A stretch of 64,000 nt of DNA from assembly GCF_030169785.1 (NCBI RefSeq), contig NZ_CP125854.1:930001-994000 (forward strand), written 5' to 3'. This document shows positions 1 to 64,000 of this stretch, piece after piece (within the stretch, counting starts at the first letter, position 1; every line of letters starts with the position of its first letter). The notes under the pieces are model-generated. The model had not been told where the DNA came from. It did not search any database and worked only from the letters and a program-made list of their open reading frames with translations. Both the position numbers and the translations under genes were made by a program. This DNA is from Bdellovibrio sp. 22V (lineage in GTDB: Bacteria; Bdellovibrionota; Bdellovibrionia; Bdellovibrionales; Bdellovibrionaceae).

Positions 1-578
1 CTAATGAAATCATCAGCTTAGCCGTCCGTGAGTTAGTCGTCGGATTGTCGCTAGGATTTTTAACCCGTCTGTTTTTCTTTGTTGTCACAATGACAGGGGA
101 TTTGGTGTCGATGTCCGTGGGCCTCAGCGCCTCGCAAATGTACAACCCGATGTTGGGAAGTCATGGAAATACCATCGATCAATTTTACTCTACTATCGGA
201 ACTTTAGTTTTCTTAGCAATTAACGGTCACCACATGTTGATCAGTGGAATCGCGCAAAGTTATGAACTTGTGCCTGTAAGTTCTCTTGCGTTGAATGTGG
301 GGCCTTTCGCCGAAATGGCCGTCTTTGGACAGACGGTCATGATGATGGCCATTAAAATGTGCGCACCCGTGCTCGTAGCGGTGTTGTTGGTAAATCTAGC
401 GATGGGAATCTTGGGAAGAGCAGTTCCCCAGATCAACGTCCTGGTCACGAGTATGCCAGTCACAATCTTGTTGGGAATGACGGTGGTGTTTATCTGTCTT
501 CCCCTGATGGTGATTGAAATGAATGGTTTAGTTGAAATCACCGCTAGCAAACTGATCGCGGTGATGAAACACTTATAG
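1..578 (+). CDS. fliR: Flagellar export protein FliR (C-terminal part)
   Basis: Integral membrane component of the flagellar type III export gate, acting with FliP, FliQ, FlhA and FlhB. The reading frame is open from base 3 to the stop at 576-578, and the 5' end lies outside the window. The translated start (NEIISLAVRELVVGLSLGF) matches the conserved FliR helix containing E-L-x-x-G-x-x-L-G-F, so the TTG at 45 is internal, not a start. Several hydrophobic helices follow, including a segment with G-D-L-V-S-M-x-x-G. The gene is followed after 33 bases by flhB, the usual FliR-FlhB order. Confidence 0.9.
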   Translation, partial: NEIISLAVRELVVGLSLGFLTRLFFFVVTMTGDLVSMSVGLSASQMYNPMLGSHGNTIDQFYSTIGTLVFLAINGHHMLISGIAQSYELVPVSSLALNVGPFAEMAVFGQTVMMMAIKMCAPVLVAVLLVNLAMGILGRAVPQINVLVTSMPVTILLGMTVVFICLPLMVIEMNGLVEITASKLIAVMKHL

Positions 579-611
579 TAACAAGGCTTTTAAGTTCTAG
601 GAAGGAACTGA

Positions 612-1673
612 ATGTCTGAGGACAACGGCGAAAAAACCGAACAGGCGACGGACGCGAGACGGGAAGAGTTTCGCAAAAAAGGGAACGTCGCTCATACAAA
701 GGAACTTGCGTCAGCAGTGCTATTGCTTGCTGCGGCTGGTGGCGTGTATGCGTTGGGCCGTTTCTTCTTCAAAAATCTCTTCGAAGTTTTTCATTATTCA
801 TTCGGAAATGACATGGTCGTATTAGTGCGTGAAGGTAATTTCACGGAAGCCTTTCGCTTCTGCGGTGAAAAAGCTTTCATTCTGATTGCGCCTGTTATGG
901 GTATCACCGGTATTCTCGGTGCGGCCTCGTCGATCATGCAAGTCGGTTTCTTGCAAGTGGAAGACGCCCTTTCTCCTAATTTCGAAAAATTGAGCCCGGT
1001 AGAGGGCTTTAAACGTATTTTCAGTTTGCGTGCCGTTGTTGAGGCTTTGAAGTCGATTCTAAAAATGGCCGCGGTGGGAATTGTTGTTTATTTCCTTCTT
1101 CGTGGGGAAGTCAGACAAGTTCCCTACATGCTGACGTTCTCAGTAGAACAAATCATCTCTTATATCGGCACGGTTGTCGTAAAACTCTTGGGCGGCGTTG
1201 GTGCCGTCATGCTTATCATCGCGTTGGCGGATTACTTCTATCAACGTTGGGATCTTGAAAAAAAGATGATGATGACCAAACAAGAAGTCAAAGAAGAACA
1301 CAAGCAGCGCGAGGGTGATCCGATGATCAAATCGCGCATTCGCCGTATTCAGCGTGAAATGGCGAGTAAGCGCATGATGTCCGAGGTTCCCAAGGCCGAT
1401 GTGGTCATCACGAATCCGACACATATTGCGGTTGTTCTTAAGTATACGGACAACTTGCCGGCGCCACAGCTTATCGCGATGGGCGCGGATCACGTTGCGG
1501 AAAAAATTAAAGAGATCGCTCGCGAAAACAATATTCCTATCGTGGAAAACAAACCGTTGGCGCGAACGATCTTTAAGACAATGAAAATTGGACAAGTCAT
1601 TCCTCGAGAGCTCTTCGTCGCCGTCGCCGAAGTGCTTTCGTATGTTTATCGTTTGCGTAGGAAGAAAAGATAA
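612..1673 (+). CDS. flhB: Flagellar export switch protein FlhB
   Basis: Inner-membrane component of the flagellar export apparatus whose cytoplasmic domain autocleaves to switch substrate specificity from rod/hook to filament proteins. The 353 residues are typical of the family. The N-terminus has the standard E-K-T-E-x-A-T-x-x-R-R-E pattern, followed by about four membrane helices and a charged linker. The cleavage motif N-P-T-H is intact at residues 268-271 (ITNPTHIAVVLKY). A GGAAGG ribosome site precedes the ATG. It overlaps the flhA start by one base (TAATG), implying translational coupling. Confidence 0.96.
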   Translation: MSEDNGEKTEQATDARREEFRKKGNVAHTKELASAVLLLAAAGGVYALGRFFFKNLFEVFHYSFGNDMVVLVREGNFTEAFRFCGEKAFILIAPVMGITGILGAASSIMQVGFLQVEDALSPNFEKLSPVEGFKRIFSLRAVVEALKSILKMAAVGIVVYFLLRGEVRQVPYMLTFSVEQIISYIGTVVVKLLGGVGAVMLIIALADYFYQRWDLEKKMMMTKQEVKEEHKQREGDPMIKSRIRRIQREMASKRMMSEVPKADVVITNPTHIAVVLKYTDNLPAPQLIAMGADHVAEKIKEIARENNIPIVENKPLARTIFKTMKIGQVIPRELFVAVAEVLSYVYRLRRKKR

Positions 1674-3772
1674 TGGATCAATTTTTTCAGTTCATGAAAA
1701 GGTTCGAAAAGTTCACGAAGAATACGGATCTTTTGATTGCGTTTGGTTTGCTGTCGGTTTTGGCAGTGATGATCATTCCATTACCTCCGTTTCTTCTCGA
1801 CATTTCTTTGACTTTCTCTTTGGCGATCAGTGTTTTAATTTTGCTGGTCAGTATCTACACTGACAGAGCTTTAGATTTCACATCTTTCCCGTCACTTCTT
1901 CTGATGACGACGTTGTTCCGCTTGTCTTTGAACGTGGCAACAACACGTTTGATCCTGACGCATGGACATGAAGGTGAAAAGGCGGCCGGGGACGTCATTG
2001 CGTCCTTTGCGAATTTCGTAGTCGGCGGAAATTATGTCATCGGTTTCGTGATGTTCATCATCTTGATGGTCATCAATTTCATGGTTATCACTAAAGGTTC
2101 GGGCCGCGTGGCGGAAGTTGCAGCTCGTTTCACTTTGGATGCGATGCCTGGTAAGCAAATGTCCATTGATGCGGAGTTGAACTCCGGTCACATCACCGAA
2201 GCAGAGGCGCGCAAACGCCGTAAGCAAATCGAAGGTGAAGCGGATTTCTACGGCGCGATGGACGGTGCCTCTAAGTTCGTACGTGGTGACGCTATCGCCG
2301 GTATCATTATCACAATGATCAACATCCTGGGCGGTTTGGCTATCGGTGTGATTCAAAAAGGTCTTGATGTCGGGACCGCTGCAAAATACTACACAATGTT
2401 AACGATCGGTGACGGTCTTCTTGCGCAGATTCCTGCTCTTGTGATCTCAACTGCAGCCGGTATCATCGTGACAAGAACTTCGAATTCCGACAAAGACGTG
2501 GGTGAAGAAGTTACGGGACAACTTTTCGTCAAACCTCGCGCGGTCATGATTTCAGGTGGCGTTTTGGTTTTGATGGGCTTGGTTCCGGGGCTTCCGACAA
2601 TTCCGTTCTTGGTGATGGGATCTCTTTTGTGCGGAACAGCTTGGATCATCCGAAAATCACGTGAAGAAAGAGCTGAAAGCGAAAAGAAGCAATCCGAAGC
2701 GGCACTCAACGTTCCGAAAAAAGAAAACATCGAAACAATGTTGCCACTCGATATGGTCGAACTCGAAGTGGGTTATGGCCTGATCAATATCGTGGAGTCG
2801 GATCAAAGTGGCGACTTGCTTGAGCGTATCGTCAGTATCCGCAAGCAGTTTGCTTTGGATCTGGGAATCGTCGTTCCAAGTATTCATATTCGCGACAACT
2901 TGCAATTGGCTCCAGGCGAATACCGCGTTCTGCTCAAAGGAAACAGAGTGGGTGGTGGTACTCTTCGTCCAGAATCTATGCTTGCAATGGATCCGGGCAA
3001 TGTCGCGGAAAGAATCGAAGGTATTCCGACGAAAGAACCCGCTTTCGGTTTGGATGCATTGTGGATTTCTCCTGCCCGCAAGGAAGACGCCGAGATCGCT
3101 GGTTACACGGTGGTGGATTTGCCGACAGTTATGGCAACACATCTTACAGAGATCATTCGTACCCACGCGCACGAGCTTTTGGGACGTCAGGAAGCATCGA
3201 CACTTATCGAGAACTTCAAGAAGTCGCATCCCAAAGTTGTGGAAGAGCTGGTGCCGGATCTTCTTCCATTGGGGTCTGTTGTGCGCGTATTGCAAAACTT
3301 GCTCAAAGAACAAGTTTCTATCCGCAACCTTCTTACAATTTTTGAAACTTTGGCGGATGAGGCCCCTCGCACGAAGGACATCGAGGTTCTTACGGAGCAG
3401 GTTCGCCGCGCTCTCGCTCGTGGTATCACAGCGAAGTACACGACTGAAATGGGCAACATCCCTGTAATGACCCTTCACCCTCATATCGAAGAGTTGATTG
3501 CCAACTCCTTGTTGCAGACCGAGCAGGGCGTGCAACTTGTGATGGACCCGACAACGGCCCATCGTTTGATCAATGAAATCGCGCGTACGGTGGAAGGTCA
3601 TCCTGAGGTGGCAAGTCAGCCGATCTTGCTGACGAGCCCGACATCGCGCCGTCATTTATATAAGCTTACATCCCGCTTTATTCCTCAACTTGTGGTGCTT
3701 TCGCACAATGAGTTGACGTCTGATGCGGATGTTCAATCCGTTGCACTCGTGGAGATGAGCCATGCAGGTTAA
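1673..3772 (+). CDS. flhA: Flagellar export gate protein FlhA
   Basis: Major export-gate component: an N-terminal block of about eight membrane helices (to roughly residue 320) and a large cytoplasmic domain that docks chaperone-substrate complexes. At 699 residues it has the family's usual length. Family signatures include the FHIPEP region around residues 140-175 (R-x-x-E-V-A-A-R-F-x-L-D-A-M-P-G-K-Q-M). The C-terminus overlaps flhF by 11 bases. The genes are co-directional with flhB and flhF, so a single flhB-flhA-flhF-flhG operon is likely. Confidence 0.97.
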   Translation: MDQFFQFMKRFEKFTKNTDLLIAFGLLSVLAVMIIPLPPFLLDISLTFSLAISVLILLVSIYTDRALDFTSFPSLLLMTTLFRLSLNVATTRLILTHGHEGEKAAGDVIASFANFVVGGNYVIGFVMFIILMVINFMVITKGSGRVAEVAARFTLDAMPGKQMSIDAELNSGHITEAEARKRRKQIEGEADFYGAMDGASKFVRGDAIAGIIITMINILGGLAIGVIQKGLDVGTAAKYYTMLTIGDGLLAQIPALVISTAAGIIVTRTSNSDKDVGEEVTGQLFVKPRAVMISGGVLVLMGLVPGLPTIPFLVMGSLLCGTAWIIRKSREERAESEKKQSEAALNVPKKENIETMLPLDMVELEVGYGLINIVESDQSGDLLERIVSIRKQFALDLGIVVPSIHIRDNLQLAPGEYRVLLKGNRVGGGTLRPESMLAMDPGNVAERIEGIPTKEPAFGLDALWISPARKEDAEIAGYTVVDLPTVMATHLTEIIRTHAHELLGRQEASTLIENFKKSHPKVVEELVPDLLPLGSVVRVLQNLLKEQVSIRNLLTIFETLADEAPRTKDIEVLTEQVRRALARGITAKYTTEMGNIPVMTLHPHIEELIANSLLQTEQGVQLVMDPTTAHRLINEIARTVEGHPEVASQPILLTSPTSRRHLYKLTSRFIPQLVVLSHNELTSDADVQSVALVEMSHAG

Positions 3773-5213
3773 GAAATTTGAAGCCCGGACTATGAAAGAA
3801 GCCTTGGAGATGGTGAAGACCCAGTTGGGTCCCGACGCCATCATTCTTTCGGCCCGAGACAATAACAAGAGCTACGGTCTTGTCGGAGAGGGTAGTGTGG
3901 AAATCACAGCAGCCGTTTCCGAAGAGACTTTGCAAAAGAAAAGATTTGCAGAGTCCCGTTTGCGCGAACAGGATCGTGAAAAATTCCTGAAGAGTCCGGC
4001 TCGTCAACAGAAAGAATTGATCCACAAGATGGTGGAAAAACATGTGCAAAAGAGCCAGGCTCCGGCTCCCATCACGCAACGTCGTTACATCGATATCGAA
4101 GATGAAGCAGAGATGCGCCAAAGACAAGTAGCTGATGAACGCGTGCGTTCCGCGGCACAAAGAGCTTTGAATGCTTTCCAAGAGCAAGAAGAAATCTTTG
4201 CCACTAAAGGTGCCGCTATGAAAAAAACGGCGGCGGCTCCTGCGGCTGTCGTCGCAAGACCGGCACCGGCTCCCGTGGCAGCGGCGGAGTCGGCGGAAAT
4301 TCTTGCATTGAAAAATGAAATCGCAAGTTTGAAAAACGTCATCAGTCAATTCCAACAAATCCCGCAAAGTTTCGTCGGCACTCATCCTGGCGCGGACTAC
4401 GGGATCAATTACGACTTGAGTTTTGTTTTTGAAAAACTCACAAGCGCGGGTATGGCACCGGAAATCGCGGCCGAAATTCTCACAAGCGCGCAAGACAGTT
4501 TGCCGGCTTTGAAATTGAAAAACCGCGCTTTGGTGGAAGCGTACGTTGCCCGTCACGTTTTGGATGCGACTAAAATCGCTCACCATCCGACGCAGGGAAA
4601 AATCCATTGTTTCGTAGGTCCCGCAGGCAGCGGAAAAACTTCGGCGTTGATCAAAATGGCCAGCCACATGGTGGTGCGTGAGGGCAAGAAGATCGCATTG
4701 TTCACAACGGACACTTTCAAAGTGGGCGCTGCCGATCAGATGAAGATTTATGCGCAGATTCTTAACGTTCCATTCTCAGTGATTCGCTCACAGAACGATT
4801 GGACAAACTTGATGCGCTATCTTGCGAATGTCGACTGTGTTTTGGTTGACTACACAGGCTTGAGCTTAAAGAACAACGATGAAATTCAAATGCTGAAAAG
4901 CTTGTTGCCGCCGGCAGCATTGAATCCAAACATTCACTTGGTGCTTTCAACAAACGCGAAAGATTCTGATGCGACAGAGTTAGGCCGCCGTTATTCGATG
5001 GTAAGTTATAAAGATGTGGTCTTCACTTCTTTGGACGAATCCACGCAGCACGGGACAATCTACAACTTCATGAAACGCTTCGACGTTCCATTGCATTCAT
5101 TCGGTATCGGTTCGCGTGTACCGGAAGACTTTGAGTTTGCAACAAAAGAACGTCTTTTGGATTTGATCTTTAAGATCACTAAAATCAAACAACAGGAATC
5201 TGAAGCCGTATGA
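3762..5213 (+). CDS. flhF: Signal-recognition-type GTPase FlhF, flagellar placement
   Basis: SRP-family GTPase that fixes the pole and initiates assembly of flagella, here of 483 residues. Residues 1-150 form the basic, coiled N-terminal domain, followed by an Ala/Pro-rich stretch around residues 160-175, then the NG GTPase domain. The P-loop is recognisable (G-P-A-G-S-G-K-T-S, residues 286-294), and T-T-D-T-F-K-V-G-A-A-D-Q matches the SRP insertion-box region. The usual D-T-A-G motif reads D-Y-T-G (363-366) and the usual T-K-x-D motif reads T-S-L-D (422-425), so nucleotide binding may be altered. The start overlaps flhA and the stop overlaps flhG (ATGA). Confidence 0.93.
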   Translation: MQVKKFEARTMKEALEMVKTQLGPDAIILSARDNNKSYGLVGEGSVEITAAVSEETLQKKRFAESRLREQDREKFLKSPARQQKELIHKMVEKHVQKSQAPAPITQRRYIDIEDEAEMRQRQVADERVRSAAQRALNAFQEQEEIFATKGAAMKKTAAAPAAVVARPAPAPVAAAESAEILALKNEIASLKNVISQFQQIPQSFVGTHPGADYGINYDLSFVFEKLTSAGMAPEIAAEILTSAQDSLPALKLKNRALVEAYVARHVLDATKIAHHPTQGKIHCFVGPAGSGKTSALIKMASHMVVREGKKIALFTTDTFKVGAADQMKIYAQILNVPFSVIRSQNDWTNLMRYLANVDCVLVDYTGLSLKNNDEIQMLKSLLPPAALNPNIHLVLSTNAKDSDATELGRRYSMVSYKDVVFTSLDESTQHGTIYNFMKRFDVPLHSFGIGSRVPEDFEFATKERLLDLIFKITKIKQQESEAV

Positions 5214-6040
5214 GAAACATGAATGTCTTTGATATGTATCGCACTCGCACTATCAGCGTCACTTCAGGAAAGGGCGGCGTGGGTAAAACAACTCTCGTTG
5301 CCAATCTGGCATTGAGCCTGGCGCAAAAAGGCAAAAAGGTTTTGATTCTGGACGGGGATCTGGGCATGGCCAACGTAGATATTCTTTTCGGCGTAAAAAC
5401 GTGTGGAAATGTTCACGATATTATCTCTGGCCGAAAAGAAATGAAAGACATCCTGACGGAAGTTTCTAAAGATGTCTTTTTGATTCCCGGCGGAAGCGGC
5501 GTTGTTGAATTCAACAATATGAATCACTTCGAGCGTCGTGCGATGGTAGAGGCTGTCAGTTCTTTGCCGTTGGGATTCGACTATTTATTGATTGATACAG
5601 CTCCGGGCATTGCCGAGAACGTTTTGTTCCTTAACTCCGCGGCGCAAACAGTTTCTGTAGTGATTACTCCCGACCCTGCCAGTTTCGCGGATGCTTACGC
5701 TTTAATCAAAGTTCTTAATAAGCAATATAAAGTGAATCGTTTCTCCATCATTTGCAATCAGGTGAAAGACGAAGCGGAAGGTTTGAGTCTTTATCAGCGT
5801 TTTAATGACGTCGTAAACAAATTCTTGTACATCGGTTTGGATTACTGGGGATCGGTCCCCAATGACGTGGTTCTTCGCAAGGCCAATCAAATGCAGCGTC
5901 TCATCGTGAGACATGATATCGGCGCGGAATCGTCCAAGGCGATTCGTCAAATTTGTAATCATGTCGAGAAATCTTCAAAGCAAATAGAAACGACCGGCGG
6001 CATGCAAATGTTCTGGGATCAGGTCGTTGGATTTGCCTAG
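5210..6040 (+). CDS. flhG: MinD-like ATPase FlhG (FleN), flagellar number control
   Basis: P-loop ATPase of the ParA/MinD family that partners FlhF and limits flagellar number. The deviant Walker A motif (G-K-G-G-V-G-K-T-T) lies at residues 20-28. D-G-D-L-G-M-A-N-V-D follows, and a Walker B-like L-L-I-D-T-A-P-G segment is present. Its 276 residues are typical of FleN/FlhG. The ATG overlaps the flhF TGA (ATGA). The FlhF-FlhG-FliA order is conserved in many polarly flagellated bacteria. Confidence 0.94.
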   Translation: MRNMNVFDMYRTRTISVTSGKGGVGKTTLVANLALSLAQKGKKVLILDGDLGMANVDILFGVKTCGNVHDIISGRKEMKDILTEVSKDVFLIPGGSGVVEFNNMNHFERRAMVEAVSSLPLGFDYLLIDTAPGIAENVLFLNSAAQTVSVVITPDPASFADAYALIKVLNKQYKVNRFSIICNQVKDEAEGLSLYQRFNDVVNKFLYIGLDYWGSVPNDVVLRKANQMQRLIVRHDIGAESSKAIRQICNHVEKSSKQIETTGGMQMFWDQVVGFA

Positions 6041-6100
6041 TAGAATTGGACTTTCAGCGTAAGCACCTGTTTGTTAACATAGTGTCTAAGAGGGAAAAAT

Positions 6101-6886
6101 ATGGGGAAAAATGCGGCATTGTTGAAGAAGTACAAAGAAGAGCCACGTAAGCTTGCTGCCAATCAAAAAGATGATCTAATTAAAGAATACGCGCCCTTGA
6201 TCAAATTCATTGCTCAAAAAATCGCGGTTCGTCTTCCCTCTAATATCGAACTTGACGATTTGATTTCTGCAGGTGTGATCGGTTTGATGGATGCCATCGA
6301 AAAATACGATTCCACACGCGATAACAAATTCAAAACATACGCTGAATTCCGCATCCGTGGTGCTATTCTTGATGAACTCAGAGCGCAAGACTGGGTGCCG
6401 CGTTCTATTCGTGATAAAGCAAAACTTCTTGATAAAACAATGGTGCAATTGGAAGCGGACTTAGGCCGTTCACCAACCGACGAAGAAGTGGCAAAAGCAT
6501 TGAATGTCAGCATCGACGAATTCCATGACCTTGTGAACCAAGTTCGTCCTGTCAGCCTTCTGCCTATTGATCAGGCGACAACGTTCAGCAACACTGACAA
6601 AAAATCCATCATGGATATTTTGGAAGGTTCGCGCACAAACAGTCCGTTTAATCAATTGAATGTAAAGAACATTAAAGAGGTCGTTGCGCAAGCGATCGAA
6701 GAACTTCCGGAAAGACAACGTTTGGTTCTTTCTCTTTATTACTATGAAGATCTAAATCTTAAAGAGATCGGACAAGTTCTACGTGTGACAGAGTCACGCG
6801 TATCTCAGCTTCATGCTCAGGCCGTTGCACGCCTTCGTGCAAAACTTGCGGCAACAATTGGCGCCGGTGAACTAGAAGTCGCTTAA
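6101..6886 (+). CDS. fliA: Flagellar sigma factor FliA (sigma-28)
   Basis: Sigma factor for late flagellar and motility genes. Its 261 residues contain regions 2, 3 and 4. Region 2 reads I-E-L-D-D-L-I-S-A-G-V-I-G-L-M-D-A-I-E-K-Y-D, with the FliA-typical R-I-R-G-A-I-L-D-E-L-R-A-Q-D-W-V-P-R. The region 4 helix-turn-helix is L-x-L-K-E-I-G-x-V-L-x-V-T-E-S-R-V-S-Q-L-H. The gene lies 60 bases after flhG, with AGAGGG as ribosome site. Several genes in this window carry GCCGATAA-like -10 boxes that this protein would read. Two hairpins follow the stop. Confidence 0.97.
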   Translation: MGKNAALLKKYKEEPRKLAANQKDDLIKEYAPLIKFIAQKIAVRLPSNIELDDLISAGVIGLMDAIEKYDSTRDNKFKTYAEFRIRGAILDELRAQDWVPRSIRDKAKLLDKTMVQLEADLGRSPTDEEVAKALNVSIDEFHDLVNQVRPVSLLPIDQATTFSNTDKKSIMDILEGSRTNSPFNQLNVKNIKEVVAQAIEELPERQRLVLSLYYYEDLNLKEIGQVLRVTESRVSQLHAQAVARLRAKLAATIGAGELEVA

Positions 6887-6887
6887 G

Positions 6888-6911
6888 AAAAAGGTACCTG
6901 GTGCCTTTTTT
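6888..6911 (+). terminator. Rho-independent terminator after fliA
   Basis: A 10-bp stem (6888-6897 with 6901-6910, one G-T pair) of the form AAAAAGGTAC / GTGCCTTTTT with a three-base loop, ending in a run of T. It begins two bases after the fliA stop. Confidence 0.8.
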
Positions 6912-6920
6912 CCCAAGAAT

Positions 6921-6947
6921 AAAAAGGACGCCTCAAGCGTCCTTTTT
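6921..6947. terminator. Bidirectional terminator between fliA and the 6948 gene
   Basis: A perfect 11-bp stem AAAAAGGACGC (6921-6931) / GCGTCCTTTTT (6937-6947) with a five-base loop. A-run and T-run flanks make it usable from both sides, serving fliA as a second terminator and the convergent gene at 6948-7718. Confidence 0.85.
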
Positions 6948-7718
6948 TTATTTCATTTTCTCGCGGAAATATTTTTCGACAAGCAGAGTGAACTCGGTGC
7001 TGTCAGCGTGTTTGTTGAACTCTTCCATAATTTTTTGATTGGCTGGATCTGTTTTAAAAGCGGCGCCATAATGATTCATCATCACAATCTTGGGATTGAT
7101 TTGTAAACTGTCGGCGACTTGCTTAACTCGAGGATCCGCGGCAGCCAGAAACTTGAAAACGCCGGCATCAATAAAAATATAATCCACACGTTTGTTCGCC
7201 AGTTTCAAAACGTTGAGGGCATCGTTCGGGGCCGTTTCCAGATTCAGTTTTTTCTGTTTGTGCACAGTTCTTAGAAGCGAACGAATTGTATAACCATTGA
7301 CGTTGCCGCCTTTGTATTTGGCAAGATCCTCCGGCTTTTCCCAATGGATAGGTTTGTCCTTTCTTTCAACGATCACCCAAGGCGTGTCATAAACAGTTTT
7401 GGAAAGAACCATTCCGCGCAGAAAATCATCATCTTTAAACGAAGGGAAAAATCCAGTGACACTCGGATCGAATCCGACCGTACGAGTTCGCATGATAGGA
7501 ACAAAGCGCACTTTGAAGTTATAGCCGAGTTTCTTAAATGTCTCTTTCATCGCGTAAGTCGCAGCTCCTTGTTCGGGCATGCTTTCGCTCATGAACGGTG
7601 GAATCTCCATAGTTATAAAAGTAATGTCTTTAAGTGGTGTCTCAGTTGTGGTCGATGTTTCTGCAAAGCTAAGAAGAGTATGGAGAACGATAAGTATTAG
7701 AACCCATATTGCTTTCAT
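6948..7718 (-). CDS. Periplasmic substrate-binding protein (family 3-like)
   Basis: Secreted 256-residue protein. An N-terminal signal peptide (MKAIWVLILIVLHTLLSFAE) is followed by a mature part resembling family 3 extracellular solute-binding proteins: two alpha/beta lobes, an early F-I-T-M-E-I-P-P-F strand, and a late D-Y-I-F-I-D-A segment. In Bdellovibrio-like bacteria many such orphan binding proteins lack a transporter nearby, and none is visible here, so a sensory or scavenging role is possible. The start is fixed by the signal peptide. No ribosome site is seen; instead a sigma-28-like -10 box lies 7 bases upstream, suggesting a leaderless or near-leaderless message. Confidence 0.75.
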   Translation of the reverse strand: MKAIWVLILIVLHTLLSFAETSTTTETPLKDITFITMEIPPFMSESMPEQGAATYAMKETFKKLGYNFKVRFVPIMRTRTVGFDPSVTGFFPSFKDDDFLRGMVLSKTVYDTPWVIVERKDKPIHWEKPEDLAKYKGGNVNGYTIRSLLRTVHKQKKLNLETAPNDALNVLKLANKRVDYIFIDAGVFKFLAAADPRVKQVADSLQINPKIVMMNHYGAAFKTDPANQKIMEEFNKHADSTEFTLLVEKYFREKMK

Positions 7719-7725
7719 AAGACTT

Positions 7726-7733
7726 TTATCGGT
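7726..7733 (-). promoter_or_regulatory. Sigma-28-like -10 box (ACCGATAA)
   Basis: On the minus strand ACCGATAA matches the FliA -10 consensus GCCGATAA at 7 of 8 positions and ends 7 bases before the ATG at 7718. The -35 region (TGAC at the expected distance) is a poor match to TAAA, so confidence rests on the -10 and on the same arrangement at two other genes. Confidence 0.5.
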
Positions 7734-7795
7734 CTTTCAGAGAGCTCAGTCAATACACTGCAGCCTTACTATTTAGTAATATGCCCTCGAGAACT

Positions 7796-8161
7796 CTAAG
7801 GAGAATATTTCGATTTGAGATCGCGAAGAGCGACCATAAACGGCTCCATCCCAGGAAAAGGCGAAATTTTTCCAAGTTTTTTGCCTTGATAAAAAAAGAG
7901 AAAAGTCGGAATTCCGTGCAGCCCAAAACGAGTCGCAAGATCGAAATCCTCATAGGTATTTACATGGAACCATTTAAAACGCAATGCTGTTACAAGCTCC
8001 ACATCTTGAAAAAGCATCTTTTTCGCGACTTCGCAATTCGGGCAATCGTGACCCCAGAAAAAAACGGCGACAAGGTCATTAGCATTTTCAGAAAGACGCT
8101 GATCGAATGTCGCGGGACGAAGCTGCTCCATGTTCATTGCAGAGAACAGGGGATGACTCAT
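7796..8161 (-). CDS. Thioredoxin-like protein with C-P-N-C active site
   Basis: Cytoplasmic thioredoxin-fold protein of 121 residues with no signal peptide. The redox motif C-P-N-C is at residues 40-43 after a V-F-F-W-G-H-D strand. The cis-proline loop G-I-P-T-F, the F-F-Y-Q-G-K-K strand and the terminal helix are all present. The active site differs from the usual C-G-P-C. Its ATG overlaps the stop of the upstream sigma factor gene by one base (TAATG), so the two are translationally coupled. That suggests a redox or stress function expressed together with the sigma factor. Confidence 0.8.
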   Translation of the reverse strand: MSHPLFSAMNMEQLRPATFDQRLSENANDLVAVFFWGHDCPNCEVAKKMLFQDVELVTALRFKWFHVNTYEDFDLATRFGLHGIPTFLFFYQGKKLGKISPFPGMEPFMVALRDLKSKYSP

Positions 8162-9273
8162 TACTTGTCATCCTCTTCCATTTTGGCTTTGATCTTTTTC
8201 ATCACGCGAACTTCCATCTGGCGAACGGCTTCGCGAGTGATTTTATATTTCTCGCCGATCTCTTGCAGGGTCAGAGGATCGTCATTCAAGATGCGCTCAT
8301 CAAGAATGATTTTTTCGCGCTCGGAAAGCTCAGGGCGGATTTCTTCAATTTTCTTTTTAAGAATTTCGAGCTGCTCTTCTTTCGCAAGCACTTCATCCAA
8401 AGGCTGTTGCGAAGAATCGCGCTGCATGTCTCCCAAGCTTGTTCCTGAATCTTCATCAATAGGACGGTCTAAGCTCAGATCGCGGCCTGACATACGCATC
8501 GCCATATCGCGAACTTCATCTTCGGGAATTCCCAAACGGCTGCTGATTAAAGCGGTGTTGGGTTCAATACCCATGGCGTCCAACGCCTCTTTTTCTTTTT
8601 GCAATTGATAGAACAGTTTTCTTTGATTTTGAGTCGTACCAATACGCACCATTGAGTACTGACGCATCAGAAACTCTTGAATGTAACCGCGAATCCACCA
8701 TACCGCATACGTGATAAGGCGGGCTCCTTTGTAAGGATTGAACTCGCGAACCGCATGCATCAACCCGACGTTGCCCTCTTGAATGAGATCGATCATTTTT
8801 GCGCCGAATTTAGAATACTCCGCCGCAATCTTGACGACGAAACGCAAGTTGGCTTTGACTAAAGCTTGCGCGGCCTCAGGATCTTTGGATTCAAAATAGC
8901 GTTTTGCAATGGCCGTCTCTTCCTCTTTCGAAAGAACTTTATAGCGACGAATTTCGTTCAAATACATCACTAATGGATCGGCCGAAGTAATCGCTTTTGA
9001 AGAGCCCGCAATGGCGAGCGATTTCGAGTCTTCCAGCGACTCATTAATATCTAAATCTTCGTCGGCGTTAGAAACGGCATAGGCTTTTTCGGCTTCCGTA
9101 GAGGGGTGAACGTCCTCGTGGTGAGGATCTTCAACGATCTCGGCGACGACGTTTCTAGGCTCCACCTTTTTTTTGGCTCCGCGAGTAGACGCGGCCTTGG
9201 AAGAAGCGGGCTCCGCTTTTTCTTTGCTCGTCTTACTTTTCGGGGTGGAGGTCTTTGCCTTGGTTTTTGCCAT
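8161..9273 (-). CDS. RpoH-like (sigma-32 type) sigma factor with long N-terminal tail
   Basis: Group 2/3 sigma-70 family protein of 370 residues. Region 1.2/2 begins near residue 100 (D-P-L-V-M-Y-L-N-E-I-R-R-Y). Region 2 includes N-L-R-F-V-V-K-I-A and D-L-I-Q-E-G-N-V-G-L-M-H-A-V, and the RpoH-box-like Q-x-Q-R-K-L-F-Y-Q-L-Q lies near the middle. A region 4 helix-turn-helix (T-L-Q-E-I-G-E-K-Y-K-I-T-R-E-A-V-R-Q) ends the protein. Residues 1-95 are an extra Lys/Ser/Thr/Ala-rich then acidic tail. RpoH function is inferred from the box; a general-stress sigma is the alternative. Coupled to the thioredoxin-like gene. Confidence 0.85.
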   Translation of the reverse strand: MAKTKAKTSTPKSKTSKEKAEPASSKAASTRGAKKKVEPRNVVAEIVEDPHHEDVHPSTEAEKAYAVSNADEDLDINESLEDSKSLAIAGSSKAITSADPLVMYLNEIRRYKVLSKEEETAIAKRYFESKDPEAAQALVKANLRFVVKIAAEYSKFGAKMIDLIQEGNVGLMHAVREFNPYKGARLITYAVWWIRGYIQEFLMRQYSMVRIGTTQNQRKLFYQLQKEKEALDAMGIEPNTALISSRLGIPEDEVRDMAMRMSGRDLSLDRPIDEDSGTSLGDMQRDSSQQPLDEVLAKEEQLEILKKKIEEIRPELSEREKIILDERILNDDPLTLQEIGEKYKITREAVRQMEVRVMKKIKAKMEEDDK

Positions 9274-9280
9274 GAGAGTT

Positions 9281-9586
9281 CTAGGCTAGATACTTAGCCA
9301 ATTTCCTTTGCAAGGTCTCTTGGACTTTACCTTTGAACGGCGTGAGCATCAACGGCAGATCCACCGTGACAGAGACTTTGCAACCCGTGCCAGAGGAAAC
9401 AACGGCCATATCGGCCTTAAATTGCGAACCTTTTAGCGCCGCACTTTTCGCGGACTCGTTAAAAGAGCACTGAATCTTTGGGTCGAAGCGTCGAATATCC
9501 TGATCGTTTGAAAGGAATTCTTTAATTTTCTGGTAAGCCTCTTCCACATTCTGAGTGCTTTGGTGATCGATTGTAAATTTCGGCAT
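9281..9586 (-). CDS. Small protein resembling the polyhydroxyalkanoic acid system family
   Basis: A 101-residue cytoplasmic protein. The start is placed at MPKFTIDHQ because the upstream part of the open frame runs into the palindromic repeat. The pattern (short N-terminal strand, helix with E-E-A-Y-Q-K-I-K-E-F-L, alternating beta strands, then L-M-L-T-P-F-K-G-K-V-Q-E-T-L) resembles the PHA_gran_rgn family of putative granule-associated proteins. The assignment is by pattern only. It lies 7 bases before the sigma factor gene in the same direction and may be co-transcribed with it. Confidence 0.6.
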   Translation of the reverse strand: MPKFTIDHQSTQNVEEAYQKIKEFLSNDQDIRRFDPKIQCSFNESAKSAALKGSQFKADMAVVSSGTGCKVSVTVDLPLMLTPFKGKVQETLQRKLAKYLA

Positions 9587-9629
9587 TGTAACATCCTTTG
9601 TTAACGTCTTTCGAGTATAGCTGCGATCC

Positions 9630-9763
9630 GGCCGTTGAAAAAGACCCATCCGACTGCGTTGGTTCGGGCTCCTGCCCTCAACCCTTCGGGCTATCGCTCA
9701 AAAATAGCATCCTGCTATTTTTGTGTCAGCTAAGGAATGGCGCCTGGATCTTTTTGAACGGCC
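9630..9763. repeat. 134-bp intergenic palindromic repeat element
   Basis: Imperfect terminal inverted repeats of 18 bases (9630-9647 GGCCGTTGAAAAAGACCC and 9746-9763, 16 of 18 complementary) enclose a region with its own perfect 11-bp hairpin (9699-9709 with 9713-9723). The flanks GTTGAAAAAG...CTTTTTGAACGGCC resemble a dispersed palindromic intergenic repeat known from many proteobacterial genomes (my recollection). No second copy is visible in this window. It occupies most of the 305-base gap 9587-9891 between the small gene and aspS; the rest shows no gene. Confidence 0.6.
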
Positions 9764-9891
9764 TTTATAGAGGTAATTACGGATCCATTAGGGACGGTTT
9801 TGGAAAGGATAAAAAGATGCGTTTTGACTGTGTAGGCACAATATGTCAACCTGGGGCCTCTGAAGTATTCCCTTCACAAAAAGGTACACCT

Positions 9892-11706
9892 ATGAAGTTT
9901 GTAAAAGAGCTAAAACGAACAAATTATTGCGGAAGTCTAGGTCTTCCCCAAGTAGGACAGAAAGTTGTCCTTATGGGGTGGGTGGATGTTCGCCGAGATC
10001 ACGGCAGCTTGGTTTTCATTGATCTGCGTGACCGTGAAGGGATTGTGCAAGTCGTTTTGGATCCTAATAAAGCAGAAACTTCGGCGGCAAAAAACTTGCG
10101 TGGTGAATTTGTTTTGGCTGTCGAAGGTGTTGTTCGTGCCCGTCCTGAAGGTATGAAAAACGCAAAAATCAAAACAGGTGAGGTCGAAATCGAAGCCACT
10201 CGTTGCGAGATTTTGAATGAATCTGCCGTGCCTCCTTTCCAAACGGATGATGACAACGTCAACGAGATGTTGCGTTTGAAGTATCGTTACTTGGATTTGC
10301 GTTCACCGCGTTTGACTCGTCATTTGATGGTTCGTCATAAAGTGGCACAACTCGTTCGTCGTTTCCTTTCAGAGAACGGCTTCATCGAAGTTGAAACACC
10401 GATCCTTTATAAATCGACTCCGGAAGGCGCGCGTGATTACCTTGTTCCTTCGCGTGTGAACCCAGGACACTTCTATGCTTTGCCGCAATCACCGCAAACA
10501 TTGAAACAGCTTTTGATGATTTCCGGCTACGACCGTTACTTCCAAATCGCGCGTTGCTTCCGCGACGAGGACTTGCGTGCGGACCGCCAGCCTGAGTTCT
10601 CTCAGATCGACATGGAAATGTCTTTCATTGATCAAGAAGATATCATGCAGATGAATGAAAAACTTTTGCGCACGATCTGGAAAGAGATCAAAGGCGTCGA
10701 TGTGGGCGACATTCCTCGTATGACATATCAAGAGGCCATGGACCGTTATGGTATTGATAAACCAGATACGCGTTTCGGCATGGAGATCAAAGATCTGAAA
10801 GCCGTGGTCACAGGTTCTGGCTTTAAAGTTTTCGACGACGTTTTATCGCGTGGTGGAATCGTGCGTGGTATCGCGGTTCCTAAAGGCGGCACGTTCTCTC
10901 GCGGTCAATTCGATAAATTGACGGAAGTTGCGAAACGGGGCGGAGCAAAAGGTCTTGTCTGGATCAAGTCCGAAGCAGATGGCACGTACTCGTCTCCGGT
11001 TTCGAAATTCTTCAACAACGAAAAGTTGGCGGAGATTTTCAAAACCGTCGGTGCACAATCTGGCGATGCGGCTTTGGTCGTTGCGGATGAGTTTGATACG
11101 GCTTGTGCTTCGCTTTCGACTTTGCGTTTGCACTTAGGTAAAGAGTTGAATTTGATCGATACATCCAAAGATAAATTCTTGTGGGTGATCGACTTCCCAC
11201 TTCTTGAGTACTCTCCGGATGAAAAGCGCTGGGTCGCTCGTCACCATCCGTTTACGTCTCCTAAGGACGAGTTCGCACAAGATCTTTTGAACAACAACGA
11301 AGCCGTTTTAGGCAAGATGTTGGCAAAAGCGTACGACCTTGTTTGTAACGGTTACGAAATGGGTGGCGGAAGTATTCGTATCTATCGTAACGAGATTCAA
11401 CAAGCGATGTTCCGTCTTTTGGGTATGAGCCCGGAAGAAACTCAGCACAAGTTTGGTTTCTTCTTGGAAGCTTTGAAATACGGAACACCTCCGCATGGTG
11501 GTATCGCATGGGGTATGGACCGTCTTGTGATGTTACTTTGTGAGACGGATGCGATTCGTGAAGTGATTGCATTCCCGAAAACGGCGAAAGCGACAGACCT
11601 GATGGCGGATTGCCCAAGTGAAGTCAGCCGTGATCAGTTGGCGGAAGTCGGTGTTCGACTCAGCAACTTGGCGGAAAAACATCTCGAAGATTTAAAGAAG
11701 TCCTAG
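9892..11706 (+). CDS. aspS: Aspartate-tRNA ligase
   Basis: Class IIb aminoacyl-tRNA synthetase of 604 residues, the bacterial long form. It has an N-terminal OB anticodon-binding domain (V-L-M-G-W-V-D-V-R-R-D-H-G near residue 25), then the catalytic core. Motif 2 is F-R-D-E-D-L-R-A-D-R-Q-P-E-F, the bacterial GAD insertion domain lies in the middle, and motif 3 is G-G-I-A-W-G-M-D-R-L near the end. The start is set at MKFVKELKR; the upstream in-frame extension to 9598 runs through the palindromic repeat and is rejected. Whether it also charges tRNA-Asn cannot be told by eye. Confidence 0.97.
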   Translation: MKFVKELKRTNYCGSLGLPQVGQKVVLMGWVDVRRDHGSLVFIDLRDREGIVQVVLDPNKAETSAAKNLRGEFVLAVEGVVRARPEGMKNAKIKTGEVEIEATRCEILNESAVPPFQTDDDNVNEMLRLKYRYLDLRSPRLTRHLMVRHKVAQLVRRFLSENGFIEVETPILYKSTPEGARDYLVPSRVNPGHFYALPQSPQTLKQLLMISGYDRYFQIARCFRDEDLRADRQPEFSQIDMEMSFIDQEDIMQMNEKLLRTIWKEIKGVDVGDIPRMTYQEAMDRYGIDKPDTRFGMEIKDLKAVVTGSGFKVFDDVLSRGGIVRGIAVPKGGTFSRGQFDKLTEVAKRGGAKGLVWIKSEADGTYSSPVSKFFNNEKLAEIFKTVGAQSGDAALVVADEFDTACASLSTLRLHLGKELNLIDTSKDKFLWVIDFPLLEYSPDEKRWVARHHPFTSPKDEFAQDLLNNNEAVLGKMLAKAYDLVCNGYEMGGGSIRIYRNEIQQAMFRLLGMSPEETQHKFGFFLEALKYGTPPHGGIAWGMDRLVMLLCETDAIREVIAFPKTAKATDLMADCPSEVSRDQLAEVGVRLSNLAEKHLEDLKKS

Positions 11707-12362
11707 TGTGAAGGTTCCACGGTGATGGAGCCTTCTTCTGAAGTCACTTTGATGTGACCGACTTGATCAGGCGAAACGCCGGGCGCGGCTTTCGCCACCA
11801 AAGTGTTGTCAATTTTCCCGGAAACAGTTTGCAAGTCCAACTCATAGAGCTCTTGTTCGGGCAGACTCAGCTTGATATTGCCTGAGCGGGTGCTAATCAA
11901 GATGTGTCCTTTAAACGATGATGGCAAATAAACATGTGCTTTTAGTTTCGCATTGGAATCTTGCGTGACCTCTTGGCCGTTCACGTTCATTTGAATCCAG
12001 TGGCTTGCGAGAGGTTCTTGAAAACGAATATTCACAGACTCGCTATCAGCCGTTTGTAGAATGAAAGGACCTTGCTCAAAGCGCGGAACTTTTCCTTCCA
12101 AGAGGACTTTCAAAGTGGGACCGTTGTGTGTCTGGACGTCGATTTCGACGTTGCGGGTTTCAAAACCAAGCTTGGAAATACCTTGAAGAAAAAATTCTCC
12201 ATTTTCTTCATATTTCTGACCCTGCATCAGTTTGTCCGTCACGGAATGGAAAGCATTGAAAACGGAGTCGGGGTTGTTAAAGACGTATCCCATAATAAGG
12301 ATCAGTCCTCCCGTGAGGACGAAAAATAAAGCGCCTATACCGAACAGAATTTTCTTAAACAT
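11703..12362 (-). CDS. Membrane-anchored protein, DUF4097-like beta-solenoid domain
   Basis: Protein of 219 residues. The start is taken at MFKKILFGIG because the longer frame overlaps the gene at 12456 on the other strand. An N-terminal hydrophobic segment (residues 5-27) would anchor it to the inner membrane. The mature part is rich in short strands, ending with repeated patterns (I-S-T-R-S-G-N-I-K-L, L-Q-T-V-S-G-K-I, V-T-S-E-E-G-S-I-T-V) typical of the DUF4097 putative-adhesin family. Function unknown. Its stop overlaps the aspS stop by four bases tail to tail, leaving no room for a terminator. Confidence 0.65.
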   Translation of the reverse strand: MFKKILFGIGALFFVLTGGLILIMGYVFNNPDSVFNAFHSVTDKLMQGQKYEENGEFFLQGISKLGFETRNVEIDVQTHNGPTLKVLLEGKVPRFEQGPFILQTADSESVNIRFQEPLASHWIQMNVNGQEVTQDSNAKLKAHVYLPSSFKGHILISTRSGNIKLSLPEQELYELDLQTVSGKIDNTLVAKAAPGVSPDQVGHIKVTSEEGSITVEPSH

Positions 12363-12455
12363 GACAGCACTCCGGTTCTTAGTATTACCACTATTTTGAA
12401 GAATGCGCTTCTTTTGTTTTTGAGTTATTCTGGTGCCTGTTGAGCGAGGAAAGAC

Positions 12456-13226
12456 ATGCAACGAATTCTGCCAGAAACAGCGCTTGAAATGAAAATGATG
12501 TGCCTGGGTGCCGCTTTTATTGAAGAAAATCAAGTTCTTGATGAGCTGTTTCAAGTGGTAGGGTCCGACTTGATAGACGGTCAGGAGCTTTCCGAAGAAC
12601 AGCGCGAGCAGATTCTTAATGAAATAGGCGAGTACTTTTTCAGACTCGATATGAACTACGGTCCAGATATCAAAGCCGACTGCATCGAAATTCTCGAAGA
12701 TTTCTGGGGCGTGCGCGATACCAAATCCGCAGAGCAGACTTTGGAAAATATTCGCACTCAAGGTCATCGCACAAAGTTCAATGTTTTGCGATCCGTTCTT
12801 CCTGCAGATGGAAGCATGGACGCCGTTTCTCTTGATAAATTTAAGCAGATTTTCTGTTTTGATTTTGAAGACAGTCAGAATTTACAGATGAGCGATGAAG
12901 ATTATCGCAAGCTTGCTCAGTGGATTCAAAGAACGAATAAATATCTTAAAGAGGCGGGGATTCTCGGTTGGGATGCCGCTCGCTATGTGCAACTTGTGCG
13001 CTTAAGTTTTGTGGCGGGATATCTGGACGACAATCAAGCTTGGGCGGCGGTTTTAAAACTGGCTCCTCTGGTCGAGGGTCACTTCACAACCTGGATGGAA
13101 TTTTCGCAAAGTTTTCTTATCGGTCGAACATTCTGGTCCGGCTCCGACGATCCGCAAGTAAAAGGCATTTGTGAAAAACTTCTGGGGCATCCGGCAAGTC
13201 CTTGGCAATTTATCTCTTGGACTTAA
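12456..13226 (+). CDS. DUF1266-like protein
   Basis: Cytoplasmic protein of 256 residues. The C-terminal 90 residues show the DUF1266 pattern: G-I-L-G-W-D-A-A-R-Y-V-Q-L-V-R, then F-V-A-G-Y-L-D-D-N-Q-A-W, then W-M-E-F-S-Q-S-F-L-I-G-R-T-F-W. The N-terminal half is helical and acidic. DUF1266 proteins are of unknown molecular function, often found near polymorphic toxin or envelope genes; no toxin is visible here. The ribosome site is GAGGAAAG before the ATG. It is divergent from the 11703-12362 gene with 93 bases between. Confidence 0.65.
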   Translation: MQRILPETALEMKMMCLGAAFIEENQVLDELFQVVGSDLIDGQELSEEQREQILNEIGEYFFRLDMNYGPDIKADCIEILEDFWGVRDTKSAEQTLENIRTQGHRTKFNVLRSVLPADGSMDAVSLDKFKQIFCFDFEDSQNLQMSDEDYRKLAQWIQRTNKYLKEAGILGWDAARYVQLVRLSFVAGYLDDNQAWAAVLKLAPLVEGHFTTWMEFSQSFLIGRTFWSGSDDPQVKGICEKLLGHPASPWQFISWT

Positions 13227-13268
13227 GCGGTCGTTGTACGACGTAGGTCTAGAATATTCTTTGCTGTC

Positions 13269-13295
13269 TCAAGTTTAAACGTTTAATTCCGATAC
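13269..13295 (+). promoter_or_regulatory. Possible sigma-28-like promoter for the 13348 gene
   Basis: TCAA (13269-13272), a 15-base spacer, then TCCGATAC (13288-13295), matching TAAA-N15-GCCGATAA at 3 of 4 and 6 of 8 positions. Lies 52 bases before the ATG at 13348. Weak on its own. Confidence 0.3.
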
Positions 13296-13347
13296 ATACC
13301 TCGTGGATGCCAGGATGGTGTCCTCAATACACACACGGAGGTGTGGA

Positions 13348-13764
13348 ATGGAAAAAATCAGCGGCATTCTTCCGGCAAGCCCGAGAACACGTGCGGTCGA
13401 TACTTCAAACTCTCAGCCGGCGCGTCCCGGAGCTTTAGCTCTTGGTCGTCCTATGGGAAAAAATTCTCTTGGAGATCGCATCACTCTCAGTAAACAGTTG
13501 GAAGAACTTAGAGCCACAGGACAGCTTCCTGAGCCCGAAGCAGCACCTGTTTATAAAAACCCTACTGAAGTAAAAAAGCTTAAAGTGATCGAAGATCTGA
13601 ACTCAAAATTCTTCGCAAACCCGAAAGGCATTGCGCGCGAAGGGGATATGACAAAATCCGAAGAAGCTTTGACGAAGACGGCTGACAATGAAGGTCTTTT
13701 CTATGTTGAAAAAGAACTGCGCCCTCAAGCCGAAGCGCCTTTAAATCAAATACAGGCAAAATAA
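13348..13764 (+). CDS. Small unrecognised protein, possibly anti-sigma-28 (FlgM)-like
   Basis: A 138-residue soluble protein with no signal peptide or membrane segment. The ATG follows a strong GGAGGTG site by 5 bases; the longer frame from 13303 lacks one. It is low-complexity and polar, with Pro/Ala-rich ends, a central L-S-K-Q-L-E-E-L-R-A-T-G-Q-L helix and a second helix around E-V-K-K-L-K-V-I-E-D-L. Disorder with short helices recalls FlgM or a scaffold protein, but I cannot align it to FlgM by eye and do not assert it. A possible sigma-28-like promoter precedes it. Confidence 0.55.
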   Translation: MEKISGILPASPRTRAVDTSNSQPARPGALALGRPMGKNSLGDRITLSKQLEELRATGQLPEPEAAPVYKNPTEVKKLKVIEDLNSKFFANPKGIAREGDMTKSEEALTKTADNEGLFYVEKELRPQAEAPLNQIQAK

Positions 13765-13818
13765 TTGAGCCTATCTTGACATCTGCCGCCCTGAACACAC
13801 GTTAGGGGCGGAGGTCTC

Positions 13819-14526
13819 ATGGAATCCGCGTTGTCTTCCTGGAAGGTCGTTCGTGCGACTTGGCTTACACAGAGGCCTCATCGTTTCGCGTGGTTTGTTG
13901 CCGCGTGGAGTGTCTTTCTTATTCTATTAGCGAGTACATTTTATTGGAACAATTATCTAGGCGCCGCCGAGTGGATGCCGGCTTCTTTTCAAGCTGTCTT
14001 TAAGCAAGGTCAATATTGGCGATTGTGGACGACTCTTTTTGCGCACGCCGATTTAGGGCATCTTCTTTCGAACTCACTTCTCTTTTTTATTTTTGGATAT
14101 TTTTTAAATGGTTATTTCGGAGTGTTGGTTTTTCCTCTGGCGGCTTTGGTTTTCGGCGGTATCACGAATGCTCTAGTACTTTCCACTTATCCTCCCACCG
14201 TGAAACTGATTGGTGTATCAGGGGTTGTTTATTGGATGGGCGGGATGTGGCTTGTTCTTTATCTGCTGCTGGATAAACAGCGAACATGGGTGCAGCGAAT
14301 TCTGCGCTCGGTGGGTGTCGCTTTAGGTGTTTTTATGCCGTCCACCGCATTTGATCCGCAGATCAGTTATCAAGCGCATTTCGTAGGATTTCTGTTGGGA
14401 ATTGTTTGCGGATTTCTTTATTACTTCCTGCGCCGAAAAACTTTTGCGGCCGCTGTCGTGACTGAAACCCATTATGAAGAGCCGGAAGTAAAAATCGAAA
14501 AAGCCGAAACCGAATGGGACAACTAG
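13819..14526 (+). CDS. Rhomboid-family intramembrane serine protease
   Basis: Six-helix membrane protease of 235 residues. Rhomboid hallmarks are W-R-L-W (67-70) in loop 1, H-A-D-L-G-H-L-L-S-N (H81 and N85) in helix 2, the catalytic serine in G-V-S-G (S134) and the catalytic histidine H187 in helix 6 (Q-A-H-F-V-G-F-L-L-G). All catalytic residues are intact. A charged cytoplasmic tail of about 30 residues follows. In the family these enzymes cleave transmembrane segments of substrate proteins; the substrate here is unknown. The stop overlaps the convergent cpaF-like gene by four bases (CTAG). Confidence 0.88.
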   Translation: MESALSSWKVVRATWLTQRPHRFAWFVAAWSVFLILLASTFYWNNYLGAAEWMPASFQAVFKQGQYWRLWTTLFAHADLGHLLSNSLLFFIFGYFLNGYFGVLVFPLAALVFGGITNALVLSTYPPTVKLIGVSGVVYWMGGMWLVLYLLLDKQRTWVQRILRSVGVALGVFMPSTAFDPQISYQAHFVGFLLGIVCGFLYYFLRRKTFAAAVVTETHYEEPEVKIEKAETEWDN

Positions 14527-15632
14527 TTTTCCTTTTCCAAAAGAAAGCCGTTTTCCTCTAAAGAGCAAATCCGGTAAAGTCCGGCAAATTTGCGTTGACC
14601 GTCTGAAGCACGTGTCGTGACAACAACATAATCTAAAGAAAGCTGAATCAAACGACGGATCGCTTGCAGGCTCCATTGCGGAGCTCCCATCTGAATCAGC
14701 ATCTCCAAACGAATCAATGCTTGAGCCGCGTCCTGCGCATGAAGAGTCCCGAGACTTCCAGAATGGCCCGTCGCCAAAGCCATCAAAAAATCTTTGGCTT
14801 CAGCACCGCGAATTTCACCCATCACAATACGATCGGGACGCAAACGCAAAGATCTTTTCACCAACTGAGTTTGGTCGACGCTGGGTAAAACTCCTTGCGG
14901 GTCTTCCCGAGTTAAAAGTTTCATGCTGGCTTTATTCGGAAGAGCGATTTCAGGCGTGTCTTCAATCACGACAAGCCGCTCGTTATCGGGAAGCAGATTT
15001 AAAAATGAATTTAACACGGACGTTTTGCCGGAACCTGTTGAACCGATAACAAGAATGTTCTTGCGCTTGTCAATCAGCTCGCGAAAAACAGAAAGTTTTT
15101 CGTCAGAACACCACGATCTTTCCGCGAGTTTAGAAAATGTCCAAGGATTTTTAGGATGCCGTCGCAATGACAAGTGAACTGAAGCTTGCGTAAGATCTGC
15201 CCCGATAAGGCTTAAGCGAAAATCCAGAAAGCTTCCGTCGGCAGAGGGATGCTCTTTAGTGATATGTGTTTTCGCTTCATGGCAAATTCGGTCCACGCAG
15301 TTGCGGAAGCTCAAGTCAGAGAAAAAGAAGTCAGGGTGCTGGGTCAGGCGGCCGTTCTTTTCAAGCCAGATTTTGTCAGGCCCGTTAACAATGATTTCTG
15401 TGATCTCTTCATCTTGGAAAAGCTCAGACAAGGGGCCCCAGTGATTTAGCTCTTGCAGAAGGCGGTTCTTGACCGGAGCATCCGCCCTCTCCGTGTGCTT
15501 TAAAATAATCTGACTGACTTTTTGCGAACGCAACGTCTGTGCTTCTTCCGGAGAAAGCATAAATTCATTCAAGGGAAGTTTTTGAATATCTTCTTGGATA
15601 TAATCATAGAGTTTCTTGGCTGCGGAAATCAT
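14523..15632 (-). CDS. Flp/Tad pilus assembly ATPase, CpaF/TadA-like
   Basis: Secretion ATPase of the VirB11/PulE superfamily, CpaF branch, 369 residues, powering assembly of Flp pili. The N-terminal domain includes I-T-E-I-I-V-N-G-P-D-K-I-W-L-E (residues 77-91), typical of CpaF. Walker A is G-S-T-G-S-G-K-T-S (197-205), and an Asp box/Walker B region R-P-D-R-I-V-M-G-E-I-R-G and a His box (H-S-G-S-L-G-T-L-H-A) follow. The start overlaps the stop of the secretin gene (ATGA), so the two are coupled. The C-terminal segment is a little shorter than in typical CpaF. Confidence 0.92.
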   Translation of the reverse strand: MISAAKKLYDYIQEDIQKLPLNEFMLSPEEAQTLRSQKVSQIILKHTERADAPVKNRLLQELNHWGPLSELFQDEEITEIIVNGPDKIWLEKNGRLTQHPDFFFSDLSFRNCVDRICHEAKTHITKEHPSADGSFLDFRLSLIGADLTQASVHLSLRRHPKNPWTFSKLAERSWCSDEKLSVFRELIDKRKNILVIGSTGSGKTSVLNSFLNLLPDNERLVVIEDTPEIALPNKASMKLLTREDPQGVLPSVDQTQLVKRSLRLRPDRIVMGEIRGAEAKDFLMALATGHSGSLGTLHAQDAAQALIRLEMLIQMGAPQWSLQAIRRLIQLSLDYVVVTTRASDGQRKFAGLYRICSLEENGFLLEKEN

Positions 15633-16924
15633 TGAAGTCCATCCTTAAGATGTGTTGGATTCTCGGAACTTTCTTCGCCATCTTTGAGAATTGTGGGGCG
15701 AACAAAAATAACAAGCTCCGTCCGATTTTCGCGAAAATCCTTGCTTGAAAACAGAGGCCCCAAGATCGGCAGGCGCGATAAAAAGGGCAGACCTTCCGAC
15801 TTATCGCTGTCTTCGTTTTTCAACAAACCGGAAAGAGCAATCGTCTTGGGTTTCGATAAGTCAAAATGGCTGGAAACTCGGTTGGTAAGAACGCCGGGAA
15901 TATCGTCGACAGCGGTGGACTTGTCCAAGGTTGAAACTTCCGTATCGATGGACAAGCTGATTCTTCCCGCGGAATCCGCTTTTGGTTTTACGCGCAAAAG
16001 AATTCCATAACGCTTCCATACGATATCTTGAATTTTATAATTCATGATCTTGATGGGGAATTCTCCTCCGGCCAGGAATTCAGCTTCTTTGCCGCTGCGA
16101 CAAAGAATATTGGGGCTGGCAAGAATTTTGGCTGTGCCGTTGCCTTCAAGGGCCGTAAGATCAAAAGGAAGGTTCGAACCCTCCACTTCGCCATTTTGCA
16201 AAACCTGAGCTGAATAACTCGAAGGCCAGCGCAGACCATACTTTAACGAAAAATCTTTGCGAATTTCCGCGACTGTGATTTGAACTTTAATGGTCGGCGC
16301 AATGTCGAGGCTTGTTTCGTCGCGCAGAACGTGGATTCCAAAAGGCGCTAGAATTTTCTGATATCTCTTTACCAAGACTTCGTTGGCATTCACGCGGACT
16401 TCCGCATGCGGTTCAAACAAAACTGTTTGCGGGGGCAGCTTGGTGCGCTCAAAAAGGTTTTCAAAGTATCTTTCCGCCGCCGCTTTCACGGCTGGTGCAA
16501 GCATTGCGCGCATTTGATAAGTCACGGTATGATCCAGAGCCAAAGAACGCAGCTTAAGCCAATCTTGAAAACGGTAGAGCTGTCCGCTGATAAGAAGATC
16601 GCCCTCGGCGAGAGTCGCTTGCAAGCCGACGATGTTTTTGACGTGAGCTTCAAAGGCGGCAAAAGCATTCGTTTTCGTCGGATGTACGACCTGAACGTAA
16701 AATGTATCCGAACCTGTTTTTATAAGGGTCGTACCTTCGCGCAAACCGCGAATGACAAGGGAAGAGCCCGCACCCTCCGCTTTAAGAATGTCGCGATCCT
16801 GAATCCATACGGATGAGTTTCCAGAGACGGTGATTCTCCGACTGTCGCCTAAAGCTAAAAGAAGTTTTTTCGGTTGGGCAAAAGCGGGAATAGTAAGAAA
16901 GAAGAGAAGCAAAAAGTTTTTCAT
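15629..16924 (-). CDS. Flp/Tad pilus secretin, CpaC/RcpA-like
   Basis: Outer-membrane secretin forming the pilus exit channel, 431 residues. The start is chosen at MKNFLLLFFLTIPAFAQ, a clear signal peptide, rather than six codons earlier. The N-terminal part carries the pilus/BON-type domain seen in CpaC (S-R-R-I-T-V-S-G-N, then T-L-A-E-G-D-L-L-I-S-G). The C-terminal 200 residues are the secretin domain (S-P-N-I-L-C-R-S-G-K-E-A-E-F-L-A-G-G-E-F-P-I and E-G-L-P-F-L-S-R-L-P-I-L-G-P-L-F). Its stop is coupled to the ATPase gene. Confidence 0.92.
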   Translation of the reverse strand: MKNFLLLFFLTIPAFAQPKKLLLALGDSRRITVSGNSSVWIQDRDILKAEGAGSSLVIRGLREGTTLIKTGSDTFYVQVVHPTKTNAFAAFEAHVKNIVGLQATLAEGDLLISGQLYRFQDWLKLRSLALDHTVTYQMRAMLAPAVKAAAERYFENLFERTKLPPQTVLFEPHAEVRVNANEVLVKRYQKILAPFGIHVLRDETSLDIAPTIKVQITVAEIRKDFSLKYGLRWPSSYSAQVLQNGEVEGSNLPFDLTALEGNGTAKILASPNILCRSGKEAEFLAGGEFPIKIMNYKIQDIVWKRYGILLRVKPKADSAGRISLSIDTEVSTLDKSTAVDDIPGVLTNRVSSHFDLSKPKTIALSGLLKNEDSDKSEGLPFLSRLPILGPLFSSKDFRENRTELVIFVRPTILKDGEESSENPTHLKDGLQ

Positions 16925-16937
16925 GCTCTCTGGCGAA

Positions 16938-16976
16938 AGCAAAAGGAAGGACAGTTTCCCGAAACTTCCTTTTGCT
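16938..16976. other. 12-bp hairpin between kinase and secretin genes
   Basis: Perfect stem 16938-16949 with 16965-16976 (AGCAAAAGGAAG and its complement) around a 15-base loop. It lies just 5' of the secretin gene on the minus strand. No T-run follows on that strand, so attenuation or mRNA processing is as likely as termination. Confidence 0.45.
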
Positions 16977-17002
16977 ATGAAAGTTCATGGTTCGGACGCT
17001 GA

Positions 17003-18112
17003 CTATGAGCCGACGGGCAATTCAAAGAAAACCATCACGCCCTGATCTGTATTCTTAAACTGCAGCGAGGATTGATGCGATTTAAGAATCGACTGACAAA
17101 TGGTCAAACCTAAACCTGTGCCGGAAGAATGGTGCATAACATCTTCGTCGATATAAAACGGCTTCATGATTTTGTCCATGACAGCGACCGGCAGGTGAGG
17201 GCCTTTATTGGAAACAAGAAAACGAAGCTGCGAGCCGTTGCGAACGCTTTCGACGTGAATTTCACTGCTCTCTTCACCGAATTTCGCGGCATTGTGAATC
17301 AGGCGCAGCATCACTTGTTTAATCAAGCGGACGTCTGCTTTCACGTGAACGTCTTCGAGTTTGGAAGTGATCTTTTGATGTTTCTTCGCGAGTAATTCCA
17401 AGACGTCTTTGCTTAAGTTCTCGTCGAACTGCGTGAACGAAACACTTTGCATGTCGATTTTCAGCTGATTGGTTTCTGCGCGAACAATAAGAAGAACGTC
17501 TTCGACCAAAGACTTCAAACGCTCGGCACTCTTGGTGATGCGATTGACCATCAGCTTGTCTTCATCACTGAGCTTAGATTCCGCGAGCAATGACGAAAAA
17601 CTTAAGATCGAAGTCAGGGGAGTTTTTAATTCATGATTGATCAGAATCATGAAGTTCGATTTGGCCACGTCCAAACTTTTCAATTCATCCAGCGCTTTCG
17701 CAAGCTCTGCATTTTTTTGTTTTAACTCTTGGCCTAAAACGAATCTTTCGACCGCGTGTTCAACAGTATTTGAAAGATCCGTCGGGTCCCACGGTTTGGT
17801 GAGATAGCGGAAGATCTGCCCTTTATTGACGGCCATGATGACAGACTCAAGATCTGTGTATCCTGTGAGGAGAATGCGCACTGTCTCAGGATGAGACTCC
17901 AATGTGCGCTCTAAAAATTCCACGCCGGTCATTTCGGGCATGCGTTGGTCGGTAATAATAAGAGCAACGGGCCCTGGATGTTGGTCGAGAACAGCTAAAG
18001 CCTCCTTACCTGAGGTGGCCTTTAGTACTGAATATTTCTTTCGAAACAGTCGTTCTAGAGCGTCAACATTATCTATTTCATCATCTACACAAAGAATTGT
18101 GTGCTTCGTCAT
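17003..18112 (-). CDS. Response-regulator/histidine-kinase hybrid
   Basis: Soluble signalling protein of 369 residues. The receiver domain is at residues 5-120, with acidic pocket D10-D11 and phospho-acceptor D55 (I-I-T-D-Q-R-M-P). A short coiled linker (130-150) leads to a HisKA domain with H160 (I-N-H-E-L-K-T-P-L) and then HATPase (G-T-G-L-G-L-T-I near the end). No membrane segment is present, so it receives input through phosphorylation or a partner. The start at 18112 begins MTKHTILCVDDE; the longer frame adds an atypical leader. Its position before the secretin and ATPase genes suggests a link to pilus control. Confidence 0.88.
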   Translation of the reverse strand: MTKHTILCVDDEIDNVDALERLFRKKYSVLKATSGKEALAVLDQHPGPVALIITDQRMPEMTGVEFLERTLESHPETVRILLTGYTDLESVIMAVNKGQIFRYLTKPWDPTDLSNTVEHAVERFVLGQELKQKNAELAKALDELKSLDVAKSNFMILINHELKTPLTSILSFSSLLAESKLSDEDKLMVNRITKSAERLKSLVEDVLLIVRAETNQLKIDMQSVSFTQFDENLSKDVLELLAKKHQKITSKLEDVHVKADVRLIKQVMLRLIHNAAKFGEESSEIHVESVRNGSQLRFLVSNKGPHLPVAVMDKIMKPFYIDEDVMHHSSGTGLGLTICQSILKSHQSSLQFKNTDQGVMVFFELPVGS

Positions 18113-18334
18113 GAAAGCTAGTGTAGGATTTGAAAAAGAGCAGTGCAAAGGGAAATTTGCACGCGGGCTTCTTGTTGTCATGGATGATGATAAGATAGTG
18201 AAAAACTATGCTGGACCACAGTCTAGTTTCACACTCTTTCCACAAACTTTGCTCAGAAATGAGTCAAGTCTGAGTCGCCTCCTGACGATGAGAGAACTGT
18301 AGAAGTGTTTTTTATCCTTATCAGGAGATCGTGT

Positions 18335-20488
18335 ATGAAATTATGGATGCGCATTGCAACTCCAATCACTGTGGTGATGAGTTTTGCAGTAGGTGCTCAA
18401 GCTCAAATGTGGGGCACCGGTATGTATGGAGGGATGCAATCCTGTCCATATAATTACTCCGCAGCGGCTGGTTCTTCGAGCTATCTCGATGAAATCAAAG
18501 AAGCGCAAGCAGCCATTCGTGAAGCTGAAAAGCAACTTCGCTCTAAGAAAACAGAAAAGAAAAGATTGGAAAGAAATCTTGAGCGTTCTCGCCGAGATGT
18601 TGAAGAAGTGGTGTCGGAAGACTACACAGAGTTCATGTTCGAACACATCGAGAACAACGTAAGCTGTAAAGAGTATAAAGGCATGGGTGCCAACGAAGAG
18701 TTTATCGCCGGCGGACAACAAGGCGATGTTGCTGTTCAAGCTCCAGGTTCGCGCGAAGTTCGCTCTTTCACGATCGGCGAATGGTCGCAACTTTGTGACG
18801 CTAACAAAAGCGGCTCCGTTTCCGGCTCCGTGTGTGACGGCTCTCGTTTCCGTCAACCAGAGAAAGGCCGTGCGACGTCTCTAGATTGTAAAAAAGGTCT
18901 TACTGATTACAGAAAAACTTATGCTCAATCAAATAAAGTTCAACGTGAGATCGAAGGTCTCGAGAACTTGATCCGTCGTAGTAAAGAAGACATTCAAGAT
19001 TCAAAACAAAATTACGCTGATGAACAACGTGAAAGACAGCGTGAACAACTTGAAGGTGGCGTTTGTATCGAGTGTATCTCTCAAGGCAGCGGTTACACTT
19101 ATCAAAAACCGGAAACAGACTGGGGTTCAGTGATCGGTAACATCGGTCTTGGCCTGGCTGCCACTTACATGGGTTATCAAACAAATAAAATGGTGGCGAA
19201 CGCGAATGCAAATATCGGTTGGCCAACTCAACCATATCCTGCATGGGGCTACGGCTTCCCATTCCTTGCTCAAGGTATCGGTCAAGCGATCGGTGGTGGT
19301 AGCGGAATTTATGGAGCAATCGGTGGCGGTATCGGTGCCGGTGGTTTCGGTTGTGCGGGAATGAACGGTGGCGCTTACGGAATGATGGGACCTTTCGGCG
19401 GCATGAACGGTGGCGGCATGTGGGGCAACCCTTATGCAATGGCCGGCATGGGCATGGGCGGTCTTGGTGGCGGAATTTATATGCCTGGCATGGGCCCTTG
19501 GGGTATGGCCGGTCCTTGGGGTATGGGTGGACCATTCCCAGGAGCGATGGGCTACCCAATGATGGGCGGCATGATGGGTATGCCGATGGGTAATATGATC
19601 GGCGGAGTTATCGGCGGTATGATGGGCATGCCTATGGGTAGCATGATGGGAATGCCTATGGGCGGCGGTATGATGGGTATGCCGATGGGTGGAATGATGG
19701 GAATGCCAATGGGAGCCATGATGGGTGGAGCTATTGGCGGTGTCATGGGAATGCCTATGGGCGGCGGTATGATGGGTATGCCAATGGGCGGAATGATGGG
19801 AATGCCTATGGCCGGCGGCATGATGGGTATGCCGATGGGCGGTATGATGGGCATGCCAATGGGAGCCATGATGGGTGGAGCTATTGGCGGTGTCATGGGA
19901 ATGCCTATGGGCGGCGGTATGATGGGTATGCCAATGGGTGGAATGATGGGAATGCCTATGGCCGGCGGCATGATGGGTATGCCGATGGGTGCAATGATGG
20001 GCGGAATGGCTGGAGGCATGATGGGTATGCCGATGGCCGGTGGTATGATGGGAATGCCAATGATGGGCGGAATGGCTGGCGGTATGATGGGTATGCCGAT
20101 GATGGGTGGCAACCTGGGCGCATTGCAAATGCAGCAACAAATGATGCAAATGCAAATGCAACAGTACCAAATGTACATCCAACAACAGCAGTCTTACATG
20201 CAACAGCAAATGCAAAGACAACAAGTCGTTGCAGGCCTTCAACAAGAACTTTACGGATTGTTGTATAGAATCCAGCAAGTTTCTTACGGTGGCATGGGCG
20301 GTTACATCGGTGGTTCAATTGGTGGCGGTATCGGCATCGGTGGAGCTATCGGCGGAGTTACTGGTGGTGGTGTGATCACTCCTCTTCCGGGTTCTGTCGG
20401 CGGTGGAGCTACAATCTCTCCAATCCCTGTCCCTGGAACGGGCGGTGTGACTGGAACAGGTCCTGCTCCGATCCCTGCACCTCGCTAA
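18335..20488 (+). CDS. Secreted Met/Gly-rich repeat protein
   Basis: Unrecognised 717-residue protein. The signal peptide ends in G-A-Q-A; the start is at MKLWMRIATP after AGGAG. Residues about 45-110 are a charged coiled coil. A Cys-containing domain follows to about residue 260. Beyond that the sequence becomes extremely Gly/Met rich, with tens of copies of a G-M-M-G-M-P-M-G-G unit between about residues 400 and 590. A Gln/Met-rich segment and a Gly/Ile-rich tail ending in Pro-rich sequence complete it. A surface, elastic or metal-binding (Met-rich) role is possible; function unknown. It is + strand, splitting the pilus locus. Confidence 0.8.
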   Translation: MKLWMRIATPITVVMSFAVGAQAQMWGTGMYGGMQSCPYNYSAAAGSSSYLDEIKEAQAAIREAEKQLRSKKTEKKRLERNLERSRRDVEEVVSEDYTEFMFEHIENNVSCKEYKGMGANEEFIAGGQQGDVAVQAPGSREVRSFTIGEWSQLCDANKSGSVSGSVCDGSRFRQPEKGRATSLDCKKGLTDYRKTYAQSNKVQREIEGLENLIRRSKEDIQDSKQNYADEQRERQREQLEGGVCIECISQGSGYTYQKPETDWGSVIGNIGLGLAATYMGYQTNKMVANANANIGWPTQPYPAWGYGFPFLAQGIGQAIGGGSGIYGAIGGGIGAGGFGCAGMNGGAYGMMGPFGGMNGGGMWGNPYAMAGMGMGGLGGGIYMPGMGPWGMAGPWGMGGPFPGAMGYPMMGGMMGMPMGNMIGGVIGGMMGMPMGSMMGMPMGGGMMGMPMGGMMGMPMGAMMGGAIGGVMGMPMGGGMMGMPMGGMMGMPMAGGMMGMPMGGMMGMPMGAMMGGAIGGVMGMPMGGGMMGMPMGGMMGMPMAGGMMGMPMGAMMGGMAGGMMGMPMAGGMMGMPMMGGMAGGMMGMPMMGGNLGALQMQQQMMQMQMQQYQMYIQQQQSYMQQQMQRQQVVAGLQQELYGLLYRIQQVSYGGMGGYIGGSIGGGIGIGGAIGGVTGGGVITPLPGSVGGGATISPIPVPGTGGVTGTGPAPIPAPR
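19711..20010. repeat. 150-bp tandem duplication inside the Met/Gly gene
   Basis: The stretch from 19711 recurs exactly 150 bases (50 codons) later, from 19861. Identity is nearly perfect for about 130 bases (one mismatch noted at 19789/19939), then the copies diverge. It is in frame and nested in a longer array of 27-base-like G-M-M-G-M-P-M-G units. Confidence 0.9.
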
Positions 20489-20514
20489 TAAAATTATTTA
20501 GTTAAAATTAAGAG

Positions 20515-20540
20515 GGCCCTCTGCTAAAACAGAGGGCCTT
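20515..20540 (+). terminator. Terminator overlapping the next gene's ribosome site
   Basis: Perfect 9-bp stem GGCCCTCTG (20515-20523) / CAGAGGGCC (20530-20538) with loop CTAAAA, 26 bases after the Met/Gly gene stop. The 3' arm contains AGAGGG, the only plausible ribosome site for the ATG at 20541. The T-run is short. Confidence 0.6.
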
Positions 20541-21824
20541 ATGCTTTTTAAAATCCCGCGTCTTTACGACAGTCATACTCACTTTCTTGCCACCGGCGAA
20601 TTCGCCGCCGGTTTGAATTTGGGCTGGATGCAAAAAGCACAAGATGTCGCCGCCATTGATCTTAATAATCCCGCTTACTATCGTGGCGATTGGTTGATTG
20701 GCTTCGGCTGGGATGACAAGGCTTGGCCCGAAGCTCCTCATAAAAATGTTCTTGATAAAGTTTTTCCTGATCGTCCCGTATTTTTTGCGCGTAATGACGG
20801 GCATCGTTGCTGGGTGAATTCCAAAGCATTGGAATATTTCGGCGTCAATTCAGAGACAGGCATTCTCACAGAGAAAGATCATTTGCAAGCTTGGGAGCGT
20901 TTGCCTGCTTTTACGTTTGCGCAAGAGCGTGGGCACATTCTTGCCGCGTGCGGTGTTTTCAATAATGCAGGCTTTACGCATGTGCGTGATATGTCGTGCA
21001 CGGATTCATTATGGAACTCACTATGTACGCTGGCGGATCGCGGGGAACTCACAGTTGCCATTGAAGAGAACTACACCTCTCACAGCTTGCAAGACTTCGA
21101 CAAGATTCTGAAGTCTGTTATTCAGGCACGCCAGGATGAGAGAGCTTTGGTTCGTTGTAAGGGCGTGAAAGTTTTCTTCGACGGGTCTTTAGGTTCTGAA
21201 ACGGCTTATCTTTCAAAGCCTTATCGTAATATGCCAGAGGGAGCTCGCGGTCGGACTCTTTGGGAGTTGTCGCATATTGAAGAAATTCTGAAAAGAACTT
21301 GGGCCGCGGGTCTTGAGTTCTCCGTTCATACGATCGGTGATGAGGCCGCACATTTGATCGTTCAAGCTGCACGAAAGATTTCTGCTCAAGGTGCCGTGGG
21401 CCGTTTGAATTTAGAGCACACGCAGCTTTTAAGACCCGAAACGATTCAGATGATGAAACCATTGCATGTACGTTGCCATTTGCAGCCATGTCACTGGCTG
21501 AGCGACCGTGTTTGGCTTGAAGAAAAACTGGGCGATCTTTATCGCTATGTATTCCCATGGGAAGCTTTGCGGGCAGCTCAGATTCCAATGTCCTTTGGCT
21601 GTGACAGTCCGATCGAACCGCCTTCTTTTTGGCGCAATAAAGTGGCGTTAGATGAAAGTGTGAAAGCCAAAATTAAAAAGTTCACCGGAGACATCACGGT
21701 TGTTCATGCCCATCCGGATCCCAACTTTGCCGGCAATTCGTACACGATCATTGAAAACGATGAGGTCCGCGAGATCGTTTTCAACGGCAAACCGCTGGAA
21801 CTTTCATTGTCAAAAACGAACTAA
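20541..21824 (+). CDS. Amidohydrolase, YtcJ-like
   Basis: Metal-dependent hydrolase of the amidohydrolase superfamily (amidohydrolase_3 group), 427 residues, no signal peptide. The metal-binding H-x-H is in Y-D-S-H-T-H-F near residue 12. G-H-R-C-W-V-N-S-K-A-L, F-F-D-G-S-L-G-S, V-H-T-I-G-D-E-A and F-G-C-D-S-P-I-E-P-P follow in family order. YtcJ-like proteins hydrolyse N-acyl or other amide substrates, and the specific substrate is not deducible. The start is close to the hairpin, which carries its ribosome site. The stop overlaps the convergent 21821 gene by four bases. Confidence 0.85.
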   Translation: MLFKIPRLYDSHTHFLATGEFAAGLNLGWMQKAQDVAAIDLNNPAYYRGDWLIGFGWDDKAWPEAPHKNVLDKVFPDRPVFFARNDGHRCWVNSKALEYFGVNSETGILTEKDHLQAWERLPAFTFAQERGHILAACGVFNNAGFTHVRDMSCTDSLWNSLCTLADRGELTVAIEENYTSHSLQDFDKILKSVIQARQDERALVRCKGVKVFFDGSLGSETAYLSKPYRNMPEGARGRTLWELSHIEEILKRTWAAGLEFSVHTIGDEAAHLIVQAARKISAQGAVGRLNLEHTQLLRPETIQMMKPLHVRCHLQPCHWLSDRVWLEEKLGDLYRYVFPWEALRAAQIPMSFGCDSPIEPPSFWRNKVALDESVKAKIKKFTGDITVVHAHPDPNFAGNSYTIIENDEVREIVFNGKPLELSLSKTN

Positions 21825-22684
21825 GGCGAATTAATCACGAGCGACTTATCTTGCAACGATAAAACGAGTCCGCCAAGAAGCACGACTCCTGCGGTATAAA
21901 GCCAGGGTTTGTTGCTTTCGATCCAAGTTTTTCGATCTGTAAGATCGGCATTTCGCACACATTGGGAATCAAAGAAAATCCGGCCTCTTTGTAGGAGCTC
22001 AAATTCAAGCTCCTGATTGGAAAACTGTTCACAAGTGCCCTCGATTAAATTCGTAAAAACAAAGTGTTGGTGAAGCAGCTGTTCAAAAGTGCCGTAGAAT
22101 TGAACGGGCTTTTGTGAGTTTGATACCAACGTCCATTGATAAGCGGTTTGCGGCGCAATCTGAAAACTCCAATCTTCGGACACAGAGTAGGCCAAAGATT
22201 CTATGGCAATAACATCCACAGAAGGAAACGCCTTCTTTAGCGTCGATGAAAGAACAACCTCGGTAGGACAGCGAAAGGCTCCGGGAGCTTCGTTTAAAAG
22301 AGAAGCCGTCTTACAATACAAATGCACAGCCTCTGTTTTTTCGTTTGCACTTAAATTCCTTTTCAAAATGTTTTCCGTAAAATCCCGCAAGTAACGGAGG
22401 CTGGTGATTGTCAGCGGTGACGTCGTTTGAATGTTTTTTAAATTGATCCAAACGTTTGTGAGATCGCTCTCTAAAGAATCCGCTAATTGAAAAAGACGTT
22501 GCTCCTGCAGATCATTTTTTTGTAAGCCACGCAAGACAAAGGCGCTGTACGGTAAAGTTGATTTCTGACTATCTAAATATTCTCGAAAACGTCCGGGAGA
22601 GCTTCCTGGCGCTTGTATCAGAATTGTTTCCGCTTTCCCGTGAACCGCAACGAGCAGAGGCAAAAGTAAAAGAAAGATACGCAT
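21821..22684 (-). CDS. Secreted/membrane protein of the Tad cluster, unrecognised
   Basis: Protein of 287 residues with a signal peptide (MRIFLLLLPLLVAVHGKA) and a C-terminal hydrophobic segment (W-L-Y-T-A-G-V-V-L-L-G-G-L-V-L, about residues 263-278). The topology is a periplasmic domain tethered to the inner membrane by its C-terminus. The domain is helical with four cysteines (Y-C, F-R-C-P, T-C-E-Q, S-Q-C-V) that may pair. It is the last gene of the minus-strand run of Flp/Tad genes, 9 bases after the CpaB-like gene, so an accessory pilus role is inferred from context only. Confidence 0.6.
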   Translation of the reverse strand: MRIFLLLLPLLVAVHGKAETILIQAPGSSPGRFREYLDSQKSTLPYSAFVLRGLQKNDLQEQRLFQLADSLESDLTNVWINLKNIQTTSPLTITSLRYLRDFTENILKRNLSANEKTEAVHLYCKTASLLNEAPGAFRCPTEVVLSSTLKKAFPSVDVIAIESLAYSVSEDWSFQIAPQTAYQWTLVSNSQKPVQFYGTFEQLLHQHFVFTNLIEGTCEQFSNQELEFELLQRGRIFFDSQCVRNADLTDRKTWIESNKPWLYTAGVVLLGGLVLSLQDKSLVINSP

Positions 22685-22693
22685 AAGTAATCC

Positions 22694-23170
22694 TTAGTTT
22701 TGATATTCAACGCGAATGCGTGATGATGTCGCGGTCGAAGCCACTTGATTGCCCTTCTCATCGGGGTTCTGAACCACGGCAATAAAAGGACCGGTGTGGC
22801 TTAGCAGGCGGGAACTTTCATCCTCCCGAACTAGAACGGCATATTGTTCAGGATTCAGAGGAGCACGGAGCAGTTTTAATTTTGTGCCAACTTTGTATCC
22901 ACCTTTTTTATTCTCTCCGGAAGCGAGATAGAGATCGACAACGCCGCCGACATCTCCCACTAATGAGGCAAGGGACGAGGCATTGGCAATTTCAATGGGC
23001 ACAAGAACAAATCCTCTGGGAATAAAAGTGTCCACGGATCTCGGCGCGGGTATAAAGGTTTCGGGTTTGTCTTCTGGAGATTTAGAAAAGACAAAAGATA
23101 AAACGCCAAGAAACAAGAAAGCCACAAGCAGATAATTATTTTTTGCGAAGGTAAGAGCTTTTTTCAGCAT
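22694..23170 (-). CDS. CpaB/RcpC-like pilus assembly protein (short form)
   Basis: A 158-residue protein with one N-terminal membrane helix (about residues 11-28) and a periplasmic domain. V-L-V-P-I-E-I-A-N-A-S-S-L-A-S-L-V and G-V-V-D-L-Y-L recall the SAF/CpaB core (V-P-V-x-V...G-D-x-V-D-V), in which CpaB stabilises the secretin. It is shorter than usual CpaB. The ATG at 23170 is preferred over the GTG 15 bases upstream because AAAGGA is well spaced for it. The start overlaps the preceding small prepilin gene. Confidence 0.6.
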   Translation of the reverse strand: MLKKALTFAKNNYLLVAFLFLGVLSFVFSKSPEDKPETFIPAPRSVDTFIPRGFVLVPIEIANASSLASLVGDVGGVVDLYLASGENKKGGYKVGTKLKLLRAPLNPEQYAVLVREDESSRLLSHTGPFIAVVQNPDEKGNQVASTATSSRIRVEYQN

Positions 23171-23318
23171 GAGTTGTCCTTTCACTAAATTGAAATCGTC
23201 TTGAGGTCTTTTCTAACTTTGCAAGCTGGTGAAATCCGGCGAAGCCGACCAGTACCACAAGAGACATTACCAAACAGACTTCAATGAAGATCTGCCCTTG
23301 ATTATTTTTGCTACCCAT
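23136..23318 (-). CDS. Small TadE/pseudopilin-like protein
   Basis: A 60-residue protein. The N-terminus carries a class III prepilin signature: G8 then Q-I-F-I-E, with Glu at +5 after the predicted cleavage glycine, followed by a hydrophobic helix (V-C-L-V-M-S-L-V-V-L-V-G-F) and a basic tail. The start at MGSKNNQG is chosen for this motif; the in-frame extension to 23423 has none. It overlaps the preceding TadG-like gene by 52 bases and the following CpaB-like gene by 35, unusually tight packing. A minor pilin is inferred. Confidence 0.65.
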   Translation of the reverse strand: MGSKNNQGQIFIEVCLVMSLVVLVGFAGFHQLAKLEKTSRRFQFSERTTHAEKSSYLRKK

Positions 23319-23995
23319 TGGGAATTTTCCTCTGTTAAAGTCACTGAGCACGATTTTCGAAACTGAAAAACTCCGCTCAAAAAATGCGAGAAGGGCGGAA
23401 GTACTTTGGTTTGATAATGCCATTCGTGTGCCAAAGCCTGGGCTTGTGCAAACTCAGGCTGAGGATGGTAAGCCGGAGCGATTTCCATTTGCTCCGGACG
23501 CACAGCCAGCCGTGGAGCCGTGCCATCTATTCGAACATTTTGAATTTCGAGAAACGCCGATGAAAGACCTCGGGTGCTCGAAGACAGCTTTCGTTGCGTT
23601 AAGAGATGGTTCGTGCGCAACAAGCGATTGCTTTCCTGAATCAGTTGTTTCTGTTTTACATCGAGCTCAAGCCTTCTAAGTTTTGCTAGTGCCAGCTCCG
23701 CTGCTGCGGCCGCGATGACATTCGGCAATCCCGTTGCTTGCGCTTTTGCTAGATTTTTCTGTGCACGAACTTCGCGTTCCTTCAGACGGCGAGCCAAAGG
23801 GTTTAAGGAAAGAAGTTTTTTAAGCAGAGGCACGACCTTTTTCTGAGTCCGCAATCCTTCTTCACGACAAATATGTTTAAGAGAAAGATCATGAGCGATG
23901 AAACCCGCTGTTGCAAAAGCAAGAAGGAAGCCGCCAAGAAATAACGGCAAGAGACTGATAATAATCGCAAGTGCAAAACCTTTGTCGTTTTTCAT
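23267..23995 (-). CDS. TadG-like pilus protein
   Basis: Protein of 242 residues. It has an N-terminal G-F-A-L-A-I-I-I-S-L-L-P-L-F-L-G-G-F helix, like the Tad-type pseudopilin-like domain. A long, charged helical segment (about residues 45-140, rich in Lys/Arg/Leu) and a short strand-rich tail follow. There is no Glu at +5, so processing is uncertain. The TadG call is by position among Flp genes and N-terminal pattern; a von Willebrand-type domain, found in full TadG, is not visible. The start overlaps the stop of the TadE-like gene by four bases. Confidence 0.55.
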   Translation of the reverse strand: MKNDKGFALAIIISLLPLFLGGFLLAFATAGFIAHDLSLKHICREEGLRTQKKVVPLLKKLLSLNPLARRLKEREVRAQKNLAKAQATGLPNVIAAAAAELALAKLRRLELDVKQKQLIQESNRLLRTNHLLTQRKLSSSTRGLSSAFLEIQNVRIDGTAPRLAVRPEQMEIAPAYHPQPEFAQAQALAHEWHYQTKVLPPFSHFLSGVFQFRKSCSVTLTEENSQWVAKIIKGRSSLKSVW

Positions 23996-24330
23996 AACGA
24001 GTTCTTGGATATCCGTTTTTCGATTTTCAGCGGAGGCTTCAGGTCGAAGCTGATGGATCCCGACAGCGCTATCGGCGATCGCCGCAAGATCACGCTGTAA
24101 GTTGTCGGAAAAACAAGCAGTCGCGCTATTCTGTTTTTGAGTTCCTTCTCACACTCGCGGGGGCTCGAGTCCTCGAGACAAACGAGGGCTTCATGCAGAT
24201 GATAATCCGCGGAACAAAAGAGTACGGCACGATACAAAAGAGCGATAAAAATTCCGCCGGTTAAGATGAGGAGAGGCAGGAGAAGTATCGTTTCGACCAG
24301 CCCCTGCCCCTTTTCTGAAGAGAGTGTCAT
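23992..24330 (-). CDS. TadE-like pseudopilin
   Basis: A 112-residue protein with the prepilin motif K-G/Q-G-L-V-E (cleavage after G8, Glu at +5) and a hydrophobic N-terminal helix (T-I-L-L-L-P-L-L-I-L-T-G-G-I-F-I-A-L-L). A small domain with three cysteines follows. TadE-like proteins are minor components of Flp pili, processed by the TadV/CpaA-type prepilin peptidase, which is not in this window. The start lies a single base after the Flp pilin stop. Confidence 0.75.
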   Translation of the reverse strand: MTLSSEKGQGLVETILLLPLLILTGGIFIALLYRAVLFCSADYHLHEALVCLEDSSPRECEKELKNRIARLLVFPTTYSVILRRSPIALSGSISFDLKPPLKIEKRISKNSL

Positions 24331-24331
24331 T

Positions 24332-24610
24332 TTATTTCCGTTGTGAATCGGACTTGGAAGGATTCACAGCGCCTTCGAAGAAGTCACTGAAGTCGCGCTT
24401 TTTGATCATCGTGTCTGTGACCTGATGTGCCTCTTTTTTTCGGGCATCATTGCCGCCAAGAGCCTGTGCGACGTTGGCAAACTGCACGTCAATATTCGCT
24501 CCGACCACTTTGATAACGGAAATACTGCCGACCGCGACGATGGCCACGATAATGAGATATTCGATAAGGCCTTGGCCTTTTGCATTTTTTAAAAGGGATT
24601 TTTTGTGCAT
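24332..24610 (-). CDS. flp: Flp-type major pilin
   Basis: A 92-residue Flp/Fap pilin. A short basic leader is cut after G12 in N-A-K-G/Q-G-L-I-E-Y, with Glu +5 and Tyr +6, the Flp hallmark. A 20-residue hydrophobic helix follows. The C-terminal tail of about 50 residues is polar and charged and longer than in most Flp pilins, which have a mature length of 50-60. The start at MHKKSLLK is chosen over the in-frame extension. It is the first gene of the Flp run (flp, TadE-like, TadG-like, small pilin, CpaB-like), so it is expected to be most highly expressed. Confidence 0.88.
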   Translation of the reverse strand: MHKKSLLKNAKGQGLIEYLIIVAIVAVGSISVIKVVGANIDVQFANVAQALGGNDARKKEAHQVTDTMIKKRDFSDFFEGAVNPSKSDSQRK

Positions 24611-24672
24611 GAGTCCTCCACAGCGGGAGGACAAGCAAGGAAGGTGCGGGGCCTAAAGCGAAAGAAACAAAA

Positions 24673-24700
24673 AATAAAGTCCGGAGGTCCGGACTTTATT
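24673..24700 (-). terminator. Rho-independent terminator of the 24702 gene
   Basis: Perfect 12-bp stem AATAAAGTCCGG (24673-24684) / CCGGACTTTATT (24689-24700) with a four-base loop. It starts one base after the 24702 gene stop; a T-rich run follows on the minus strand. It separates this gene from the Flp run. Confidence 0.85.
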
Positions 24701-24701
24701 G

Positions 24702-24995
24702 TTATTTCTTTTTAGATTTTGCAGCAGCGGCGGCTTTGGCTGCGGCAGCTGCTTTTTCTTCTTTGGCAGCAGCAGCGGCTTCTTTTTTAGCGCCGGCTTT
24801 TTTAGCCTTACGCTGCAAAATAATACGGTCCAAGATTTCGTAAGCTTCTTTTTGCAAATCGTTTTCGAAGATAAAACGATAGAAACCCTCGATCTCGGGG
24901 CTTTGACGGAACTTTTTTAGGGACGTCGGAAGGCTGTCAGATTGTACGAAGTCAATGGAACTGCCGTCTTTGGAAAGTTTAACTTTTTCAGCCAT
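24702..24995 (-). CDS. Small protein with Lys/Ala-rich histone-like tail
   Basis: A 97-residue cytoplasmic protein. The ATG at 24995 follows AGGGGA by 8 bases; an upstream in-frame ATG lacks a site. Residues 1-62 form a compact acidic/helical part (F-Y-R-F-I-F-E-N-D-L-Q-K-E-A-Y-E-I-L-D-R-I). Residues 63-97 are almost only Lys, Ala and Glu, like a histone H1 or AlgP-type tail, suggesting nucleic-acid or polyanion binding. Not recognised as a family. It has its own terminator, so it is a single-gene unit divergent from folD. Confidence 0.65.
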   Translation of the reverse strand: MAEKVKLSKDGSSIDFVQSDSLPTSLKKFRQSPEIEGFYRFIFENDLQKEAYEILDRIILQRKAKKAGAKKEAAAAAKEEKAAAAAKAAAAAKSKKK

Positions 24996-25174
24996 TCTAA
25001 AATCCCCTAATGTTTTAAAGGGTTTGTACAACGGCTTGGGGTCTTTAAGCAAGAATAAAATGGATTGTCAGAGTTCAGTTAGACTCGTTTTCTGGAGCTT
25101 CATGACATGGAATAAACCATTGAATTTCTTCAGTAAATAGACGAGATTGAAGACACAAAATCGGGAGGTTCGCG

Positions 25175-26032
25175 ATGCTCATTCTCAATGGTAAGGAAGT
25201 CGCCAAAGAAGTGCGTTCATCTCTCACACCGCGAGTTCTGAAGTTTTTCAAAGACATGGGAAGAGCCCCACATCTGTCAGTAATCATCGTCGGCGACGAT
25301 AAGGCGAGCCATATTTACGTTCGCAATAAAAAAATCGCCTGCGAATCCGTCGGTATGACCTCGACCATTCATGCGCTTCCAGTCAGTACCACCCAGCAAG
25401 AACTCGACAATCACATTATGGCTTTAAACCAGGACGAAAATGTCGATGGTATTTTGGTTCAGTTTCCTCTGCCACCGCACTTGAATGCGGATGAAGTGCT
25501 GAAGCTGGTGTCCCCTGAAAAAGATGCCGACGGTTTAACTTATGCTTCCCTTGGTTACTTTTTTGCTGGAAAACCCTTGGTGCGCCCGTGCACTCCGGAA
25601 GGAGTCATGACGATTCTCAAGCACTACCAAATCGAAACGGAGGGTGCAAAAGCGGTTGTCGTCGGTCGCAGCAACATCGTGGGAAAACCCATGGCGCAGA
25701 TGCTGACGGAAGCCAACGCGACGGTCACACTTTGTCATTCGCGCACGAAGGATCTTCACGAAGTCACGAAGCACGCGGATATCGTCGTGGTGGCAGCGGG
25801 CAAAGCGCGGTTGTTAGGAAAAGACGCCTTTAAAAAAGGTTCGGTCGTAATTGACGTTGGTATGCACCAAAGCGGCCATGGAGGAAAACTCTGTGGAGAT
25901 GTGCGCTTTGAGGAGCTTGAAGGATGGGCGAAAGCAGCAACTCCTGTTCCTGGCGGAGTCGGACCAATGACCATCGCGACCTTGTTGCAAAATACATGTT
26001 TGCTCGCAGAAAAGCGGGCCGGTTTTCGTTAG
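25175..26032 (+). CDS. folD: Methylenetetrahydrofolate dehydrogenase/cyclohydrolase
   Basis: Bifunctional folate enzyme converting 5,10-methylene-THF to 10-formyl-THF with NADP, cytoplasmic, 285 residues as usual. Signatures seen: V-G-D-D-K-A-S-H-I-Y-V-R-N-K (catalytic Lys region), G-I-L-V-Q-F-P-L-P, P-C-T-P-E-G-V-M, the nucleotide-binding G-R-S-N-I-V-G-K-P, and P-V-P-G-G-V-G-P-M-T near the C-terminus. The ribosome site is GGGAGG. It is followed after 22 bases by the Rieske gene and may lead a short operon. Confidence 0.96.
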   Translation: MLILNGKEVAKEVRSSLTPRVLKFFKDMGRAPHLSVIIVGDDKASHIYVRNKKIACESVGMTSTIHALPVSTTQQELDNHIMALNQDENVDGILVQFPLPPHLNADEVLKLVSPEKDADGLTYASLGYFFAGKPLVRPCTPEGVMTILKHYQIETEGAKAVVVGRSNIVGKPMAQMLTEANATVTLCHSRTKDLHEVTKHADIVVVAAGKARLLGKDAFKKGSVVIDVGMHQSGHGGKLCGDVRFEELEGWAKAATPVPGGVGPMTIATLLQNTCLLAEKRAGFR

Positions 26033-26054
26033 AAGTCAGAGTTAGAGGAAATTA

Positions 26055-27095
26055 ATGTACACTGGATTTTTGAAGAACGTTTGGTATGTGGGACTTCCCA
26101 GCCATGAGTTGGCTATCGGAAAAGCGCAAGCACGAAAAATTATGAATGAGCCCGTGGTATTCTTCCGCGACTCTAAGGGAAAAGCCTCCGCAATGCGTGA
26201 TATTTGCCCTCATCGCGGAATTCCTTTGAGCTACGGCCGTGTCGTGAATGATCAGCTGGAGTGTCCTTATCACGGTTGGAAATTCAATGGCTCCGGTGTG
26301 TGCACGGAGATTCCTTCGTTGTGTCCTGATCAAGATTTGAATCCTAATAAAATCAAGGTGCGCTCTTATCCTGTGCACGAGGCGCAAGGTCTGATTTGGA
26401 TTTTCGTCGGCGACAAAGATTATGACATGACGAAAGCTCCCGCAGTTCCGGTGATGAAGGCCTTGCCTCAAGACGTGAAACCGAAGCTCACCTATGTCGT
26501 GAACTTTCCTTGTCACGTGGACCACGCCGTGATCGGTCTGATGGATCCTGCACATGGACCTTATGTGCACAAAAGCTGGTTCTGGCGTTCTGAAAAAACC
26601 ATGCTTGAAAAGAAAAAGAAATTCGCTCCAGTGGATTTTGGTTTTCAAATGGTTCGCCATCAACCTTCGAAAAATTCCAAAGCGTATAAAATCTTGGGCG
26701 GAGCTCCGACGACGGAAATTACTTTCACTTTGCCTTGCGTGCGCGTTGAGCACATCGAAGTAGGTCCGCGCAATTTCTATTCCTTCACGGCGCTCACACC
26801 TGTGGATGACATGAACACGCGTGTTACGCAGTTGGCTTACTGGGATATTCCTTGGCTTTCTCTTTTGAAACCGGCTTTGAATGCTTTTTCAAAAAATTTC
26901 TTGGGCCAGGACATGGATGCCGTGACGAAACAGCAAGACGGTCTTAAGTACGATCCAAGTTTGATGTTGATCAAAGACGCCGATACGCAAGCGAAGTGGT
27001 ACTATTCCTTGAAAACGGAGTACCACGAGCATCTTGAACAAAAACGTGAATTCCAGCATCCCGTGAAAGAAACCGAACTTCGTTGGAGAAGTTAA
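26055..27095 (+). CDS. Rieske-type non-haem iron oxygenase
   Basis: Ring-hydroxylating-oxygenase-like protein of 346 residues. The N-terminal Rieske [2Fe-2S] domain shows C-P-H-R-G and C-P-Y-H-G-W-K-F. The catalytic domain has D-P-A-H-G-P-Y-V-H, matching the mononuclear iron His ligands. The relation is to the single-component-alpha type (VanA, pheophorbide-oxygenase, choline-monooxygenase-like); the substrate is unknown. No reductase gene lies nearby, so electrons must come from elsewhere. It is followed by a phytase-like gene starting two bases after its stop. Confidence 0.85.
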   Translation: MYTGFLKNVWYVGLPSHELAIGKAQARKIMNEPVVFFRDSKGKASAMRDICPHRGIPLSYGRVVNDQLECPYHGWKFNGSGVCTEIPSLCPDQDLNPNKIKVRSYPVHEAQGLIWIFVGDKDYDMTKAPAVPVMKALPQDVKPKLTYVVNFPCHVDHAVIGLMDPAHGPYVHKSWFWRSEKTMLEKKKKFAPVDFGFQMVRHQPSKNSKAYKILGGAPTTEITFTLPCVRVEHIEVGPRNFYSFTALTPVDDMNTRVTQLAYWDIPWLSLLKPALNAFSKNFLGQDMDAVTKQQDGLKYDPSLMLIKDADTQAKWYYSLKTEYHEHLEQKREFQHPVKETELRWRS

Positions 27096-27096
27096 A

Positions 27097-28200
27097 ATGA
27101 AATTTGTAATGTCTTTAGCAATTCTTCTTTTCAGTCTTCAAGCTTTCGCTATGAAGCTCGAGTATGTCGGCGAGACGTCCATTAAAACGGGCACAAAGTA
27201 CAACAAGACAACCATCGGTGGTTTGTCAGGTATTGTTTGGCAGAATAATACTTTGTTCGCGCTTTCCGACGATAAAGGCAGAGCCGGTGAGCCTCGCTTT
27301 TACGAGTTCGATGTGACGATCGATAAAAAAACAGTGACGTTGACTCCGAAAGCTGTGCATTTCATTACGGGTCTTCCTGCAGAAGGAGAAAAGAAAGCCG
27401 GTGTGGATCCGGAAGGACTCGTACGTTTGCCAAGTGGAGATTTGTTGATTTCCTCTGAAGGAAATAACGATGCGAAGCCTCGCGAGATGCCGCGTATTTT
27501 CCGCGTCTCTTCCGAAGGTGCCTGGAAATCTGACTTGCCTGTTCCCGATAAATTTTTGCCCGAAACGACAGGACAACAAAAAAAGGGCATTCAAAACAAT
27601 GCGGCCTTCGAAGGGCTGACAAGTTTTGCTGACGGCAAATTTGTGTTCACAAGTACGGAGTCGTCTTTACAGCAAGACTATGTTTCTGGCGAAGATGCGA
27701 CGGGCGACTGGATTCGTATTCTTAAGTACGAAGACAAAGGGCAACAAGGCGGGTACAAAGCCGTTGCAGAGTACGCCTACCGTGTTGATGCGTTCAAAGA
27801 CAATCAAGCAGGCAAAGAAGTCTTCCGCGGTGTTTCGGAAATTCTGGCACTTTCAGAAACAAAGCTGATTGTGCTTGAAAGAGGCGTGCGCATTTTCTCT
27901 AAAAACATGTGGGCGCAAACGGTGGCATTGTACCTTGTGGATCTTTCTAAAGGCACGAATATTACAGGCCTCGCGAAGCTGAGTGATGGTAAATTTACCG
28001 GAGTCGAAAAAATCAAGCTTATCGATTTTGAAACAGATCTGACGAAAGAGCGTGGCGCAAAAACAATTCAAAACTTTGAGGCGCTAGCGTGGGGTCCGAC
28101 TTTGGCAGACGGTCGTAAGAGTCTGCTTGTAATGGGTGACAATAATTTTTCCAAAAATGAAATCACCGAGTTCTTGGTTTTCGCAGTTGAAGGTGAATAA
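27097..28200 (+). CDS. Secreted phytase-like/esterase-like beta-propeller protein
   Basis: A 367-residue protein with a signal peptide (MKFVMSLAILLFSLQAFA). The mature part matches the 'esterase-like activity of phytase' family pattern. It begins I-G-G-L-S-G-I-V-W-Q-N-N-T-L-F-A-L-S-D-D-K-G and continues with D-P-E-G-L-V-R-L-P-S-G-D-L-L-I-S-S-E-G, N-A-A-F-E-G-L-T and F-E-A-L-A-W-G-P, typical of a beta-propeller whose loops bind Ca2+/phosphate. The enzyme activity is unproven for most members. Co-directional with folD and the Rieske gene. Confidence 0.8.
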   Translation: MKFVMSLAILLFSLQAFAMKLEYVGETSIKTGTKYNKTTIGGLSGIVWQNNTLFALSDDKGRAGEPRFYEFDVTIDKKTVTLTPKAVHFITGLPAEGEKKAGVDPEGLVRLPSGDLLISSEGNNDAKPREMPRIFRVSSEGAWKSDLPVPDKFLPETTGQQKKGIQNNAAFEGLTSFADGKFVFTSTESSLQQDYVSGEDATGDWIRILKYEDKGQQGGYKAVAEYAYRVDAFKDNQAGKEVFRGVSEILALSETKLIVLERGVRIFSKNMWAQTVALYLVDLSKGTNITGLAKLSDGKFTGVEKIKLIDFETDLTKERGAKTIQNFEALAWGPTLADGRKSLLVMGDNNFSKNEITEFLVFAVEGE

Positions 28201-28203
28201 GTC

Positions 28204-29508
28204 ATGATGACAGTGTGGAGACTCCGTCCCGGAGCTGATAAAAGAATTCGTAGCGGACATCCTTGGGTTTTTTCCAATGAACTTTCTGCAAGCCCGAAGG
28301 GTCTTATTCCCGGATCGCCAGTCGAGTTGCAAGACGCCAAGGGGCAGTTTCTAGCGCGTGGTTACGGCAATCCTCATTCATTGATTGCTTTTCGTGCTTT
28401 GAGTTTTTCCAGTCAGGATCAAGAGCCAACAAGCTTTTCTTTTCTTCAAGATAAAGTTTTGAAAGCATGGTCCGTGCGTAAAGCGGCGGGCTTTCGCGGA
28501 AGTTTCCGTTTGGCCTTCGGTGAATCGGATTATATTCCCGGCCTTGTTTTGGATTACTATTTGGTAGAGCAAAACGGAAAAAGGGCGCAGGTTTTCGCAG
28601 CTCAACTCGTGACTGCCGGCATGAATGAGGCGCTTAAAAATGCCGAAGAGTTTTTTAAAGGTTTGGTTGAAAAAGCCAAAGCCCAAGGGTTGTCTGAATA
28701 CTCTTGGGACCAAACAGCTGTCGTTATTCGCAATGACGTCAACATTCGCAAGCTCGAGGGTTTGAATGTTGAAGAACCTAAGATGATCAAAGATCTTCCG
28801 GGGTTTGATCTCAGCAATATTGAAATTCTGCTGAATGCGGCAAGTGACGACGGCCTTGTGGCTATGAGTTGTGACGTCGCGGAAGGCCAGAAAACGGGTT
28901 TCTTTCTCGATCAAACGCACAATATTTATTTGGCGATCAATCTCTTTAAAAACTGGGCCAAGACGCAAGAGAAGCGCAAAATCCGTGTCTTAGATTTGTG
29001 CTGCTACGTGGGCCACTGGTCTACACAGATCACGAGAGCCTTAAAATCTCTTGGCTTTGAAGTTGAAGTTTCTTTGGTGGACGTGTCGAAAACGGCGCTG
29101 TCTTTCGCAAAAAGAAATGCAGAACGCGAGGGCGCTGAAGTCATCGTTCATGAAATGGATGTTTCTGAAGGCCTGACTCAGTTGCCGAGTGCGCATTACG
29201 ATATCGTGATTGCGGACCCTCCGGCATTCATCAAATCTAAAAAAGATATTCCTATCGGTAAAGCGGCTTACTTGAAGATGAACACACATGCTTTCCGCAT
29301 GATCAAACGCAACGGTTTCGTGGCGTCATGTTCTTGCTCGGGCCTTCTTGAAGAAGAAGAATTCCGCGACGCTATTCGCAAAGCCTCACTCCGAAACTTC
29401 TCGGAAGTGCGTAGCGTTTTACGCGGAGGTCACGCTGCCGACCACCCAACCCTGATGCAATTCCCAGAAGGCTTCTACCTAAAAATGTACGTCCACTACG
29501 TCGTCTAA
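28204..29508 (+). CDS. 23S rRNA cytosine-5 methyltransferase, RlmI-like
   Basis: SAM-dependent rRNA methyltransferase of 434 residues. The N-terminal PUA domain (G-H-P-W-V-F-S-N-E, then G-Q-F-L-A-R-G-Y-G-N-P-H-S) is followed by a Rossmann domain with V-L-D-L-C-C-Y-V-G-H-W-S. The D-P-P-A-F motif and a C-S-C-S segment contain the candidate catalytic cysteine. RlmI methylates C1962 of 23S rRNA; orthology is inferred. It is about 40 residues longer than the E. coli enzyme. It starts 3 bases after the phytase-like gene. Confidence 0.85.
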   Translation: MMTVWRLRPGADKRIRSGHPWVFSNELSASPKGLIPGSPVELQDAKGQFLARGYGNPHSLIAFRALSFSSQDQEPTSFSFLQDKVLKAWSVRKAAGFRGSFRLAFGESDYIPGLVLDYYLVEQNGKRAQVFAAQLVTAGMNEALKNAEEFFKGLVEKAKAQGLSEYSWDQTAVVIRNDVNIRKLEGLNVEEPKMIKDLPGFDLSNIEILLNAASDDGLVAMSCDVAEGQKTGFFLDQTHNIYLAINLFKNWAKTQEKRKIRVLDLCCYVGHWSTQITRALKSLGFEVEVSLVDVSKTALSFAKRNAEREGAEVIVHEMDVSEGLTQLPSAHYDIVIADPPAFIKSKKDIPIGKAAYLKMNTHAFRMIKRNGFVASCSCSGLLEEEEFRDAIRKASLRNFSEVRSVLRGGHAADHPTLMQFPEGFYLKMYVHYVV

Positions 29509-29543
29509 GGTACCTTTCTTTTACAAAGGGAAGCGGGTACCTC

Positions 29544-30836
29544 TTAAACGACTTTTTGGCCTTGTGACCAGAAGCCGGCGGATTCTGTGAGGCCTGAAAG
29601 GACGGAGTGGAAGTGCGATTGGGTTTGCAATCTCTTCTGGCCGAAACGTTTTTCGAATTCCTGCTGGATGAAAGGGACCTTGGCGGTTCCTCCGGTGAGG
29701 CAGACAAGATCGACTTTTTCGGCGGGAACGCCTGCCGAAGTTAAGCATTCCTCTAATGAGGCAAAGATTTTTTCTCGTGTGTTATGGGCCCATTCAATAA
29801 ATTGGGCCGTCGTAAAATTCTCTTTAATTTCTAATCCCGGATAATCGAAATCGAAAAGGACTTCCGAAGAATTTGAAAGACCGCGTTTGGTTTTTTCGAT
29901 GGTTTCGAAAAACGGGAAAATTTGTTGGTCTTCAATCAGAATAAACAATCGCTCGACGGCGTCGGCATCTTTTTTCGTCAGGGAACACTTTTTTACTTCG
30001 CGAATGAATTCATAAGTGTCTTTTTCTTTAAGATGCACGATATGCGCAGGATGATTCAGTCTTTGCGATACGGCCGGCGGCATTGTGAGAACGTTACTGC
30101 CCATCGGCAGGCGGTAGCGCGACTTTGCACCGAAATATTCGTTCAGTCGATGGCTCATGAAAACACTATCCAACGCATCCCCGGCAAGCGGGCAACCATC
30201 AATCGCCAGAACGTCTTCTTTGGCGAAACCGTCGGGACGAAGTTTGATCAAAGTAAAGTCAGAGGTTCCTCCGCCGAAGTCGCCGATCAAAACGATTTTT
30301 TCCGATTGCAATTGGCGGCGATAATCGAAGGCGGCGGCCAAAGGCTCGGGCACGAACTGCACGTCTTTAAAGCCTGCAAACGTCGCGGCCTTTTGCATGC
30401 GGTGGAGGGCAAAGCCATCCGCGACCGAATCCATTGAGTAACGGGCAGGGCGGCCGATCACGGCCTTCTCAATCGAAGTGTCTAATATTTTTTCAGCTCT
30501 CTTTTTGAGTTCGAGAAGAAAAATACCAATCAAAGACTCTAAGGTCAGAATACGGTTGTCGAGAACAGTTCCCAGATAGTTTTGGTTCGGAAGATGCGAT
30601 TTAAAAGAGCGGAAAAGACGCCCTTCCATATCCTGCTCAATATATTGTTCAATGGCGTCGGCACCGTAATAACAAAGATCCGGGTTTGGAAAGTAGAGAA
30701 GAGTTCGCATCATCGTGGGATCGGCGGCTTTTTCGTCCAAAGGCAGGGCTTCAAATCTTTTTCCCTGGTGATATGCGCCTACAAGTGAATTGCTGGTCCC
30801 GAAGTCGATGGAAAGAAAACTATCTGTGCTCATCAC
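29544..30836 (-). CDS. Hsp70-family protein, YegD-like
   Basis: An actin/Hsp70-fold ATPase of 430 residues with a nucleotide-binding domain only. Phosphate-1 motif D-F-G-T-S-N-S, phosphate-2 I-G-D-F-G-G-G-T-S-D-F and adenosine motif L-T-G-G-T-A-K-V-P are all intact. A C-terminal substrate-binding domain as in DnaK is absent, as in YegD. Function of YegD-type proteins is not well known. It is convergent with the methyltransferase gene, with a GGTACC-containing imperfect hairpin (29509-29547) between them. Confidence 0.85.
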   Translation of the reverse strand: MMSTDSFLSIDFGTSNSLVGAYHQGKRFEALPLDEKAADPTMMRTLLYFPNPDLCYYGADAIEQYIEQDMEGRLFRSFKSHLPNQNYLGTVLDNRILTLESLIGIFLLELKKRAEKILDTSIEKAVIGRPARYSMDSVADGFALHRMQKAATFAGFKDVQFVPEPLAAAFDYRRQLQSEKIVLIGDFGGGTSDFTLIKLRPDGFAKEDVLAIDGCPLAGDALDSVFMSHRLNEYFGAKSRYRLPMGSNVLTMPPAVSQRLNHPAHIVHLKEKDTYEFIREVKKCSLTKKDADAVERLFILIEDQQIFPFFETIEKTKRGLSNSSEVLFDFDYPGLEIKENFTTAQFIEWAHNTREKIFASLEECLTSAGVPAEKVDLVCLTGGTAKVPFIQQEFEKRFGQKRLQTQSHFHSVLSGLTESAGFWSQGQKVV

Positions 30837-30996
30837 GAAAACCTAGCAGATTCTCGCAACTTCCACAAACGTCGGCGGGCCCTTTGGTCGAGAAAAGCCG
30901 TTCTTTGTCACCGTTTTTTTCCTCTTTTCAAGGGAACCAATTAGTCTCCCACCCATGAAAAAGAAATTGGTATTCTGCGCGGGTGCGAGAGGTTCT

Positions 30997-31950
30997 ATGA
31001 AGTTCGCGAGTCTTTTCATTCTTACGACGTTCTTGGTGTCCTGCGGGAACATGAACGCCAATATTGCGGGGCCCATGGTGGCTGGCAAAACTCCCGTGGA
31101 AATCGATATGATTCCTGCTCCGGAGTTTGATGCCAATGAAACTGTGGAAGAGGTTCAAGTCGAAGAGAAGGAAAAAGAAAAAGTCTCTCAAGAAAAATCG
31201 CCAGAGTCCAATCCCGGCGAGCCCACTATTCCTTCTGTTCCAGAAACGCCCAAACAACCTGTCGCGCCAACGGCACCGCCAAAAAATGAAATGGTGGGAC
31301 CGGGTGTTTTGAAGCCGACGGTGTACTATTTTGCGGTGATCAACGAAGATAAAAAAACCTGCGAAACAAAAGTAAATCTTCATGGTGTCGGTGGAAAAGT
31401 TCTATTAAGCGTATGCCCGGGAACTTTAGCGACATGCAGTCTGCAAGGTTCTTGTGCTGTGATTCAAAAAGAAAAAACACATACGTTTAATATCATCGGC
31501 GTTTTTGGCGGCCAGGCGCGTTTTTTCGAGATTGAAGAAGATGGATGCCGCTTTGGTTACGGAGTTCAGAGTTCTTGTTTGGATCCATTTTACACATTGG
31601 CAGCGGATCTTGAGATTTATAAACCCGGTGAGGTTATTTATATTCCGGCTGTTGTGGGGTTGGTTCTTCCGGATGGCTCGAAGCACACGGGCTACTTTGT
31701 AATCCGTGATCAGGGTCACGGCATTAAGGGTTACGGGCGCTTTGATTTCTATAGCGGTTTTTATAGCTGGAACGATTCTGCCAATCCGTTTAAGAGAATC
31801 GGTTTTGGCGACGTCAATACCAACATTCCTTATTTCCGAGTCAAAGGCGAGACGGCGAAGAAGATCCTAAAGACAAGAGGCTTCCCGCAACTTCCTCCTA
31901 AGAATTTGATCGTTCTTAGCGCTGAAAATGAAAATCTTGAATTGAAATAA
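30997..31950 (+). CDS. Lipoprotein with 3D (MltA C-terminal-like) domain
   Basis: A 317-residue lipoprotein. The start is at MKFASLFILTTF (lipobox L-V-S-C, Cys16); an upstream in-frame ATG at 30955 would spoil the signal peptide. A Pro/Glu-rich linker (residues 45-105) leads to two cysteine-containing strands. The C-terminal domain has the 3D motif: Y-I-P-A-V-V-G-L-V-L-P-D-G-S-K-H-T-G, R-D-Q-G-H-G-I-K-G-Y-G-R-F-D-F-Y, then A-N-P-F-K-R-I-G. 3D domains occur in murein transglycosylases (MltA) and cell-wall factors, so a peptidoglycan role is likely but MltA's N-terminal domain is missing. Confidence 0.75.
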   Translation: MKFASLFILTTFLVSCGNMNANIAGPMVAGKTPVEIDMIPAPEFDANETVEEVQVEEKEKEKVSQEKSPESNPGEPTIPSVPETPKQPVAPTAPPKNEMVGPGVLKPTVYYFAVINEDKKTCETKVNLHGVGGKVLLSVCPGTLATCSLQGSCAVIQKEKTHTFNIIGVFGGQARFFEIEEDGCRFGYGVQSSCLDPFYTLAADLEIYKPGEVIYIPAVVGLVLPDGSKHTGYFVIRDQGHGIKGYGRFDFYSGFYSWNDSANPFKRIGFGDVNTNIPYFRVKGETAKKILKTRGFPQLPPKNLIVLSAENENLELK

Positions 31951-31980
31951 AAAAAGCCCGCTGTTTGCAGCGGGCTTTTT
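31951..31980. terminator. Bidirectional terminator (13-bp stem)
   Basis: Perfect stem 31951-31963 (AAAAAGCCCGCTG) with 31968-31980 around a 4-base loop, flanked by A and T runs. It serves the 3D lipoprotein gene and the convergent coiled-coil gene. Confidence 0.92.
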
Positions 31981-31984
31981 GTTT

Positions 31985-33025
31985 TTATTGGGTGACTTTC
32001 GTGGTCGTGCCGGTCATTTGCGCCGTTTGTTGCTGAGGCGCTTGTACTTGCGCCGCTGCGACTTGAGCCATTTGTGCCACCGCCATCTGTGCATGTTGTG
32101 CTTGCTGATGGTAGTAGTTTAATTTCGCGACATATTCTTTCAGAGCCGCGTTTTCTTGCTTTAAAACTCCCAACTGAGTCAAAGCCTGTTGCAGATGGCT
32201 GTAGTAGTCCTGGGCTTCCAAAGCTTTTTTGTCCAAAGCGAGTTTCATTTCGACAATTTTGGTTTCCGCCACAGACATCAGATTTTTAAGCACATCGTTT
32301 TGTTGTTGGGCGGAAGATTCCACTTCGCTGAATGACGCCGAGATTTTTTCGATCTCCTCATTCAAAGACGAGATCGTTTGATCGCGTTCTGCCACAGTGG
32401 CTTGCAGTTCCTCAATCGTTTGTTGCATCTCATGTTTGTCGTTTCGCAAACCTTGAATCTGCATTTCAAACTGTTCGCGCTGCTCTTCCCAAAGAGCTTG
32501 TTCCTTGGCAAAGGCGCTTTTCGCCTTCATCAATTCCATGGCCGTTTCGTCTTTGAGAGCTTGATTCAACTCGAGGTCTCTTTGCAAAACTTTGTTCTTT
32601 TCAAAAAGCGCTTGGCTGTATTTTTTCTCTTCGCTTTGCATTTGCAAAGCACGCGCTTTAAGACCTTGGATTTCCAGTTGAAGTTGTAAACTCAACTCTA
32701 AAGATTTCGCCAGGTCAGCACTCATCTTTGTGTTGTTCGCGCGTTCTGCTGAAAGTTGATCCGCCAATTGTTTGATTTGTGCGTCCAACGTTTCAGGTCC
32801 GTAAGACACGTTCTCAAGAGTTTTGATCTTCTCGCGAAGCTCTTCTTGTGTGCCTTTTAACTCTGAATGGAATTTCTTCATCTGAACTTGCATTTGCTCA
32901 TACTTCGGTTGTGGAGGCAAAAGTGGCTCCTCTCCTTGATTCTGAGTGCTAAGCTCATTGAGTTTATTGCAAATTTCATTAAAAAGTTTTTCGTGCTCAG
33001 GAACGGAAGTCGTCATAGACTTCAT
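31985..33025 (-). CDS. Long coiled-coil protein, unrecognised
   Basis: A 346-residue soluble protein without signal peptide. From about residue 45 to 300 it is one continuous heptad-patterned coiled coil rich in Glu, Gln, Lys, Leu and Ala; the C-terminal 40 residues are Gln/Ala rich (A-Q-M-A-Q-V-A-A-A-Q-V-Q-A-P-Q-Q-Q). A structural, scaffold or motility-related cytoplasmic filament is possible; no family is recognised. The start at 33025 lacks a clear ribosome site; M4 (33016) is the alternative. Divergent from the SLBB gene. Confidence 0.65.
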   Translation of the reverse strand: MKSMTTSVPEHEKLFNEICNKLNELSTQNQGEEPLLPPQPKYEQMQVQMKKFHSELKGTQEELREKIKTLENVSYGPETLDAQIKQLADQLSAERANNTKMSADLAKSLELSLQLQLEIQGLKARALQMQSEEKKYSQALFEKNKVLQRDLELNQALKDETAMELMKAKSAFAKEQALWEEQREQFEMQIQGLRNDKHEMQQTIEELQATVAERDQTISSLNEEIEKISASFSEVESSAQQQNDVLKNLMSVAETKIVEMKLALDKKALEAQDYYSHLQQALTQLGVLKQENAALKEYVAKLNYYHQQAQHAQMAVAQMAQVAAAQVQAPQQQTAQMTGTTTKVTQ

Positions 33026-33114
33026 TGTGATGCACAGACCGAAGTCAAGTCATCGAATATTATTGACAAGAGTCGAGGCTCTCGATTTAGGTCCAGGGTG
33101 AGAAGGAGACAGTT

Positions 33115-33666
33115 ATGACGGTGCAAAGAGTTCTACGCGGTATTATGGCTTTTATCTTCTGTTTAACATGTGTGAGCACGGCGCATGCTCAAGACATGGG
33201 ATTGTTGAGCGACATTAAACCTCCTCAGCAAGCTTCTGAATACATCTTTAGATCTTCTCCTAAGGAATCCTTGATCACTGTGCAGCTTTTGGGTGCTGTC
33301 AATAAACCCGGAATTTATTATGTCCCGGCGAATACGGATCTTTTGAAGCTGGTGACATTGGCCGGCGGGACGACAAACGGCGGAGATCTTTCTGAAATTC
33401 TGGTTCGCAAGATGGAGCCTAAGAGCTGGGCCGAGATTAAATCCAAAGCGATCAGCGAATATCAGGGCGCATATGAAGTCGATGCGGAAAAGTTTATTAA
33501 ATATGGCGGAGCAAGAAATCTGAAGCTCGCTCAAGATGATTTTATTTATGTACCTCCACGTACGCCCTGGATCAGCCAAGAGGCTTCTCGCGGAATCACG
33601 ATTTTATCTGTAGTATTGGGCATCGTATTGACTGTGGTTCTTATCGATAAAAACACGGATAAGTAA
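33115..33666 (+). CDS. SLBB-domain polysaccharide-export-like protein
   Basis: Protein of 183 residues. A signal peptide ending A-H-A-Q is followed by an SLBB-type domain (V-Q-L-L-G-A-V-N-K-P-G-I-Y-Y-V, then D-L-L-K-L-V-T-L-A-G-G-T-T) and a strand Q-D-D-F-I-Y-V-P-P. A C-terminal membrane helix (about 160-178) would anchor it. It lacks the first Poly_export domain of Wza, so it is a partial relative of outer-membrane polysaccharide export proteins. The stop overlaps the next ATG by one base (TAATG). It heads the polysaccharide block. Confidence 0.75.
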   Translation: MTVQRVLRGIMAFIFCLTCVSTAHAQDMGLLSDIKPPQQASEYIFRSSPKESLITVQLLGAVNKPGIYYVPANTDLLKLVTLAGGTTNGGDLSEILVRKMEPKSWAEIKSKAISEYQGAYEVDAEKFIKYGGARNLKLAQDDFIYVPPRTPWISQEASRGITILSVVLGIVLTVVLIDKNTDK

Positions 33667-34946
33667 TGCTTTTAGCTCGGGATGGTCGCATTCGGTTTTT
33701 GATCAAGGCCTTGGTGGCCTTGATTTTTATCTCCAAAGTTTCATTGGGGAGCCTTTTGCCTATTCCACGCAATTTTTCCTTTCTCCTTTTTCAAGGCGGA
33801 CTGCATCCGTTCGTTAACGTCTTTCTTTGTTTTCTTTTCGGTTTCCCTTTGATTTTGATGTGGTTGCGCGTGCGGGAGCGGAATCATCTGAGTGGTTTTT
33901 ATAAGTTGTTCGTATACGTGATGATGCTGGTTTTAACGGTGCAAACGCTGTTGCAGGCTCATTACGTCAATCCGAGTGAATCGACGATTATGCAAATCGG
34001 CGCCTTGGGTGTTTCTCTATTCATGGTGGGTATTTACGGATTGATCATTCCGAGCTTGTGGTCTGTTGAAGACTTTCTTCGTTTTATACAGCGCTGGTCG
34101 GGGGCTTTAGTTCTCTTGTCACTGATATTGTACTTTGTCGCCGGTGGCAGTGTTTTTAAAGGCGGCCGTTTTGTCGGCGTCTTTAAGCATATTCCCCACA
34201 TGGTGACGTGTGCGACGGTGGCTTTTATTTTTTCACTGGGCACTTTTCTGCAAGATGGAAATTTGAAACATAAGATTTGGAATGTGTTGGTTCTTGGCGG
34301 AAGTTTTGCCGCGATCATCTTAACGGGAACTCGTTCCGCGGCAGCGGCAGCTTTATTGGCTTTCATCGTAACAATGATTCTGCATCAGACGAAAACGAAC
34401 GAAGGACGTATCTTCAAGTTTGCTTTCGTATCCATTGCAATTACCTTCTCTCTTTTTTTCGGCCCGCAAGCTTATGATTTCGCACACGGTGTTGCGACAG
34501 GCGAAAGCGCTTTAGGAAATCGAGAGGCGCAAGACGGTATCGCGTCTCGCTGGGAGGAAGTGCAGAGGGGCAGTCAGATCTTTATGCAGGAACCGTGGTT
34601 TGGTCAGGGGCTTCTGTCAAAGTTTGCATCGGGTAATGAGGTTGACGTTTCCAACTATAATGCGATGAAAGATCCCCATAATATATTTATTTCCGCGGGC
34701 GTGATCGGGGGATGGCCGTTGCTTATTCTAAGCGGTTTTGCTGTGATCTTTATGATCATTGGATCCTTTAAAGCTCTTGGATCTTTCGACATCGCCAAAC
34801 GGCAAGTGGCGATATATCTTTTGGCTCATATACCTATTCTTGTGATTTATCACATCCATCTTTCTATTGGCGGCATGGCGGATCGTTTGTATTGGATGGT
34901 CTTTGGTTTTGTCGCCATGTCGGTCTCGCAGACGGACAAATCATGA
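33666..34946 (+). CDS. O-antigen ligase/polymerase-like membrane protein
   Basis: A 426-residue integral membrane protein with roughly ten to eleven helices. The periplasmic loop and following helix (W-E-E-V-Q-R-G-S-Q-I-F-M-Q-E-P-W-F-G-Q-G, then H-N-I-F-I-S-A-G) match the Wzy/WaaL family (Wzy_C). Such enzymes polymerise repeat units or attach glycans to lipid A. The flanking SLBB, Wzz-like and transporter genes favour polymerase or ligase in a capsule/exopolysaccharide-like pathway. No glycosyltransferases are in the window. It overlaps the transporter start (ATGA). Confidence 0.8.
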   Translation: MLLARDGRIRFLIKALVALIFISKVSLGSLLPIPRNFSFLLFQGGLHPFVNVFLCFLFGFPLILMWLRVRERNHLSGFYKLFVYVMMLVLTVQTLLQAHYVNPSESTIMQIGALGVSLFMVGIYGLIIPSLWSVEDFLRFIQRWSGALVLLSLILYFVAGGSVFKGGRFVGVFKHIPHMVTCATVAFIFSLGTFLQDGNLKHKIWNVLVLGGSFAAIILTGTRSAAAAALLAFIVTMILHQTKTNEGRIFKFAFVSIAITFSLFFGPQAYDFAHGVATGESALGNREAQDGIASRWEEVQRGSQIFMQEPWFGQGLLSKFASGNEVDVSNYNAMKDPHNIFISAGVIGGWPLLILSGFAVIFMIIGSFKALGSFDIAKRQVAIYLLAHIPILVIYHIHLSIGGMADRLYWMVFGFVAMSVSQTDKS

Positions 34947-36211
34947 AGGGCCCAGGGTATGGTTTCGCGGAACTCGGCATAAACTGTGTTGAGATCTTTT
35001 TGCGACTCCATCTCCTGGTTTTCTACACTGAACATGTGGGCATGAACTCGGCGCTGGCCGGTTTAGCTCTTGGCCTTGCGATTTTTTGGGATGCCATCAT
35101 TGATCCGATTGTGGGTTACTATTCCGATCGCGTGCGTATGCGCCGGGGCGAGCGCTATTCATTTCTGCCTTGGGGATTTCTGCTTTTATCATTTTCTGTC
35201 TTAGGAATTTTGCATCCTCCGGTTCTCAAAAACGCCTGGAGCCAGTTTTTCTTTCTCTTGCTTTTTTCTTTGTTGGTGAACACCGCTTACACAGCCTTAA
35301 GCGTTCCTTACTCCGCTCTCGTTGGAGATCTGTCGCAAGATGAGCGAGAGCGCGCGCGATTGATCGGGTGGCGTTTGGCTTTTGCCAATCTCGGTGCGAT
35401 TTTCGGTATCGCAGTTCCAAGTTATTTTATTATCGCAAAGGAAGCAGATCCTTACGCGCAAACCGCGTGGGTCATTGTCGGTCTGCTTGCAATTGGCACA
35501 AGCATCTCTTGGTTGACGGCGCGTACTTATAATAAACCCGTCACGCAAACTGTGGCGCACGCAAAATTTTCGTTGGTGTCGCCTTTAAAGAACAAACACT
35601 TCATGCCATTGGCGGCCGCTTACTTTGTGGCAAATATGGGACTGACATTTAACTCTTCATTGGCGCTCTATTATTACCGGCAGCGTTTGCGCTTAAGCGA
35701 AGAAGAAATACGCACAGTCTTATTGAGTTTCCTCGTGGTCTTTACGCTTTCGATTCCGCTGTGGCTTTTCCTGGTTCGCTTTGTGGCAAAACGCAAAGCG
35801 CTTATGGGCGGCGTTTTTATTTTGGGAATCTCGGCTTCGCTTATTTATCCGCTCTTACCTTCGCAACGCTTGTTGTGGACATTAATATTTGCCTCCGGAG
35901 TGGTTGGCGCACTGGTGGGTTCTGCAGTTCTCTTGGAGTCGCTATTGACCGATATCGTGAAAGAGGAAGAGGTGCGTACCGGTCGCGATGAACTCGGCCT
36001 CTATTTTGGAATTTGGCGGATGATCGGCAAGATCTCTCGAGGGTTGGCCTTGGCTGTCACCGGGCAAATTCTGGCATGGGCTCGTGTCGAAGATGGGGAG
36101 TCGTCATTTGTCCGACTTAGTTTTGCCATTGGTCCTCTTACAGGCTGCTTCTTCATTGGATCAGTTCTGATCCTGTGGAGGCTGTCAATTCACCGCACAC
36201 CCCTGAACTAA
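34943..36211 (+). CDS. MFS sugar transporter, GPH (melibiose-type) family
   Basis: A 422-residue, twelve-helix major-facilitator protein of the glycoside-pentoside-hexuronide cation-symporter group. N-terminal D-A-I-I-D-P-I-V-G-Y-Y-S-D-R and a later D-E-L-G-L-Y-F-G-I-W segment match the group. The start is the ATG that overlaps the previous stop (ATGA). Substrate unknown; coupling with the O-antigen ligase-like gene suggests a sugar or lipid-linked precursor role instead of catabolic uptake. Confidence 0.8.
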   Translation: MKGPGYGFAELGINCVEIFLRLHLLVFYTEHVGMNSALAGLALGLAIFWDAIIDPIVGYYSDRVRMRRGERYSFLPWGFLLLSFSVLGILHPPVLKNAWSQFFFLLLFSLLVNTAYTALSVPYSALVGDLSQDERERARLIGWRLAFANLGAIFGIAVPSYFIIAKEADPYAQTAWVIVGLLAIGTSISWLTARTYNKPVTQTVAHAKFSLVSPLKNKHFMPLAAAYFVANMGLTFNSSLALYYYRQRLRLSEEEIRTVLLSFLVVFTLSIPLWLFLVRFVAKRKALMGGVFILGISASLIYPLLPSQRLLWTLIFASGVVGALVGSAVLLESLLTDIVKEEEVRTGRDELGLYFGIWRMIGKISRGLALAVTGQILAWARVEDGESSFVRLSFAIGPLTGCFFIGSVLILWRLSIHRTPLN

Positions 36212-36266
36212 TTTCAAAGTCTTAATCCTCATTACAGATTAAACAGAGGCCAAGGCTGAATTTCAG

Positions 36267-36281
36267 TGGCACAACCAGTGC
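36267..36281 (+). promoter_or_regulatory. Possible sigma-54 promoter (TGGCAC-N5-GTGC)
   Basis: TGGCAC (36267-36272) and GTGC (36278-36281) give GG and GC at the required 12-base spacing. The match to TGGCACG-N4-TTGCA is good except for A at the seventh and G at the twelfth position. It ends 32 bases before the ATG at 36314 with the ribosome site between. Confidence 0.35.
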
Positions 36282-36313
36282 TTGAGGGGACGTATCACAG
36301 AAGGTGGGGAAAT

Positions 36314-37738
36314 ATGAGTGATCAACATATTGAACCTGAGTTAACAGTTGGCGAAATTATAAAGCTTTATTTGTCCCATTGGCGAATGTTCGTCTTGTTT
36401 ACCGCGGTCCTATTTGGCATTAGTGCGCTTATCTATGCAGTCAAAATTCCTTTCGTCGCATCATCGACGATAGTTATTAACGACTCGCAGAACTCGTCTT
36501 TGCAGGCGTTTTCGAATCAGTTTTTTGGTCTTTCCAAATCCGTTCAAGAATCAAAAAAAGGCAGCAGCGTTCTTTCCAAACACATTGAATATTTAAAAAC
36601 GCGCGAGTTTTACGAAGCCTTGCTGCAGCGAATTCCTGTGCGTGGCAACAGTCCTTCCATCACGATGGAGGAAAGAAAAGGCTTCGACATCTTTAAGGAA
36701 AAATATCTTGCCGCTTTAAATGAGAAGCCGGCGAACCGTATTGAAGTCTTGCAAACTCTGGATCGATGGACTCGGATCCAATTAGATTCGGACTTTGCGA
36801 TCAAGGTTTCCGCGGTGACTCCGATTAAGTCACTTTCTTTGTTCTTGTCAAACACGGCCTCTGAGCTGGCGGCGGAAACGCTTAAGAAAAGAGAACTGGA
36901 AGAGATCGCTCGTGTCGAGAACTTCATGGCGAAACAGAAAACCGACGCTGATCAAAAGCTGGCGGTGCTTGGAAAACAACTCGCGGACCTGCAAAACAAA
37001 GATGAAAACTTGATGCCGTTGGCGGCCAAAGAAAAAATGGGTGACTACGTGTCGGAGCTCATTGTTCGCGCTAATGAAATCAAGCTCAAGATGGCAGAGA
37101 ATCGTAAAATGATTCAATATCTTGAAAGAGGCCGCACGGGCCAAAGAGAAAGTTCTCTTTATGGTGTGGGCGGTAAAATTGAAGGTCTTAAAATTGAAAA
37201 CAGTTTGCTGTCTTCAAAACTCGGCCAAATTCAAAGCAGTATTAATCGTCTCAGAAAAGAAGTCCGTCAGTTGCCGTTTGCCGCACAAATGGTCGAGGAC
37301 CTAAAAAAGAAGTCAGAGCTTGAGTTTGCGCGGTATAAAGAGCTTTCAACTTCATTGGCGAAACTTGAGGCGCAAAAAATCTCTATCGATACGCGTTTCG
37401 AAGTTTTGGAAAGAGCCCGCTGGGAAAGCACTTTGCCGCAGATCGGGTTGCTCAGCTTAGGTTTGCTGTCCTTGCTTATCAGTCAATTTGCGGGATCTTT
37501 GGTTATTTATTTCCGGTACCTTTGGAATCCGCATGTGGTTACGGCGCAAGCGTCGCGCAACTTGGTTATCTTCGACAACCACTCCGTGGATCCACGCGTG
37601 ATTATCGAGAATTCAAAAATCAAATTCAGTCTGAAAAAGCCGGAGCCTAAAAAAGATGGTGACGTTGAGGAAACAGACCAAGAGAAAATCGCTTGGAATG
37701 TTCTTAATGTAGGACAAGGAAGCGATATCTCTCAGTAG
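36314..37738 (+). CDS. Wzz-type polysaccharide chain-length determinant
   Basis: A 474-residue inner-membrane protein. There is one N-terminal helix (about residues 26-46) and one near residue 400, with a long periplasmic coiled coil between (about 190-360) containing K-T-D-A-D-Q-K-L. The N-terminal Wzz pattern (V-G-E-I-I-K-L-Y-L-S-H-W-R and I-Y-A-V-K-I-P-F-V-A-S-S-T-I-V-I-N-D) is clear. No fused tyrosine kinase domain; the cytoplasmic tail is about 60 residues and charged. Start at MSDQHIEP after AGGTGGGGA. A sigma-54-like promoter may lie just upstream. Confidence 0.85.
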   Translation: MSDQHIEPELTVGEIIKLYLSHWRMFVLFTAVLFGISALIYAVKIPFVASSTIVINDSQNSSLQAFSNQFFGLSKSVQESKKGSSVLSKHIEYLKTREFYEALLQRIPVRGNSPSITMEERKGFDIFKEKYLAALNEKPANRIEVLQTLDRWTRIQLDSDFAIKVSAVTPIKSLSLFLSNTASELAAETLKKRELEEIARVENFMAKQKTDADQKLAVLGKQLADLQNKDENLMPLAAKEKMGDYVSELIVRANEIKLKMAENRKMIQYLERGRTGQRESSLYGVGGKIEGLKIENSLLSSKLGQIQSSINRLRKEVRQLPFAAQMVEDLKKKSELEFARYKELSTSLAKLEAQKISIDTRFEVLERARWESTLPQIGLLSLGLLSLLISQFAGSLVIYFRYLWNPHVVTAQASRNLVIFDNHSVDPRVIIENSKIKFSLKKPEPKKDGDVEETDQEKIAWNVLNVGQGSDISQ

Positions 37739-37747
37739 GGTGTGATT

Positions 37748-38893
37748 ATGATGAAGTCGTGCGTAAGCGGATTGTTGTTGTTGTCGGTATCTGTGTTGAT
37801 TGGTTGCGGTAATAAATACGATTCCGGCGTTCAAAAAGCGGTAACGGATAATAAAGAAGCCAAGAACCTGATGGAGTGGAAACTCTCGGAAGGAAATCCG
37901 GAAACTTTGTTTGCGCAGTGGCGCGAAGATTTTAAGAAGAACCCTAGCGAGCAAGATAAAATGAAAAGTGAGCTATGTACGGCGCTGCACTCGCTGGATG
38001 GAGTGGCTCTTACGATTTTCGAAGAAGAGTTGCGCAGAAAAAGTAACGCTCCGCTGGTGACTTCCTGCAAGAACGAACTTTTATCTAAACTCGACATCTT
38101 CTTTAGCAAAGAAAGAGAAACGCTGCCTGTTGCGGTAGACGCGAATTCGACGCAGCCTTCGCCAAACAATTTCCGTTTTTCCGATAACGTGCAAAAGCGC
38201 GATACCTCAAAAGGGTACTACGCTTCTTACGGGGATGTCGCCCGCAAGGAAATCGTTCTGACTTTTGATGATGGTCCTACGGGAGTTTACACAGAGTCGA
38301 TCTTGCGCTCACTTCGAGAAGTGAATGCAAAGGCGATCTTTTTCCAGCTTGGCAAAAACGCGTCGCTGAATCCTGGAATCGTCAGAAAAGTCGCGGCGGA
38401 CGGTCACGCCATTGGCAGTCACTCCATTGGACACAAATGTTTGGGAACGAGCGCCGCTTGCCGTAGAAACAACGGTTATAATTTGAGTTTTGATGAAGCT
38501 GTCGCTGAAATCAAAGGCGGCCATCAAGCAATCTATGACATCTTGGGATGGGTAGATCCTTTCTTTAGATTTCCTTATGCGGAAGGAAGTCCTGAGCTCC
38601 GCCAGTTCTTAAAGGCGAATTCGACGGCGGAATTTGCGTGGGTGATCGACAGCGAAGACTGGCGCGGGCAATCCAATGAAAATCTTCTTCGTAATACCCT
38701 GGCTCAAGTGGATGCGAAAGGCCGCGGGATCGTTTTGTTCCATGATATTCAAAGAAGAACGGCGGAAATTATGCCGCAGTTCTTGCGCGAACTTTACATG
38801 CGAGGCTTCAGTGTTGTATTACTTCAATCGGCAGACCCGAATGCAAGATACAACAGTAAATTGGTGAGGAAGAGAAGCAATCCTCTTCCGTAA
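37748..38893 (+). CDS. Polysaccharide (NodB-type) deacetylase lipoprotein
   Basis: A 381-residue lipoprotein (lipobox L-I-G-C, Cys20) that removes acetyl groups from N-acetylated sugars outside the cytoplasm. Residues about 165-365 are a NodB domain with T-F-D-D-G-P (172-177), metal ligands in S-H-S-I-G-H, R-F-P-Y-A-E-G, W-V-I-D-S-E-D-W and a final V-L-F-H-D-I. All canonical residues are present. Bdellovibrio uses two such deacetylases on prey peptidoglycan; this position resembles that of one of them (Bd3279, my recollection). Exopolysaccharide modification is the alternative because of the polysaccharide genes upstream. Confidence 0.88.
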   Translation: MMKSCVSGLLLLSVSVLIGCGNKYDSGVQKAVTDNKEAKNLMEWKLSEGNPETLFAQWREDFKKNPSEQDKMKSELCTALHSLDGVALTIFEEELRRKSNAPLVTSCKNELLSKLDIFFSKERETLPVAVDANSTQPSPNNFRFSDNVQKRDTSKGYYASYGDVARKEIVLTFDDGPTGVYTESILRSLREVNAKAIFFQLGKNASLNPGIVRKVAADGHAIGSHSIGHKCLGTSAACRRNNGYNLSFDEAVAEIKGGHQAIYDILGWVDPFFRFPYAEGSPELRQFLKANSTAEFAWVIDSEDWRGQSNENLLRNTLAQVDAKGRGIVLFHDIQRRTAEIMPQFLRELYMRGFSVVLLQSADPNARYNSKLVRKRSNPLP

Positions 38894-38899
38894 TGGAAA

Positions 38900-39277
38900 A
38901 TGAAACGACCTGACGTAGACCGTCCTTCGACTTGGAAATTATATAAAACGGATATGTGCAAAGGCTGCTGGGGCGGCTGTTGCACAATGCCTGTGGAAGT
39001 GAAGCTTTCAGATTTAATCCGCCTGCAACTCGTGACTGAAGATGAGGCAGCGGGCTCCATAAAAAAAATGGCGAAACGTTTAATTAAAGAGGGCTTCATT
39101 GTCTCTTACCGTCAAGGTACGGAGTTCTTCATGCTCTCGCAAAAAGCCAACCGCGACTGTCTTTTTCTCGACTCAAAAACGCGCCTTTGCACTGTCTATG
39201 ACAAGCGACCCGATACCTGCCGTCAGTTTCCCTCTATAGGGCCGCGCCCTGGATTTTGTCCAGGGTCCTCGCAATAG
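38900..39277 (+). CDS. YkgJ-like cysteine-cluster protein
   Basis: A 125-residue cytoplasmic protein of the YkgJ/UPF0153 zinc- or iron-chelating family. Cysteine pattern: C-x-x-C-x-x-x-C-C (C-K-G-C-W-G-G-C-C), then C-L-F-L-D-S-K-T-R-L-C-T-V-Y-D-K-R-P-D-T-C-R-Q-F-P. The core Y-x-x-R-P-x-x-C-R-x-F-P is the family signature. Function unknown; it probably binds an iron-sulphur cluster or zinc. It starts 6 bases after the deacetylase gene. Confidence 0.85.
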   Translation: MKRPDVDRPSTWKLYKTDMCKGCWGGCCTMPVEVKLSDLIRLQLVTEDEAAGSIKKMAKRLIKEGFIVSYRQGTEFFMLSQKANRDCLFLDSKTRLCTVYDKRPDTCRQFPSIGPRPGFCPGSSQ

Positions 39278-39392
39278 CGTCTCACATTGAGACTGTCAGT
39301 GTTCTAGACACCCCTTTACGCAAGTTTGTCTCTGTCTCAGGCTGGTATGTGCCAGGTCCTCTATATGGCTTCCCTCGTGGCACAAGCGCTGC

Positions 39393-39409
39393 TCTTACAG
39401 TCTGTAAGA
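39393..39409 (+). promoter_or_regulatory. 17-base palindrome next to the ribosome site of the 39422 gene
   Basis: TCTTACAG T CTGTAAGA: perfect 8-bp arms around one base, immediately before AGGAGG and 12 bases before the ATG. It could be an operator for a dimeric regulator or a small RNA hairpin. The 144-base gap also contains GTCTCA-CAT-TGAGAC (39279-39293). Confidence 0.4.
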
Positions 39410-39421
39410 ACAGGAGGCTTT

Positions 39422-40471
39422 ATGGGCTTCAATGACAGAAAACTTGAAACTGCGATTCTCGGTCTCGCCATTTTGCTGGTGGGGGGACTCGGTTATGTCT
39501 TGAAAACTCCTGTTCAAGCGGTTTTGAGCGAGGCGGAAGTGGTTTACGAAATGCCACGTCCTAAGAAGTCCTTCTTGGCTTCTTTGTTCGATCTTGGTGA
39601 CCGTGAAGTTTCTAGAAAATACGTAAATCCTTTTGCGAAAAAAGAAGCGGCCAAAACGGCTGATGCTAAAAAGAACGATAAGGCGGCCCCTGCGAAGCCC
39701 GTAGCGCAGAAAAAACAGGATACTAAAAAGACGGCGGAGGCTCGAAAGCCTAAAGTCGACGTGCAAGTTGTTGGCGGTAACGATACAAAAACATTGGGCG
39801 GCGATGAGATCTTCCCAGAAGGACAGCGCTATAACCAAAACTACAGCGATACTGCGAACAATTCCAATCCAGCTCAAGCTAAAGAAGATAAGAATGTGAT
39901 GGGTGGAGATCAATGGCGCGCGCTTTTAATGGCGCAGCCAACGAAAGAAAATGTCGCGAAACTTATGGCGGCCTTTTCGAATAACGAAATTGACGAGCAA
40001 ATGTATTATACGATCGTGACGGATCTTTTCCGCAACAATAAATCAGAGGTTCAAGCTTTGGGATTGGTTGCAGTTAAAGGCGCCTATAACGTGAAAAGCT
40101 TCAGCATCACGGCACAGTATTACGATCAGTTGACTCCGGAAGTTCAAACGCAAGCGCACGCGTACTTGTTGACTTACGCGGTTTCAGGACGCTTGCCAAT
40201 CTTGGCGTCAGCTCTGCAAAGTTCCAATGCAGAAGTTGTCATGACAGCGGTTGAAGTAGTGAAGCATGGTCACCAACAAGCTAAAGACGGTGTGAACCCA
40301 GGCTCGGACCCACGCAACTCGCGTGGTGACGTGGTTGTGAACGGAGTTGCCGGTTACGCGAAGTTCATTCCGATCTTCCAACAGCTTTCACAAAGCCAAG
40401 ATGCGACAATTGCAGGTCTTGCAAGTTCGGCTTTGAGTCAAATTCAAACAACAGCGGTGGCTGCTCTTTAA
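39422..40471 (+). CDS. Membrane-anchored protein with HEAT-like helical domain
   Basis: A 349-residue unrecognised protein. The start follows AGGAGG. One N-terminal membrane helix (about residues 8-28) leads to a Lys/Ala/Pro-rich linker (70-115), then a polar region. The C-terminal 190 residues are alpha-helical with repeats of about 35 residues (V-Q-A-L-G-L-V-A-V-K-G-A-Y-N-V, then A-E-V-V-M-T-A-V-E-V-V-K-H-G) resembling HEAT-type repeats. The helical domain probably lies in the periplasm and binds a partner protein. Confidence 0.65.
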   Translation: MGFNDRKLETAILGLAILLVGGLGYVLKTPVQAVLSEAEVVYEMPRPKKSFLASLFDLGDREVSRKYVNPFAKKEAAKTADAKKNDKAAPAKPVAQKKQDTKKTAEARKPKVDVQVVGGNDTKTLGGDEIFPEGQRYNQNYSDTANNSNPAQAKEDKNVMGGDQWRALLMAQPTKENVAKLMAAFSNNEIDEQMYYTIVTDLFRNNKSEVQALGLVAVKGAYNVKSFSITAQYYDQLTPEVQTQAHAYLLTYAVSGRLPILASALQSSNAEVVMTAVEVVKHGHQQAKDGVNPGSDPRNSRGDVVVNGVAGYAKFIPIFQQLSQSQDATIAGLASSALSQIQTTAVAAL

Positions 40472-40512
40472 AACTGGACAGCCCCGGTCATTGTGGTCAA
40501 CAATAGCCTCTC

Positions 40513-41229
40513 ATGGCGATGCGTATTTTTCTTTTTCTATTGTTAAGTTCTTCGTTTGCTTGGGCGGCCACAGATTTGCCGCGAAATCTGAGCTCCTCCG
40601 ATCGCACACGCATGCTGCAAATTTTGGGAATGGGCTCGGCGGCAAAAACGCTCGACAATCCTTATCCGTTGGGTGGGTATTCAGGTGTTGAAGTCGGTCT
40701 GTCATCACAGTTCATTCCGGCCGAAGATTTAGCGAGCCTTGGCGACAAGACGAACGACAAAGGCGAATACAATTACTACACTTTGAACTTTGGCAAAGGT
40801 CTTTATTACAACATCGACACCATGGTTTATTTTGCTCCGTTCTCGCAAAGTGAAGAGGTGCAAACTTTCGGTGGTCAGATCCGCTGGGGTTTTTACGAAG
40901 CTTCTTTTTTTCCTCTGACTTTAACAGCGACAGTCTATGGTGGCGGAGCCAACTTCCAAAATCTTTTAGGCGTTTCAACTTTCGGTACGGACTTGCTTGC
41001 GACGGTGACAATGGATAACGTTGCCATCTATGTCGGCGGTGGTCGCGTGCGCGCCGCCGGGAAGTTTTACGGCGGGTTGACAGATACCGGAGAAACCATC
41101 GAACAAGATGTGGTTGAAGATCATACGGTGTTCGGTATCAACGTCGACGTTGCAAAAATGTTTATCGCTTTGCAAATTGATCGTTATGTCGATTCCATGT
41201 ACAGCGGAAAAATCGGTTTTCGTTTTTAA
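40513..41229 (+). CDS. Small outer-membrane beta-barrel-like protein
   Basis: A 238-residue protein with a signal peptide (ending A-W-A-A-T-D). The mature part consists of alternating hydrophobic/polar strands with aromatic ends (Y-N-Y-Y-T-L-N-F-G-K-G-L-Y-Y, I-R-W-G-F-Y-E-A-S-F-F-P-L-T-L-T-A-T-V-Y-G-G). The terminal residues K-I-G-F-R-F end in Phe, as outer-membrane barrels do. About eight to ten strands are likely. Function unknown. ATG at 40513 or 40519; no strong ribosome site for either. Confidence 0.65.
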   Translation: MAMRIFLFLLLSSSFAWAATDLPRNLSSSDRTRMLQILGMGSAAKTLDNPYPLGGYSGVEVGLSSQFIPAEDLASLGDKTNDKGEYNYYTLNFGKGLYYNIDTMVYFAPFSQSEEVQTFGGQIRWGFYEASFFPLTLTATVYGGGANFQNLLGVSTFGTDLLATVTMDNVAIYVGGGRVRAAGKFYGGLTDTGETIEQDVVEDHTVFGINVDVAKMFIALQIDRYVDSMYSGKIGFRF

Positions 41230-41403
41230 ATCTCAGATATCGTGACTGAATCAGTATTTCTTACAGACAAGAAAGCTAGCGATCACGCCTCAGATGTCTG
41301 TGAAAAAACTGTCGCTGGGCAAGTAATTGAAGTGTCTTACTAGACTGTCATGTGACTTTAATGCGCGATAGTTCAATAGTGGCGAGGCTTTTGAGGAGCC
41401 TTT

Positions 41404-42087
41404 ATGTTGGACTTTTCCGTGCTGAATTCTTCATTCTCGAATCCGACATGGATTTCGATTATCTACGCTTTTTTACTTAGCTTTATTCTCGGAACAGTTT
41501 TGGCGATTGTTTATGTCAAAACTTTTCGAGGTCTTTCTTATTCTCTTAATTTTCTGCACGGTCTTGTCTTGTTACCCATCGTGATTGCGATCGCGATGCA
41601 AGCCATCGGTGACAACGTCGCTCGCGGTATCGGGATGATCGGGGCTTTGTCTCTTTTGCGTTTTCGCACGAACGTCAAAGATCCACGCGATATGTTCTTT
41701 ATCTTTGCATCCTTGGCGGTTGGACTGGCCTCTGGAGTTCATGCTTATGGAATTGCTGTCCTAGGTACAGCGTGCTTCGTTCTTGCCTTAGTTATTTTGC
41801 AAGGATCACCCTTCGCCGCTGGACCGCAGTTCGATGGACTTTTAAGATTTAATTTGTCTCGTTCCGCGGATGAACAGCGGGCTGTCGAGAACATCCTGGA
41901 GGAAAAGTGCCGCCACTTCGCATTGGCAACGATTCGCGAAGTTGGTCAGGGCGAGCGTCTTGATTTTTCTTACCAAGTTCGTTTGAAACCTCAGGCAACT
42001 TCTGCACAGCTTGTTGAAGATCTCGGAAAAGTTCAGTCCGTCCGAGGCTTGAATTTTATGAATCAAGAATCGGTCATTGAGGTTTAA
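41404..42087 (+). CDS. DUF4956 membrane protein, first gene of VTC operon
   Basis: A 227-residue inner-membrane protein. The first 140 residues hold four or five helices with the DUF4956 core (A-R-G-I-G-M-I-G-A-L-S-L-L-R-F-R-T, then K-D-P-R-D-M-F-F-I-F-A-S-L-A-V-G-L-A-S-G). The C-terminal 90 residues form a cytoplasmic ferredoxin-like part. DUF4956 genes are repeatedly found with VTC-domain and CotH-type genes in bacteria (established association, function unproven). First gene of a four-gene run with overlaps or one-base gaps. AGGAG lies 6 bases upstream. Confidence 0.85.
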   Translation: MLDFSVLNSSFSNPTWISIIYAFLLSFILGTVLAIVYVKTFRGLSYSLNFLHGLVLLPIVIAIAMQAIGDNVARGIGMIGALSLLRFRTNVKDPRDMFFIFASLAVGLASGVHAYGIAVLGTACFVLALVILQGSPFAAGPQFDGLLRFNLSRSADEQRAVENILEEKCRHFALATIREVGQGERLDFSYQVRLKPQATSAQLVEDLGKVQSVRGLNFMNQESVIEV

Positions 42088-42088
42088 T

Positions 42089-43864
42089 ATGAAAACATTC
42101 AAGTCGGTTGTTCGTTCCCTTTTTCAAGACATCGTAGGTACAGACAATAAACTTCTTTTCTTTTCTTGGTGTACCGCTGTCTTTCTCGTGCTTACTTTAG
42201 GCGTTGTTTTAAGTTCTGAATCGGTGAGTATACTAGGGGTTGCCGAGTCCCGAGAATACCAGGTGAATTTTTCAGATTCTGTCGAGATCAAGCACGTGCA
42301 CGTCATTCCCAGTCAGATCGTTAAAAAAGGCGATTTGCTTTTGGAACTAGGTCAGTCGGATTTGGATTTGCAATTGCGAGTTCTACGTTCCAAATACGAT
42401 AAGCTCATCGCGGAAATGAAGCTGCGTAAACAATTATCGGAGCTGGCGCGAGACAAAGTGTATCTTTCGGAAGGAGCGGATCCGCTTCAGGTTGATATCA
42501 CGGATACCAAACGCGAAATCGACTTAATCGAAAATCGTTTGCGCAATCTTTATGTTTTTGCCGAGGTCGATGGTGCCGTCGGTGCCGTGAATTTCAAAAG
42601 CGGCGAGAAAGCACCGGCCTTTGCGCCGTTGTTGACTCTTCTTCCGATCAATCCCAGCTACGTCAATGGATATGTGAATGAAAACCTGCGCTCGACGATC
42701 AAGGTTGGACAAATCGTCGAAGTTTCTTCCTCTGGCGGAAAAACCGTTCAGGGACGAGTGGTCAGCGTCGGTTCCCGCATTGTTCAGATTCCCGATCGCC
42801 TGCTGCGCATCCAAACTTTGCCGGCATGGGGACGTGAAGTCACCGTCAAGATTCCGACAGAGAATGAATTTCTTTTAGGTGAACGAGTCAGCGTCCAAAA
42901 ATCCTGGGGAGTTACTTTGTTCAGCACTGCTCAGGCCGACGAAAGCGAAAAGAGCTGGGATGCCGCCTCTGTGACGATGGACATTCAGATTCCTATGAAT
43001 ATCACGGATCAGTTTCATCCCGAAATTTCCGGTATCGTTTATCTTGCAGAACTTCGCAAGTTTGCGTTGATCTCTGATGATTACCCCGATGACCGTCCTA
43101 TGATTATGTTGATGGATGAAAATGGAGCTATTCAAGAACAAATGTTGCCTATTTCGGGCCTTGAACATATGGAGGACATCGAGTCCATCTCGGCTGCGAA
43201 CGACAACATTTATCTTCTCAGTTCTCTGTCCGCGACGAAAAAAGAAAAACTCAAAAGAGAGCGGCAGCTTTTTGTAAAGGTCGCGCGAAAAGGAATGCAG
43301 TTTGAGCTTGTCGAAGAAGTGGATCTGCGCAAGGCACTTCTTTCGGCGCTCGAAAAGTCCAGCGATCCGGTTTTAAGAGAAATCGCAGGTCGTTCCTTGG
43401 GCACAAAAAAAGACGATCTTGAAGTTGAAGCGCACTCTGTGAAAGACGGCGATCTTTATTTGGCTCTTAAGCGTCCGATCCTCATCGAGAATCAAGGACT
43501 TATTCTAAAAATTAAAAATTTCGACCGCATTTTCGGAAAAGGAAAAATAGCTCCAGCCGACGTCAGCGTGGCCTCGCAGTTCTCAATGAAATTGCCGCAA
43601 AAAAATAACGGACTCTATTTAACGGACTTGGTTCTTGAGGGTGACGACATGTTTATTTCAACGTCTTGCCGTGGGGCGAAGTGCAGCGCTGTTTGGCGCA
43701 TTCCCAAAGGCTTCGAGACAGCGGAGCTTCTGCAAGAATTTGACGTCGACAAACTCGAGGGTTTAGCAATGCATCCGGGCCGACGCCAGCTCTACGGTGT
43801 CTTTGACAACAAGAAGAGCGGCAAGTTTGTTTCCATTCCTTATGTGGGAAAAAGGGCTCTGTGA
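42089..43864 (+). CDS. HlyD-type adaptor fused to a C-terminal beta-propeller-like domain
   Basis: A 591-residue protein. It has an N-terminal membrane helix (about 22-44) and a barrel-sandwich/lipoyl domain around a short coiled hairpin (about 60-200, I-P-S-Q-I-V-K-K-G-D-L-L-L-E-L-G). A beta-barrel region with K-V-G-Q-I-V-E-V-S-S-S follows. From about residue 300 to the end is a domain like SdiA-regulated/phytase-like or DUF3616 propellers (E-I-S-G-I-V-Y-L, then E-D-I-E-S-I-S, then D-L-E-V-E-A, then K-L-E-G-L-A-M-H-P). Such a fusion is unusual for adaptors. Start one base after the DUF4956 stop; stop overlaps the next ATG. Confidence 0.75.
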   Translation: MKTFKSVVRSLFQDIVGTDNKLLFFSWCTAVFLVLTLGVVLSSESVSILGVAESREYQVNFSDSVEIKHVHVIPSQIVKKGDLLLELGQSDLDLQLRVLRSKYDKLIAEMKLRKQLSELARDKVYLSEGADPLQVDITDTKREIDLIENRLRNLYVFAEVDGAVGAVNFKSGEKAPAFAPLLTLLPINPSYVNGYVNENLRSTIKVGQIVEVSSSGGKTVQGRVVSVGSRIVQIPDRLLRIQTLPAWGREVTVKIPTENEFLLGERVSVQKSWGVTLFSTAQADESEKSWDAASVTMDIQIPMNITDQFHPEISGIVYLAELRKFALISDDYPDDRPMIMLMDENGAIQEQMLPISGLEHMEDIESISAANDNIYLLSSLSATKKEKLKRERQLFVKVARKGMQFELVEEVDLRKALLSALEKSSDPVLREIAGRSLGTKKDDLEVEAHSVKDGDLYLALKRPILIENQGLILKIKNFDRIFGKGKIAPADVSVASQFSMKLPQKNNGLYLTDLVLEGDDMFISTSCRGAKCSAVWRIPKGFETAELLQEFDVDKLEGLAMHPGRRQLYGVFDNKKSGKFVSIPYVGKRAL

Positions 43865-45030
43865 TGTTTGTTTTGTTCTTAGTTCTGATGGGTGTCAAAG
43901 CGCAAGCTCTGACGTCTGAACAAGTTTTGAAAACGGCGTGGAATGATAAAACCTATCTTTCCTATGACGGCATGGAATCCGTGGATTCCCGCAATCCTTT
44001 GCGCAATGTGGAGGGTTTTGTAAACACGGAATCTAATAGTAAAAACAGCGATCGCGAAACGGAATTTGGCCTTAAGTTTCAGCTTAAGTCGTGGCCGGAA
44101 TGGCGGCTGGGAGAGCAAAAGAAGGACACGGATTCCCACCTGCTTAAAGATAGTTCTCTCGGGTGGGCGCTTCGCAATCGTTACACTGTTTTGCTTTTTG
44201 TGGAATTGAATCGGCAGAAAATGAAATATGTCGATGAGGCCATTCGTCTTGCCGATGGATATCTTAAGGCGCAAACTCTGGCGCTGCAGGCGGGCCGAGG
44301 CTCATCGAAATCATTTCTTTCGGCGAAGACAGATCTTTATAAATTTCAGCGCCTCAAAAACGCTCTCGAGCAAGAAAAAGAAGTTTTGCGGAAAAAATTA
44401 GAAGTCTGGGTGGTAAACGAAAAATCCACAGAACTTGAGCCGATTAACTTGATTAGTGTAAAGAAAATTTCAGAGTTTTTGCAGGGACATTCCTCCGGGA
44501 CAGATTCTTTAACAAAAAAACTGGCAAAGGAAGAAATCAACCAGATGACCCAAGAACTGGAAATTGTTCGCGGTCGAGATCATCAATGGATTAAAGCTTT
44601 TGAGGTCAGTCAGTCTAATAACGACGATGAAACAAAGTACAAGCTGGGAATTAATATTCAGATTCCCGGTTTGGGTTACGATACATTGGCAAAACAGAAG
44701 CTCAATGATTTGACTTTGAAACGGGCCTTGAAACAGCGGGATTTGGAAGAGACTACGGATCGCCTGCAAACCTTGAAAGTTCAAATTCTCAATCTTATCG
44801 ATATTTATGGAGCGGCGAAAAAACTGCCTATGTCGAACGCGCCGGGGAGCTTAGATCCTTTGGCCAATATCGAGCGGAAGATTTCGATGCAGGAAGAACA
44901 AATTGAACTGCTCAATCAACAGCAAGAGATCACGAATCTTTACATTGATTATCTTCTTGAAAGTGAAATCCTGATTAAACATCCGGAACCGAATTATTTA
45001 GTGCAAACGGCGGCGAAGGATCAGCCATGA
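43864..45030 (+). CDS. TolC-like outer-membrane factor, short form
   Basis: A 388-residue protein with a signal peptide (M-F-V-L-F-L-V-L-M-G-V-K-A-Q-A) and two long helical stretches (about 100-180 and 285-375) separated by strand-rich segments. The pattern fits a TolC/OEP protein. It is a little shorter than usual and has weak sequence motifs, so the outer-membrane-factor call also rests on its place after a HlyD-type adaptor. TGATG overlap with the previous stop; it overlaps the VTC gene by four bases. Confidence 0.7.
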   Translation: MFVLFLVLMGVKAQALTSEQVLKTAWNDKTYLSYDGMESVDSRNPLRNVEGFVNTESNSKNSDRETEFGLKFQLKSWPEWRLGEQKKDTDSHLLKDSSLGWALRNRYTVLLFVELNRQKMKYVDEAIRLADGYLKAQTLALQAGRGSSKSFLSAKTDLYKFQRLKNALEQEKEVLRKKLEVWVVNEKSTELEPINLISVKKISEFLQGHSSGTDSLTKKLAKEEINQMTQELEIVRGRDHQWIKAFEVSQSNNDDETKYKLGINIQIPGLGYDTLAKQKLNDLTLKRALKQRDLEETTDRLQTLKVQILNLIDIYGAAKKLPMSNAPGSLDPLANIERKISMQEEQIELLNQQQEITNLYIDYLLESEILIKHPEPNYLVQTAAKDQP

Positions 45031-45809
45031 GTACGCAAGTTTCTCCCTTAAGTCTGGAGCGATACGAGCTGAAATATTTGATTCCGAAGGAGCTGATCGA
45101 ACCGATCTCTCGGTATGTGGAGGCGTATTGTTACATGGATTATTATTCCGAGATATCTCCTGATCACTTTTACGTGATTAACAGTTTGTATCTGGATACT
45201 CCGGCTTTGTATATTCTGCAGTTTAAAGAACGAGCGAACGCCTTTAACTTTAATATGCGCATTCGTTCTTACGGAAGCGATCCGAAGCCTCCCTATTTTT
45301 TCGAAACCAAGTACAAGATCCGTGAATTTGTTCGAAAGAAAAGAGCTAAAGTTTCTGAAAATTGGATTGAGATCCTGGAAAACGACATGATACCGGAAGG
45401 GCTCGACGAATCGTCAAAAGCGAACCTCGAGGATTTTCTGCGTCAGAAGATAACTTATAATGTGGGACCTGTGATTTTGACCCAGTATCGCCGTAAGGCC
45501 TATATCTCCCACGTCGACGACTATGCCCGAGTGACCTTTGATCGTGACCTTCGTTATCAGGAAAAGAACGAGTGGTGTGTGGTGCCGGATGAAAAGGCCC
45601 TTTGCCATTATGACCATCCAGACTCTTTCGAAGAGCCGGGGTGCAATGTGATTCTGGAATTGAAATGCGAAAAAAAGATTCCGGTATGGATGGTCGAGAT
45701 GATCAGACATTTCCAGCTTGTGGGTGGCAATTTTTCCAAATTCGGAAACTCCATGGCCACGCACTTAAACATCCCCGACGTGTTATCGCCGGGGAGTCTC
45801 TATCGTTAA
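45027..45809 (+). CDS. VTC-domain protein (polyphosphate polymerase fold)
   Basis: A 260-residue cytoplasmic protein of the VTC/CYTH triphosphate-tunnel superfamily, which in yeast Vtc4 polymerises ATP gamma-phosphates into polyphosphate. Tunnel residues are conserved: R-Y-E-L-K-Y (12-17), Y-L-D-T (55-58), M-R-I-R (R78, R80), F-F-E-T-K (E93, K95), Q-Y-R-R (R155, R156), R-V-T-F-D (168-172), I-L-E-L-K (E211, K213) and F-S-K-F-G (K238). Activity is therefore plausible. It has no membrane helix of its own, so DUF4956 may supply the membrane part. Overlaps the TolC-like gene (ATGA) and the convergent kinase-like gene by four bases. Confidence 0.87.
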   Translation: MSTQVSPLSLERYELKYLIPKELIEPISRYVEAYCYMDYYSEISPDHFYVINSLYLDTPALYILQFKERANAFNFNMRIRSYGSDPKPPYFFETKYKIREFVRKKRAKVSENWIEILENDMIPEGLDESSKANLEDFLRQKITYNVGPVILTQYRRKAYISHVDDYARVTFDRDLRYQEKNEWCVVPDEKALCHYDHPDSFEEPGCNVILELKCEKKIPVWMVEMIRHFQLVGGNFSKFGNSMATHLNIPDVLSPGSLYR

Positions 45810-47173
45810 AGACAAGAAACGCTTGGCAAGTTTGCGCCTGGAACGTAGTTTTCCAAGTCGACGTCAAACTTCAGTTGGCCGCTTTGACATTTCTCTACAA
45901 GAATTTGACGGGCCTTCGCGGCATTCTGTTGCAAAGAAGCAAATTCCGCTGAAGAGAACAGCAGCTCTTGTTGGAAATAATCGCGCGAGTCTTGCGTATT
46001 CAAGCTTTGGTGAAACGCCAGAAAATTTCTATATGTCTGGTAGCTCATATGACGAACCTTTTCGAGTACGGAATACTTGCGCATCATATTCGTTTTGGAA
46101 ATGCCGCAATCGTTATCCTTTAAGACCATTTCTTTTACCAGAGCCGCTTGGTACGGAGCCATCTTTTGAGTTTCTTGCGGTGGAACTACAAGTTGCTCGT
46201 TCACCCATTCGGCGTCTGATTTGTCTCTTTGAATTTTTCCGGGATTCTGTGGGTCAAGATAGTACCAGTAGAATTTGTAGTGAATATTGCCGATACGGTC
46301 CTGCTGATTGAGCAGAGTGTCCAAAAGGATCATGTCAGAGACATCCTTCATCTGCAAAGCTGTCTGCGCGACATTCTTAAAATTCGTGGAACCCGCAAGT
46401 TGTGCCACGGACTGGGCGCTGGAAACGCGCAAGAACGGAGCCTGTTTCATGAAACGCTCATAACGAGTTTCATAACTGCCACGCCCGCTGACTTCCATGT
46501 ATTTTTCTTCGTTCTTGACGTTGTCACTCAAAGCGCCAAAAACCTGGGTTTGCGAATTGTCGAAAACGTTCGGATGTAAACGCGGGGATTTATGCCAATC
46601 AGCGAAGATGCGCCAGGCTTGCGCTATTTCTTCGCGGCTTCCACGCAGGTAATTGTTCGCTTTGACAGTCAATCTTTGATGAATGGATTTATCCATTGTG
46701 CGAATGACCGTCGGAGGCACGCGTCCTACTCCGCCAAGAATGCGCGAGACATGATAGTAAGATAAAATCGACGGAGTGTGCGAACAGGTAATGCTCTGTT
46801 TGAATTTGGCTTCTGTCTTCACATCCATTTTGTCTAAATTGCAGTTAGAGGCATCGATAGCCGGTTTGCTGTATTTGGCGTTAGGCTGTAACATCAAAAT
46901 AGCCGGGTTCGTCGAGTTGTATTTTGGGCAGATACCCATGTTCGTATAGAAGTTGTATGCGCAGAGCTGGCGTTCTTTTTCGATATCGCCGTTCTTATAT
47001 TTTCCGCCGGGATATTTTTTCGAAATAACACAAAGCTCGGTAAGGCCTTGAGGAGAGCGATACTCCGTTCGGGCATCACCGCGAAGCTCGCTAAGATTGA
47101 GCGCTAAGGCGGTGGAAAAAGACAGAGTCATCGGCGCAATGACGACGATTTTCGAGAGGACCAAGGATTTCAT
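45806..47173 (-). CDS. Secreted FAM20C-like kinase-fold protein
   Basis: A 455-residue protein with a signal peptide (start at MKSLVLSKIVV; the longer frame is rejected). Motifs recall the FAM20/CotH secretory kinases. The N-lobe motif reads Y-Y-H-V-S-R-I-L-G-G-V-G-R-V-P-P-T-V-I-R (about 140-158), like the FAM20C helix L-D-R-I-L-x-x-x-R-V-P-P-x-x-x-R. The catalytic loop reads L-L-N-Q-Q-D-R-I-G-N (287-296, candidate catalytic D292). The metal motif is K-D-N-D-C-G-I (352-358). About ten cysteines suggest disulphides. Motif recognition by eye only; the target could be proteins, glycans or a small molecule. Its stop meets the VTC stop. Confidence 0.7.
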   Translation of the reverse strand: MKSLVLSKIVVIAPMTLSFSTALALNLSELRGDARTEYRSPQGLTELCVISKKYPGGKYKNGDIEKERQLCAYNFYTNMGICPKYNSTNPAILMLQPNAKYSKPAIDASNCNLDKMDVKTEAKFKQSITCSHTPSILSYYHVSRILGGVGRVPPTVIRTMDKSIHQRLTVKANNYLRGSREEIAQAWRIFADWHKSPRLHPNVFDNSQTQVFGALSDNVKNEEKYMEVSGRGSYETRYERFMKQAPFLRVSSAQSVAQLAGSTNFKNVAQTALQMKDVSDMILLDTLLNQQDRIGNIHYKFYWYYLDPQNPGKIQRDKSDAEWVNEQLVVPPQETQKMAPYQAALVKEMVLKDNDCGISKTNMMRKYSVLEKVRHMSYQTYRNFLAFHQSLNTQDSRDYFQQELLFSSAEFASLQQNAAKARQILVEKCQSGQLKFDVDLENYVPGANLPSVSCL

Positions 47174-47470
47174 AGTGTCGTTTCCTTCGTTATTATTGTT
47201 GGAGTTAAATGTGTTTATATGAACAAAGACTAGGGACGACACCTTACAATCATGAGATGGAAAGAAATGTATTGATGAAATTCTCCCTCGGCGAACCCCG
47301 CAAAAAAATTCCACAAAACGAAATCCATTTCCACGAGTAGGACTAAAGTTGAACTTTTTCGTCAATATTGCGGACTAAAAAATGAACTTTGTCACTGAAT
47401 GACCTCGCATTCGAAAAATTACGGTCCAGCAAGCTTGTGATTTTTGACATTCTTCCTTCATGATGAAGGA
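47174..47470. promoter_or_regulatory. Divergent intergenic region between kinase-like and phosphatase-like genes
   Basis: A 297-base AT-rich gap shared by two divergent start sites (47173 minus, 47471 plus). No gene is seen. The minus-side ribosome site is AGGAAACGACAC upstream of 47173. I find no convincing sigma-70 or sigma-28 promoter. Confidence 0.4.
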
Positions 47471-47471
47471 A
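47453..47471 (+). promoter_or_regulatory. 19-base perfect palindrome over the ribosome site
   Basis: TTCCTTCAT G ATGAAGGAA with perfect 9-bp arms. The right arm contains AAGGA and ends at the A of the ATG start at 47471. It would sequester the ribosome site in RNA or bind a dimeric repressor in DNA. Confidence 0.5.
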
Positions 47472-48340
47472 TGAAAAAACAAAACCACAAAACACTCACA
47501 AAGTTTATTTTGCTTTCCCTTATTGCGGTCCAGTTTGTTGCATGTGCGAAAGGGAATCTTGGTGATCAACTCGCATCGCTTCCCGGCGATGAATCAACTC
47601 TGGGGCAGGAACCCCAAGACGGAAATAACAACGGTGAGACGACTTCACCTGAAACTCCTTCAACTGAAGCTCCCGTGGTGGAGAATGGATTTCGCCTCGA
47701 TCAAGAGGTTAAAAAATACAAAGACAGATACGAGCTTGAAAACACTTTTGCCAAATTGACTGATAACAAAGGTCAAGGGGTGGATGAGCTTTACGGCACA
47801 CGCAATTTCCGCGTGGTTCTTCACGGGGTTATGTACCGTGGTGGCGCTAACAACAAATATCTCAGCACGCCTCGTTCGAACGTAAATCCTTTGCCGACAG
47901 TGGGTTTGAACAACCTCTGTAAAGAAGACTTCTCTGCGGCCGTTTATCTTTACTCTGAAAATTTCAACACGGCTCCGAAAAGCGTGTCTTGTAAAGATAC
48001 TTCGCACCAGGATCATAAGTTGAATTACAAACAGTACGCAGCGGCTGGTGAAAAAGAAAAGATTCTGCAAATGGTTTACGACCGTATTAAGGGTAAACTC
48101 GACGGTCCTATCTATGCACACTGCTGGAACGGCTGGCACTCCTCTGGATTGATTTCTGGAATCGTCTTGAAGCAGTTCTGCGGCTGGAGCAACGAAAAAG
48201 CGGACGCTTACTGGATGAAAAATACGGATGGTAACAACAAAGGTTTTGATAGCATCCGCAGAAGACTTCGTGAATTCAAACCGCTTGTGAAGTATTCTAT
48301 CACAGCGGCGGAAAGAGCTTTAATCTGCCCTCAAGAATAA
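47471..48340 (+). CDS. Lipoprotein with phosphatase-like P-loop lacking arginine
   Basis: A 289-residue lipoprotein (lipobox F-V-A-C, Cys25), a Pro/Thr/Glu-rich linker (40-70) and a domain resembling dual-specificity/tyrosine phosphatases. V-M-Y-R-G-G-A-N-N-K-Y-L resembles the family entry strand. The P-loop reads H-C-W-N-G-W-H-S-S-G (217-226), where the usual H-C-x-x-G-x-x-R-S/T has Ser at the Arg position (224). The cysteine is retained, so it may be a phosphate-binding or altered enzyme. Secreted; divergent from the FAM20C-like gene. Confidence 0.65.
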   Translation: MKKQNHKTLTKFILLSLIAVQFVACAKGNLGDQLASLPGDESTLGQEPQDGNNNGETTSPETPSTEAPVVENGFRLDQEVKKYKDRYELENTFAKLTDNKGQGVDELYGTRNFRVVLHGVMYRGGANNKYLSTPRSNVNPLPTVGLNNLCKEDFSAAVYLYSENFNTAPKSVSCKDTSHQDHKLNYKQYAAAGEKEKILQMVYDRIKGKLDGPIYAHCWNGWHSSGLISGIVLKQFCGWSNEKADAYWMKNTDGNNKGFDSIRRRLREFKPLVKYSITAAERALICPQE

Positions 48341-48346
48341 TCGATT

Positions 48347-48408
48347 AGGTACGGACTTACTTTTGGTAGCGCACATGCTCTACCAAAAGTAAGTCCGTAC
48401 CTTTTTTC
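48347..48408. terminator. Bidirectional terminator with perfect 23-bp stem
   Basis: 48347-48369 pairs perfectly with 48380-48402 around a ten-base loop; a T-run follows on + and an A/T-rich stretch on -. The stem starts AGGTACGGACTTAC. It separates convergent genes ending at 48340 and 48411. Confidence 0.9.
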
Positions 48409-48410
48409 GT

Positions 48411-50258
48411 TTACTTGATTTCTGAAACTGAGATGAATCCTGCGCCAATCAGCTTAAGCATTCCTGCGATACGAACTTCCGGAGAATAAGTAACCGTCTT
48501 GTACTTGTCCCAATCCTTTCCATAGTTAGTCACATATCTTTGTCCTGCGGTATAAGTGATGTTGTCCAGTCTTGTGCTGTTAATAAGTCCGAAGTCGGTG
48601 ATAGTAGTTCTTCCATTATCAAACAGGTGGCATTGCGGTGTGTTTTCAATTTTAATGACCCTTCTGTCTGTTTGATTAAAACCTTCCATCACGTCGATAG
48701 GGCACTCTAGGCTTTCGCCGTTTGAGAATCGGAAGTAAGCTTTGATTCCACTCATCAGACGGGGAACTGAGCCCAACGGATTTTCAGTTTTTACCCATAC
48801 TTCTTCGCCTGAGAATTCTCTTGTTCGCAAAGACTCGATTCTCGTTGTATAACTGCATTTATTCTCCCAGCCCACGCGCCCTGTGCAATCTTCCCAGACG
48901 CGGCTGTTTAACTCTTTCTCTTCGCCGCGATCGCGGCGTTCCCAGGCATATACGGTTGGAATGAACTCTACCATATTTCCGCGCTGCGGAGTTAAGCCCA
49001 CAGAATAGACATTGCCGGGGTTCGTGACTGGATTCGGATTCATGTTTGTAAACTCGATGGCATCCAAGGTATTTAATTTTTTGTCGCGTCCAATAGTTAC
49101 AGTTTGATCATTGATGGGTTGAAGTTTCGATCCAATACGGATGACTTTTTCAATTTTCATGTTCTCTGATTGAGTCCATTCAACTGAGAAATATTCCTTA
49201 TAGGACTGAGCCGTATAACTGATATTCAAGCATACAGCCGAGTTGCACGAGCTAGGAGCCGGCACTTTAGGGTCTGGCTTGTAAGGCACAAAGAAGGTTT
49301 CGATGGCCTTTTGCACGATGAGTTTCATTTGTTCATTGTAATCGCCTTGAATGTGAATATTCATGCGGCTGGATTTCATGACTTTTTCTACAGCAATTCG
49401 CACATCAGCTTCAGCGTAAGGAGGATATTTAGCTGTGAGGTTCATCTGAATGGATTCAAAAAGTTTTTCCTTATCGAATTTAACGGACATCTGACTGACG
49501 GGCACTGGTGCCATGACAGCATAGTTAACGACAATGTCGACGAGATTTGAGCGCAAGGCAGTTCCAAGAATGTATTGGGCCGTTGGGGCTGGAACTTTGA
49601 GGTGAACCGTGAACGGCGTATTTAACTCACAATAGTCGGATTCGCGCAGATCCTTAGGAGTAACATCATAGTAAGTTCCTGCTGCGACGATAGAAATGCG
49701 TGAAGGACATCCGGGAAGAACTCCAATATTGAACCCTTCCGCATTCAGTTTTTCTTTATTGATTATTTCCGCCTTAAGATTGTCATAGTCAGTCACACGC
49801 AAGGCTTGTGGAACCTTGAATTGATTTCCGTTGAACTCGACGGTGTTTATATTAGCAGAAAGACCGTCAATGATGGCGATGTTAAAAGGGATCATCACTT
49901 CATCTTGGGAGTTCTTAGGCAATGTGTTCGTTTGGGTCGAGTAAACATACACACGAGGTGCGACAAGATATTGATTCTCGTCAGCCAGGCCACTGACTTT
50001 GAAAACCGTTGCATTATGATCGGGTGAAATAGGTAAAGGTAAAAGACTGGAGGCACGTTTGCGCTCGCGGGCTTTTTCAATATCAGCTTCAGAGGCTACC
50101 GTGCGCTCGATTTCTCCAATCATTTCATTGTTGAGCGAGATTTCAGATTTCATATTCGTACGCTGGGACACGATCTCTTCCTGAGAACCGCCTTTCTGGG
50201 AACAGGCGGCTGAATAAAGAAGGCTCAGAGCGATTAACGGTTGAATGAACTTTTTCAT
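48411..50258 (-). CDS. Large secreted lipoprotein, unrecognised
   Basis: A 615-residue lipoprotein (signal peptide with S-A-A-C, Cys19). The mature protein is strand-rich with about ten cysteines and no recognised domain. An early stretch (residues 25-65) is charged and helical. The two-thirds that follow contain several repeated Ig-like or jelly-roll-like strand sets (for example V-T-I-G-R-D-K-K-L-N-T-L-D-A-I-E-F-T-N-M-N). AAGGAG ribosome site 6 bases before the ATG. A Bdellovibrio-type surface or periplasmic protein is likely; no function is proposed. Confidence 0.65.
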   Translation of the reverse strand: MKKFIQPLIALSLLYSAACSQKGGSQEEIVSQRTNMKSEISLNNEMIGEIERTVASEADIEKARERKRASSLLPLPISPDHNATVFKVSGLADENQYLVAPRVYVYSTQTNTLPKNSQDEVMIPFNIAIIDGLSANINTVEFNGNQFKVPQALRVTDYDNLKAEIINKEKLNAEGFNIGVLPGCPSRISIVAAGTYYDVTPKDLRESDYCELNTPFTVHLKVPAPTAQYILGTALRSNLVDIVVNYAVMAPVPVSQMSVKFDKEKLFESIQMNLTAKYPPYAEADVRIAVEKVMKSSRMNIHIQGDYNEQMKLIVQKAIETFFVPYKPDPKVPAPSSCNSAVCLNISYTAQSYKEYFSVEWTQSENMKIEKVIRIGSKLQPINDQTVTIGRDKKLNTLDAIEFTNMNPNPVTNPGNVYSVGLTPQRGNMVEFIPTVYAWERRDRGEEKELNSRVWEDCTGRVGWENKCSYTTRIESLRTREFSGEEVWVKTENPLGSVPRLMSGIKAYFRFSNGESLECPIDVMEGFNQTDRRVIKIENTPQCHLFDNGRTTITDFGLINSTRLDNITYTAGQRYVTNYGKDWDKYKTVTYSPEVRIAGMLKLIGAGFISVSEIK

Positions 50259-50406
50259 TTTAAACTCCTTGAGGGTTTGGTTATGGCCTTCCCCTAAAGC
50301 AGTTGTTGGACCACGGTAAAACGGCGTGAAACGCTATTTAAATCGAACTGGCGTCCGTTTTCTGGATTCTGTCTTAGTTTTCGGATTGAGATTATTGGAA
50401 CGGAGA

Positions 50407-50874
50407 TTACTTTTGAGCTTTTTCGATCAGCTTTGTCGTGGATTTGCCGTCAACAAATTGCAAGGACATGACTTTTCCACCGTAGCTCATAACGAAGGGA
50501 GCGCCGACGATCTGCTCGATCTTCCAGTCGCCGCCTTTGACAAGAATGTCGGGACGGACTTTGTGGATCAAGTTCTCTGGCGTGTCTTCCGTAAAAATAA
50601 CGGTGAAGTCCACCGCGTTCAGGGCGGCGAGGATCTCAGCTCTGTCGTTTTCAATTTGTACGGGGCGAGTAGGTCCTTTTAGACGTTTCACGCTCGCATC
50701 GGAATTAACACCGACAACAAGAATGTCTCCGAGATTGCGAGCTTCTTGAAGATAACGAACATGTCCGACGTGAAGAAGGTCAAAGCAGCCGTTCGTAAAA
50801 ACGACTTTCTTTCCCTGCTGGCGCAAAGGGGCCAAGGTCGCTTCAATAGAATTCAAATCGCGAACTTGTCCCAT
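50407..50874 (-). CDS. rfaE2: Heptose-1-phosphate adenylyltransferase-like (HldE C-domain)
   Basis: A 155-residue nucleotidyltransferase matching the C-terminal adenylyltransferase domain of Hld[18 protein letters not shown] contains the H-x-G-H motif, followed by [15 protein letters not shown]. In LPS core synthesis it makes ADP-heptose from heptose-1-phosphate. The kinase half is encoded elsewhere or replaced; it is not in this window. It is the last gene of the 53996-50407 operon. Confidence 0.88.
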
Positions 50875-50879
50875 GGTCG

Positions 50880-51659
50880 TTAGGCCTTTTTGTAAAGCTG
50901 CGCGCCCGTGATAGAGCCCGCCATATCTTTATTGAAAAGAAGAGAAAGAACAGGGAATACGATCAAACCTGTAGCCACCACCAAGAAGGAGCGAGCTACT
51001 ACCTTGAGAGAGAACATCGCCTTATTCAGCTCTTCCGGTTTACCGATGCGTTGATCGAAAGCCCATTCCCCTGGAGTGCATCCCAAGTAAATGCGATTCA
51101 AAACCAGATAGATGAAAGCCACGCCGCCAAACATCGCCAAAGTTGAAAGATAGATCATGCCTTGCGCATCTGGATTCGTGAGGTTGCCGATCAAGTCCAC
51201 TTTTGTGATGACTAAAAGAAGAATCATGCAGAGAAGACTTGAAGCAATCACTAACATGCCGTCAAGCAAAGCAGCCGAAAAGCTCCAGATAGTTTTTTTG
51301 TACTCTTCTTTTGCTGTTGTTTGCGAAATCTTCTGTTTGGAAGATTCAAAATCCAAGTGACGGTTTTTTTGCAGAGTTTTAAGAATTTCGTCAACGGCGC
51401 CAGTTGCTGTCCCGTCACCGCCCACTTCAGTCAGGGAACCCGGAGCTTGTGGGATCGGCGAAGACTTTTTGCGTGGAAGAGGCGGGCGCAACGGATCCGT
51501 CGAAGTTTCTTCGATGAGTTCCAAGCCCTGATTTTTAATCATGGTGCTAGAAAAAGAGTCCGCAGACTTTTCGTCTTTGGCAGGAGTTGATGATTTCTTT
51601 TTGTGGAAACCAAGACCGTCCGTGAGCGGCTTAAACTCAAATTCCTCGAAGGGATCCAT
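50880..51659 (-). CDS. RDD-family membrane protein
   Basis: A 259-residue protein with about 130 polar N-terminal residues, then an RDD domain. The family order A-A-L-L-D-G-M-L-V, several membrane helices, a loop [16 protein letters not shown] and then [10 protein letters not shown] is visible. RDD proteins are of uncertain role (transport has been suggested). Start at MDPFEEFEF after AAGGAGAGGG. It lies 5 bases before the adenylyltransferase gene and 11 bases after rsmE, same operon. Confidence 0.78.
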
Positions 51660-51670
51660 TCCCTCTCCTT

Positions 51671-52432
51671 TCAACACATCAGATCAAAGTCATACTTTAG
51701 GACTGATACCAGAGCCATGCAAGCCGTTTCAACTCGCAAAACCTGGGGTCCGAGGGTCACTGGATGAAGGCCTAGTTTGCTGAATTCTTGGACTTCGCCG
51801 TGAGAGAAGCCACCCTCGCTGCCTACAATAATCCAAACCTCTTTGATCCCTTGAGGATTTTCGGCTTTTACCTTGTTGATATATTCCTTGATGCTTAGAG
51901 TCGACGGACCCTCATAAGCGAATAGACCGACTTTGCCTTCGTTTCGGTTAATCAAACCTGAAACTTTCTCGAAAGGAATGGCAGGGCGAATAATCATCAG
52001 GTCGCCGCGACCCGATTGCTGGGTTGCAGAGCGGACAATCTTTTCCCAACGTTCGACCTTGTTGTCAGAAAGTTTATCTTCTTTACGAAGGAAGCTGAAT
52101 TCGGAAAAGAACGGTTGAATGCTCTTCACGCCCATCTCCACAGCTTTTTCCATGATGGCGTCCATCACAGGGAAGCGGGAAATTGAAAGAGCGACATGGA
52201 TGTGCGGTTCTTTCAAGGGCGGAATCGAGCGCTCTTCCAGAATCTGCGCCGTCGCGGATTTTTTGCTTACCTGAGTGACTTCGACAAAATATGCTTTGCT
52301 GTCTTCGGTGAGGACTTCAAATTTAGATCCGACATCCTGACGGCAGACATCGAAGATGTGGTGAAAGACATCGCCCGTGAAGTTCACTTGATTTTGGAAG
52401 AGATCTTTTTTTTCAATCCAATAGCGTCTCAT
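51671..52432 (-). CDS. rsmE: 16S rRNA m3U1498 methyltransferase RsmE
   Basis: SPOUT-class rRNA methyltransferase, 253 residues. N-terminal PUA-like part, then the knot: K-A-V-E-M-G-V-K-S-I-Q-P-F, Q-S-G-R-G-D-L, G-S-E-G-G-F-S-H-G-E and a C-terminal L-G-P-Q-V-L-R-V-E-T-A-C segment, all typical of RsmE. Start at MRRYWIEKK (52432); the ATG overlaps the prmA stop (ATGA). The first part of the open frame (52456) extends into prmA and is rejected. Confidence 0.93.
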   Translation of the reverse strand: MRRYWIEKKDLFQNQVNFTGDVFHHIFDVCRQDVGSKFEVLTEDSKAYFVEVTQVSKKSATAQILEERSIPPLKEPHIHVALSISRFPVMDAIMEKAVEMGVKSIQPFFSEFSFLRKEDKLSDNKVERWEKIVRSATQQSGRGDLMIIRPAIPFEKVSGLINRNEGKVGLFAYEGPSTLSIKEYINKVKAENPQGIKEVWIIVGSEGGFSHGEVQEFSKLGLHPVTLGPQVLRVETACMALVSVLKYDFDLMC

Positions 52433-53325
52433 GACTGAACCCAGTAACCGACCCATTCATCTTTTTCAAGACGACGAATAACAGTGAGGCCCGAGTTTTC
52501 CATGAACTTCTCGAAGAAGTGGTTGTCACGTTCCTCAAGAATTCCTGTCAGAAGCATGTGGCCGCCCGGTTTTAAAACGCGCAGAAGATCTTTTTTGATG
52601 TTGATTAGAACGCCATCGATGATGTTCGCGACGACAACATCGTATTGCTCGCGAATGTCTTCGATTTGTGTTTCAGGAATATCAATTTGTTCAAGGTGAT
52701 TGAGCTTCACGTTTTCGCGCGCGACACGACGAGCTTCCGGATCAATCTCAATGCCTGTGACCAAGCCCATGCCGCTCATTTGCGCGAGCATTGCTAGAAT
52801 CGCTGTACCTGTGCCGACATCGAGCATCGCCCAGTCAGCGATATTGTTTTTGTATTTCTCCGCGAGCTTGTGAATGAAGAACGCCATCATTTGCGTTGTC
52901 GCGTGCGTGCCGGTTCCGAACGCCATACCCGGATCGATATAGATCGCGTGCTTGCACTCTGCAGGCGGCTGCAACCAAGAAGGCACAACCCAGAAGTCGC
53001 CGACAAGTTTGAAAGGTTTGAATCCCTTTTTCCACTCTTCAAGCCAGTCTTTGGTTTCTTCTTCGAAGATGTGCCACTTGATATCGGGATTGTATTCAAT
53101 CAAACCATCGAAGAATTGGCAGCCTGGGCGCTCTTGAAAAAACACGTCCATCTCATGCGCGCGAACGTGCAGAAGTTGCGGATCGTATGTGAGATCCGGC
53201 TGTGTAAAAGCCAAAGCCTCTGTAACTCCAGAGGCTCCGCATTCAAAGCAGTGTGTAGTGATGATGTCTTCAAGTTCAGCAGGAACCTGGCTTAAACGGA
53301 TACGAAAATACGAAGTGTCACTCAT
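52429..53325 (-). CDS. prmA: Ribosomal protein L11 methyltransferase PrmA
   Basis: SAM-dependent methyltransferase that trimethylates L11, 298 residues. The N-terminal domain is followed by the family linker W-K-K-G-F-K-P-F-K-L, then I-D-P-G-M-A-F-G-T-G-T-H-A-T-T, L-D-V-G-T-G-T-A-I-L-A, and V-V-A-N-I-I-D-G-V-L motif IV. Overlaps on both sides: its start overlaps the stop of the 53322 gene and its stop the rsmE start. Operon with rsmE is common in bacteria. Confidence 0.95.
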   Translation of the reverse strand: MSDTSYFRIRLSQVPAELEDIITTHCFECGASGVTEALAFTQPDLTYDPQLLHVRAHEMDVFFQERPGCQFFDGLIEYNPDIKWHIFEEETKDWLEEWKKGFKPFKLVGDFWVVPSWLQPPAECKHAIYIDPGMAFGTGTHATTQMMAFFIHKLAEKYKNNIADWAMLDVGTGTAILAMLAQMSGMGLVTGIEIDPEARRVARENVKLNHLEQIDIPETQIEDIREQYDVVVANIIDGVLINIKKDLLRVLKPGGHMLLTGILEERDNHFFEKFMENSGLTVIRRLEKDEWVGYWVQS

Positions 53326-53996
53326 AGGGGAGTGTTGTTACCAGAATCCGCCGTTTTTTCAAGGATTTCTCCAGCGGGAGCCGAAAGGAGGCTATCCGCT
53401 TTCACTTTTGCAGAATCTACAGGGCCCACTGTCACGGGAGCTTGAGGGGCGACCGTCACCGGGGGAGGGGACATCGGGGACGGAACAATTGGTGCCGCTG
53501 CCGCCAACGGAACAAACGTCGTTGTCGTCGTCGTCACGACAGTGGTTGTGCCCGCAGGCAAAGCTGTTTCAGAGGCTGTCTTACGAGGTTTTGGTTTGGA
53601 GTTGTCAATGAAAGACCCTTTAAGTTCGATACGATCGCCCGCCATAATGCCCGTTTGTTCAAGCATCGGAAGCTCATCGCGTGAAAGCAAGGTGAACTCG
53701 CGAGCTACGGCGACGCGATCATAGACGGCGATAATTTTAAGTTGTCCTACTGGGACGAGAATCTCGCCGACAGCGTTGGCTCCGCTGGCATCGCGAATGT
53801 TGATCTTACGAACGGCTGTCACCACCAGATTCTTTTTTAATCCGGAAGTGGGGCCGGCATTGATATAAAAATCTTTATAAACGGGATCGTCTTCAGCCAT
53901 CGTGATGTTGCGGCGGACATCGACGATAGAGATGTCGGCGGCTTTAGATTCGTGTGTGAATCCAAACAGGATCATAAGAATCGCTGTGATCATCAT
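53322..53996 (-). CDS. Secreted Thr/Pro-rich protein, unrecognised
   Basis: A 224-residue protein with a signal peptide ending E-S-K-A. A strand-rich domain (residues 20-125) includes repeated T-A-V-R-K-I-N-I-R-D-A-S-G-A-N-A-V-G-E-I-L-V-P-V-G, resembling a small beta-barrel/SH3-like ligand domain seen in Bdellovibrio proteins. A Thr/Pro/Ala-rich tail (130-224) follows. Start from MMITAILM after GGAAGGG. It leads the prmA-rsmE-RDD-adenylyltransferase run (overlap with prmA by four bases), downstream of a sigma-28-like promoter. Function unknown. Confidence 0.65.
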   Translation of the reverse strand: MMITAILMILFGFTHESKAADISIVDVRRNITMAEDDPVYKDFYINAGPTSGLKKNLVVTAVRKINIRDASGANAVGEILVPVGQLKIIAVYDRVAVAREFTLLSRDELPMLEQTGIMAGDRIELKGSFIDNSKPKPRKTASETALPAGTTTVVTTTTTTFVPLAAAAPIVPSPMSPPPVTVAPQAPVTVGPVDSAKVKADSLLSAPAGEILEKTADSGNNTPL

Positions 53997-54043
53997 AAGA
54001 AAACCCTTCCATGGTTTTTGAAATGACTACTACTTCGATCACT

Positions 54044-54070
54044 CTATCGGCTGTCTCAATTCGAAACTTA
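54044..54070 (-). promoter_or_regulatory. Strong sigma-28-like promoter (TAAG-N15-GCCGATAG)
   Basis: Read on the minus strand: TAAG (54070-54067), exactly 15 bases, then GCCGATAG (54051-54044). It matches 3 of 4 and 7 of 8 of TAAA-N15-GCCGATAA. It ends 47 bases before the ATG at 53996. Confidence 0.6.
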
Positions 54071-54111
54071 AGGTCGGTTGATGAAAAAGGTCCCACCGAC
54101 TGGACTTGGGT

Positions 54112-57048
54112 TTAGCGCACGTTCATGCAGACGGCTTTGATGACAATGTTGGAGCTGGTGTCGGGTTTGTAGCAGCCGTAGGTGGTCTGGGTGAGGTCTG
54201 AGTTTAAGTTCATTGTGCCGGAGCCACTGGAGCAGGAACCCCCTGTGACGTATTTTCCTGCAGGACAAGTGGCGTAGTACCAGCCAGCAGCCGCACCGGC
54301 AGCTTGGTTGGCGACGACGATTTCGTGGCCGATTTTAATATTGCCTCCGCCCAGATCCAAACGTTCTGCGGGGGTTGCCGCGCCAATACCGACGTTGCCG
54401 TTTTGGTCTATTGTCATTCTGGTTACAGCTGTTGTCGTGCCGTTAGCGGCCGTCATAAATTGCAGCTTTCCGCCCTGTCCGCCCGCCGTGAAGTTTTCAG
54501 TGGCGAGTGCGCGAATGTTTGTTGAATAGCCGCTCCAATTATAAGTGGTGCCTGTGGCGCCGATGGATGCGAGGTTCATCAGTTCATCTCCGGATTGAAC
54601 GGCCGCAGTCGTCGTGTAGTTGCCGCGCGCCTTTTGGAAGTACAACCAGTGGCCGTAGACCGTATTTTCGGCGCGCTCCAAATATGTCCAGTCTGTTTCA
54701 GCGCGAAGAGGATAATAAGTGAAGATGCTATCTGTGAAATCAATGATGGCCGTCCGTGAACCATTTGTTTTCGTATAAATAGAAAGACCAGAACCTTCTG
54801 CACCCGCAGTGTTGTCCCACATATAAGTACTAAGCTCCGCAGCATCGAAAGAACTCGAAGCAGAGTTAGTATCTTTGATATATAAAGAATTACTGACTTC
54901 GGCTGTACCACTGACGGCCAGTTTGCGCGAAGGACTTGTCGTGCCGATACCAACGTTACCGGCAGAAGTTATGCGCATTGTTTCGGTTTCATGACTTCCG
55001 TTCGCTCGCGTGTGAAAGGAAAGATATCCTGCGTAGTTTCCGGAAGTGGCGTTCTCTTTCCCGCCATGGATTCCAGAAAAAGTCCAAGCCGTGGCACTCC
55101 CATCTATTTTTCCTTGAAAGCCGATTCCGCCTCCGACACCTGCGGCCGTAGTGCTCGAATCAGTGGCGTGAATGTTCCAAAGATATTTTCCAGGAATGCC
55201 GATCAAAGTTCCTCGCGGCGGTCCATTTACTTCGAATTTGACGTTATCAGGCAGTACAGTGCCAATGCCAACGTTACCTGCAAAGTAAGACGGAGCCGTT
55301 GCATCGGTGGTGTAAATCGACCATTTGTTCGTTCCTTGCACACTGTCGACGTACACGCCATATGCATTCGTGATGGAACCGCTGCCGTTGTTTTTTATGC
55401 GCGAGTGAAAGCCCATTGCGTTCGTGATAATTCCCGAGGCGTCATTGTTAACTTCACCTTGAACACCAAGGGATGTTCCCACCGTGGCCGATGATTTATT
55501 GTAAGTACCTGACCACGAAGCAACGAGTTTGTTCAAAGTGTTTGAACCGTTGTGATGTGTGTAGTTGATTTGCGCCAAAATATCTCCCGTAATGGCGGCT
55601 GAGGTTCCGTCACTCTCGGCTCCGTTATACTGGCCGACAAAGGTGCTGGCGCTGGAACTTGTGGGTGCCGCCCACATGAAGTTGAATGAGGCTGCGACAT
55701 TTCCGGCTGTGGTAGAATTAGAAGTTTTATTTACCTGCAGTCTATAACCGGGAGAGGCCGTGCCTATTCCGATGTCGCCGGCACTAGTGATTGTCATGCG
55801 TGCTGAATTGTTCGTCTCGAAGCTCAATGCTTGTCCATCGTTGGTACCGACGCTCACCGTGGCTCCCGTGGCGTTGCCTCCGTCTAAAACAGATCCGGCG
55901 GAAGAGGGGAGGAGGGCTGCGGGAATTTTTCCGGAACCATCAAGCTCCACAAGATTTCCAGAAGAGGTTCCGAAGTTTTTCGTCGCCGCCGTACCAAGAC
56001 CGGTGACTTGCGTGTTGGCGATCGCGATCGTCGTACAAGCAAAAGAGTCCGTGATCGCATTCCAAGTCAAAGTTTTATCAGCCGTTGAGCACGAAGCTGG
56101 AACTTGCGCGGTTCCCGTGACAGTCGAACGCAATTGCCCCATACCGAAATATTGTGGTGCCCACTGAGACCCATCGTGAACTAAAACTTGTCCCGTCTGT
56201 GGTGTTGTTGCCGAAACGTTAACGCCGCGAATTTTATCGTCCGTGTTGGTATCCGTATCGTCTGCAGGCGCCCAGTTGGTACCGTTATACTTAAGAATTT
56301 TTCCGGAAGCGAGACCGGCCATATTCACAGAGACACCTTTGATCTTATCAACGCTCGTCGCACTTTGCGTTCCCGAGACATCACCGCTTAAATTTCCCGT
56401 AAAGCCTGCGGAGCTGCCTGAAATATTTCCGCTGACGTCACTCCCGTTCACAGCGGGCACAGTGCACTCAAAAGTTCCCGCGGGCGCGATATGTCGCAGA
56501 TACTCTCCGGCTCCGCAAAGAGGCAGGCCTGATTTGAGAATAAAGTCGGCGGCGATATTCGTCCCGAGCTTTTGCGCGGACTGCGCATACTGAGCGTGCC
56601 CGGCAAAAGGCACGCTGCGAATTTCGCTATCCGGGCTGATGAGTTTCCAACCGGTGCCATCATAGAATTGAACTCTTAAGAGACGTTTATCGTCGGCGAC
56701 GGGTGCATAGGTGCCGCCACCTTCGCAATTCAGCGTGACTGTGTTATCAAAAGCATCGAGAAGTTTGAATCCAGGATCTGCAGGATAATTTTTTGTACCC
56801 GTTCCGATAGGCACATCAAATACACCGGCAGAATTGCGCATATCAATTGACGAAGAAACTTCTTTATACAAAACGCAGGTGCCGGCGGGGTTGGTGACCG
56901 AAAATTCGAAACGCACTCCGTTGACTTCAAGAGGCAGCCCGTCGGAGTTTTTTATTCTTCCCTGGTAGGTTAAAGATCCTGGAACTGCGAAGGCTGTTGC
57001 AGTCCCAACAAGAGACATGAAAATAACCGAAACGTTCAAGGTTTTCAT
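54112..57048 (-). CDS. Large fibre/adhesin protein, MAT-like (tail-fibre-type)
   Basis: A 978-residue secreted protein. Signal peptide, then the N-terminal module shared with the next fibre gene (S-L-T-Y-Q-G-R-I, V-F-D-V-P-I-G-T-G-T-K-N-Y-P, L-L-D-A-F-D-N-T-V). Repeated low-complexity segments follow with the tail-fibre motif M-T-I-T-S-A-G-N-V-G-I-G-T-T-S-P and coiled, Asn/Gly/Thr-rich shaft. The C-terminal region has three cysteines and no S74-type chaperone domain. Bdellovibrio's mosaic adhesive trimers have this architecture and bind prey; this member's tip differs from the neighbour. -10 box 9 bases before the ATG, no ribosome site. Confidence 0.8.
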   Translation of the reverse strand: MKTLNVSVIFMSLVGTATAFAVPGSLTYQGRIKNSDGLPLEVNGVRFEFSVTNPAGTCVLYKEVSSSIDMRNSAGVFDVPIGTGTKNYPADPGFKLLDAFDNTVTLNCEGGGTYAPVADDKRLLRVQFYDGTGWKLISPDSEIRSVPFAGHAQYAQSAQKLGTNIAADFILKSGLPLCGAGEYLRHIAPAGTFECTVPAVNGSDVSGNISGSSAGFTGNLSGDVSGTQSATSVDKIKGVSVNMAGLASGKILKYNGTNWAPADDTDTNTDDKIRGVNVSATTPQTGQVLVHDGSQWAPQYFGMGQLRSTVTGTAQVPASCSTADKTLTWNAITDSFACTTIAIANTQVTGLGTAATKNFGTSSGNLVELDGSGKIPAALLPSSAGSVLDGGNATGATVSVGTNDGQALSFETNNSARMTITSAGDIGIGTASPGYRLQVNKTSNSTTAGNVAASFNFMWAAPTSSSASTFVGQYNGAESDGTSAAITGDILAQINYTHHNGSNTLNKLVASWSGTYNKSSATVGTSLGVQGEVNNDASGIITNAMGFHSRIKNNGSGSITNAYGVYVDSVQGTNKWSIYTTDATAPSYFAGNVGIGTVLPDNVKFEVNGPPRGTLIGIPGKYLWNIHATDSSTTAAGVGGGIGFQGKIDGSATAWTFSGIHGGKENATSGNYAGYLSFHTRANGSHETETMRITSAGNVGIGTTSPSRKLAVSGTAEVSNSLYIKDTNSASSSFDAAELSTYMWDNTAGAEGSGLSIYTKTNGSRTAIIDFTDSIFTYYPLRAETDWTYLERAENTVYGHWLYFQKARGNYTTTAAVQSGDELMNLASIGATGTTYNWSGYSTNIRALATENFTAGGQGGKLQFMTAANGTTTAVTRMTIDQNGNVGIGAATPAERLDLGGGNIKIGHEIVVANQAAGAAAGWYYATCPAGKYVTGGSCSSGSGTMNLNSDLTQTTYGCYKPDTSSNIVIKAVCMNVR

Positions 57049-57057
57049 AATAAAAAC

Positions 57058-57065
57058 TTATCGGT
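57058..57065 (-). promoter_or_regulatory. Sigma-28-like -10 box (ACCGATAA) of the 57048 gene
   Basis: Minus-strand ACCGATAA, 7 of 8 to GCCGATAA, 9 bases upstream of the ATG. A TAGA lies 14 bases further up as a weak -35. Predicted transcript is essentially leaderless. Confidence 0.5.
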
Positions 57066-57193
57066 TTATTGCGAGTGATTCTACATATTACAAGGAAGAA
57101 AGGGCTCTCCAAGAGAGCGGGACGGCTTTAAAAACAAAAAATCTTCTCTCGCAGGAGAGAAGATTTTAAAAGCATTTTAGGAGTGAATAGATT

Positions 57194-57478
57194 TTAGTTG
57201 GAAACGATAGCCCCTTGAACAGAGCTATAGACTTTATAAGTGTTGTCTGAAGTCGTTTGTTCGATTCCCGACATATAGTTACCGACTGTGCTTTGCACGT
57301 GGTAAGTAACGCCGCCACCAGTGGCCGTTCCGGTTTGTGTCGAACCAGAGACAAGGCCTGTAGTTTTCGCAGGATCCTGGAACTTAATTGGAGAGAGTTC
57401 GGAAAGGTTTTGCAGGGATGCTTCCATCGAACAACCCGTAGCCAAGACTACTAGCGAAAGCAGAATTAGTTTTTTCAC
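57194..57478 (-). CDS. Small lipoprotein between the two fibre genes
   Basis: A 94-residue lipoprotein starting with GTG at 57478 (after GGAGG, spacing 7); the TTG six bases upstream is not needed. Signal peptide KKLILLSLVVLATGC with Cys16 (counted from GTG as residue 1). The mature part is Ser/Thr/Gly/Gln rich, with V-S-G-S-T-Q-T-G-T-A-T-G-G-G-V-T. No recognised family. Sits between two fibre genes and has its own sigma-28-like promoter, so co-expression with them is likely. Confidence 0.7.
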   Translation of the reverse strand: MKKLILLSLVVLATGCSMEASLQNLSELSPIKFQDPAKTTGLVSGSTQTGTATGGGVTYHVQSTVGNYMSGIEQTTSDNTYKVYSSVQGAIVSN

Positions 57479-57499
57479 GTACAACCTCCGACATAAGAC

Positions 57500-57526
57500 T
57501 TATCGGCCGAATTCAATGTTTTCCTA
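57500..57526 (-). promoter_or_regulatory. Sigma-28-like promoter (TAGG-N15-GCCGATAA)
   Basis: Minus strand: TAGG (57526-57523), 15 bases, GCCGATAA (57507-57500), a full match to the -10 and a half match to the -35. The predicted start precedes a GGAGG ribosome site and GTG. Confidence 0.6.
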
Positions 57527-57531
57527 AGCGC

Positions 57532-59832
57532 TTATTGCGACGAAGCGGGAGCGCGCGTCTCACTTTGAGACTTCAAGTGCTTCATAAGTTCTTCGTTCTG
57601 TTTCTTCAATTCATCGTTTTGCTTTTGTAATGCGGCCATTTGGTTTTCAAGACGCTGCAGGCGATCTTCATGATTGTTGAACCATGACTTCACCTTGTTC
57701 TCGAAAGATGAAAACTTTTGAGTCAGTTGTTTGACCGAATTGATGATCATATATGTGAAAGCGGATGGGTCCACTTTGTAAATTTCAGATTCTGCTTTAT
57801 CTGTTTTCTCGATCTTTGCTTTTTCCTTTTGCACCATATACGGCGCTATCGGAGCCAGCTCTTGCGCGATAACCCCGACGTACTGTTTGCCATCATCCAC
57901 CGTGCCGCCTTTACCATTATAGCGGAACCAGACAGGATGAACTTTGAGGAGTTCATTCAGGCCGGGATTGAAATCTTTGATGTCGGTTTTAAGGCGACTG
58001 TCTGAAGTGGCTAACCACGAACCGCCTCCAGGCTTGTAAGCGTTACCGTCGGCGGAGAACGTAATACGCGCGCTCTGAGCTCCGCCCGATTTTGTGCTGA
58101 TATAAACTTGGCCGCCTTCAATCTCGTTCGTAATAGAAAGTTCATTGGTGCCGGCTGCTCCATAACCGATCCACGCGGAGCGCAGTGTCGGCGCTGCTGT
58201 TCGTGCATAAAATTGCATATAAGTGTGATCACTGGTTCCCGCTTTCAGAGTCAATCCGCCGGCGCCGATCGTGTTTTCACCGATAGTGACTCCACCCATA
58301 GATGAAACCGACATAATCGCTGTTCCCGATCCCAGGTTTCCATTATAAAGGCGAAGAGCTCTTACTCCTGCAGTGACTTCGTTGACCCAGTGGAAGTTTT
58401 GCGAAGCTGTCGCATCACTACCCATTTGAAATGATGAATAAGCGGAAGCTCCCGTGCCCGAACTACCGATATGCAAGTTCGCAAGAGGCGCATTTGTATT
58501 TACGCCAAGTTTGCCTGCGAAATAGTTCGGAGCGGTGGCATCGGCTTGATAGAGACCCCATTTTGAGGTTCCTGTGACGTTATCGATGTAAACGCCATAA
58601 CCTGTTGTGACGGTTCCTCCGCCGGTGTTGGATAGACTAAAATAACCAGCCTTTGCGTTGCCAATGGTTCCTGTGGAGGTATTTAAAACGGCGCCATAAA
58701 TGCCGATAGCACTATTTATTGTTCCCGCTGATTTCAAATAGACATCCGCGGTGGTTCCAGTTGCGCCATTAATTGTTCCGGTTTGACCTGCACTTGCTTC
58801 GATGCGATTCACAGCTCCGTAAAGAGTGCCTGTAAAGTTATAAGCAGAGCTAGGGGCAATCGTCGACCATGAGCCATGCAAGTTCGCTGTAACATCCGCC
58901 GCGGGTGTTGGGATGCTGTTAAAGCGTCCCACGACAGTTGTCGCTGCATTGGTTGTCAGAACATCGAGTTGTGCCGTCGGGGTTGTATCTCCGATACCCA
59001 CAAGACCATTGGCATCAATACGCATGCGTTCGTTGCTTGCGGTGTTTGTAGCAAATCTTATCGGAGTATTTGTATAAGTATCGATCAAGAGACCGTGCGA
59101 AGAATTTGACTCAATAAAAGTGAGTGTGCTTGAAGCAGTTTGGCCCCACGTTCCCATGGTAATGCTATTTGTTCCGGCTGTGGCAGCGACTCCTGCGCCG
59201 CCGGTAGCATCTGTGTTTTTATTATGTATACGTTTGAATGCGCCAGCCGCCGTTGAGTAAACCTCGAGGAGGTCGGTTGGATTTGTATTGCCAATACCGA
59301 CGTTGCCGTTTGCAAGAATCGTCATTTTTGTGGATGAGTTAGTTTCAAATTGAAGAGCAAAGTTGTCATTTGTGCCAAGAGTCGCATTGGCTGCAAAAGA
59401 GTTACCGCCATTGAGGAAGACGGACCCGTTTGCGAATGAGGTACAAGTCATCATTCCTGTGGCATCGAACGTTAAGAGCTGTCCCGTTGCACAGTTAAAA
59501 GCAGTCACGGCGCTTCCGGTGCCGTTTGAAGCAAGAAGTCTGTTGGCGGTGAGGGATGTTGCTCCGGTACCACCTTTAGAAACTGGAACTGCAGAAGGGA
59601 AGTTGGCAGGGTCCACGCTGATCGATCCGGCAGAGACCGCAATACCTGCACCGACTTGCACAGCCCCTTTTGTTGTTGTTGTCGCATCATCAATTGAAAT
59701 CACCGGTGTTGATGTTCCGGTCGCAACGGAAATCGGTGCTGTCCCAGAAACGCTCGTCACAGTTCCGTTTGTTGGAGTGATCCACTGAAGTCCTGAAGGC
59801 TGAGCTGAGTTTATTAATATCACCATAATCAA
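57532..59832 (-). pseudogene. 3' part of frameshifted fibre/adhesin gene, with S74 chaperone domain
   Basis: In-frame continuation (766 residues of open frame) of the 5' part at 59690-61240, displaced by +1. It has no signal peptide or ribosome site, so it is the second half of one gene. It contains collar-like G-T-G-T-T repeats and many M-T-I-L-A-N-G-N-V-G-I-G-N-T-N-P type segments. Near the C-terminus is an S74 intramolecular-chaperone domain (S-D-S-R-L-K-T-D-I-K-D-F) with a following coiled coil. In phage and other fibres this domain self-cleaves after trimerisation. Confidence 0.8.
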
Positions 59833-61240
59833 GAGTCACAGCACCTGTTTTCGTCGCTACAGAAGAAACGGGGAAAGCGATCGCAGAATTCGCTGCTGCC
59901 GTTAAACGCCCTTGCGCGTCCACGGTGAATGTTCCAACTTGCGTTGTTGAGCCATAAGAACCCGCAGTCACAGAAGTATTCGCAAGAGAAATAGTTCCAG
60001 TAGAAGTAATTGGTCCGCCACTAAGGCCCGTGCCCGTCGCGATATTCGTAACAGTACCACCCGCATTCGAATCACTAGCAGGAGCCCATTTCGTTCCATC
60101 GTATTTCAAAACCTGGCCGGAAGTTAAACCCGTCGTATCAACATCCACGCCTTTAATCTTATTCACAGACACTGCACCGATAGTTCCGCTCACATCACCC
60201 GCAACGGAAACATTGATCGCCTGACATTGGAAAGATCCCGAAACAGAATTCCAGTAAGGCGTTTGATGGGCCGCACAGTTCCCACTTCCCACAGCGGTAT
60301 TAAAGGCCGCCACAGTATGATAGTTATTGAGAGTCGTATTTAAATTACTAACGTCACTCATCGCAATGGCGGACCCTGTCCATTGTGCTCCATCGAACTT
60401 CATGAAGTGACCCGAAGTCGGAGCACCCGATGAAACGTTCACGCCTTGAATTTTTGCAACTGTGGGGTTTGGATAAGATCCACTAAGATCTCCGCTTGCA
60501 GAACCTGTTGGAGGGCGAGCGTCCGTGAAACGCGCATCATTCCCGGCAGCCACAGTTCCTGCCGTCGTGCCGACAGAAACTCCAAGAGTAGGGATGGAAG
60601 CCGTACCGCCTTTTGTGAGGGGAGCCGCGACATTGATGTCTGCCACCATGCCTGCTCCACCGGCATCGTTTTGACAGGCGAAGTTTGTTCCGTCGAAAGT
60701 CAGATACTGTCCTGGTGAACAACTCGTCACCGCATTCTTTAATACGAAGTCAGAAGGAAGTTTGTCGCCGATTTTTTCCGCTGACTGTGCATAAGCAGAA
60801 AACGGAACGGTACGGATTTCATTCGGGGGATCAATGACTTTCCATCCGCTTCCATCGTGAAATTGCACTTTCAAAAGACGAGAATCTCCAGACACCGGCG
60901 TATACGTCGATCCGCCATAACAATTTTGTGTCACCGAGTTGTTAAAAGCATCGAGAAGAGTAAAGAGAGGATCGACCGGAAAAAGTTTCGTTCCGCTTCC
61001 GATAGGAACATCGAACACGCCCTTCGAACTTTGCATGTTGATTCCATCTTTTTGCTCTCGGTAAATAACGCAAGTTCCATTGGGATTCGTGATTTCAAAA
61101 AGAAAACTGACGTTGTTATATTCCAACGTTGTTCCATCAGATTTGATGATACGGCCTTGATACGTGAAGTATTTAGGCGCAGCCATAGAAAGACTGTCCC
61201 AAAATAAGACAAGAAGAAGCAGTAACGTTCCAGTTCTCAT
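59690..61240 (-). pseudogene. 5' part of frameshifted fibre/adhesin gene
   Basis: Open frame of 516 residues beginning with a signal peptide (MRTGTLLLLLVLFWDSLS) and the shared N-terminal module (F-T-Y-Q-G-R-I-I-K-S-D-G-T-T-L, V-F-D-V-P-I-G-S-G-T-K-L). It ends in shaft-like sequence and about 30 non-homologous residues after the shift. Joined to the 3' part it would encode about 1235 residues. As read, the product would lack the chaperone domain and should fail to fold as a trimer. Confidence 0.8.
59810..59812 (-). other. Probable frameshift site
   Basis: On the minus strand reads GAT ATT AAT AAA CTC. Removing one A from this AAA gives ..D-I-N-N-S-A-Q-P-S-G-L-Q-W, continuing directly into the 3' part. 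Whether it is a true mutation, an assembly or sequencing error, or a phase switch cannot be decided from this read. Confidence 0.65.
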
Positions 61241-61247
61241 AGGGAAC

Positions 61248-61255
61248 TTTTCGGA
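61248..61255 (-). promoter_or_regulatory. Weak sigma-28-like -10 box of the 61240 gene
   Basis: Minus strand TCCGAAAA, 6 of 8 to GCCGATAA, 7 bases before the ATG and without a ribosome site; the position matches the arrangement at 7718 and 57048. Confidence 0.35.
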
Positions 61256-61435
61256 GCAACGCCCACTCTACTAGAGACCCTCTTGACCGAAACTTGCTCG
61301 CATCCAAATAAAGTGTCTCAAATTGGCTTTCCTGTTTAATTCTTAATCAAACCCTCGCCCTTAGTCCTCACCCAAACGCTCTTAACCCCTGGCGTACCCA
61401 TTGCATTTATTTCAAACGATGTAAAAGGGATGTAT

Positions 61436-61600
61436 ATGAGAGGCGTATTCTTAGCGCTGGCGCTCGTCTTAACGGGCTATTTTGTAGATTTTTTTAAAAA
61501 TAGAATTCGACGTAAATACTTTGATGCTACTGAAGGCGAAAAAACTGAAGTGGCACCATCTGTAAAGCAAATCTTTGGTGACGAGGGTTTATATGAGTAG
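61436..61600 (+). CDS. 54-residue membrane protein
   Basis: Short gene with ribosome site AAAGGGA 5 bases before the ATG. The protein begins with one hydrophobic helix (V-F-L-A-L-A-L-V-L-T-G-Y-F-V), then a basic juxtamembrane patch (K-N-R-I-R-R-K) and an acidic tail. It overlaps the next gene's ATG by 8 bases. No known family. The coupling suggests a shared function with the 61593 gene. Confidence 0.6.
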   Translation: MRGVFLALALVLTGYFVDFFKNRIRRKYFDATEGEKTEVAPSVKQIFGDEGLYE

Positions 61601-62687
61601 ATTGAAGATTTTAATCTCACTAACCGTAATGTTAAGCAGTGTCTCTCACGCGTGGATTGTGAAAGGAAATGGATCTATTCAAAAAGGCACTAGGTATATT
61701 AGTGTCGAAGAATGTTCTGATAGCTTATATCAAAAATTGAGTACTTTTCAGTCAGCAACGGATGCGGCTTGCATGCATGGGCGAACCGATGTTGAATTTC
61801 AGAACTGCGTAATTAGTCAGGCTTCACGTTTCAAAGACAATCTGAGTTTGGCCGGATATTTTTGTTCAAAAGGTGAAGTTAGAAGCGTAGTGCAACAATG
61901 TACATTAGATCTGTGGAGATTTTTTAAAACGAGAGATAACGGTAATTATCCTGATTTTGATTATCGAACTTATGCCCTGGATCTTTGTAAAGGCAGTGTA
62001 AATATCCAATACGCAAGCTGTGTAAAGGAGCTTTACTCTAAGGGTGGCCAGGTTATTTCGGATAATTATTTATATACGGATGCAAACCGCCTTTGCCGAA
62101 GCTCGACAAATCGTCAAATGAATGACTGTATCATCGATTTATACGATAAGGGACAGTCAGGCGAAGACGCCGCAAGAATATGTATTGAAAAACATGATCC
62201 TGTCATTAAAGCTCGCAAAGAAGCCGAACGTCGCGCAGCTGAGCAACGTCGTATCGAGGCGGAGCGCCGTGCTGCTGAACAAAGAGCGGCGGAGCAGCGT
62301 CGTCAGGCAGAATTGAGACGTCAAGAAGAGGCGAAGCGCATTGCGGAAGAACAGCGTCGTAAGGACGAAGCTCGCCGAGCAGAGGAACAACGCAAATTAG
62401 ACGAACAACGCAGACAAAATGAGCAAGGACGTGCGCAGGAAGATCAGCGCCGTAAAGACGAAGAGCGCCGTCGCCAAGAAGAGATTCGTAGACAAGATGA
62501 AGCTCGTAGACAAGACGAGATCCGCAAGCAAGATGAAGTGCGCAGACAGCAACAAGAAGAAGCGCGTAGAAAAGAAGAAGAGCGCAAGCGCCAGGAAGAG
62601 CAGCAAAAACAACAGCAGCCTTCAACGCCTTCCACTCCGTCGGATTCAGAGGGCGGTGTGATCGTGGATCTTCCAAACTTCGAGTAA
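61593..62687 (+). CDS. Secreted protein with long charged single-helix repeat
   Basis: A 364-residue protein. Start at MSRLKILISL after GAGGG; the signal peptide ends about S-H-A. Residues 25-205 form a Cys-rich domain (ten or more Cys, in short repeats of about 40 residues such as D-L-C-K-G, S-C-V-K-E-L-Y). Residues 210-345 are a long Arg/Glu/Gln/Ala repeat (E-R-R-A-A-E-Q-R-R and similar), a single alpha helix or coiled coil. Ends in a Pro/Ser/Thr linker. No family recognised; a surface spacer is plausible. Confidence 0.7.
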   Translation: MSRLKILISLTVMLSSVSHAWIVKGNGSIQKGTRYISVEECSDSLYQKLSTFQSATDAACMHGRTDVEFQNCVISQASRFKDNLSLAGYFCSKGEVRSVVQQCTLDLWRFFKTRDNGNYPDFDYRTYALDLCKGSVNIQYASCVKELYSKGGQVISDNYLYTDANRLCRSSTNRQMNDCIIDLYDKGQSGEDAARICIEKHDPVIKARKEAERRAAEQRRIEAERRAAEQRAAEQRRQAELRRQEEAKRIAEEQRRKDEARRAEEQRKLDEQRRQNEQGRAQEDQRRKDEERRRQEEIRRQDEARRQDEIRKQDEVRRQQQEEARRKEEERKRQEEQQKQQQPSTPSTPSDSEGGVIVDLPNFE

Positions 62688-62712
62688 GGAAGTCATTGAG
62701 TCAAAAAAACAA

Positions 62713-62747
62713 AACCCACAACCGAAATTCAGTTGTGGGTTTTTTAT
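62713..62747. terminator. Rho-independent terminator
   Basis: Perfect 10-bp stem AACCCACAAC (62713-62722) / GTTGTGGGTT (62732-62741) and a T-run after it, 26 bases after the 62687 stop. An A-rich flank on the other side makes it usable by the convergent TetR gene. Confidence 0.88.
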
Positions 62748-62796
62748 TTCCGGTGCCGCTGTAATTCTCAAGCGGGTTTGTTTCCAGTTGCAGAGA

Positions 62797-63450
62797 TTAT
62801 TTTTTATCAAACAATCGCGCGTACAGACGCATAAAGCGTACGGTCTTCGCGATCATGTTATCATTCGTCTCTTCGTGCAGAATGCGATCAAAGAAAAACA
62901 CACCATCCATATAGGTATCGATCTGCTGACAGATCTCCTCGATAGTTATCGTTCCAAGGTTTAATTTCCCCGCATTCGCAAGACGAGTGACTCGCTCCAC
63001 TAAGTGCGGATCGATTTGCAAAGGAATCGTTTCGCGCACGCGACGTTTAAACTTTTTATCGACAAGCGCTTGTGAAAAAACGATGCGCGCGAAATCTTCG
63101 TGCATGCAGCCCTGATTCACTCTGTTCTTTACATAGTGCTCAAGCTCATCGGCTAAAGTTTCTTGAGGCTCGTAGGGGAGGGCTTCCTGAACAACTTCCT
63201 CGATAAATCTTTCGATAATGGCGACAAGCAGGCCTTCTTTTCCGTCGAAGTAGCGGCCGATGAGGGACTCATTGACGTCAGCTTTTTTTGCGATCTCTTT
63301 TGTCGTCGCACCATTAAAGCCGTGCTTCGAGAAGACCTCAAGGCCCGCTTGAATAAGGCGCTCCTCAGACGCAGAACGATCCCTTTTTTTGCCCTTAACG
63401 TGAGCTGGACTTACGTCCTTTTGGGTTTTGCTGTGAGATGTTTCCGTCAT
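62797..63450 (-). CDS. TetR-family transcriptional regulator
   Basis: A 217-residue repressor. The N-terminal helix-turn-helix (residues about 28-75) has the family pattern: R-L-I-Q-A-G-L-E-V-F-S-K-H-G-F-N-G-A-T-T-K-E-I-A and D-V-N-E-S-L-I-G-R-Y-F. The 20-residue head is Lys/Ser rich. The C-terminal ligand domain is unclassified. Divergent from a TolC-family gene, the normal layout for regulators of RND efflux pumps. The long dyad between them is the likely operator. Confidence 0.88.
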   Translation of the reverse strand: MTETSHSKTQKDVSPAHVKGKKRDRSASEERLIQAGLEVFSKHGFNGATTKEIAKKADVNESLIGRYFDGKEGLLVAIIERFIEEVVQEALPYEPQETLADELEHYVKNRVNQGCMHEDFARIVFSQALVDKKFKRRVRETIPLQIDPHLVERVTRLANAGKLNLGTITIEEICQQIDTYMDGVFFFDRILHEETNDNMIAKTVRFMRLYARLFDKK

Positions 63451-63533
63451 GAAAACCTCCTGAGAATACTATAAATACCTGAAAATGCTTATCTTTATAT
63501 AATGTATCATAAGGCCGATGGTACAGCAAGAAA

Positions 63534-63588
63534 GTAATTGATTGCATACTTAAGTGGTTTCGGTTAGGTTAAGTATGTAAGCGATTAC
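63534..63588. promoter_or_regulatory. Long dyad, probable TetR operator
   Basis: Two 20-base half sites, 63534-63553 and 63569-63588, are inverted repeats with 17 of 20 matches, 15 bases apart. The inner nine bases (CATACTTAA / TTAAGTATG) are perfect. Located 84 bases from the TetR start and 15 bases from the + gene's ATG. Confidence 0.6.
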
Positions 63589-63603
63589 ATAATGGAGAAT
63601 CCG

Positions 63604-64000
63604 ATGAAACGAGCTGATGTCCTAAATGTGTGTAGTTTGTCGCTCATCCTCGCGGCGACCCTGATAGGGAATTCCGCCTCTGCGATAAGCCTTAATGAAT
63701 ATTTAAATCAAGTGAAGCAAGAAAGTTTGGGCTATAAAGCGAGCGCTGAGCAGTCTGAAGCGTCTCAATTAAAGTCTCGCGAAGCGGATCTTTTCTTTAC
63801 TCCGCGTCTTTTCGCTGATGCGCGAATTGGACACGACGGGAAAGAGCAATTTGCTTCTGCAATTACATACGATCGCTTGAAAACACAAAACTATTCATTA
63901 GGTGTTTCTCAAGACTTCAGCTTTGGTCTGCAGACCAAATTATCTTATGCCATGGATCGTATTGAAGTCGAAGGCGCGACTCTTCCCGCGGGAATGTCCA
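63604..64000 (+). CDS. TolC-family outer-membrane efflux protein (5' part)
   Basis: Open frame running off the window end, about 132 residues visible. Signal peptide (L-A-A-T-L-I-G-N-S-A-S-A), then I-S-L-N-E-Y-L-N-Q-V-K and R-E-A-D-L-F-F-T-P-R-L-F-A-D-A-R, the usual first helix-strand of TolC/OEP proteins, then G-V-S-Q-D-F-S-F-G-L-Q-T. GGAG ribosome site 5 bases before the ATG. Probably the first gene of an RND efflux operon under the adjacent TetR protein. Confidence 0.85.
   Translation, partial: MKRADVLNVCSLSLILAATLIGNSASAISLNEYLNQVKQESLGYKASAEQSEASQLKSREADLFFTPRLFADARIGHDGKEQFASAITYDRLKTQNYSLGVSQDFSFGLQTKLSYAMDRIEVEGATLPAGMS

Follow-up and report, generated by a model that had tools for sequence, protein, structure and literature searches.

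A conserved operon in Bdellovibrio and other phyla joins DUF4956 and VTC-type proteins to a periplasmic adaptor and a TolC-like factor: a candidate trans-envelope system

We know of no established bacterial route for placing polyphosphate on the cell surface, nor, to our knowledge, has a role been assigned to the VTC/DUF4956 genes of bacteria. In yeast, the VTC complex couples the synthesis of polyphosphate to its translocation across a membrane. An operon of Bdellovibrio sp. 22V, in which the gene for a VTC-type enzyme follows genes for a DUF4956 membrane protein, a periplasmic adaptor and an outer-membrane factor, raises the question of whether a phosphate polymer could be made and passed across the whole envelope of a bacterial cell, and what would drive it. 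This conserved combination of VTC enzyme, adaptor and TolC-type factor names candidate genes in culturable organisms (Bdellovibrio and Fibrobacterota); were the idea true, tripartite export would extend to polymerase-driven systems.

The window is the whole stretch of DNA that was analysed, 64,000 nucleotides long, and the operon occupies positions 41404-45809 as four ORFs, all on the + strand, with neighbours that overlap or sit one base apart. Gene A (41404..42087, +) encodes a DUF4956 membrane protein of 227 aa, gene B (42077..43864, +) a HlyD/MacA-type periplasmic adaptor of 595 aa, gene C (43861..45030, +) a TolC-superfamily outer-membrane factor of 389 aa and gene D (45027..45809, +) a VTC-type triphosphate-tunnel enzyme of 260 aa. 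A ribosome-binding-site-like GAGGAG, read directly from the sequence, lies 5 bases 5′ of gene A (41393..41398, +). The ORF of gene B opens with a TTG at 42077; the likely start is the ATG at 42089, which leaves a one-base gap after gene A. The first-pass annotation had described four coupled genes of these kinds, and on both counts it was right: the ORFs are where it placed them, and the gene kinds are supported by Pfam in the case of A, B and D and by predicted folds in the case of B and C. No gene for an ABC, RND or MFS inner-membrane motor is found within the four-gene operon.

The arrangement extends well beyond this genome. Among 241 sampled Bdellovibrionota genomes, 41 carry VTC and 22, from several families, carry the A-B-C-D block (complete in 21, cut by a contig end in one). 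A contig scan of further genomes found the block in Fibrobacterota, in Crenothrix and in an alphaproteobacterial MAG, and parts of it in Myxococcota and in a mussel methanotroph endosymbiont. The DUF4956 clade of this operon is present in 104 of 168 Fibrobacterota genomes at E < 1e-78, with one further weak match, and in 4/201 genomes of the Methylococcales, the order of Crenothrix; the block is also found in methanotrophic Gammaproteobacteria. Twenty further loci (18 from Fibrobacterota, two from the Crenothrix order) all have A-B-C in order, and 19 of them D too; in the remaining one the retrieved stretch stops at C. None of the 18 Fibrobacterota loci is without the block. The arrangement exceeds chance, because the A-B-C-D order with tight spacing repeats across phyla. 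The four-gene association is strongly present in Bdellovibrionota and other phyla, which gives good support to a DUF4956-VTC system of trans-envelope type as a conserved unit. Across 34 loci, all six pairings of the four proteins give correlated distance matrices (r 0.85-0.94, values confounded by species phylogeny), and a tree of A and D largely tracks the organisms. These two proteins are the best conserved among the four, and in a set of 14 control genomes DUF4956 and VTC co-occur, the same three carrying both. In the methanotrophic Bathymodiolus endosymbiont (L113:7025-10164) an IS66 element divides the DUF4956 gene, in what is apparently a decaying copy.

Gene D matches Pfam VTC (PF09359) at E 2.6e-45, where it scores 155 bits and the curated cut-off lies at 23, and a profile of 28 relatives finds yeast Vtc4 at E 2.5e-27, homologous over the whole length of gene D; up to E 1, the matches of this profile are all VTC proteins, with no other family among them. 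In native Vtc4 numbering, K16 corresponds to K200, R78 to R264, R80 to R266, E93 to E279, K95 to K281, K104 to K294, Y154 to Y359, R156 to R361, R168 to R373, E211 to E426, K213 to K428 and K238 to K458. Every mapped position is invariant in the 28 sequences apart from R168 (27/28), and all are conserved in the comparison with Vtc4, so that the earlier remark that all visible tunnel residues are conserved is borne out. Joint replacement of R264, R266 and E426 inactivates yeast VTC (PMC9911596). K458 is a catalytic residue of Vtc4, whereas its counterpart in a hydrolytic relative is almost dispensable (PMC4641920). By register from E426/E169, K213 falls at the position of Glu171, which belongs to the acidic patch of the hydrolytic enzyme AtTTM3 (PMC4641920). 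At the product exit, R12 (Vtc4 R196; Arg in 27/27) and K213 are basic and conserved and position 108 is mostly K, yet E14 is Glu in 28/28 sequences; Vtc4 has Thr there, and E14 is more like the Glu that hydrolytic relatives carry in their acidic patch. Gene D lacks an SPX domain and Vtc1-type fused membrane helices (its 260 aa contain only the VTC domain by Pfam), and its hydropathy profile, with no hydrophobic segment, is that of a soluble protein.

Gene A would be the membrane partner of this enzyme. It matches DUF4956 (PF16316) at E 6.9e-15 and MgtC at E 6.2e-5, and MgtC is known as a regulator, not as a channel. The hydropathy profile has ∼4 hydrophobic segments, with peaks near residues 17-35, 50-68, 97-117 and 114-132, which form an MgtC-like membrane region, and a C-terminal domain that is soluble. 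Within or beside the membrane region, R86 and R88 are present in 28/28 aligned sequences and K92 in 27/28, and this conservation persists among relatives merely 16-29% identical. Since translocation by yeast VTC requires basic pore residues (PMC9911596), the parallel with R86, R88 and K92 at the membrane suggests that A may act as a pore.

The same two proteins can be read without any polymer export. D would then be an enzyme of the triphosphatase or cyclase kind, or a binding protein, and A would be a regulator resembling MgtC; sensing nucleotide or phosphate state, the pair would govern either an envelope process or the HlyD-TolC channel. The tunnel residues are indeed common to all triphosphate tunnel metalloenzymes, triphosphatases and cyclases included, and the hydrolytic members have Glu at the position of E14 (PMC4641920); to this can be added the score of A to MgtC and the description of a DUF4956 homologue as MgtC-like with an ACT-like domain at its C-terminus (PMC12345266). 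The equivalents of Vtc4 K428 and K458 are nevertheless invariant, R12 is Arg throughout, and VTC proteins are the only structural relatives that the profile search returned. We consider this explanation improbable. With its catalytic residues matching those of Vtc4, set against the invariant E14, gene D is likely, though unproved, to be a polymerase.

Genes B and C supply the outer part of the predicted conduit. Gene B matches HlyD_3 in Pfam at E 1.2e-6, as well as HlyD_D23, and consists of an N-terminal membrane anchor (aa 26-44), an adaptor region (∼aa 47-283) and a C-terminal β-propeller (∼aa 292-593). Its AlphaFold2 model (pLDDT 84.1) leads to MacA/MexA in Foldseek and to MacA in VIA-align (Z 13.8-14.7), and the propeller (model residues 292-593) has its best VIA-align score, Z 20.4, with YjiK. 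The adaptor with a propeller that had been proposed is real on this modelling, with one refinement: the propeller, although usual, is dispensable, because several gene B relatives are without it. Gene C itself has no meaningful Pfam match, and 3/20 aligned relatives match OEP (PF02321; best E 6e-6). Its AlphaFold2 model (20 relatives; pLDDT 84.9, pTM 0.77) repeats twice the pattern of helix, β-hairpin and long helix that makes up the TolC protomer, with two β-hairpins and long helical hairpins per protomer, and Foldseek returns TolC, OprM and CusC structures at probability 1.00 (TolC E 4e-11). As modelled, gene C, which has a signal peptide at its N-terminus, folds as a TolC protomer, in keeping with the outer-membrane factor originally named. 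Assignment of a specific function to the propeller was rejected, since its fold matches point in different directions (YjiK, glutaminyl cyclase, calcium-activated nucleotidase) and several relatives have no propeller; a phytase-like domain was likewise set aside (E 0.038 in the window, best 3e-4 among relatives). A plasmid copy of the adaptor was looked for, and none was found.

In known systems, HlyD-TolC pairs are powered by ABC, RND or MFS motors. The operon shares with such tripartite exporters (MacAB-TolC, EmrAB-TolC, type I secretion) an adaptor and, by fold, a TolC-superfamily factor; it differs in having a putative tunnel polymerase and DUF4956 where they have a motor gene, and in an adaptor that often bears a β-propeller. 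Its adaptor and TolC-like protein might still form a conventional exporter of another cargo, energised by a motor encoded elsewhere, with the phosphate product of DUF4956-VTC regulating or modifying that cargo. An MMPL (RND-like) transporter gene adjoins DUF4956-VTC in L063 and L065, so the pair can coexist with a motor. Across 47 distinct loci, however, no motor family recurs beside the block in different lineages, a result that covers gene neighbourhoods; the first-pass view that the operon has no ABC, RND or MFS motor stands. Moreover, from phylum to phylum the adaptor and TolC-like genes keep their place between DUF4956 and VTC. Fibrobacter does have further OEP and HlyD genes, downstream of an LTD-domain protein that follows D, but these form a second pair with an adaptor and outer-membrane factor of their own, separate from the block. 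An unlinked motor seems unlikely, if still a serious proposal.

The reading that we favour, tentatively and at somewhat less than an even chance, is that the four genes specify an exporter that carries polyphosphate, or a closely related phosphate polymer, across the envelope, driven by synthesis and without an ABC, RND or MFS motor. It draws on the homology of D to Vtc4 and on the invariance of the catalytic residues. D would dock on the cytoplasmic side of the inner membrane and transfer γ-phosphates from ATP to a chain growing in its tunnel. The chain would leave through a presumably basic tunnel exit and thread an oligomer of A, whose invariant Arg and conserved Lys residues at the membrane may play the part that basic pore residues have in yeast Vtc1/3/4. 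In the periplasm, B would then collect the chain and link A to C, through which the polymer would cross the outer membrane. The export force would come from chain growth together with charge or membrane potential. The probable purpose would be to place polyphosphate on or outside the cell, possibly for exported CotH-type kinases. The synthesis-driven export first suggested for this locus is partly supported: the trans-envelope unit is conserved, while the polyphosphate product, the DUF4956 channel and the driving force keep the standing of proposals. Weighing against export are the Glu at E14, a D protein that has neither the SPX sensor of Vtc4 nor its fused membrane helices, and the resemblance of DUF4956 to MgtC. 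That the polymerase is itself the motor of a dedicated surface-polyphosphate route in Fibrobacter, Bdellovibrio and their relatives, perhaps feeding exported CotH-type kinases, is possible, though less likely than not.

In the yeast VTC complex (Vtc1/3/4), the polymerase domain is homologous and has the same catalytic residues, and synthesis coupled to translocation via a basic membrane pore is the shared expectation. The membrane part of the operon is instead a separate DUF4956/MgtC-like protein, not a Vtc1-type three-helix domain, and the bacterial system has no SPX domain and continues with an adaptor and an outer-membrane channel. PPK1, which presumably makes the same polymer, is an unrelated enzyme encoded elsewhere in the genome. 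It would provide the ordinary polyphosphate inside the cell, and intracellular or storage polyphosphate is therefore probably independent of the operon.

DUF4956 and VTC genes are also neighbours in Gram-positive Pel loci (Streptococcus intermedius SIR_1592-1594: cotH, polyP polymerase, DUF4956); there the two genes and that for a secreted CotH lie side by side as accessory genes (PMC7112168, PMC12345266). In contrast with the operon, these loci have no HlyD/TolC, as there is no outer membrane, and are tied to Pel synthesis and secreted CotH; no pel genes occur among the scanned neighbours of the operon. S. intermedius had more Pel when the DUF4956 gene was deleted and less when cotH was, and it aggregated less in either case (PMC12345266). 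The VTC gene SIR_1593 is not among these two accessory genes whose loss cut aggregation (PMC12345266), a point also weighed against export. The three genes were not found outside Pel loci by the authors of that work (PMC12345266); the Bdellovibrionota and Fibrobacterota loci have DUF4956-VTC, sometimes with CotH, and no obvious Pel context among the scanned genes. The first-pass statement that no system of this composition has been described is therefore to be narrowed: the DUF4956-VTC pair is already known from Pel loci, with CotH, whereas the search of papers, subscription papers and preprints aside, turned up no account of its HlyD-TolC extension, nor any paper on Bdellovibrio with a polyphosphate polymerase. 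The operon is real, widely conserved and apparently undescribed.

CotH genes bring in a further explanation, which alters the purpose of export rather than its plumbing: the main task of DUF4956-VTC would be to provide, beyond the cytoplasm, polyphosphate or some other activated phosphate with which exported CotH-type kinases phosphorylate surface proteins or polysaccharide, and HlyD-TolC would deliver this phosphoryl donor to the outer surface. CotH adjoins the four-gene block in L087, L089/L161, L167 and L168, and DUF4956-VTC loci without HlyD-TolC in L058, L060, L066, L069, L070, L071 and L074; nine CotH proteins that were inspected all start with a signal peptide or membrane anchor, and genes for LTD surface domains follow D in Fibrobacter, which together with the adjacency in Pel loci speaks for such a link. 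However, no CotH kinase was found by Pfam among the scanned neighbours in the window, the kinase-like motifs of its exported neighbours are without statistical support, and a CotH kinase that takes its phosphate from polyphosphate is hypothetical. A main role as kinase donor is quite unlikely. In two Fibrobacterota loci (L168:8093-10999 and L172:7023-8732), LTD-domain surface proteins and an LTD-CotH fusion lie directly after or near the VTC gene. At other Bdellovibrionota VTC loci, DUF4956 is found alongside CotH kinases, β-helix proteins, sugar-polymer genes or an MMPL gene, the last (L063, L065) being a third output type for the pair.

Two exported families recur beside the block. In Bdellovibrio, D is followed by a convergent gene for an exported Cys-rich protein (45806-47365, -) of no Pfam family, in which K115, K117, DR..N (284-288) and DND (345-347) are invariant in 22 relatives. 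In sampled genomes of the genus, the gene goes together with VTC (13/13 VTC-positive, 0/4 VTC-negative); in other genera it also occurs without VTC. The second family, of ∼1100-1300 aa where complete and also with no Pfam match, is adjacent to and co-oriented with the block in eight non-Bdellovibrio loci (L044:10550-14002, L045, L047, L048, L079, L081, L088 and L094) and has NxDLK..NN and HDxG (DxG) motifs. Both were considered as Fam20C/CotH-like kinases from motif likeness by eye; neither gave a significant hhalign match to CotH or any hit in Pfam or the PDB, and the idea is kept as no more than a lead.

Upstream of the operon lies a Pho-box-like site, CTGTCATGTGACTTTAAT at 41345-41362; with 2 mismatches, it matches better than any other site in the window. 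Control by phosphate starvation was rejected, as the number of Pho-box matches at ≤3 mismatches is not above shuffles and relatives do not share the site. The region farther upstream (36266-41229) encodes a Wzz-like chain-length protein and a polysaccharide deacetylase-like protein, both recognised by eye, and a CxxCxxCC protein, together with weakly HEAT-like and β-barrel-like proteins, the last two of which recur upstream in five Bdellovibrio loci only.
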